From a virus: DNA of 27,888 bases. Where the stretch lies: the IMG/VR virus record IMGVR_UViG_3300030060_000478, positions 3,755-31,642 of that record; one strand, 5' to 3'. The notes beneath the pieces were generated by a model. It saw only the letters and a program-made list of their open reading frames with translations, did no database searches and had not been told where the DNA came from. The position numbers and the translations under genes are program-made. Below, in pieces: positions 1 to 27,888 of this stretch (position 1 is the stretch's first letter; each line of letters starts with the position of its first letter).

Positions 1-111
1 AAAGATGATTATGATTATCACCCAGATGAACACCCCATAAGAGAATTATTGTGCATGGCAATATCACCAATAGGATGGGTTATCTTTGTCTTCCTTTTAC
101 TCTTGATCTGA
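1..111 (+). CDS. Small membrane protein, 3' end only (truncated by window edge)
   Basis: Frame 1 is open from the window edge to a TGA at 109-111, giving 36 visible codons. The visible part begins with acidic and histidine-rich residues (KDDYDYHPDEHP) and ends in a run of about 17 mainly hydrophobic residues (roughly ISPIGWVIFVFLLLLI), so the protein would be anchored by its extreme C-terminus. It ends 10 bases before the primase-helicase start, in the same direction, as in an operon. The start codon is outside the window and the length is unknown. I do not recognise the family. The protein-like composition and the operon spacing support it, but with no visible start it remains a probable gene. 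Confidence 0.55.
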   Translation, partial: KDDYDYHPDEHPIRELLCMAISPIGWVIFVFLLLLI

Positions 112-121
112 GGAATAAAGA

Positions 122-1855
122 ATGATAGAAGAAACAAACCAAGAAGAAGCACTAGTGACACACCAAGCGTGTCCCTGTGGTAACAGTTCAGATGCCTTTG
201 CACTTTACCCTGACGGACACGGTTACTGCTTCTCGCACGCTTGTAAGAATGAGAAGAAGAGATACTCTAAACAAGAACTACCAGAGGAGATGCAAAGTAT
301 GCTAGATCAGTACGGAGTTACTGAAGAAACAAAACAAGAAGAAAGCACAGAGGAATTCTTTTCTTCTGTCTCTCTTAGCAAAGGGACCTTTGAAGATATC
401 AGGAATAGAAAGATCAGCAAGGAGACTTGCAAGCTCTTCAACGTCACGCTGAACATGAAGGACGGGAAGGAGACCAACCACTACTACCCGTACTACAATG
501 GAGCGGGTGAGCACATTGCCAACAAGGTCAGAGGGAGAGGCAAGTCCTTCATCTGGGAGGGCAGCGGGAAGGAGGCCATGCTCTTTGGTCAGCATGTCTT
601 TGGCTCTTCCACTGCCAAGGCCGTCACCGTGGTGGAGGGTGAGCTAGATGCACTGGCCACCTATCAGCTGCTAGGCTCTCGCTACCCTGTTGTCTCCATC
701 AAGAACGGTGCAGGCAACGCCCTCAAGGATTGCAAGAACAGCTATAACTTCCTCAACTCCTTCAAGGAGATCGTCATCTGCTTTGACCGTGACGAGAGCG
801 GCACGCAGGCAGCCAACCAGATATCCAAGCTCTTCCCCAACAAGAGTAAGGTGGTGACACTGGACGAGAGCAAGGACCCGTGCGACTACCTGATTGAGAA
901 CCGCTCCGCTGACTTTACCCGGCGGTGGTTTGCAGCAGAACGGTACACGCCTGCCAACATTGTCAGGGGTGAGGACCTGCTGGACCGACTGCTCAATCAA
1001 CCCACACCGGACAGCCTTGCGCTCCCATGGGACGGCCTACAGGACCTGACCTATGGTATCCGCAAGGGGGAGATGTGGACCATCACCTCTGGCTCTGGCA
1101 TGGGCAAGACGCAGGTGCTCAGAGAACTGAGCTACCACATACAACAGCACACCGAGGATAACATAGGCCTGCTATTCCTAGAGGAGCCACTGGAGGACGC
1201 TGCCCGTGGCATGATGAGCCTCTACGCTGGTAAGCCACTGCACCTGCCCACCACAGAGTTTACCCAGCAAGAGTGGGACGATGCCTTCCAAGAGACCCTT
1301 GCCACGGGACGGTATGTGTTCTTTGATTCTTTTGGATCAAACAACATTGACACCATTGTGGATACCATCAAGTACATGCGCTATGCCTGCGACTGTCGGT
1401 ACATTTTCCTTGACCACATCTCCATCCTCGTCAGTGACCAGAGCGCAGGTGATGAGCGGAAGGCACTGGATGAGATAGCAACCAAGCTCAAGACCCTGAC
1501 CATTGAACTGGACATATGGCTAGGCATGGTCTCTCACTCCAAGCGTCCCACTGGCAAGTCACATGAGGAGGGTGGACAGACCTCACTCTCTGAACTGCGC
1601 GGCACCGCTGCCATAGGTCAGCTGAGTAATATGGTGTTGGGACTGGAGCGTAACGGGCAGGACCCTGATCTCTACCGGAGGAATGTCACGCTGATCCGGG
1701 TGTTAAAGAACCGTTTCTCTGGCCTCACTGGTCCAGCCTGCCACCTGCACTATGACCGTGGAACAGGACGCTTGACACAGATAGACGATCCTGATACAGA
1801 TACAGACACAGAAGTAGAAGCAACAGAGGCAGAGGACTTTGACGAGGTACTATAA
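122..1855 (+). CDS. T7 gp4-like DNA primase-helicase
   Basis: This bifunctional replication protein unwinds the fork and makes RNA primers. A zinc-binding domain is at the N-terminus: C17, C19, C36 and H39 or C41, with the HGYC signature. A TOPRIM primase core follows, with VEGELDA (E172 to A177) and DRDESG (D222 to G227). The C-terminal RecA-fold helicase has Walker A GSGMGKT at 324-330, EEP at 354-356 and the Walker B-like FLDH at 429-432. After residue 553 comes a strongly acidic tail, which in T7 gp4 contacts the polymerase. The length of 577 is close to T7 gp4 (566). GAGG at 109-114 precedes the ATG. The stop overlaps the polymerase start as TAATG. Arginine codons are mostly CGN (21 of 29), unlike thyX further down. 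Identification is secure. Confidence 0.96.
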   Translation: MIEETNQEEALVTHQACPCGNSSDAFALYPDGHGYCFSHACKNEKKRYSKQELPEEMQSMLDQYGVTEETKQEESTEEFFSSVSLSKGTFEDIRNRKISKETCKLFNVTLNMKDGKETNHYYPYYNGAGEHIANKVRGRGKSFIWEGSGKEAMLFGQHVFGSSTAKAVTVVEGELDALATYQLLGSRYPVVSIKNGAGNALKDCKNSYNFLNSFKEIVICFDRDESGTQAANQISKLFPNKSKVVTLDESKDPCDYLIENRSADFTRRWFAAERYTPANIVRGEDLLDRLLNQPTPDSLALPWDGLQDLTYGIRKGEMWTITSGSGMGKTQVLRELSYHIQQHTEDNIGLLFLEEPLEDAARGMMSLYAGKPLHLPTTEFTQQEWDDAFQETLATGRYVFFDSFGSNNIDTIVDTIKYMRYACDCRYIFLDHISILVSDQSAGDERKALDEIATKLKTLTIELDIWLGMVSHSKRPTGKSHEEGGQTSLSELRGTAAIGQLSNMVLGLERNGQDPDLYRRNVTLIRVLKNRFSGLTGPACHLHYDRGTGRLTQIDDPDTDTDTEVEATEAEDFDEVL

Positions 1856-3513
1856 TGAAGCGACTGTTTTTGGATATAGAGACAGATGGATTCAACCCTT
1901 CCCACATATGGTGCGTGGGTACAATACTACTGGAGGACAATAAGGATGGTACTGAAGTTCAAACCCCTAGACTATTCACAGAGGGAGAAAGAGATAGCTT
2001 TGCAGATTACGCGGCACAAGCGGATAAAGTTCTTGGCCACAACGCTATTCATTTTGACTTTCGTATACTTGATCTTCTTTGGGGTGTACGCTTTCAGCCA
2101 GAGCAGATGCTCGACACCATGGTTCTCTCTCAACTTGCAAACCCCACCAGAGACGGCGGTCACTCAATTGAGGCATGGGGTCAGCACTTCAACTACCCAA
2201 AGATAAACATTGACTATGATACATTTTATCAGGGGTACTCTGATGAGATGGGCGAGTACTGTATGCAAGACACCAGAATATCGGTCAAGATATACAAGCA
2301 GGTGAAGAAGGAACTATCCTCTTTTTCTCCGGGTTGTATCAGACTGGAGCACAGTGTCAGGGCTATTCTCTCTGAGCAAGAGTCCAACGGCTTCAAGCTG
2401 GACGAGCAGAATGCCTGTATGTTGGTGGCAGAACTGACCGATGAACTCAATACTATCAAGGAGCAGATGCAGGATACCTTCCCACCCACAGAGGTGAAGC
2501 TAAAGACAAAGACCAAGTACATCCTCTTCAACCCCGGGTCACGTAAGCAGGTGGCAGAGCGGTTGATAGAGATGGGCTGGCTCCCTGAGAAGAAGACTGA
2601 TCTAGGCAATGTGGTGGTGGATGAAAGCATTCTCTCTGAGATTGACATGCCAGAGGCGCAGATGATTGCACGGTACATGATGCTACAGAAGCGCATAGCA
2701 CAGGTGAACTCTTGGTTAGATGCAATCAACCCGGACACAGGTAGGGTACACGGTAAGGTGCTGACCCTCCGTACAATCACAGGCCGAATGGCCCATGCCA
2801 CTCCGAATATGGCACAGGTCCCAGCTGTATACTCCCCCTATGGCCCAGAGTGCAGGAGACTGTGGGTCCCGGGCAATCCTAAGAAACAGAACCTTGTGGG
2901 TATAGACGCCAGTTCCATTGAACTCAGGATGCTGTGCCACTACATGAACGACCCAGAGTACACAGAGATTGTTGTCTCTGGTGACATACACACAGCCAAC
3001 CAAGAGAGGGCAGGTCTAAGTTCACGCGCACAGGCCAAGACATTTATCTATGCTTTCCTCTACGGTGCAGGCGCTGCCAAGATAGGAAAGATCGTAGATG
3101 GCACAGCAGCAGACGGGCAGGACCTGATAGACAAGTTCCTAGAGGCAACCCCTGCCCTCCACACAGAGCGCCAGCGTGTGACCCTTGCAGCAGAGCGAGG
3201 GTTCATCAAGGGGCTGGACGGTAGGAGATTGTTCATTCGTTCCACTCACGCTGCACTGAACACGCAGCTACAGGGTGCAGCTGCCATTGTGATGAAGCGT
3301 GGCTTGGTCCTCTTCAACGACAAGCTACCAGAGGGTGCTCGCTTTGTTGCAAATGTTCACGATGAATGGCAGTTAGAGGTTGACAAACCCCTGTCAGATA
3401 TGGTAGGTACTCTTGGCATAGACAGTATCAAAGAAGCAGGAGAGTTCTACAGTTTAAAATGTCCTCTGACAGGGGAGTACAACGTAGGTTCCAATTGGGC
3501 AGAGACACATTAG
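1855..3513 (+). CDS. polA: Family A DNA polymerase with 3'-5' exonuclease domain
   Basis: This is the replicative polymerase. Exonuclease motifs are DIET (D7, E9), HNAIHFDF (D68) and YCMQD (D139). Polymerase motif A is GIDASSIELR with D351. Motif B is R391, K395, Y399 and Y403 in RAQAKTFIYAFLYGAG. Motif C is VHDEW with D503. The Tyr at 399 matches Y526 of T7 polymerase (F762 in E. coli Pol I). Motif A and B sequences are nearly those of T7, but the protein is 552 residues against 704. The distance from exonuclease D139 to motif A D351 is 212 residues, against about 301 in T7, so the thioredoxin-binding thumb insertion is probably absent. The start overlaps the primase-helicase stop (TAATG), suggesting coupled translation. 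Identification is secure. Confidence 0.97.
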   Translation: MKRLFLDIETDGFNPSHIWCVGTILLEDNKDGTEVQTPRLFTEGERDSFADYAAQADKVLGHNAIHFDFRILDLLWGVRFQPEQMLDTMVLSQLANPTRDGGHSIEAWGQHFNYPKINIDYDTFYQGYSDEMGEYCMQDTRISVKIYKQVKKELSSFSPGCIRLEHSVRAILSEQESNGFKLDEQNACMLVAELTDELNTIKEQMQDTFPPTEVKLKTKTKYILFNPGSRKQVAERLIEMGWLPEKKTDLGNVVVDESILSEIDMPEAQMIARYMMLQKRIAQVNSWLDAINPDTGRVHGKVLTLRTITGRMAHATPNMAQVPAVYSPYGPECRRLWVPGNPKKQNLVGIDASSIELRMLCHYMNDPEYTEIVVSGDIHTANQERAGLSSRAQAKTFIYAFLYGAGAAKIGKIVDGTAADGQDLIDKFLEATPALHTERQRVTLAAERGFIKGLDGRRLFIRSTHAALNTQLQGAAAIVMKRGLVLFNDKLPEGARFVANVHDEWQLEVDKPLSDMVGTLGIDSIKEAGEFYSLKCPLTGEYNVGSNWAETH

Positions 3514-3525
3514 AAAGGAGTTAAA

Positions 3526-3747
3526 ATGGAAACAGTGATAATAGCTCTAACAGCAATCTTGATTCCACTAGGACTAGGCAATCAAGAATACTTTGAAACG
3601 GTGAAGGAACAAACTGACAAGGGCTACACTTGGGAGTACGTGGGATACACTCCTTGGTCACAGGATAAGTCACCATCTCTCCTGATAGAGCCAGACGAAG
3701 ATTTCCCACCGTTTGTTTTATTTAAACTTACCAAGCCAGAGGAGTAG
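3526..3747 (+). CDS. Small protein with hydrophobic N-terminus, unknown function
   Basis: The 73-residue product has a strong ribosome binding site (AAAGGAG, 8 bases before the ATG). Residues 4-18 are hydrophobic (VIIALTAILIPLGLG), which could be a membrane anchor or an atypical signal sequence lacking a positive N-region. The remainder is aromatic and acidic and ends KLTKPEE. It sits between the polymerase and a coiled-coil protein in the replication operon with 12 bases upstream and 2 downstream. I do not recognise the family. Gene status is supported by the ribosome site and tight packing. Confidence 0.7.
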   Translation: METVIIALTAILIPLGLGNQEYFETVKEQTDKGYTWEYVGYTPWSQDKSPSLLIEPDEDFPPFVLFKLTKPEE

Positions 3748-3749
3748 AA

Positions 3750-4025
3750 ATGTCTGTAGATTTAGATAACCACATTCTTGAGAAGAATGTAGCTGATCTT
3801 CAAGAACAGTTACAGAAGTCTTACATCAGAAACAGTGAACTGATTGAACAGAACAATGCACTAAAGAAAGAGCGTGATGCCATAATGCACCATAACCTTT
3901 CCATTGATGAGATAAAAAGAAAAGAACATAAGAATAAAAAAGGCTTGACATCTTACATTGAAGATGCTATGAACTGTAACATCAAAACATTCCAGAATAT
4001 TCTGGGTAAACTGAAAGGAGTTTAG
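3750..4025 (+). CDS. Small coiled-coil protein, unknown function
   Basis: The 91-residue product is rich in Glu, Lys, Asn and Gln. Heptad-like spacing of Leu and Ile over about residues 9-46 predicts a coiled coil. A basic stretch (KRKEHKNKK) at about 56-64 and a short C-terminal helix follow. The ribosome site GAGGAG lies just before the ATG at the end of the preceding gene, 2 bases away. It directly precedes the ssDNA-binding protein, so a role in replication or as a small regulatory partner is possible, but this is context only. No family is recognised. Confidence 0.72.
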   Translation: MSVDLDNHILEKNVADLQEQLQKSYIRNSELIEQNNALKKERDAIMHHNLSIDEIKRKEHKNKKGLTSYIEDAMNCNIKTFQNILGKLKGV

Positions 4026-4030
4026 AGACC

Positions 4031-4540
4031 ATGCCAATTGTACAAGGTACAGCTTACTGGGCAAAACTTGATCCTAACAATCCCGCACAGAAGTATCAGA
4101 CTACTTCTAGGGAAGACACTGAATGGTGCCTTGACCTTGGGTTGGATACCAAGGGAGTCAAGATGATTGAGGGTATGAACCCCTCCGCATCTGTCAAGGA
4201 CGGTAAGAAGAAGAAACATGCCAGTGGTGGTCCGTTCTTCAAGTTCAAGAAGAATGCCTTCACCCGTGACGGTAAGGCACTCCCTGCTCCGCGAGTGGTA
4301 GATGCACAGAAGAATGATATCTCTGGCACTGCCATTGGTAACGGGAGCAAGGTCAATGTTCTGTTCCGCGCCAAGGAGATGGAACAAGGACAGTGGGCAG
4401 GTAAGAGCGTGTTCTATCTGGACGCTGTCCAAGTGTTGGAGCTTGTCCCTTACGAGGGAGGAGCGTCAGAGGACTTCAGTGCAGTGGATGGTGGCTACAC
4501 TGGAGAGGAAGACTTTGCCACAGAAGATAATGGGTTGTAG
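4031..4540 (+). CDS. Single-stranded DNA-binding protein, T7 gp2.5-like
   Basis: This protein should coat ssDNA at the fork and mediate contacts with polymerase and helicase. The 169-residue product has the layout of phage OB-fold SSBs: an N-terminal strand region (GTAYWAKL), a Lys-rich and aromatic middle (GKKKKHASGGPFFKFKKNAF) that would bind DNA, the closing strand VFYLDAVQVLELVPY, and an acidic tail rich in Asp and Glu ending EDNGL. Acidic tails of this kind are the protein-interaction hook in gp2.5. AAAGGAG at 4014-4020 precedes the ATG. Its place between polymerase and exonuclease genes agrees. The assignment is by fold-like pattern and context, without a search. Confidence 0.85.
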   Translation: MPIVQGTAYWAKLDPNNPAQKYQTTSREDTEWCLDLGLDTKGVKMIEGMNPSASVKDGKKKKHASGGPFFKFKKNAFTRDGKALPAPRVVDAQKNDISGTAIGNGSKVNVLFRAKEMEQGQWAGKSVFYLDAVQVLELVPYEGGASEDFSAVDGGYTGEEDFATEDNGL

Positions 4541-4549
4541 GTAGAGTCA

Positions 4550-5395
4550 ATGACTAGCAAGATTAGTACTCTTCTGGATGACATAGGTTATCGTTTAGAA
4601 GAGGGGCGTCTCCCAGAAGAGGCTAATCTTGCTATCTTTTTAGACGAACTAAAGGAGGTAATGCAGAACTTTTTTGTTGAGGAGTCTAATCGGGACAGCA
4701 CGGGTAAGCTGCGACTCTCAGCAGTGGGGAGAGAGGACCGAAAGCTTTGGTATGATTTCAACGGCTACGAAAAAGAAAAGCTAACAACTAGCCAGCGAAT
4801 ACGTTTTTGTCTTGGTCACATACTAGAAGCTTTCGTCCTCCTTCTTGCCAGAGAAGCTGGCCACACAGTGGAGGACTGCCAGAAAGAAGTATCTGTTGAG
4901 AAGGTCAAGGGACACATTGACTGTATCATAGACGGTGAGCTAGTAGATGTTAAGTCTGCCTCACCTTATGGTTTCAAGAAGTTTGTTGACGGTTCTATCA
5001 TCAGAGGTGATGATCCGTTTGGTTATATCTATCAGCTTAGTTCTTATGGTGCTGCCCTAGGTAAAGAGAAGGGATACTTCCTCTCCATTGACAAGAGTGG
5101 TGGTGATCTAAATCTACTACAGGTTCCTCTTACCAATGTTGATCCAGCTGAAAGGATATCCTACCTGAAGGATACGCTGCCTGATACTGATCCTCCAGAC
5201 AGGTGCTACTCAGAGATAGAAGAACCATCAGGTAACAAGAAACTAAGTTTCAACTGTAAGTACTGTGACTACAAGGTGGAGTGCTGGAAGGATGCCAATG
5301 ATGGGACAGGACTGCGTAAATACAACTACTCCAGAGGTCCAGAGTATTTCACTCACATAAAAAAAGAACCCAGAGTAGAAGAGGACTTTGTATAA
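4550..5395 (+). CDS. Cas4/RecB-like PD-(D/E)XK exonuclease with Cys cluster
   Basis: The nuclease core is visible as H90 in LGHILEA, GHID with D124, LVDVKSAS with D133 and K135, and QLSSY with Q162 and Y166. Together these are the H, GxxD, DxK and QxxxY motifs of the RecB/Cas4/AddB superfamily. Near the C-terminus C236, C239 and C245 form CxxCxYxxxC, the three-Cys part of the Cas4/AddB 4Fe-4S site. The fourth ligand is uncertain (C87 is one candidate). The length of 281 fits phage members. It likely replaces the T7 gp6 5'-3' exonuclease in host-DNA breakdown, primer removal or recombination. No CRISPR array or other cas gene is present. The stop overlaps the next start (TAATG). The ribosome site is weak. 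Confidence 0.86.
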   Translation: MTSKISTLLDDIGYRLEEGRLPEEANLAIFLDELKEVMQNFFVEESNRDSTGKLRLSAVGREDRKLWYDFNGYEKEKLTTSQRIRFCLGHILEAFVLLLAREAGHTVEDCQKEVSVEKVKGHIDCIIDGELVDVKSASPYGFKKFVDGSIIRGDDPFGYIYQLSSYGAALGKEKGYFLSIDKSGGDLNLLQVPLTNVDPAERISYLKDTLPDTDPPDRCYSEIEEPSGNKKLSFNCKYCDYKVECWKDANDGTGLRKYNYSRGPEYFTHIKKEPRVEEDFV

Positions 5396-6219
5396 TGGCA
5401 CAGCGCCCTGATCAATCTATTATATTATCTTATCAAGAATGTAAATTCTGTGGATCATCAGACGGATTTGTATACTATGATAGCCACGGTTACTGCTATC
5501 ATTGCAATGAAGTTTGGTTTGGTGAAGACTATGACAAAGCACTGGAGGACATGAACGAAATGCACTGGACGTTTAGAGATGACAAGACACGGGTCCCTGA
5601 CCCAGAGAACTATTTTGGTTTTGTCTATATCATCACCAATAAAAAGAACCACAGAAAGTACATAGGGTGTAAGCAGTACTGGCAGATGCGCCACAGAAAA
5701 AGATATAAACCTTCCAATTGGAAAGTTTACATCTCTTCTTCCAAGGAACTGTGCACTGAGATAGACAAGATTGGGAAGAGAAACTTTAAGTTTGAGATCA
5801 TACAAGAGTACGAGACCAAGCGTGGACTGCACTACTATGAACAGTACTACCAGATGGAGAACCATGTTCTTACCTCTGTTCTAGAAGGCACAGATCAGAG
5901 AGAATACTATAACAAGAATGTGGGTGGCATTCGTTTCTATGTACCACTGGAGACATATCAGGACCCATCCTATAGAAAGGTGATGAGCACCAACGGTAGA
6001 AAGGGAGGAGCACCTTGCCAAGGACCCTACAAGATTACCTTCAAGACTGGTAAGAGTGTCAGGGTAAAGAACCTGAGAGCTTGGGCAGATCGTAAAGGTT
6101 ATGGGTATCAGCAGTTATACAAGATAGCAAACAACTACACAGAGAAGGACGGGTACAAGAGACACAAACATAAAGATATCATAGGCGTGGAGCGTGTAGC
6201 AAATGACATGGGGCAGTAG
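5395..6219 (+). CDS. Zinc-ribbon/GIY-YIG nuclease with C-terminal HTH-like region
   Basis: Three parts can be seen in 274 residues. Residues 16-37 are a four-Cys zinc site (C16, C19, C34, C37) whose SSDGF and HGYC segments closely copy the zinc domain of the primase-helicase in this window. Residues 76-170 are a GIY-YIG nuclease domain: FVYIIT at 76-81, KYIGC at 88-92, a following Arg-rich helix, the SSSKEL strand-helix, the FKFEII strand, and the metal-ligand candidate E149 in YYEQYY. Residues about 205-262 look like the helix-turn-helix of phage homing nucleases (VKNLRAW...YGYQQLYKIANNY). It may be a homing endonuclease, or a resident nuclease doing the job of T7 endonuclease I. The gene starts by overlapping the exonuclease stop, so it sits in the operon as a normal member. 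Confidence 0.82.
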   Translation: MAQRPDQSIILSYQECKFCGSSDGFVYYDSHGYCYHCNEVWFGEDYDKALEDMNEMHWTFRDDKTRVPDPENYFGFVYIITNKKNHRKYIGCKQYWQMRHRKRYKPSNWKVYISSSKELCTEIDKIGKRNFKFEIIQEYETKRGLHYYEQYYQMENHVLTSVLEGTDQREYYNKNVGGIRFYVPLETYQDPSYRKVMSTNGRKGGAPCQGPYKITFKTGKSVRVKNLRAWADRKGYGYQQLYKIANNYTEKDGYKRHKHKDIIGVERVANDMGQ

Positions 6220-6487
6220 CTATGAGGGTTCTTCCTTTGCCCTTGACTCTGTACTAGATGAGGGTATACATGAATCACATTCTCCTGAGAGAGTTCTGTT
6301 CCTTTGTGTTATTCTTCAGCAGCTTATAGATACAAAGGAAGTTACGTTTATACGGAAAAGGATCAACGCTATTCTACATGATCCTACGATTAAAGAGGAG
6401 ATAAAAGAGTATGAAAGTTCAGAGGAGGCCAACAGAAGATCAAGTGGGTGGTACGCACTACAAAGAGTGCAAAATCCAACCCGTTGA
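6203..6487 (+). CDS. Small hypothetical protein, overlapping both neighbours
   Basis: The 94-residue product overlaps the nuclease gene by 17 bases and the DUF3310 gene by 77. The middle part (PERVLFLCVILQQLIDTKEV, then a basic-acidic helix to about residue 70) looks like a real helical protein and is the only reading for 6220-6410. It faintly recalls small phage helical proteins of unknown function. GGAG at about 6187 lies some 12 bases before the ATG, which is a modest ribosome site. The last 26 residues share DNA with the next gene and are less convincing as folded protein. Function unknown. Confidence 0.6.
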   Translation: MTWGSSYEGSSFALDSVLDEGIHESHSPERVLFLCVILQQLIDTKEVTFIRKRINAILHDPTIKEEIKEYESSEEANRRSSGWYALQRVQNPTR

Positions 6488-6701
6488 ATATATTCATGCA
6501 AACAAGCTTGGTTTCCTAGAGGGTAACATAGTAAAATATATTACCCGCCACCGCACCAAGGGTGAAGGTGCCATGGATATTCTCAAGGTAAAACACTATG
6601 CAGACTTGATTCTTCAGCTTGAATATGATATGAACACTGAAGAAGACAACATCCTGCTTTCTCAAGAGGTGCATTCCACATGGAACCCAGACTCTACATA
6701 A
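6411..6701 (+). CDS. DUF3310 family protein (gp1.7-like nucleotide kinase group)
   Basis: The 96-residue product carries the DUF3310 signature: VGGTHYKECKIQPVEYI at about 12-28, then NKLGFLEGNIVKYITRHR and a conserved helix with DILKVKHYADLIL. Phage proteins of this family are often annotated as nucleotide kinase because of relatedness to T7 gp1.7. The kinase role for this short version is inference. GAGGAG at 6395-6400 gives a good ribosome site 10 bases before the ATG. It overlaps the preceding gene by 77 bases and the following one by 22. Its position just before RNR fits nucleotide metabolism. Confidence 0.85.
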   Translation: MKVQRRPTEDQVGGTHYKECKIQPVEYIHANKLGFLEGNIVKYITRHRTKGEGAMDILKVKHYADLILQLEYDMNTEEDNILLSQEVHSTWNPDST

Positions 6702-6862
6702 GTGACGAATATATAATCTTTGAGGGAGAACCCGTGGCAAAGATATGGGACGGTGCCTGTGAGATAGCGGTCAAGAAGTTTGAATATTTTGTCCAAGACA
6801 TAGAGGAGATTATAGAACATGACCCAGACCAAGACGAATGGAGAGATAACTCTACCAACTAA
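6680..6862 (+). CDS. Small acidic protein, unknown function
   Basis: The 60-residue product is acidic (EDIEEIIEHDPDQDEWRD near the end) and begins with a short beta-like segment (RLYISDEYIIFEGEPVAKIWDG). It overlaps DUF3310 by 22 bases and the RNR start by 44 bases. AGAGG lies about 9 bases before its ATG. The DNA between the DUF3310 stop and the RNR start has no other reading, which supports it. No family is recognised. Translational coupling with RNR is likely from the overlap. Confidence 0.6.
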   Translation: MEPRLYISDEYIIFEGEPVAKIWDGACEIAVKKFEYFVQDIEEIIEHDPDQDEWRDNSTN

Positions 6863-8759
6863 CTATCAATCATTCATCCATATGTCCCGGTACTCACGCT
6901 GGCTAGACGAAGAGCAGCGGAGAGAGACGTGGGAAGAGACAGTTGACAGGTATCTGTCTTTTATGGTGCGCCACCTCAGTGACAACTATAGCTATGATCT
7001 CTATGGCAAAGAGCTAGAAGAGCTAAGAAGTGCAATGCTCACGCTCAAGGTTCTGGGGTCCATGCGAGCACTGATGACAGCTGGTCCTGCGCTCAAGCGT
7101 GAGAACGTGGCAGGGTACAACTGTTCTTATCTTCCTGTTGATTCACCCCGTTCTTTTGACGAGTGCCTGTATATCCTGATGAACGGCACAGGTGTTGGTT
7201 TCTCTGTTGAGCGGCAGTATATCAGTAGTCTGCCCACCATACCTGATCAAGAGTTTGAGAACACAGACGATGTGATCTCTGTTGCTGACTCCAAAGAGGG
7301 CTGGGCCAGAGGTCTGCGTGATCTTATCTCTCTCCTCTATACCAACCGTATACCCAAGATTGACACCAGCAAGGTACGTGCAGCTGGTGAGCGCCTGAGA
7401 ATATTTGGTGGTAGAGCATCTGGCCCTGCACCTCTGGAAGAATTGTTTGACTTTACCATACAGACATTTAAGAAAGCCAAGGGTAGAAAGCTCACGTCTA
7501 TTGAGTGCCATGATATCATGTGCAAGATTGGACAGGTGGTGGTTGTAGGTGGAGTCAGGAGGTCTGCTTTGATCTCACTCTCTAACCTTACAGATGAGCG
7601 TATGCGTATGGCCAAGAGCGGAGACTGGTGGGTAGACAATCAGCAGAGAGCACTCTCCAATAACTCTGTCTGCTATACAGAGAAGCCTGACATGGGTATC
7701 TTTATGAAGGAGTGGCTATCACTATATGAGAGCAAGAGCGGAGAGCGCGGGATCTTCAACCGTGTATCTGCACAGCAGAAGGCAGGGTCCAACGGCAGGC
7801 GTGATGGGTCCATTGACTTTGGCACCAACCCTTGCTGTGAGATTATCCTACGCCCTTACCAGTTCTGTAATCTGTCAGAGGTTATCTGTAGAGCAGAGGA
7901 CACCGTGGCCACACTGAAAGAAAAGATTAGACTGGCCACTATCCTAGGTACATTCCAGTCCACCCTGACAGACTTTGGCTACCTGCGTAAGCGTTGGAAA
8001 GATACCACAGAAGAGGAGCGTCTGCTAGGTGTGTCACTGACAGGTATCATGGACTGCCCTGCTGTGTACAATGCCAAGCCAGAGACACTGCAAGAACTGC
8101 GGAATGTAGCTGTTAAGACTAACAAGAAGCTGGCAGAGAAGCTGGGCATCAAGCAGAGTGCAGCTGTCACCTGCGTTAAGCCTTCTGGCACTGTGTCTCA
8201 GCTTGTTGATGCAGCATCTGGTATACATGCAAGACACAACCCGTTCTATGTCAGGACAGTCAGAGGTGACAACAAGGACCCGCTGACCATGTTCCTCAAG
8301 GACAAAGGTGTACCAGCAGAGCCAGACTTCACTGCACCTGACAGTGTAACTGTGTTCTCCTTCCCCATGAAAAGCCCAGAGGGTGCTGTGTGCAGGTATG
8401 ACATGAGTGCCATTGAGCAGCTGGAACTGTGGCTCAAGATAGCTGACAACTACTGTGAGCACAAGCCATCTGTTACTATCTCTGTCAAGGAGCATGAGTG
8501 GTTAGCTGTGGGTTCATGGTGTTGGGAACATTTTGATTCCCTCTCTGGTATATCTTTCCTCCCGTTCTCTGATCACTCCTATAAGCAGGCACCATATCAG
8601 GACATTGAGAAAGATATCTACGGTGACATGGTAAAGCAGATGCCACCTATCATTGACTGGACAGAGCTACAGGGGTATGAGAGGGGTGACACAACCAGCG
8701 GATCACAGGAACTAGCCTGCACTGGTGGTGTATGTGAAGTAGTAGATATAGGAGCATAA
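6819..8759 (+). CDS. nrdJ: Class II (adenosylcobalamin-dependent) ribonucleotide reductase, monomeric type
   Basis: The enzyme reduces ribonucleotides to deoxyribonucleotides using a cobalamin-derived radical, so it needs B12 but no oxygen or partner subunit. The catalytic set is visible: C102 (GYNCS) and C350 (FCNLSE) as the reducible pair, N337, C339 and E341 in NPCCEI as the radical Cys and its helpers, KPSGT in the barrel, and the C-terminal shuttle pair C634 and C639 (CTGGVC). The 11-residue spacing C339 to C350 equals C408 to C419 of the Lactobacillus leichmannii enzyme. At 646 residues it is about 90 shorter than that enzyme (739). I chose the ATG at 6819 because GAGGAG lies about 10 bases upstream and the NYQSFI region is protein-like. 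An ATG at 6882 is the alternative. Confidence 0.95.
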   Translation: MTQTKTNGEITLPTNYQSFIHMSRYSRWLDEEQRRETWEETVDRYLSFMVRHLSDNYSYDLYGKELEELRSAMLTLKVLGSMRALMTAGPALKRENVAGYNCSYLPVDSPRSFDECLYILMNGTGVGFSVERQYISSLPTIPDQEFENTDDVISVADSKEGWARGLRDLISLLYTNRIPKIDTSKVRAAGERLRIFGGRASGPAPLEELFDFTIQTFKKAKGRKLTSIECHDIMCKIGQVVVVGGVRRSALISLSNLTDERMRMAKSGDWWVDNQQRALSNNSVCYTEKPDMGIFMKEWLSLYESKSGERGIFNRVSAQQKAGSNGRRDGSIDFGTNPCCEIILRPYQFCNLSEVICRAEDTVATLKEKIRLATILGTFQSTLTDFGYLRKRWKDTTEEERLLGVSLTGIMDCPAVYNAKPETLQELRNVAVKTNKKLAEKLGIKQSAAVTCVKPSGTVSQLVDAASGIHARHNPFYVRTVRGDNKDPLTMFLKDKGVPAEPDFTAPDSVTVFSFPMKSPEGAVCRYDMSAIEQLELWLKIADNYCEHKPSVTISVKEHEWLAVGSWCWEHFDSLSGISFLPFSDHSYKQAPYQDIEKDIYGDMVKQMPPIIDWTELQGYERGDTTSGSQELACTGGVCEVVDIGA

Positions 8760-8764
8760 AGATC

Positions 8765-8992
8765 ATGTACAAAATAGTTATTATAATGTTTCTTCTGAAC
8801 CCCACTGCTGCTGAAGATGCTTTAGAGGTAAACTTTAAGAATGGTAAGGTGCTAGAGTTTTCAAGAATAGAACATTGTTATGAGCATATACATAATAATC
8901 TAGCAGAGCTTAAAGAGTTTGCTGGGTTAGAGTTTGGACCTGATGTTCCTATTAAAAGTATCAACTGTTTTAAAAAGAATTTAGGAGTATGA
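8765..8992 (+). CDS. Small probably exported protein, unknown function
   Basis: The 75-residue product starts with a signal-peptide-like segment (MYKIVIIMFLLNPTAAEDA): one Lys, a hydrophobic core, and small residues at a likely cleavage point near 16-19. The mature part has two Cys (C38 and C68) that could form a disulfide in the periplasm. AGGAG at about 8750 gives a good ribosome site. It lies 5 bases after RNR and 4 bases before the next gene. The family is not recognised. Confidence 0.7.
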   Translation: MYKIVIIMFLLNPTAAEDALEVNFKNGKVLEFSRIEHCYEHIHNNLAELKEFAGLEFGPDVPIKSINCFKKNLGV

Positions 8993-8996
8993 GAAA

Positions 8997-9203
8997 ATGA
9001 CATCATATGTAGTTGAAATGAAAGAAGACATGGCAGAGTCATTGACCTGCACAGTTCTAAGGCAGATTAGAAAGGACACGGGTGATGGAGGTGTAATGGA
9101 GGCGTGTGATATTATTCTTACCTATCTTAACCCAATCAAGGAGTTTCCCGACTCTGGGTTTACAGATAGTTTTGATGCAAAAGCAACGGAGGCGTTAAGA
9201 TGA
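8997..9203 (+). CDS. Small acidic protein, unknown function
   Basis: The 68-residue product is acidic, with no membrane segment or recognised motif. AGGAG at 8983-8987 precedes the ATG by about 9 bases. Its stop overlaps the next ATG (ATGA at 9200-9203), indicating coupled translation. It belongs to the run of four small genes between RNR and thyX. Function unknown. Confidence 0.66.
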   Translation: MTSYVVEMKEDMAESLTCTVLRQIRKDTGDGGVMEACDIILTYLNPIKEFPDSGFTDSFDAKATEALR

Positions 9204-9559
9204 AACAGTTTATATTTGATTGTTGGAACGGTGTGATGAACGCAGAGATCAGTCCTTTGAAAAACATAAAGGACTTGCAGGTAAGACATTTAGTTCTGCA
9301 AACACTTGCTTGGATGTGGTGCATCACATTCTCAATTATGATAGGAGATTTATTATTCTTTGGGTATACTCTTATTGCACACACTGTTCTTATAGCTGCC
9401 ATAGTCATAACTGTCAGCACGTTTGAGACTGCCAGAAGAAGTCCCAACAGTTTTAACTTTGTCAAGAAATATCATACACCCTCCAGAAGCCGATACCAGT
9501 GGCACAACGGTAAGAAAATAGTTTATCCAGCTGGTGACCCCGGTGGGGAGCATGAGTGA
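9200..9559 (+). CDS. Two-helix membrane protein, unknown function
   Basis: The 119-residue product has two adjoining hydrophobic helices at about 33-55 (LQTLAWMWCITFSIMIGDLLFF) and 56-75 (TLIAHTVLIAAIVITV). These are flanked by a soluble N-terminal segment and a basic, aromatic C-terminal tail (KKYHTPSRSRYQWHNGKK). GGAGG at 9188-9192 is a strong ribosome site. The ATGA overlap with the preceding gene and a second overlap with the following GTG-started gene put it in a coupled cluster. It could be an inner-membrane protein affecting the host envelope. A holin role is possible by topology, but a better holin candidate lies in the lysis block. Confidence 0.78.
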   Translation: MKQFIFDCWNGVMNAEISPLKNIKDLQVRHLVLQTLAWMWCITFSIMIGDLLFFGYTLIAHTVLIAAIVITVSTFETARRSPNSFNFVKKYHTPSRSRYQWHNGKKIVYPAGDPGGEHE

Positions 9560-9669
9560 AATTAGACTGGCTAACAATTGTTACCTCTTTAGTATTGACT
9601 AGCTACCTTGCCTATGTTATAGGTGCAGCTGTCATCAACACTGTGTGCGGAGGATGTTTAGTAGAATGA
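9556..9669 (+). CDS. 37-residue single-span membrane protein, GTG start
   Basis: A GTG at 9556 overlaps the preceding TGA (GTGA) and opens a 37-codon frame ending TGA at 9667-9669. GGGGAG at 9545-9550 is a ribosome site 5 bases before it. The product has one clear membrane helix at about residues 5-30 (WLTIVTSLVLTSYLAYVIGA then AVINTV) and then a CGGC pair of cysteines. Its stop overlaps the likely thyX ATG at 9666 (ATGA), so it is linked on both sides by stop/start overlaps. This explains a stretch that would otherwise be empty. It is small and the family is unknown, but frame, ribosome site and hydrophobicity agree. Confidence 0.6.
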   Translation: MKLDWLTIVTSLVLTSYLAYVIGAAVINTVCGGCLVE

Positions 9670-10355
9670 ACGGTATGGAAGTTACACTGATAGATCACAT
9701 GGGTTCTGACCTGACAGTGGTAAACGCTGCCAGAGTTTCTTTCAATAAAGAATCAGACTGGGAGTCAATACCAGAGGCAGGACCTGTGCGTGATCTACTT
9801 AATGAATCAGATGAGAGGCTGATCAGATACCTTGCCAAGCATAACCACTGGACACCCTTTGCCCACACCTCTCTCCAGTTTAGGATCAAGGCTCCTATCT
9901 TTGTGGCCAGACAGCTTGGTAAACATCAGGTGGGTCTGGTCTGGAACGAGATCAGTAGGAGATACGTTGACTATGAACCAGAGTTCTACTATCCAGAATA
10001 CTGGAGAGGCAAACCAGATAATAAAAAACAAGGTAGTTCAGAGGAGGAGATAGATATCAACCCTCCCACTGGCTCTGGGCGTGCCATGGTAGATGATTAT
10101 GAACAAGCCATGCAGACATGCAGCTGGACCTATCAGCAGTTGCTACGAAGAGGTGCGGCACCAGAGATGGCACGCATGGTTCTTCCTCAGAGTATGTTTA
10201 CGGAGTGGTACTGGACAGGCAGTCTTGTCTCCTTTGCCAGAGTTTGCTCTCTTAGAATTAAATTAGACGCACAGGAGGAGACTAGAGATATTGCTTCTTT
10301 GATAGAGATAGAATGTGCCAAGTGTTTTCCCATCTCTTGGGATGCGTTAATGTAG
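9666..10355 (+). CDS. thyX: Flavin-dependent thymidylate synthase ThyX
   Basis: ThyX makes dTMP from dUMP with FAD, NADPH and methylene-tetrahydrofolate, and replaces ThyA. Diagnostic parts are HNHWTPFAHTSLQFRIKAPI, then RQLGKHQVGLVWNEISRRYV, and near the end FARVCSLRIKLDAQEETRDI. The canonical RHR-x7-S motif is altered: RHR reads KHQ and the spacing to the Ser is one residue longer. I chose ATG 9666 (229 residues) because it overlaps the preceding stop as ATGA, with GGAGG at 9649-9653 upstream. GTG 9645 and ATG 9654 are in-frame alternatives that lack a suitably placed ribosome site. Of 16 Arg codons from this start, 12 are AGA or AGG. The stop TAG shares its G with the first base of the tRNA. 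Confidence 0.94.
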   Translation: MNGMEVTLIDHMGSDLTVVNAARVSFNKESDWESIPEAGPVRDLLNESDERLIRYLAKHNHWTPFAHTSLQFRIKAPIFVARQLGKHQVGLVWNEISRRYVDYEPEFYYPEYWRGKPDNKKQGSSEEEIDINPPTGSGRAMVDDYEQAMQTCSWTYQQLLRRGAAPEMARMVLPQSMFTEWYWTGSLVSFARVCSLRIKLDAQEETRDIASLIEIECAKCFPISWDALM

Positions 10356-10431
10356 CTTCCGTAGCTCAACTGGATAGAGCAACAGACTTCTAATCTGTAG
10401 GTTGCAGGTTCGAGTCCTGCCGGGAGCGCCA
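10355..10431 (+). tRNA. tRNA-Arg (anticodon UCU)
   Basis: A full cloverleaf can be drawn. The acceptor GCTTCCG pairs with CGGGAGC (one G-T pair). The D arm contains GCTCAACTGGATAGAGC. The anticodon stem ACAGA/TCTGT encloses loop CTTCTAA with anticodon TCT. The T arm is GCAGG TTCGAGT CCTGC. The discriminator is G and CCA is encoded at 10429-10431. It reads AGA and AGG codons, which dominate in the adjacent thyX. The first base is the last base of the thyX TAG, so processing by RNase P must cut right at the end of that message. No integrase is in the window, so use as an attachment site is not supported. Confidence 0.97.
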
Positions 10432-10439
10432 CTATTTGC

Positions 10440-10468
10440 TTGATATAAGATAATTAATATGTTATAAT
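10440..10468 (+). promoter_or_regulatory. Sigma70-type promoter for hsp20
   Basis: TTGATA at 10440-10445 (5 of 6 matches to the -35 consensus) and TATAAT at 10463-10468 (perfect -10) are separated by exactly 17 bp of A/T-rich DNA. Initiation would fall near 10475. It lies between the tRNA and hsp20 and points at hsp20. It implies use of host RNA polymerase with the housekeeping sigma factor. No other match of this quality stood out by eye. Confidence 0.85.
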
Positions 10469-10475
10469 CCTCACT

Positions 10476-10526
10476 GAGGTGCCGCTGTTGGGCCTCTTAA
10501 CAACTTGCTGAAAAGGAGTTTACATT
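10476..10526 (+). promoter_or_regulatory. hsp20 5' leader with two hairpins; candidate ROSE-like RNA thermometer
   Basis: The predicted leader is about 52 bases. Hairpin 1 spans 10476-10496: GAGGT pairs with GCCTC, then one bulged G, then CC with GG, around a GCTGTT loop. Hairpin 2 holds the ribosome binding site. TTGCT (10505-10509) faces AGGAG (10514-10518) across a GAAA tetraloop, giving U-A, C-G, a G-G opposition, U-A and U-G, extended by two A-U pairs (10502-10503 with 10519-10520). UUGCU or UCGCU facing the Shine-Dalgarno with a G-G pair is the hallmark of ROSE thermometers, which control small heat-shock genes including E. coli ibpA. Folding was judged by eye and the motif is short. 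Confidence 0.5.
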
Positions 10527-10952
10527 ATGAATGATGTATTCAAAACACAACTGACCACTGATATGTTTAACAGAATGCTAGGCATGAACAACCTAGTAGC
10601 TGCTCTCAACAACATCAGTTATGAAGATAACAAGTATCCCCCTCACAACGTATACAAAGACGGTGCCAACTATGTGGTGGAGATTGCTCTTGCTGGTTGG
10701 GAAGAGGATGATATCTCTGTCATTGTAGAGAACCTTGAACTTACCATCAAAGGTGAGAAGCAGGACTCAGACACACCTCCAAAGCATATGGCTTACAAGG
10801 GTATCTCTACCAAGAACTTTAGTAAGAAGTTTGTGCTTGCACCTCACTATGTGGTGACAGATGCCACGTTCAAGAACGGTCTACTGACCATTGAAGTCAA
10901 GCATTTTCTACCAGAAGAATTAAAACCTAGAGAGATTAAAATCTCTACTTAG
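10527..10952 (+). CDS. Hsp20/IbpA-like small heat-shock protein
   Basis: This ATP-independent chaperone holds unfolding proteins. The 141-residue product has an alpha-crystallin domain from about residue 38 (PPHNVYKDGANYVVEIALAG) through ENLELTIKGEKQ to the FKNGLLTIEVKH strand. It ends PEELKPREIKI, where IKI is the I-x-I anchor and the surrounding residues resemble the IbpA C-terminus. The N-terminal arm is short. AAAAGGAG at 10511-10518 is a strong ribosome site, and the leader may hide it (see the leader entry). The gene has its own sigma70-like promoter, unlike its operon-bound neighbours. Small heat-shock proteins are known in marine phages. The role in phage assembly or stress is inference. 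The 3' end overlaps the convergent Rz1 gene by 8 bp. Confidence 0.95.
   Translation: MNDVFKTQLTTDMFNRMLGMNNLVAALNNISYEDNKYPPHNVYKDGANYVVEIALAGWEEDDISVIVENLELTIKGEKQDSDTPPKHMAYKGISTKNFSKKFVLAPHYVVTDATFKNGLLTIEVKHFLPEELKPREIKIST
10931..10946. other. Perfect inverted repeat at the convergent gene junction
   Basis: AGAGAT, TAAA, ATCTCT forms a perfect 6-bp stem with a 4-base loop inside the 3' ends of hsp20 and, in part, Rz1. It lies exactly where plus- and minus-strand transcription meet. The stem is A/T-rich and no T-run follows on the plus strand. On the minus strand GGTTTTA follows four bases later. It could be a weak bidirectional pause or RNA-end signal, but it does not meet the usual terminator criteria. 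Confidence 0.3.
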
Positions 10953-11139
10953 AGCATATCTCTTCCCATGTTTCATTATGGGTAAGAATAGTTCTGGCTG
11001 TGGTTGGAGTGAAGATATCCTTTTCATGTACAAGGATAGGCTTCACCCAACTACAGTTACTTTGGGAGGCCCCAACGCTTATGCAGCTGCTCAGAGACAG
11101 CATCGCTATGAATACGATCAATCCTTCTTTCAATCTCAT
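10945..11139 (-). CDS. Rz1: Rz1-like outer-membrane spanin lipoprotein
   Basis: The 64-residue product begins MRLKEGLIVFIAMLSLSSC, a lipoprotein signal with lipobox LSSC and lipidated Cys at 19. The mature part ends with a pattern common in phage o-spanins (WVKPI, then TARTILTHNETWEEIC). Anchored in the outer membrane, it would join the Rz subunit to fuse the membranes at lysis. It starts inside Rz in another reading frame (83-base overlap), the classical Rz/Rz1 arrangement. GGAGAAGG a few bases before the ATG is a strong ribosome site. The stop overlaps the hsp20 end on the other strand. Confidence 0.85.
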   Translation of the reverse strand: MRLKEGLIVFIAMLSLSSCISVGASQSNCSWVKPILVHEKDIFTPTTARTILTHNETWEEICSK

Positions 11140-11272
11140 TAGCCTTCTCCACTATCTCTGATTCTTTTTCTAGTATATCTACCTGTGCAGATTTCTTCCC
11201 TGCTCTGTAAGCAAAGAGCATAGGTATAATCTTGGTGATAAAACCTATGATGTTACCAAAGATAGAGAGCAT
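11057..11272 (-). CDS. Rz: Rz-like inner-membrane spanin
   Basis: The 71-residue product has an N-terminal membrane helix at about residues 3-22 (SIFGNIIGFITKIIPMLFAY), a basic turn (RAGKKS), a Glu/Ile/Lys-rich coiled coil at about 31-54, and the typical ending HSDAVSEQLHKRWGLPK. This is the i-spanin plan: inner-membrane anchor and periplasmic coiled coil. There is no Shine-Dalgarno before the ATG, which instead overlaps the stop of a 14-codon frame as TAATG, suggesting reinitiation. At 71 residues it is short for an Rz protein (lambda Rz is 153), but short forms occur in marine phages. The Rz1 overlap supports the call. Confidence 0.85.
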   Translation of the reverse strand: MLSIFGNIIGFITKIIPMLFAYRAGKKSAQVDILEKESEIVEKANEIERRIDRIHSDAVSEQLHKRWGLPK

Positions 11273-11316
11273 TAGGTATCAATCAGTTGGGTGAGGTCCA
11301 TCAAGTGGATGTTCAT
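11272..11316 (-). CDS. 14-codon linking ORF between holin and Rz
   Basis: The frame codes for MNIHLMDLTQLIDT. Its ATG overlaps the holin-candidate stop (ATGA, 11313-11316) and its TAA overlaps the Rz start (TAATG, 11270-11274). Ribosomes leaving the holin frame could therefore pass through it and reinitiate on Rz, which has no Shine-Dalgarno of its own. It has no ribosome site of its own. It may be a coupling device and not a working peptide. Confidence 0.35.
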   Translation of the reverse strand: MNIHLMDLTQLIDT

Positions 11317-11567
11317 TCTTTGGCTTCATCTACTTTTACCGTAGTGCCTTCAGCCACCTTGACCTCAATCTTTTCAACTGGCTTTTCTCCAGTCTCTTTT
11401 GCTTTACCAAAGGTAAGAGATGCCCACTCAAGAACCTTGTAAGCTTTACCTAGCCAAGAGTCAGGGTCAGGAGTTTTGGTGCCACCAACAATTACACTGG
11501 CCACCACAACAACACCTAATACTGCTTCAATAATTTCTGCTTTGTGCATAAGAATAGTTTCAATCAT
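11313..11567 (-). CDS. Holin candidate (single membrane span)
   Basis: The 84-residue product has one strong membrane helix at about 11-29 (EIIEAVLGVVVVASVIVGG), then TPDPDSW and an amphipathic helix (WLGKAYKVLEWASLTFG), and a charged Lys/Glu-rich tail. Small proteins of this plan beside spanins act as holins that permeabilise the inner membrane and time lysis. The holin call rests on topology and on its place immediately before Rz and Rz1. No endolysin gene is seen in the window. AGGAGAT about 9 bases upstream is a good ribosome site. It overlaps the preceding gene by 8 bases. Confidence 0.62.
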   Translation of the reverse strand: MIETILMHKAEIIEAVLGVVVVASVIVGGTKTPDPDSWLGKAYKVLEWASLTFGKAKETGEKPVEKIEVKVAEGTTVKVDEAKE

Positions 11568-11862
11568 CGTCCAGTATCTCCTGTGTAAATTTATTTGCTC
11601 CAGTTATTAGATCATTCTTGATATACTCTAGGACAAAAAGAAGTGACGTTGATTTTATATTACCAGCCATCACATCCTCTGCCAGATCACCGTCCTTGAA
11701 CATAAGAAGGACAGCACCGTCAATACTTTCTTCTTTTACTCTTTCTTCAAGAAGCGTAACACATTTCTTTAGATGCTGCAACGCCTGTTCTTTTCCCTCT
11801 TCATTCAAGCTACCATCCGGGTTTAAAATTGTTGAGTTTGTAAACTTAACTACATCCCCCAT
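11560..11862 (-). CDS. Small acidic protein of the lysis block, unknown function
   Basis: From the ATG at 11862 the product is 100 residues, mainly helical and acidic, with no membrane segment or recognised motif (MGDVVKFTNSTILNPDGSLN at the start, EILDDD at the end). I prefer this start because GGAAGGGG lies 8 bases before it. An in-frame ATG at 11880 would add six residues but has only a weak ribosome site. It overlaps the end of the large glycan-enzyme gene by 13 bases and the holin candidate by 8. Function unknown. Confidence 0.75.
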   Translation of the reverse strand: MGDVVKFTNSTILNPDGSLNEEGKEQALQHLKKCVTLLEERVKEESIDGAVLLMFKDGDLAEDVMAGNIKSTSLLFVLEYIKNDLITGANKFTQEILDDD

Positions 11863-14111
11863 TGTTGATACCCCTTCCATGGTTCTGGTTTCTCAATGTC
11901 CCATATCTCCTGACCCATTCCTGCACCCTTGAACTGTACGTCTAGGTCCATATCCTTACAGGTCTTGAACAACTTCTCTAGGTCCTGTGCACCTGCCAGT
12001 AACTCTCCTGTTGTCCAAAAGCTCTTGTCTCCCACAGATACATTGAGATACTTTGGTTTACCCTCTTCATCCAGAGCCTTCTGGTCATCTTCAGAGGGGT
12101 CCTTACCAAGACTCATGTCAAAGCCATAGAGATGGAACTGCCGAAACCCTATGGTGTGTCCAATGCCAATGGTCCTGAGACCAGCGTTGGTTCCTCCGGT
12201 GATCATCAGTGCATCTTGTCCTGACCCTTCGATACCTCCTTTGACAGCTTGAGAGAAGGCGTGCCAGCCTACAACGTGAGCACCTTTATCTTGTAGCAGG
12301 TCCACCACAGATGGATCAGTCATAGACGCTACCCAGAAGTGAGTGCGTGGGCTGATGCTTTCAAAGAGTGTGCTCCTGACCACGCCGTGAGTGGATACAC
12401 CCTCCACTGGTCTTGGATCAAGCAGGGTACATGCCCAAGGAACAAGTCCATTATCCATCAGAATGGGCAGAGAGTGTTTGACACAGACAACCTTGACAGT
12501 CTTGTTACCCTCCTCCAGCATCTCTTTATCTTCTTTGATCTGAGCAACATCCAGAGAGGGACCAGCAGATACAACAAAGATAATCTCGTTATTGATCCTG
12601 CACTTCTCATCAATCCACTTGTCAATCTTTGTTAGATTTGCTTTGATGTTGTTCTGAATATCATCAGAGGGTACGCAATCCTTGGGCGTTACAATGATAG
12701 GAACTCTGGCCTTGAACTTGGGAAGATCAGGGTCAATAACTAGGCCTAGATGTGTAAACCCACCACCCTTGACAGGATCATTGGAGGGTATGACATACAC
12801 ATTGGCATCTTCTCTTTCTTTGATCTCCTCTGTCCAGAGTTTGTTGACACCTCTGTGTTCTTCTTCTGGCCAGTTGTCATTGTCATCCTTACTGAAGTAG
12901 TCATCCAGAACAACAACCTTATTGTGCATTAGCTGATGGTAATCGTGTGATACAGTTTCATAGGAGTGACCACCGTCAATGAACACAAGATCAGCCACAG
13001 GTTTATCTGTCAGAGTCTCGTTGGTATCTCCCTCAACCAGCTTGAACTCAAAGGTCTTACCCTCTTTTGCTTTCTCAATGGCATACTCTGCCAGCCGCTC
13101 TGACACAGACTCTGCAGTGTTATTTGCCTTGGAGTTAAACTCCTTCTCGTTCATCTCTGGCGTGGCTGTGCCAAACAGATCATATCCTACATAGGTTACC
13201 TTGTCATGGTAATCAAAGGCAGCGTCTGCCATCTGTATGGCTCTGCCTCCGTTGTATGTACCAGTCTCAATGAAGCTGCTGCACTTGTAGAAGTGGATCA
13301 TCTCACTGATCTGTTTGTATCTCTTGTGATGCTCAAGACTTACATCTTTTGAGACACCGTTCTTTAGATCACCCTTGAAGTGCTCCATTTTCTCTGACAG
13401 AACAGAGAAACTAAAGGCATTGAGATCAGGAACATCGGGCGTCAGGTTCAGTGCGTGTAGCCCATGGTACTGGTGCAGCTTGAGCAGACGTTCAAAGATA
13501 AAGCCATCGTGCCACTCTCTGAAAGCAGTCACCTCACAGTTGTCATAGGTCTCTCGTAGATCAGCCAGAAAATCTTTGGCAGGTCTACCTTTGAGATTGA
13601 AGGCAACAAAGGATGTTTCACTATAGTCAGCAGCTGTGCGCCCCAGATGTACAACATCATATTCTTCATCACACACAGAGTCAAGAAACTCTTTGGTCAC
13701 AGGAGAATGTGTTATGGTATCTGCATCTAACCAGATAAGCCAGTCTTTACCCTGTAGCATATGAGTATCAGAGGCAGTCTCTGTCAGGGCATAGACCTTG
13801 TGACACCACTTGATAGCATCTAGTCTCCAGTTGTAGTCAATGCGCCCACCCTCTGTGCCGTTGTGCACCTCCATCTTCTCTCTGTAGTTGAGCATATCTT
13901 CTATATTGTTTAGGTTACAGTAGTTGATATGTTGGGATGGTATGTCTAATTCTTTAAACCTAAGATAGAATGCTTGTTCTCCAAAGTCATGGAACCAAGC
14001 ATGTAGTTTTATGTCTTCTTCCCAGTGATCAGCAAAGGAGTTGAGCATGTTTCTCCCGTATAGTTCTAGCCCATCAGGATTGAAAGATGTTACAATATCA
14101 TACTTACTCAT
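11850..14111 (-). CDS. Three-domain glycosyltransferase / methyltransferase / DUF115 protein
   Basis: Three enzyme-like domains lie in 753 residues. At about 1-250 there is a GT-A-type glycosyltransferase with a DxD motif in WLDADT (D129, D131), where a nucleotide sugar and metal would bind. At about 270-460 there is a class I SAM methyltransferase of the TylF/Methyltransf_24 kind, with ETGTYNGG (282-289), VGYDLF (308-313), FIDGGHSYE (377-385) and VVLDDYF (400-406). From about 505 a DUF115/Maf-like domain starts with FVVSAGPSLD (512-521). That family is linked to flagellin glycosylation and sialyltransferase folds. GGAGAT precedes the ATG by about 10 bases. The gene follows a GT8-like gene after one spacer base. 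The product would modify a glycan on virion or host. Domain calls are by motif, and the substrate is unknown. Confidence 0.82.
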   Translation of the reverse strand: MSKYDIVTSFNPDGLELYGRNMLNSFADHWEEDIKLHAWFHDFGEQAFYLRFKELDIPSQHINYCNLNNIEDMLNYREKMEVHNGTEGGRIDYNWRLDAIKWCHKVYALTETASDTHMLQGKDWLIWLDADTITHSPVTKEFLDSVCDEEYDVVHLGRTAADYSETSFVAFNLKGRPAKDFLADLRETYDNCEVTAFREWHDGFIFERLLKLHQYHGLHALNLTPDVPDLNAFSFSVLSEKMEHFKGDLKNGVSKDVSLEHHKRYKQISEMIHFYKCSSFIETGTYNGGRAIQMADAAFDYHDKVTYVGYDLFGTATPEMNEKEFNSKANNTAESVSERLAEYAIEKAKEGKTFEFKLVEGDTNETLTDKPVADLVFIDGGHSYETVSHDYHQLMHNKVVVLDDYFSKDDNDNWPEEEHRGVNKLWTEEIKEREDANVYVIPSNDPVKGGGFTHLGLVIDPDLPKFKARVPIIVTPKDCVPSDDIQNNIKANLTKIDKWIDEKCRINNEIIFVVSAGPSLDVAQIKEDKEMLEEGNKTVKVVCVKHSLPILMDNGLVPWACTLLDPRPVEGVSTHGVVRSTLFESISPRTHFWVASMTDPSVVDLLQDKGAHVVGWHAFSQAVKGGIEGSGQDALMITGGTNAGLRTIGIGHTIGFRQFHLYGFDMSLGKDPSEDDQKALDEEGKPKYLNVSVGDKSFWTTGELLAGAQDLEKLFKTCKDMDLDVQFKGAGMGQEIWDIEKPEPWKGYQQWGM

Positions 14112-14112
14112 G

Positions 14113-14895
14113 CTAGAATATCTCCACTATTTTTCTAAAACTACTCAGGCTAAATTCAAAGTGATCAAGTTCTGCTTCCCACTCTTCAGCATACTCACTG
14201 TCTTCGTAACCATCAAACCAAGGACCGCCAAGACTAAAATGCACAGCGTGAACATCATTAATCCCATGGCTAACACCGGGAATAAAATTCCAACCGTGAG
14301 GTAAGCTGCCAATCTGATCATCACTGTCAAGCCAGCAGAAGTTATGTAAGTTACCACCTGTTTCACTGTTTACCATCACCTCATCTAATCTATTATTTGC
14401 TGGATGGTCCAAGTTGTAGAGGACAAAGGATGACCACAGCTTCTTGTTGTAGTTCTGTTGTAGCATCCCATCCATCTTGACGGTTTCTTCAGGAGTGTAA
14501 TCATGTTTAACACACATAACCGCATAGTCATCATCACAGTAATCAAATACCTCGCATACATCAGAGAGAAAAAGAAAATCAGAATCACAAAAGAGTACCC
14601 AACCAGAGAGATTGTTTCTTCTGGCTATCTCAGGTACTAGAAATCTGGTGTGGGAAAATTCTGTGGAGAAGGGCCTGTTATCTACGTCATCATAGTACTG
14701 CCCGTCCTCATCTATTTGCCAAGCACGGTAGAACATGCCAGCCTGACGGAGCGTCTTATGATAGACAGGTGTTATCTCCACGGGGGTAGAGGACCGCCGT
14801 GCAATAGAGTGAGCACAGACCTTGAAAGGGATATGCTCTCTGGAGTCATACCCTACAAAGACATGCCTTGTTTTGTTTCTAAGTTCATCCTGCAT
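14113..14895 (-). CDS. GT8-like glycosyltransferase
   Basis: The 260-residue product has the GT-A plan: HVFVGYDSRE at 11-20 (start of the nucleotide-sugar fold), a conserved FSHTRFLVPE helix at 80-89, and the metal-binding DSD at 104-106 in LFCDSDFLFLSD. Near residue 220 comes HFSLGGPWF, resembling the H-x-x-G-x-x-P-W ending of family GT8. It should transfer a sugar from a nucleotide sugar. Only one base separates it from the three-domain glycan enzyme, so the two probably act on the same glycan. The ATG lacks an obvious Shine-Dalgarno, but an in-frame stop lies four codons upstream and the first motif starts at residue 11, so this start is the only good choice. A 46-base gap separates it from the 1828-residue gene. 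Confidence 0.82.
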   Translation of the reverse strand: MQDELRNKTRHVFVGYDSREHIPFKVCAHSIARRSSTPVEITPVYHKTLRQAGMFYRAWQIDEDGQYYDDVDNRPFSTEFSHTRFLVPEIARRNNLSGWVLFCDSDFLFLSDVCEVFDYCDDDYAVMCVKHDYTPEETVKMDGMLQQNYNKKLWSSFVLYNLDHPANNRLDEVMVNSETGGNLHNFCWLDSDDQIGSLPHGWNFIPGVSHGINDVHAVHFSLGGPWFDGYEDSEYAEEWEAELDHFEFSLSSFRKIVEIF

Positions 14896-14941
14896 AGTCT
14901 TACACTAGCAGGGGAGGGAGAGCTAACAAACAAAAAAATTA

Positions 14942-17900
14942 CTAGTCTACAAGCCCTTCTTTTTGTCTGGTCTGTAGTGCCTCTATGCCACCAGTATATT
15001 TTCCTAGGCCTAAGACTTGATCAACATAACGCTTGTGAGCAGTGTTCCTTATGTTAAAGTTGGGATCAATCATGTCAGACATCTGCTCTTGTTTCAGGTC
15101 ATGTTCAAGAACTTCTTTAAATAGTTTTTCTATCTGAGCACCTAGTTCTGCTTTCTCTTCTGATGAGTCAACATTCTTTTGCCTGACCATAAGTCTTAAA
15201 ACTTTATCAAGATAAAAATCTTTGATGGCATTACTTTTTGTAAGTAAGTTCTTTTCTCTGTACAATCTTTGTCTAGGTAAGAAAACATTCTCAGTTGAAA
15301 AACCTAGTGTCATCAGAGCAAGGTCATGTGGCTGTAAGGAGTCTGTCAAGAGTCTACCTTTACCTGAAAACACTCCTGTTTCTCCTGCCTCCCAAGCATT
15401 GATCATGTTCTGAACAATGGCCAGTGGAATAAGTCTTAAAATACCTTTGCCTAGGTCACCTCTTTCAAAAGCATCATAAGATTTTCCTATGGAGTTTGTA
15501 AAGAAAGAACCAGCAGGACCAGTGAAAAGTTCTGTAACAGAGGCTTGCCCTGTACCAGCTTCAATAAGAGTCCTGAAAGGAGAAAGAGAAACACGTTGAG
15601 CAATATCAACACCTCCCCATGCTTTGATAGGTCCTCTTGCAATAGCTTCTGAAAGAGACAGAGCCTCTGGTCCAAAGTGATCTGTCATTATATCATAGAA
15701 GGCAAGCTCTAAATCTGATTGTTGGAGACCCAGTGATTTACCTATAGGTGATCTTACCAAGGCCTTGATAACTTCTTTCATGTCATCTGCAAAGGGAAGA
15801 CCAAACATACCACCCATCAGAACTTGTGTAAGAACCAAGAACGCAAGTGTTCTTCTTCCTTGAGGGGTCATTCTAAGAACACCGCCCTTGATAGTTCCGT
15901 ACTTGTTACCACCGTACCTGTGAATAGCGTTGGCATATACCTCTGTCATCATGGTAACAAAAGGAATAAACTGGAGAGCAATACCACCTAGGCCTCCACC
16001 CGCAAAGGCAATACGAGGTCTGTTAAAAGCACTAAGATTAAACTGACTTTCATCTACCATGTATTGCATAGCATCTTCTATGCTGACTATCTCTCCTTGA
16101 CTAGCTGTCTCAGCAGCAAACTCTACCATTGGTTCTAGTCCTGCATTGATGATAGCCTTTTCATCTGTCACACCTTTGAGCTTCTGCTCACCGTGTGCCT
16201 TCACAGTATTATAGGTTGCCAAAGCAGCTGCAATTCTGTTGGCAATCTCAGTGGTAGAATATACACCGTCTACTATTTTTTTACCAGTTCTTGCGTAGTC
16301 TTTAAACCTTTGTACGTTTTCTACATCTAGTCCCTTTCTAGCTATATTCTCTACAGAGTTAAGGCCTAGCTTGTCACTCCAATATTCTGTGGTAAGATCA
16401 GCGTTCTGACTTAGTGCTGCAGTGTTGATCCTTCCAATAACACCGCGCCGCTGTAGTTCATATAGTTTATTAAACTGATCGTTTGCCTCTGTTGCGTTTC
16501 TCGCTGCACCTGTCTGTTGGAGTATGCGTACAACATTCACCCTATCTGCTTCTAGAAACGCTTGCTTTCTAGAATAGTAGATTGACAACCTAGCTGCTGC
16601 AGCTGCTGCTTTACTGACCTTGGGTTGAAAAAGTTTACCGTATGCTCCGTACAACAGAGAGGCAGTGACAAAGTTTTGTGTAAGATTAAGAAAGGAAGAG
16701 GAAAAATTACCACCTAGGAAACCATAGAAGGCTATACTTTTTAGAGCAGAGGCAGCACCCTGTGGAGACTTAGTATTGTTCCACATGGTATCCGCAACTT
16801 CTAAAAAGTTACCCGGAAGTTTTCTTTGCTGTAGTTTATCTAAACGGTCTAGCTCTGCTTTAACCTCATCTTCAACACCATTCTTAGCAACGTACCTACC
16901 CATGGAGGTAACATACTGCGCCCATGCGTTATCATGGTAAGACTCTACGTTATCAGCTGTAAGATATCCGGGAATGTTCTTTCTTTGCATCAAAGAACCT
17001 CCGAAACCTTGACCTTGCATACGCTCTCTTCTTTGCTTGGCTAAGAATCTTATAAATGCTGCAGTATCTTTTATTGGTTTGGATTCTACATTACCATCTT
17101 GATCTACATATGTGCCTCTCCACAGCACAGTCTTACCAGAAAAATCTTCATTTAGTTTAGCTTCGTGAATAAGAATGGACTCTAGCACAGCCATGTCCAT
17201 TAGCTCTGATTCAGCAAACACACTGTAGTTTTCATCTCCCTTGGCCACAACCTCAATTTGTACATCTAAACCTTTGTCTTTATAAAACTGTTCCAAAGGA
17301 GCTTTGTACTTGTTGTTTATAAAGTTCATAGCCTGTTGATCTTGATTAGTTCCGGGCTTGAACCTACCTATTAGTGACTGGGCATACGGAGTATTGACAT
17401 CTCTACGGTAGACAACCTTTCTAGTTTTTCTACCGTCTGAGTCAGTGATAGTTGTAAATGCTCTGATGATAAAGTCACCTGCTCTGATGCGTGGGAAGTA
17501 ACCCTCTCTTCTGTTTTTAATAGAAGAGGTGAGTTCACTTATAGCTTCAGGCATGATCTCTAAAGCTTCTTTAGAAACATTGAGACCTTGTTCTTTCTCT
17601 GCTTTTATTTTTTGTGTGTTGTTTACTCTTTCTAAAGCACGTAAGAAAAGATCAAACTCTGCAACTTCAGTAAGGATATCATCTCTTGTAAGACCACGCT
17701 CTACTAGTATAGCATCTTCTTCAGCTTCTATTGTGCGAGTGCTATTTGTTTTGCCACCAGCTTTCTCATCAGCATCTTTTAATCTTCTTTTTATGCTGTC
17801 TATTCTACTACCTATCAGGTTGTCCCACATAGACTCAATGGTTCTTTGCTCTTGAAACAAAGCATTTACAACAAGAGGATCACGTTCTTCTATAAACCCT

Positions 17901-20428
17901 TGTTGTATTTCTTCTTCAGTAAAATTTAAATTTAATTTACCAGAGTCTGGGTCATACTCTTGATAGGGCATGACTTCTTTCAGGTAGAGTCTTCTTCTTT
18001 CTACATCTGGCACATTGTCATACTGACCTTCTACACCCTCTATCATTGGTATGTTTATACGTGCAACTCCACCTGCTGCTGCTATATCACCACTCTCTGG
18101 AAACTCAATGGGTGCGCTTACCAGATCAGCTTTCACTCTCATGTTCCTGTACTTCTGCCTAAGTTCTCCACGGGGTAGAGCAAGAACAAGACTTCTACCC
18201 TCTATACCCTGAGTTATAATAGAGAACCACTTTTCATTATACCTCTTGACAAGGTTGTACATTTTGCGTAGTTCAGGAAACTTATCTGCTAACCTTTTAT
18301 TAGAGGACATATACCTCATGTAGAAACCTACACGGTTGAGCATACCTTGAGGACCGTTGTCCCTTACATTTACAGGGCGAGGAGCCTCTGTGTCCATACC
18401 CTTTCTAGGTCCTTGAGCATTACCAGCTTCTATTAGATTGTCTACGTTTTTCTTTGTCTCAGGATCAAACTTAGTTTGAGGAGCAGCTTTCTTTACCGCT
18501 TCATCAAACTTGACATATACAGTTTCAAGTCTTTTAGGACTAAACTCCATTCTTGTTCTAGGATCAACTCTAAGAAAAGGAATTTGTTTTTTTATGTGAT
18601 CTGCCAGAGCTAACATTTCTTGAGCAATGGGTAAGTTAGATAAAAGATTAGAGTCTTCTGGTATAGGAGCTTTCATCAAGTTATCAAGATAAATATTAGC
18701 TCCTTCTTGAAATTTTATTGGTAGTTGCGCTCCTCCTTCAGTTGTTTCTAGAATAGGTGCGTCATTTAAATCTGTAAGTTCTGGTAGAATATCTGCTTCT
18801 CCCACTATACCTGCAGGAACAGAGGCAGCTTTTATCTCAGCTGTCCTAGCATCTATTTCTAAACCTATGTTGTCTAATTGTTTTTTTAGAGCAGGGTGTT
18901 TGTTAAGAGAAGCTTGAAACTGAGGAGTGCTAATAATTTTATTCATCTCAGTTAGCTTTTTTATTCTTAATCTTAGATTGTTTGATACTTTTGCAGCGCC
19001 TTTAATATTTCCGCTGACTAATCCTAGTTCTTGTTCAGCCCTAAGATCAGTGGCTTCTTTGGACAGATCAGCGTACTCATTAAGAAAAGCAGCTGTGCCA
19101 TCACCAGACTCAGAGAACTGTTGGTCATCTCTGTTTCTCAGGTTCATAACATCTGCTAGTTCTCCTATGTCAGTGGCAGGTGCTACGTCATTCTCAATAT
19201 CAGCTGCTTGAGTTTCTGCTGCCTCTACATAGTCAGTCTTGCTTTCAGGAGTTTTAATCTCAGCAGAGTCATCAATCTTTGGAGCCTCTTCTTCTTTTAA
19301 ATCTTCATAGTTTTTTCCCTTACCTCCCTTGAGTGCACCTACAACAGCACCGGGACCAAACCCTGCTATGCCACCTTTGACAGCAGACTCTAGAATAGAA
19401 GAAAGAAACTCTTCATCTTCTACTCCTGTGGAGCCTTGTGCAAGGAGACTACCAATTGCCTCTTGTGTTCCCTCTGTTAGACCCTCTCTGGCAAGCTGCT
19501 TTGTTCCCTCTACACCAGCACCCACCAGTCTACCTCTGCTGACATCTCTGGCACCTGCAACAATGTTAGCCTCTGCTTTTGCAAAGTCTCCACCTGCTTT
19601 CTTTAGCTCATCTATTGCAGTGGCTGTGCCATTCTTAGAGACAACAAAATCAATACCTGACTTTTCTAGTGCTTCAGAGGTGGCTTTCTGAGTAAAACCT
19701 TTACTTAAAAGTTTAAGAGCAGGTATAGCAGCAGCAGCAGTGTCCAGAGCACCTATGATAAGACCACCTGTGATAGCAGTGGCAGGGTCCTCATAGTCAG
19801 AATCATCTACAAGGTTCTGCATCTTTAGCTGAACCTCACCTGCGCCCATCAGAGAGGACGGGAGAAAGGCACCTGCCAGTCCTCCTGCAGTGGCGGTCAG
19901 GGCAGCAACAGGAGTAGCAGCAGCTGCAGCAGCACCTAGGGCAGCACCTCCTGCAGCTATGCCCATAGAGGGTAGAGTTTCTCCCAGTGTTTGGATGATA
20001 AAGTCAGTGGTGTTCTCACCAAAGTCTACGTCATCTAGTCTGATTTGTCTGTACTGTTTAGCAGATTCTTCTGCTTCTTTTAGATTTCTTTCTTCTAGGT
20101 CTCTTCCATATTCCTCTAGACCTTCTATGTTGAGACCCTGACCAACAGCTTTGATACCTGCACCTAGGGCAGCTTGTGCTGTGTCTGCTCCGTAGGCCAG
20201 AGCAGGGAGGAAGTTGTCATCTGAAGGAGGAGGTGCAGGAGCAGGTTCTGGATCAGGAGTAGAAGAAGGTTCTTCAAAAGATTTAATGATGAAGTCAATA
20301 ACCTCTGCCTCTGATTTACCAACTAACTCTGGAAAATCTTCTGATGCCAAACCGTACTTACCTAGGTCAAAGGTATCACCACCCTCCATTGTAGGAATGG
20401 TGATATCTCCTGTAAGTATCTCAGACAT
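14942..20428 (-). CDS. Very large virion (internal/ejection) protein
   Basis: At 1828 residues this is the longest gene here. It has an acidic start, a Pro/Glu-rich linker (about 52-70), long Ala/Gly-rich hydrophobic stretches at about 152-195 and 219-242, a charged disordered zone, a long helical body, and more hydrophobic segments near 1480-1540 (IALQFIPFVTMMTEVY, then TLAFLVLTQVLMGGMFG). The last third resembles the C-terminal part of large phage polyvalent or PLxRFG-type proteins. Its position corresponds to T7 gene 16, whose product is ejected and spans the cell envelope. I see no lytic transglycosylase motif. The start abuts the preceding stop with only a weak ribosome site, so it is probably translated by coupling. 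Virion location is inference from size, composition and order. Confidence 0.75.
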   Translation of the reverse strand: MSEILTGDITIPTMEGGDTFDLGKYGLASEDFPELVGKSEAEVIDFIIKSFEEPSSTPDPEPAPAPPPSDDNFLPALAYGADTAQAALGAGIKAVGQGLNIEGLEEYGRDLEERNLKEAEESAKQYRQIRLDDVDFGENTTDFIIQTLGETLPSMGIAAGGAALGAAAAAATPVAALTATAGGLAGAFLPSSLMGAGEVQLKMQNLVDDSDYEDPATAITGGLIIGALDTAAAAIPALKLLSKGFTQKATSEALEKSGIDFVVSKNGTATAIDELKKAGGDFAKAEANIVAGARDVSRGRLVGAGVEGTKQLAREGLTEGTQEAIGSLLAQGSTGVEDEEFLSSILESAVKGGIAGFGPGAVVGALKGGKGKNYEDLKEEEAPKIDDSAEIKTPESKTDYVEAAETQAADIENDVAPATDIGELADVMNLRNRDDQQFSESGDGTAAFLNEYADLSKEATDLRAEQELGLVSGNIKGAAKVSNNLRLRIKKLTEMNKIISTPQFQASLNKHPALKKQLDNIGLEIDARTAEIKAASVPAGIVGEADILPELTDLNDAPILETTEGGAQLPIKFQEGANIYLDNLMKAPIPEDSNLLSNLPIAQEMLALADHIKKQIPFLRVDPRTRMEFSPKRLETVYVKFDEAVKKAAPQTKFDPETKKNVDNLIEAGNAQGPRKGMDTEAPRPVNVRDNGPQGMLNRVGFYMRYMSSNKRLADKFPELRKMYNLVKRYNEKWFSIITQGIEGRSLVLALPRGELRQKYRNMRVKADLVSAPIEFPESGDIAAAGGVARINIPMIEGVEGQYDNVPDVERRRLYLKEVMPYQEYDPDSGKLNLNFTEEEIQQGFIEERDPLVVNALFQEQRTIESMWDNLIGSRIDSIKRRLKDADEKAGGKTNSTRTIEAEEDAILVERGLTRDDILTEVAEFDLFLRALERVNNTQKIKAEKEQGLNVSKEALEIMPEAISELTSSIKNRREGYFPRIRAGDFIIRAFTTITDSDGRKTRKVVYRRDVNTPYAQSLIGRFKPGTNQDQQAMNFINNKYKAPLEQFYKDKGLDVQIEVVAKGDENYSVFAESELMDMAVLESILIHEAKLNEDFSGKTVLWRGTYVDQDGNVESKPIKDTAAFIRFLAKQRRERMQGQGFGGSLMQRKNIPGYLTADNVESYHDNAWAQYVTSMGRYVAKNGVEDEVKAELDRLDKLQQRKLPGNFLEVADTMWNNTKSPQGAASALKSIAFYGFLGGNFSSSFLNLTQNFVTASLLYGAYGKLFQPKVSKAAAAAARLSIYYSRKQAFLEADRVNVVRILQQTGAARNATEANDQFNKLYELQRRGVIGRINTAALSQNADLTTEYWSDKLGLNSVENIARKGLDVENVQRFKDYARTGKKIVDGVYSTTEIANRIAAALATYNTVKAHGEQKLKGVTDEKAIINAGLEPMVEFAAETASQGEIVSIEDAMQYMVDESQFNLSAFNRPRIAFAGGGLGGIALQFIPFVTMMTEVYANAIHRYGGNKYGTIKGGVLRMTPQGRRTLAFLVLTQVLMGGMFGLPFADDMKEVIKALVRSPIGKSLGLQQSDLELAFYDIMTDHFGPEALSLSEAIARGPIKAWGGVDIAQRVSLSPFRTLIEAGTGQASVTELFTGPAGSFFTNSIGKSYDAFERGDLGKGILRLIPLAIVQNMINAWEAGETGVFSGKGRLLTDSLQPHDLALMTLGFSTENVFLPRQRLYREKNLLTKSNAIKDFYLDKVLRLMVRQKNVDSSEEKAELGAQIEKLFKEVLEHDLKQEQMSDMIDPNFNIRNTAHKRYVDQVLGLGKYTGGIEALQTRQKEGLVD

Positions 20429-22909
20429 TTACGTTGCTTTCTTACGCAAAGGTTTTGTAGCTGATATACCTTGAATTTCAGCCAATGCTTCTAATGCAGG
20501 GCTAGGTAAAGCAAGTAAAGGCTGAAGTTGTGCTTCTAATTGAGCTATTTCTGTTCGTAGTTGTGTTTTTTGGGCCTCAGTTAAAAACTGTGAAGTAGCT
20601 GGATCATTAAGGGTGGCCGATTTTGCTTGAAATAAACTGTTGAGTGCTTTGATTCTCTCAACAGCGGGTTTACCTAATTCAGTCCTTAGTTGACCTTGTT
20701 TCAAGGCTAGTTCTGCATCAGCTGTACGTGCTGCTCTGGCAGCTGCAGCTTTCTTAATGTTAGCTGCATTAATTTTTTCTTTTTGTGCTTGCTCTGCTTT
20801 TTTGTAATCTGTATAAGTACCTAGTAATTTTGCCATGTTACCTAAAGTTACATTCCCTTGTTTATTTATCATAGGAGTTTTATCTATAAAGCGTTCAGCT
20901 TCTGCTATCTTCATAAACCCAGCTTGTTCCGGGTCCATCAAAATTTTTGTATCTTTTTTCTTTTTATCAGGTGCAGGAGTTTTCTTTGCTTTAGGTTTAG
21001 GTGTTTCTTCTAATCCTCCCTCTGCTTGTGTAACTTCTGCAGCTATACCTCCGTCTCCATCATCTGCTAGAGCAGCAGGAGTAGCACCAATAGAAGTTAT
21101 TTGATTAATTGCTTTATCATATTCTGCTTGTTGCCTTTCAATATCTTCAAGACCTTCGCGTGTTCCAAAAACATATTCAGAACCATAAGTAAGAGGGCCG
21201 GGACGCTCGTACATTAATCTACCAACTTCTGCACCCCTTCTCTGGGGACCTCCAATATATTCTTCATATAGCTCTCTAGTATCCTCTACTAAAGGAGAAC
21301 TAGCATCCTGATAAGCAGTCTTGCCAAACCTCACCCTGTTACTAGGCAGCTGTACCATTTGTCTGAGGCCACCGCCACCCTTGAAGGCTTGCCTGACCTG
21401 ACCTACTTGAGAGCCTACCTGTGCAGGACCAGCACCCTTGGATGCCATCTGTTGACCCTGTGCTGCTCTTTGTCTTAGCATAGCATCTATTTGTTTATCT
21501 ATCTCTTCTTGTGAAGGGCCAGCAGCAGGAGCAGCAGGAGCTTGTGCGCGTGATCCCATCTGATTAAGAAGTTTTGGAAGACCGGCACCTCCTAGCATAG
21601 ATGTTACAGGAGCAGGTAGTTTTTTAGCCATATTTATTGCTTTATCAGTAGACAGAAGACCACCTGTAAGAAGCTGCTCCATAAAGCTACCGCCTCTTTT
21701 CATACCCAGAACAGGAGAAGTGTCAAGGTCTTGAGTCTTTTCCAGCAGAGAACTAAGAGCACCACCACTCTGTGCCTTGACAGGCATCTCTTTTACCATG
21801 CCACCTGCTTGACCAAACGGTTTGATACCAGCTGCACCCAGTGCTCCCAGTGCCTGTGTACCCACGCCCAGTAGTTGAGTAGACAAGGGTTGAGCAGCGG
21901 AGAACTGTTGTTCCTTGGTTGTTCTGGTGGGTTCAATGGGAAAGCCTCTGAGAATAGAAGAGAACTCTTGCAGGGTTCTAAGCGGGAAAGCTTCCTCTGC
22001 CTCAAACTCCTGCCGTGCCAGATCAATACCTCTTTGAGCCTGCGTCTGTCTAGCAGCACCTACACCTGACAGTGCACCTAGTTCTTTCAACTGTTGAGCA
22101 GGTATAGCAGAGCCAAGAGAGGCCAGCTGTGTGGCACCTGCTGCTTCTCTGGCTCTTTGATTTGCAAGTCTAGTCTGAGCATCCTGATAAGAAGCTGCAA
22201 GACCTCTTGCTTCTATGTCACCTAGCTGTGTTGCTAAGTTTCTCTGACGTTCTGCTTCTAGAACAGCTGCTCTTGATCCACCAAATGCACCTGCCTGTGC
22301 AGCTTGTGCTGCCAGCTGTTGCTCCTCTACATCTCCAATTCTCTGCGCTTCTCTCTTCTGAATGTCTGTGACATTTCTGAGGAAAGGGTTCATAAAAGAT
22401 GCAACTTCTTGCGGATCAGTGGGAGAGCGCGTGGCTTCTCTGGCCAGTGTGGTGGCTTCTTCAAAGAGGGGTTGAGTTGCTCCGGGTATCTGTTCTATTT
22501 GCTCAAAAGCTCTGGTCTGGGCAGGGTCAAACCTAGCTTGAAGAGGACCTTCAAAAGCTTGAAAACCTGCTTCTTCTCTTTGCTCTTGAATGGCTTGGGC
22601 TTTACCAAAAATATCTTTAATAAAAGGTTTAAGCTCTGTGGGAAACTCACTCTGTTGTACGCTGGTTTGAACAGCAGGAGCAGGGGGAGGAGAAGAGCTA
22701 CCGCCACCAAGAAATTGTATAAGATTTGTATTAGGATTGATTGTACCTGCACCGCCCATGGCACGTAGAACTACCATCTCTTCAGAGTTTACATGGGCAA
22801 GCTCAGTGTCACCACCTATTCCTTTTCCAGATAGGTCAGTGTACAAGCAGTTGTACAGTTCAATTTTTTCCGCTATGGAAAAATCACTGATAAGTTTTTT
22901 TACATCCAT
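20429..22909 (-). CDS. Large Ala/Gln-rich virion protein
   Basis: The 826-residue product has a Pro/Ser linker near 70-85 and then a long helical region rich in Ala, Gln, Glu and Arg (about 90-330, including AGAFGGSRAAVLEAERQRNL). This pattern is common in marine phage structural proteins near the internal core genes. Gly-rich repeats with MKRGG- and GGGLRQM-like turns follow, then a Lys/Pro-rich linker (PKPKAKKTPAPDKKKKD) and a second Ala-rich helical end. Position before the 1828-residue gene suggests a core or ejection protein like T7 gp14 or gp15, but this is inference. Its ATG overlaps the preceding stop (TAATG), with AAGGAT 9 bases upstream. Confidence 0.72.
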   Translation of the reverse strand: MDVKKLISDFSIAEKIELYNCLYTDLSGKGIGGDTELAHVNSEEMVVLRAMGGAGTINPNTNLIQFLGGGSSSPPPAPAVQTSVQQSEFPTELKPFIKDIFGKAQAIQEQREEAGFQAFEGPLQARFDPAQTRAFEQIEQIPGATQPLFEEATTLAREATRSPTDPQEVASFMNPFLRNVTDIQKREAQRIGDVEEQQLAAQAAQAGAFGGSRAAVLEAERQRNLATQLGDIEARGLAASYQDAQTRLANQRAREAAGATQLASLGSAIPAQQLKELGALSGVGAARQTQAQRGIDLARQEFEAEEAFPLRTLQEFSSILRGFPIEPTRTTKEQQFSAAQPLSTQLLGVGTQALGALGAAGIKPFGQAGGMVKEMPVKAQSGGALSSLLEKTQDLDTSPVLGMKRGGSFMEQLLTGGLLSTDKAINMAKKLPAPVTSMLGGAGLPKLLNQMGSRAQAPAAPAAGPSQEEIDKQIDAMLRQRAAQGQQMASKGAGPAQVGSQVGQVRQAFKGGGGLRQMVQLPSNRVRFGKTAYQDASSPLVEDTRELYEEYIGGPQRRGAEVGRLMYERPGPLTYGSEYVFGTREGLEDIERQQAEYDKAINQITSIGATPAALADDGDGGIAAEVTQAEGGLEETPKPKAKKTPAPDKKKKDTKILMDPEQAGFMKIAEAERFIDKTPMINKQGNVTLGNMAKLLGTYTDYKKAEQAQKEKINAANIKKAAAARAARTADAELALKQGQLRTELGKPAVERIKALNSLFQAKSATLNDPATSQFLTEAQKTQLRTEIAQLEAQLQPLLALPSPALEALAEIQGISATKPLRKKAT

Positions 22910-23340
22910 TAGCCAACATCCTTTACAATAGTAGTATAGTACTTTTCAAAGTTATGTTCCTTAGTATATTTTAACCAACCGTCTCTTACAGGGTGTTCTA
23001 ATCTTTTGGCTCCTTGTTCTTTTGCATATTGTTCCAGAGGAGAATCTTCACCAAAGATATAAGAATACCATTTCTTTATAGTGTGTGGTTTGGTTCCTGC
23101 CCAAGGAACCATAAACACTTTGTATTTTGGATACTCCACCATCTGTGAAATACAAGCTCCAAATATCCCGTCCTCTTCACTGACTAAAACCCATAGCTGC
23201 ATCTGATTATGAAGTAGAGATAGGTAGATGTCATCTAGGTCTCGTTCTCCTTTACTAATATCCAAAGCTTTTTTAATAAAACCTTTTGCATGGGGCCACG
23301 TAACTTCAACACAATTCTGTTCTATTCTTATTAGTTTCAT
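22909..23340 (-). CDS. GNAT-fold (acetyltransferase-like) protein of the virion block
   Basis: The 143-residue product follows the GNAT plan: a first helix region (WPHAKGFIKKAL), strand MQLWVLVSEEDG, the next strand FGACISQMVEYP, strand KVFMVPWAG, helix LEQYAKEQGAKRLEHPV, and the ending RDGWLKYTKEHNFEKYYTTIVKDV, typical of GNAT C-termini. Small GNAT-like genes in this position are common in marine podoviruses and occupy the place of T7 gene 13. Acetylation is not shown, since the acetyl-CoA pyrophosphate loop is not obvious. AAAGGATG precedes the ATG, a good ribosome site. Confidence 0.65.
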   Translation of the reverse strand: MKLIRIEQNCVEVTWPHAKGFIKKALDISKGERDLDDIYLSLLHNQMQLWVLVSEEDGIFGACISQMVEYPKYKVFMVPWAGTKPHTIKKWYSYIFGEDSPLEQYAKEQGAKRLEHPVRDGWLKYTKEHNFEKYYTTIVKDVG

Positions 23341-23348
23341 TACATCCT

Positions 23349-25628
23349 TTATGCAAGAGAACTAAGTCCTCCGCGCATCTCTGGTGGTTGTTTAGGTCTG
23401 CCATACTTATCCATTCTAAAGTTACTTATGAACTGATCCAACTGATTTGATCCAGCTGTGCTAGAACCATTGCCTAACATAGACACTACATCAGCTGGTA
23501 TGACATACTCATCAGGAGACAGAATAGCAGGTTGCGTTCCCATCTGACCACCCTCTTGACCTGCTATGACAAACGGAATGTTGTCTGACATGCCGTCTTC
23601 TTTGGGATCACCTGTGGGCATCACGCGCCCCTCAAAGTAGGGAACACCTGCCAGACCACCTTGTTCAAACTTCAGTAGCCTTTGCATTCCAATGCCTACC
23701 TGACCTCCTGTTTTAACATCATCAGCAGCAGAAGTATCTGATCCGTCACCTCCCGGACCTGCACCATCAGCTGCATCAGCACCACTGGAGCTACTACTAT
23801 CAGCATCCTCTTCACCACCCGGACCACCAAAACCTGAATCACCAAATCCAGAGCCGGGACCAGAGTCAGTTCCAAATCCACTGTCACCAATAGAACTACC
23901 ACCACCACCAGTGGGAGTACCACTGGGAGTACTACTGGGACCGCCGATACTCGGAGCACCAGAAACAACATTAGCCATTGCCTGTGCAACTGATGTTTGA
24001 CTACCCGGAACTGAAGGATTACCATCTTCAAAATCTTCTGGTTGATCTCCTAGGTCCATTCCTATTCCAGCCATAGCTGCTGCAGCTGCCGCTGCTGCCG
24101 CTGCATCTTCTGCCTCTGCTTGTTCTGCTGCTTGTTCTGCTGTAGGAGGTCCTTGTATGGGACCAGCAGGAGGAGGAGCAGGAGGAGGAGGGTCTGGTGC
24201 TAAGAAATCAAAGAGTTTGCCTCCTAAATAACCTAATCCTGTAATAGCTAATCCCGGAGGACTCATCATACCTATACCTGCAGCAGCTTTACCAGCTGTG
24301 CTCAAACCTGTGCCTAGAGCACCTCCCATTGTGCTAGGAACTGCTTCACTAGCTAAACCAACTACTGAACTACCAAACTCACCGGGAGTAGCAGTTCCAG
24401 AACCTATGGTAACATCATCTGCATCAGTGGAGCCACCCGCTTGAAACGGTTGAGGAGGTTGACCACCACCTATGGCAATACCAGTGGCTGGCATACCGGG
24501 AGGTGTTCCCGGAGTTCCCAGAGGGTAGCCCTTGGTAGTTGCTTCTTCTTCCTCTTCCTCTCCGGGCTTTACAACTGCCTGTGCAAGTATGGGAAGAATA
24601 GTAGAACCCTCACCTCCTGTGAGATTTTGTATTGCTGCTTTTATGCTACCACCTTGCTCAAGATTTACAAGACCGCCTGTGCTCAGAGGGGTATATTGCA
24701 TAGGTGTATAGAACCTAGAGCTTTGACCCTCTGGTAGTCCCTGCACCACTTCCATAATATCTTCTTGTGTCACCTCTCCATCTTCATCTCTGTCTATGTC
24801 TCTGCGCTCTCTGCTTGCTCTAAGGGCTGTAGGAACAAAGGGTTCTCTTCTATCACCATCACCTGCTGGAGCTTCTGGGAGGGGTTCATCAAACTCTCCT
24901 GTTAGTGCTGCTACACCCAGAGGTGCACCTACATTCATTAGTAAGTCATCTCCTAAAAATTTACCTGCTTCTTCAAAAGTTCTAGCGTATCCTCCTAAAC
25001 CTGTTGCTTGGCCAGCTGCCATAGAATCAAGAGCAGTTTGAACATCTGCTGCAGGTAAATTTGCAGGCAGTAGACTTGCATCCTTAATCGTCGCAGATGC
25101 GTAATCTGGTAGGCCTGTTGCTGGGTTCGTAGTAACACCTGCTAAAGCGCCTTTTGCTTTAGCTGCCTCTCCTAGCGTAGCAGCATCTGAAGCTGCACCA
25201 TAGCCAGCTAGAAGACCAGAACCTGCACCTGCTAGTGCTGCCCTTCCAAAGTCCATGTCTTGACCTGAAAGAGCTTGACCAGCAAGGTGACCACCAAAAG
25301 CTGTAAGACCTGTGCCTAGTCCTGTGGCTAGTCCTGTACTAAGACCCAAACCTGATGCTCCTCCAGCACCAAAGAAAGCACCAGCACCGGGACCTAAGAA
25401 CGTGGCAGCACCTATGGCAAGAACCGTGGGAAGCAATCTCTTAAACAGTCCAGCCTCTGGTAGACCTGTCTCTGGGTTTGTTCTTAGTGGTTCTTTGAAT
25501 ACCAGTGCAGAGAGACCATTGAGTGCATCTATCTCTGAGTCAGTCATATGAATAAGCTGCGTATCAGGACCTCTCCCCATACGCTTCAATGCCTGTGCTT
25601 GCATTCTAGGATTCTGCATTGTATTCAT
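23349..25628 (-). CDS. Low-complexity virion protein with EF-hand-like loop
   Basis: In 759 residues the N-terminal third has Ala/Gly-rich hydrophobic stretches (about 70-160). DRDEDGEVTQED at 279-290 matches an EF-hand/dockerin-type calcium loop. The middle is Pro-, Glu-, Ala- and Gly-rich, including poly-Glu, a run of about 11 Ala, and GFGDSGFGG repeats. The end is more ordered: GRVMPTGDPKEDGMSDNIPF and LSPDEYVIPADVVSMLGNGS, a pattern I recognise from many marine phage structural proteins. It is probably a tail or core virion protein. The gene overlaps the preceding stop (TAATG), with AGGAG about 11 bases upstream. The low-complexity coding DNA gives misleading open frames in other phases. 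Confidence 0.72.
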   Translation of the reverse strand: MNTMQNPRMQAQALKRMGRGPDTQLIHMTDSEIDALNGLSALVFKEPLRTNPETGLPEAGLFKRLLPTVLAIGAATFLGPGAGAFFGAGGASGLGLSTGLATGLGTGLTAFGGHLAGQALSGQDMDFGRAALAGAGSGLLAGYGAASDAATLGEAAKAKGALAGVTTNPATGLPDYASATIKDASLLPANLPAADVQTALDSMAAGQATGLGGYARTFEEAGKFLGDDLLMNVGAPLGVAALTGEFDEPLPEAPAGDGDRREPFVPTALRASRERRDIDRDEDGEVTQEDIMEVVQGLPEGQSSRFYTPMQYTPLSTGGLVNLEQGGSIKAAIQNLTGGEGSTILPILAQAVVKPGEEEEEEATTKGYPLGTPGTPPGMPATGIAIGGGQPPQPFQAGGSTDADDVTIGSGTATPGEFGSSVVGLASEAVPSTMGGALGTGLSTAGKAAAGIGMMSPPGLAITGLGYLGGKLFDFLAPDPPPPAPPPAGPIQGPPTAEQAAEQAEAEDAAAAAAAAAAMAGIGMDLGDQPEDFEDGNPSVPGSQTSVAQAMANVVSGAPSIGGPSSTPSGTPTGGGGSSIGDSGFGTDSGPGSGFGDSGFGGPGGEEDADSSSSSGADAADGAGPGGDGSDTSAADDVKTGGQVGIGMQRLLKFEQGGLAGVPYFEGRVMPTGDPKEDGMSDNIPFVIAGQEGGQMGTQPAILSPDEYVIPADVVSMLGNGSSTAGSNQLDQFISNFRMDKYGRPKQPPEMRGGLSSLA

Positions 25629-26050
25629 TATGACATGGCTCCTATTGTATCTTTAAGACTTGCCAGCCCTCCTTGTTGATTACCGGGGTTAGCAGTGGTC
25701 TGTGACAACTGCCCTGTGCTAGTGCCTGTTATCATTGATCTTTGACTTTGATCAAATGGAGAGAGTCCTTGGTTTTCTTGTATATTCTCTAATGTATTAT
25801 ACCCTTCTAGGCCAACATTGGCAAAGCTTGCCCCCGGATATATAGGCCTAGGTTTAAGAGTATTCAGGGTATAGTCATAGTCTGCCACCTGCTGTGGTTC
25901 AGAAGGAGGAGGAACTAGTCTGCTACCCAAGGCTGGCATTGGAATAGGAACAGATATAATAGGAGAAAGAACAGTGGATTGAGGAGGCATACTCTGTCCC
26001 TGTCCTCCTGCACCCATCATAGATAGTAGTGTGTTCATATCATAGTTCAT
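25628..26050 (-). CDS. Small Pro/Gln-rich protein of the virion block
   Basis: The 140-residue product is rich in Pro, Gln, Ser and Gly (SMPPQSTVLSPIISVPIPMP near 20-39), looks disordered, and has no membrane segment or recognised domain. It sits between the 95-residue protein and the 759-residue virion protein, with its stop overlapping the next start (TAATG). The Shine-Dalgarno is weak (GGACGGA about 12 bases upstream). It is probably a minor virion or assembly protein by position only. Confidence 0.68.
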   Translation of the reverse strand: MNYDMNTLLSMMGAGGQGQSMPPQSTVLSPIISVPIPMPALGSRLVPPPSEPQQVADYDYTLNTLKPRPIYPGASFANVGLEGYNTLENIQENQGLSPFDQSQRSMITGTSTGQLSQTTANPGNQQGGLASLKDTIGAMS

Positions 26051-26338
26051 TTAATTAAAATCCGTCCATCCAATAGTAGTGCTTGCAAGACTAACATAAC
26101 CTTTAAACTTACCTGTTTTTCTTTCATAAACAATATCACCACCTCTGGCCTGACCTAGCTCTCCAAAAGAAACTGCTCTGTTAATTCTATAAGCTCCTCT
26201 TCTCTCTTGATCTAGGTCTCTGCTGTCTAGCTCTGCAATTAGACCATCTGCCCACTGACGAACCACGGTGTACATCTCTACTAATTCTTCGTCACTTAGG
26301 TTGTAGAGAATGGGTATTGTAGGATATGTTGTAGTCAT
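26051..26338 (-). CDS. Small protein downstream of the tail nozzle, unknown function
   Basis: The 95-residue product has a helical charged middle (SDEELVEMYTVVRQWADGLI then AELDSRDLDQERR) and a beta-like end (GDIVYERKTGKFKGYVSL then TTIGWTDFN). The ATG overlaps the tail-nozzle stop (TAATG) and TAAGG lies just upstream. It could be a small tail or scaffold component. The family is not recognised. Confidence 0.75.
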   Translation of the reverse strand: MTTTYPTIPILYNLSDEELVEMYTVVRQWADGLIAELDSRDLDQERRGAYRINRAVSFGELGQARGGDIVYERKTGKFKGYVSLASTTIGWTDFN

Positions 26339-27888
26339 TACCTTAGTCCATCATCTTGTATGTCTAGTCTAAGCTCACCATATCTCCACTCAGTTCCAGT
26401 TGCATTGTTCTCCAGTTTAATTCTAGCCTGCCTACCTCTTGATCTAAACCTAACAGTTTCTGTAGACTGTGTAAGATTAAAAGGTCCTTTGGTTCTTAGC
26501 TGACTATTTGGAAACTCTTTAGTTTGAATTGTAAAAGATACCTGCCCGTTGTTGATGGTCATATCAGGTATAAGTCTATCAACAAAAAGCATCTCATTAC
26601 CATCACCTATGCCAAAGTCAGCAGACTCAATGAAAGAATCTAGTTTGAGTCCTTTGGCTGTAAAGACACCCGGAGGTTCGTTGTCATATATTCTGGTGGT
26701 TCCTACAGATGTACCAGTGGTGATTACATTATCAAAAGTGCTACTGTCATTCCACGTTGTCCAGATAGCCTCACCATAGACCCAGTAGTTTTCTTCCATT
26801 GACCAAGACACATACCTGTCACACTCTGTAGAACTAGCAGAAGGGTAGAGCCAAGTTACTTCTTTAAACTCAGAGTTAAGCCCACAGAATATCTTACCTA
26901 GTTCAGAGGTATTGATGTCATCATAGATATGTCTTCTCACTGTGCAGTCTAATCTCCTGACTCTGTTACCGTCTAAAATAAAGAAGTTATCCCTCCCCAT
27001 CCACACAGGTACGCCGTCCATATCTACGCCACCATGTTGACTAACGCCTCCACAACCTGTGCCTAGTTCAGTAAAAGAAAAGATAAACGGTGGACCTGTG
27101 AAGCGCATCCCGTAGAGAACTTCATCTGTAAGAATAGCTATCTGGTTACGTGATCTGATGCCCTGCATAATCACTGTACCACCTGCTAGATTGTTCTCTC
27201 CAGAAGTAGAACTAATAGAAGGCGTCCAGTTATTATAGTTATTTTGATCTGACCACCTGACCAGAAGAGGTTCTTTTGTACCTGCTACGTTGGAACAACC
27301 AAAACAAACAACGTGCCTGTCATTAGGAGAGACAACAAAGCTGTTTGAACTAACAGGTGCATTGGTGACAGCGTTTGCTCTGACACTCCCACCAGATGTT
27401 GGGAACCATTGAAAGAGACCACCACCTCTTCTGTTTGCCAGTAGTATCTCACCAAAGTTATCCAGTGTCCAGTTGGCAGCTTCAAACTCAATACCAGAAG
27501 ATGCAGCTGGTGAGTTCCATGTTCTGTAATCTGCACTAGAGCTAACAGATACAAGAAACTGTGCCACGGCTAGACCTGCTCCTGCACTGGTTGCCGCTGC
27601 ATTTACCAGAGAGTTGATTGTAAAGTTGTTTGCATCCTGTGCAGATACCACCTTAAATATAGGGCCACCAAATGTAGAGTCTGTCAGTAGTATATTACCG
27701 CCCACTGTAGTAGCTGTACTAAAATAAACAAAATCATTTATCTCTAGACCATGGCTATTGCTGGTGATGCTAACAGCAACTGTAGCTGCCACCACGTTTA
27801 TAACACTGGTCAAAACCACAGAGGTAAGTGTCTCTGCATCATAAGCCGCTGCACCGTAGCCTGTGCCTGTGATACCCACAGAGGCACC
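26338..27888 (-). CDS. Tail nozzle / tail tubular protein B-like (5' end outside window)
   Basis: The frame is open to the window edge, and the GTG at 27879 lies inside it, so the true start is beyond the window. 516 residues are visible. Features of the gp12-like nozzle family are RWSDQNNYNNWTPS, the propeller-like repeats around LTDEVLYGMRFTGPPFIFSF and VDMDGVPVWMGRDNFFILDG, CDRYVSWSMEENYWVYG, and the ending FRSRGRQARIKLE then WRYGELRLDIQDDG. The T7 protein has 794 residues and closes the tail tube, where fibres attach. Position at the head of this block agrees with T7 order (gene 12 before 13 to 16). Confidence 0.86.
   Translation of the reverse strand, partial: GASVGITGTGYGAAAYDAETLTSVVLTSVINVVAATVAVSITSNSHGLEINDFVYFSTATTVGGNILLTDSTFGGPIFKVVSAQDANNFTINSLVNAAATSAGAGLAVAQFLVSVSSSADYRTWNSPAASSGIEFEAANWTLDNFGEILLANRRGGGLFQWFPTSGGSVRANAVTNAPVSSNSFVVSPNDRHVVCFGCSNVAGTKEPLLVRWSDQNNYNNWTPSISSTSGENNLAGGTVIMQGIRSRNQIAILTDEVLYGMRFTGPPFIFSFTELGTGCGGVSQHGGVDMDGVPVWMGRDNFFILDGNRVRRLDCTVRRHIYDDINTSELGKIFCGLNSEFKEVTWLYPSASSTECDRYVSWSMEENYWVYGEAIWTTWNDSSTFDNVITTGTSVGTTRIYDNEPPGVFTAKGLKLDSFIESADFGIGDGNEMLFVDRLIPDMTINNGQVSFTIQTKEFPNSQLRTKGPFNLTQSTETVRFRSRGRQARIKLENNATGTEWRYGELRLDIQDDGLR

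Follow-up and report, generated by a model that had tools for sequence, protein, structure and literature searches.

The window analyzed here, that is, the whole stretch of 27,888 nucleotides, is part of a 31.6-kb virus record from a marine phage, and its phage genes encode PolA, a DnaB-type helicase with a Toprim domain, a B12-type RNR, ThyX, a Cas4-type exonuclease, a DNA ejection protein, and a head/packaging protein, the DNA polymerase being nearest to those of the Pelagibacter phages HTVC103P, HTVC104P, and HTVC115P (43–46% identity). Two further products of the minus strand may be mentioned in passing: a 753-aa protein (11850–14111) in a phage structural region, which combines Methyltransf_24 and MptE-like domains, and an 1828-aa protein (14942–20428) that is unmatched in 50,697 phage records and in PHROGs and probably represents a new group of internal virion proteins. 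The present analysis focuses on the hsp20 gene and on what lies directly before it:

10355–10431, plus strand: tRNA-Arg (TCT), between thyX and the hsp20 promoter, a neighbor outside the element (ARAGORN)
10440–10445, plus strand: −35 box TTGATA (direct reading; 17-base spacing)
10460–10468, plus strand: extended −10, TG-T-TATAAT (direct reading)
10475–10526, plus strand: hsp20 5′ leader of about 52 bases, its start at about 10475 placed from the −10 box
10476–10496, plus strand: hairpin I, GAGGU / bulged G10481 / CC, loop GCUGUU, GG / GCCUC (ROSE_3 alignment, covariation, energies)
10502–10520, plus strand: hairpin II, AACUU[G]CU GAAA AGGAGUU, which sequesters the Shine-Dalgarno (SD) and is the predicted thermosensor (folding; covariation in relatives)
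10505–10509, plus strand: U(U/C)GCU ROSE anti-SD motif with bulged G10507 (sequence, ROSE_3 match, relatives)
10510–10513, plus strand: GAAA between anti-SD and SD (direct reading)
10514–10518, plus strand: Shine-Dalgarno AGGAG (direct reading, relatives)
10527–10952, plus strand: hsp20, encoding a 141-aa class-A, IbpA-like small heat-shock protein (PF00011, E 8e-14; phrog_432 "Hsp20 heat shock protein", E 1e-29), with its ATG at 10527–10529

The promoter TTGATA-17-TATAAT that a sequence-only reading of this DNA had put forward is borne out by direct reading (spacer at 10446–10462, TATAAT at 10463–10468), and that reading had overlooked the additional TG of an extended −10 at 10460–10461. An Hsp20 of 85–99% identity is encoded by 16 viral contigs, all of which have a tRNA match upstream of hsp20; in 13 of these 16 relatives, a −35 box of the form TTGATA, TTGAAA, or TTGAAG stands at a spacing of 17 bases (the relative L002 was judged by eye), and the same 13 have TGn followed by TATAAT, TATATT, or TATACT, such that the arrangement TTGAnn-17-TGn-TATANT is kept despite a differing spacer. 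In the relatives L002 (by eye), L007, and L008, an inverted repeat, GTAGAGAA...TTCTCTAC, replaces the sigma70 promoter upstream of hairpin I and is possibly a terminator or a processing hairpin. The host-type nature of the promoter, as initially proposed, holds for the phage lineage of the window but not beyond it, where T4-like relatives usually have TAAATA: of 95 distinct leaders of such relatives (e.g., L035–L077 and L111–L190), 71 have this motif ahead of the element, against 4% in shuffles, and its sequence looks like a T4 late promoter. A search of the record for a T7-type RNA polymerase gave 0 matches, as did the search's own controls.

With regard to the leader itself, sequence, folding, and covariation all agree with the earlier description of about 52 bases with a 5′ hairpin at 10476–10496, ending at the Hsp20 ATG, and TTGCT (10505–10509) does face AGGAG (10514–10518) across GAAA. 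Hairpin I is predicted to be stable (−12.3 kcal/mol at 20 °C, −8.6 at 37 °C). Folded as a short piece, the SD hairpin has its optimum in seven base pairs with G10507 bulged, namely A10502-U10520, A10503-U10519, C10504-G10518, U10505-A10517, U10506·G10516, C10508-G10515, and U10509-A10514. A G opposite a G had been claimed at this place; we dropped that register because the pair changes seen in relatives are explained by the bulged-G register and not by the G-opposite-G one. When the leader of the window is folded within a longer stretch, a competing register (AAC/GUU plus CUU/AAG) comes out as preferred by the energy model, with A10514, G10515, and G10518 paired and G10516 and A10517 open; the ribosome site is predicted to be at least partly paired at low temperature.

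The two hairpins turned out to be no peculiarity of this phage. Both are kept in the leaders of all 16 close relatives, where hairpin I shows a double change at its fourth pair, some leaders having A-U there and others G-C. Two DNA patterns run against 2.9 million viral contigs retrieved 61 stretches, 57 of which lie directly before an Hsp20 open reading frame, and the two-hairpin architecture is present in 62 of 62 distinct leaders of a sample picked by Hsp20 protein alone, in which only relatives of the S-CAM8 protein were considered. Of the 26 named phage records surveyed, the element was seen in 24 (by parse or by eye), including many Kyanoviridae genera, the Methylophilales phage Melnitz-3, and the Pelagibacter phages HTVC103P and HTVC115P, as well as the jumbo phages Agrobacterium phage Atu_ph07 and Pseudomonas phage PA5oct, in which the SD helix is imperfect; within the same 26 records, the hsp20 leaders of two related Vibrio phages (PWH3a-P1 and IBT_VpB-34; L104 and L109) are without it. 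These two Vibrio phage leaders have another conserved stretch in common, ACACGAGACAATAGA.ATATTGCTCAT. In P-HM2 (L272 263–337, NC_015284.1), the element falls inside the annotated hsp20 gene, the leader being annotated as coding, and the true ATG therefore lies about 72 bases downstream of the annotated start. The phage-borne ROSE element anticipated as a notable find is present, but instead of being a lone curiosity it is what phage hsp20 genes typically have before them.

To quantify this conservation, we applied a strict structural rule under which anti-SD and SD must form five canonical pairs that flank a bulged G, and hairpin I must have at least four pairs beside a bulged G before CC...GG. 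Of 102 distinct leaders of phage hsp20 genes, 98 pass this parse, as opposed to 4 of 10,481 control ATGs (a true Pseudomonas ROSE among these four) and, after shuffling, 1 of 10,200 leaders, with the proviso that the parse was devised after the leaders were seen and that the sequences are related, so that the counts are not independent events. The covariation of hairpin I was measured on 39 leaders in an alignment built without structure (A10): double changes occur in 5 of 8 pairs, 92.9% of cells are paired, 75 cells are double-change cells, and the score is 0.646 versus 0.205 ± 0.024 (sd) when shuffled and at most 0.171 when slid. Since the MAFFT alignments A5, A6, and A10 misplaced the SD, A10 served for hairpin I only and the covariation of the SD helix was followed through the anchored parse. 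There, the compensatory sets CUCGCU/AGGAG, GUCGCU/AGGAC, and AUCGCU/AGGAU are found: C10504-G10518 becomes G-C in S-RSM4, ACG-2014i, and L182 and A-U in HTVC103P, U10509-A10514 becomes C-G in S-CREM2, and the position of U10506·G10516 is C-G in about two thirds of leaders. TTGCT and AGGAG are conserved or co-varying across related and unrelated phages, as the initial proposal required. Covariance models also carry over between lineages, with E-values that are rough because calibration was short: a model of the window lineage and uncultured T4-like phages (R1) matches the leaders of cyanophages, Melnitz-3, and C48C1, correctly placed, and for a model of cyanophages only (R2) the window leader is the sole match in 27.9 kb (E 0.013). 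The caveat that so short a motif could arise by chance, supported here by weak single-sequence Rfam scores, is hardly credible in view of this strong covariation and of the 98 of 102 leaders set against a single shuffle in 10,200, and we take a chance resemblance to be excluded because the element is conserved across phages.

As for membership in the ROSE class, the Rfam check proposed at the outset gave a divided answer. In a scan of 221 bases, ROSE_3 (RF02523) matches the full leader from 10473 to 10532, a few bases beyond the Hsp20 ATG (E 0.0097), but its 22.4 bits are below the gathering cut-off of 43, and ROSE (RF00435) and ROSE_2 (RF01832) leave the window leader unmatched up to E 10; at gathering level, Rfam yields tRNA only in the window and its relatives. 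Other phage leaders score 23.2 bits (the relative L003) to ROSE_3, or 34.1 for Melnitz-3, the best phage. Judged from sequence, the phage elements are best read as a clade that would lie outside Rfam's models. Relative to the literature definition of the class, U(U/C)GCU pairs imperfectly with the SD in a 3′-proximal hairpin with a bulged G, a pairing that 99 of 102 leaders conserve or vary in concert; it is preceded by a stable 5′ hairpin, and compensatory changes preserve the structure. For translation that would rise with temperature as the SD hairpin melts, the analysis covered the predicted stability of the hairpins across temperatures. A record of Pseudomonas phage Y7 (L110, OQ572409.1, marked UNVERIFIED) contains a Pseudomonas-type ibpA with ROSE_3 at 69.2 bits, in a stretch that is probably bacterial (Pseudomonas) genomic DNA inside a phage record.

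Among known systems, the closest counterpart is the short ROSE-like element of Pseudomonas ibpA (ROSE_3, RF02523; PMC3669281), which likewise has two hairpins in a leader of about 52–62 bases before a class-A small heat-shock gene, with a stable hairpin I whose bulged G stands before CC...GG and a hairpin II that pairs U(U/C)GCU with the SD. The phage element differs by residing in phage genomes, by its weaker hairpin II, by scoring under the Rfam cut-off, by SD variants (AGGAC, AGGAU) with matching anti-SDs, and by promoters of sigma70 type or resembling T4 late ones, where Pseudomonas uses sigma32. The ROSE of rhizobial hspA (RF00435) and the ROSE_2 of E. coli ibpA (RF01832) also set U(U/C)GCU against the SD of small heat-shock genes, and the Salmonella ibpA leader has a bulged-G hairpin I of the same kind, but these two families comprise three to four hairpins and have no match in the window up to E 10. 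The thermometers of cyanobacterial small heat-shock genes, such as Synechocystis hsp17 (PMC4477652, PMC4166951), occur in a group related to some hosts of element-bearing phages and occupy the same place before the gene, yet they are structurally unrelated to ROSE, whereas cyanophages carry the proteobacterial-type element. Other temperature-responsive or candidate RNAs of phages and prophages, namely the lambda cIII switch (PMC4166951) and fourU elements before SP-beta blyA and a Caudoviricetes sigma70 gene (PMC11342760), are non-ROSE and do not precede a chaperone gene.

For hairpin II of the window, the predicted stability is −6.3 kcal/mol at 10 °C and drops to −1.5 at 42 °C, and several phage hairpins II lie between −4 and −6 kcal/mol at 20 °C (−5.6 in one example), against −12.1 for Pseudomonas and −7.1 for Salmonella, from which switching is predicted at lower, ocean-like temperatures. 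However, the cost of opening the SD at 20 °C does not distinguish hsp20 leaders from 44 other AGGAG-led genes (median 4.72 kcal/mol, p = 0.17), for which reason we dropped energy alone as a proof of thermosensing. Given this ordinary cost and the competing register, the case for thermosensing is built on homology to the short two-hairpin ROSE elements of Pseudomonas, which are proven thermometers (PMC3669281), and not on the energy model. Of the ROSE-type control of Hsp20 originally suggested, the fold, the masking of the SD, and the conservation stand; as the fold precedes hsp20, with strong compensatory changes, in almost every phage examined, many of them infecting ocean cyanobacteria, these phages probably control the chaperone by temperature.

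We consider it likely that the leader acts as a short, phage-borne, two-hairpin ROSE-type RNA thermometer controlling Hsp20 translation, a reading supported at the sequence level by the promoter, the covariation of both hairpins, the deep conservation before phage hsp20, and the weak ROSE_3 match. A host sigma70-type promoter would start the transcript at about 10475 (a start that we infer), the stable 5′ hairpin I would fold first, and the weak hairpin II, in which U(U/C)GCU pairs with AGGAG around the bulged G, would make ribosome binding poor when it is cool. Warming, we infer, would then melt hairpin II within the cell and let the ribosome bind, so that the chaperone would be made while proteins are at risk, to the presumed benefit of the phage.

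The main rival of this thermometer reading, or its partner, is auto-repression by Hsp20, because a cationic residue aligned with R93 of IbpA is kept. The fold would then mainly be a site at which the phage Hsp20 binds its own leader until aggregating protein draws it off, and the signal would be protein damage during infection instead of temperature, as with E. coli IbpA, a repressor of its own translation that acts on the ROSE-bearing leader and for which R93 is essential (PMC10474464). In the examined ROSE-bearing phage Hsp20s, the site aligned with R93 (GIAERNF in Salmonella) is mostly R (S-RSM4, S-CAM8, Bellamy, Melnitz-3, HTVC103P, HTVC115P, and L036), with K in PA5oct, C48C1, and the window lineage; Salmonella IbpB has Q here. 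A hairpin I that is conserved and, in Pseudomonas, non-melting would fit a binding role. However, what compensatory changes preserve is the SD helix and no fixed sequence, and deletion and point mutants in Pseudomonas reveal thermosensing for which hairpin II alone suffices (PMC3669281), such that auto-repression as the main function seems possible rather than probable, in addition to which the two can coexist.

It is rather unlikely that the hairpins merely set a low constant rate of translation or stabilize the mRNA, with no special role for temperature: the SD opening cost of the window phage is indeed ordinary, but the conserved bulged-G U(U/C)GCU register, the ROSE_3 match, and the tie to one gene family across unrelated phages would be left unexplained. 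The adjacency of hsp20 and regA in several cyanophages (S-RSM4, Bellamy, ACG-2014i) could also suggest that the leader is an operator bound by a phage protein, for instance RegA, the translational repressor of T4-like phages, an idea to which we give very little credence, as the element is also found in non-T4 phages (the window lineage, HTVC103P, HTVC115P) and resembles the Salmonella ibpA leader.

Regarding the origin of the putative thermometer, the nearest cellular Hsp20s are those of SAR86 (44%) and alphaproteobacterial class-A small heat-shock proteins. Read by eye, the SAR86 leader is likewise laid out as two hairpins of this type (GAUGGU[G]CUC...GAG-G-CCAUC and AGUCGCU/AGGAGGACU), and the phage model gives weak matches to several alphaproteobacterial leaders. 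Since the nearest cellular homologs also bear ROSE-like leaders, the phage lineage most likely acquired the gene and its leader together from a proteobacterium. The deep nodes of the Hsp20 tree are weak, the window lineage being placed nearest SAR86 with low support, and capture from bacteria may have occurred once or repeatedly; in a broad Hsp20 alignment, the conserved stretches are too short for finding distant relatives.

From a broader perspective, hsp20 is a widespread gene of marine cyanophages, in which its expression is usually discussed at the promoter level only. A literature search that covered mostly open-access journals found no report of a cyanophage hsp20 thermometer or of a phage ROSE. 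Our observations extend ROSE elements to viruses and provide more than 100 naturally occurring variants whose compensatory changes bear on the bulged-G mechanism; they also correct at least one annotated start codon (P-HM2), and isolates with culturable hosts allow testing. We lean, if only slightly, toward the wider view that ROSE thermometers are standard in marine phages, as a virus-wide clade retuned to the ocean that ties chaperone translation to water temperature, even in cyanobacteria, where the relatives of the hosts use unrelated thermometers. If these leaders were genuine thermometers, they would let these viruses respond to sea temperature directly and without a protein, which would have effects on infection as the ocean warms.
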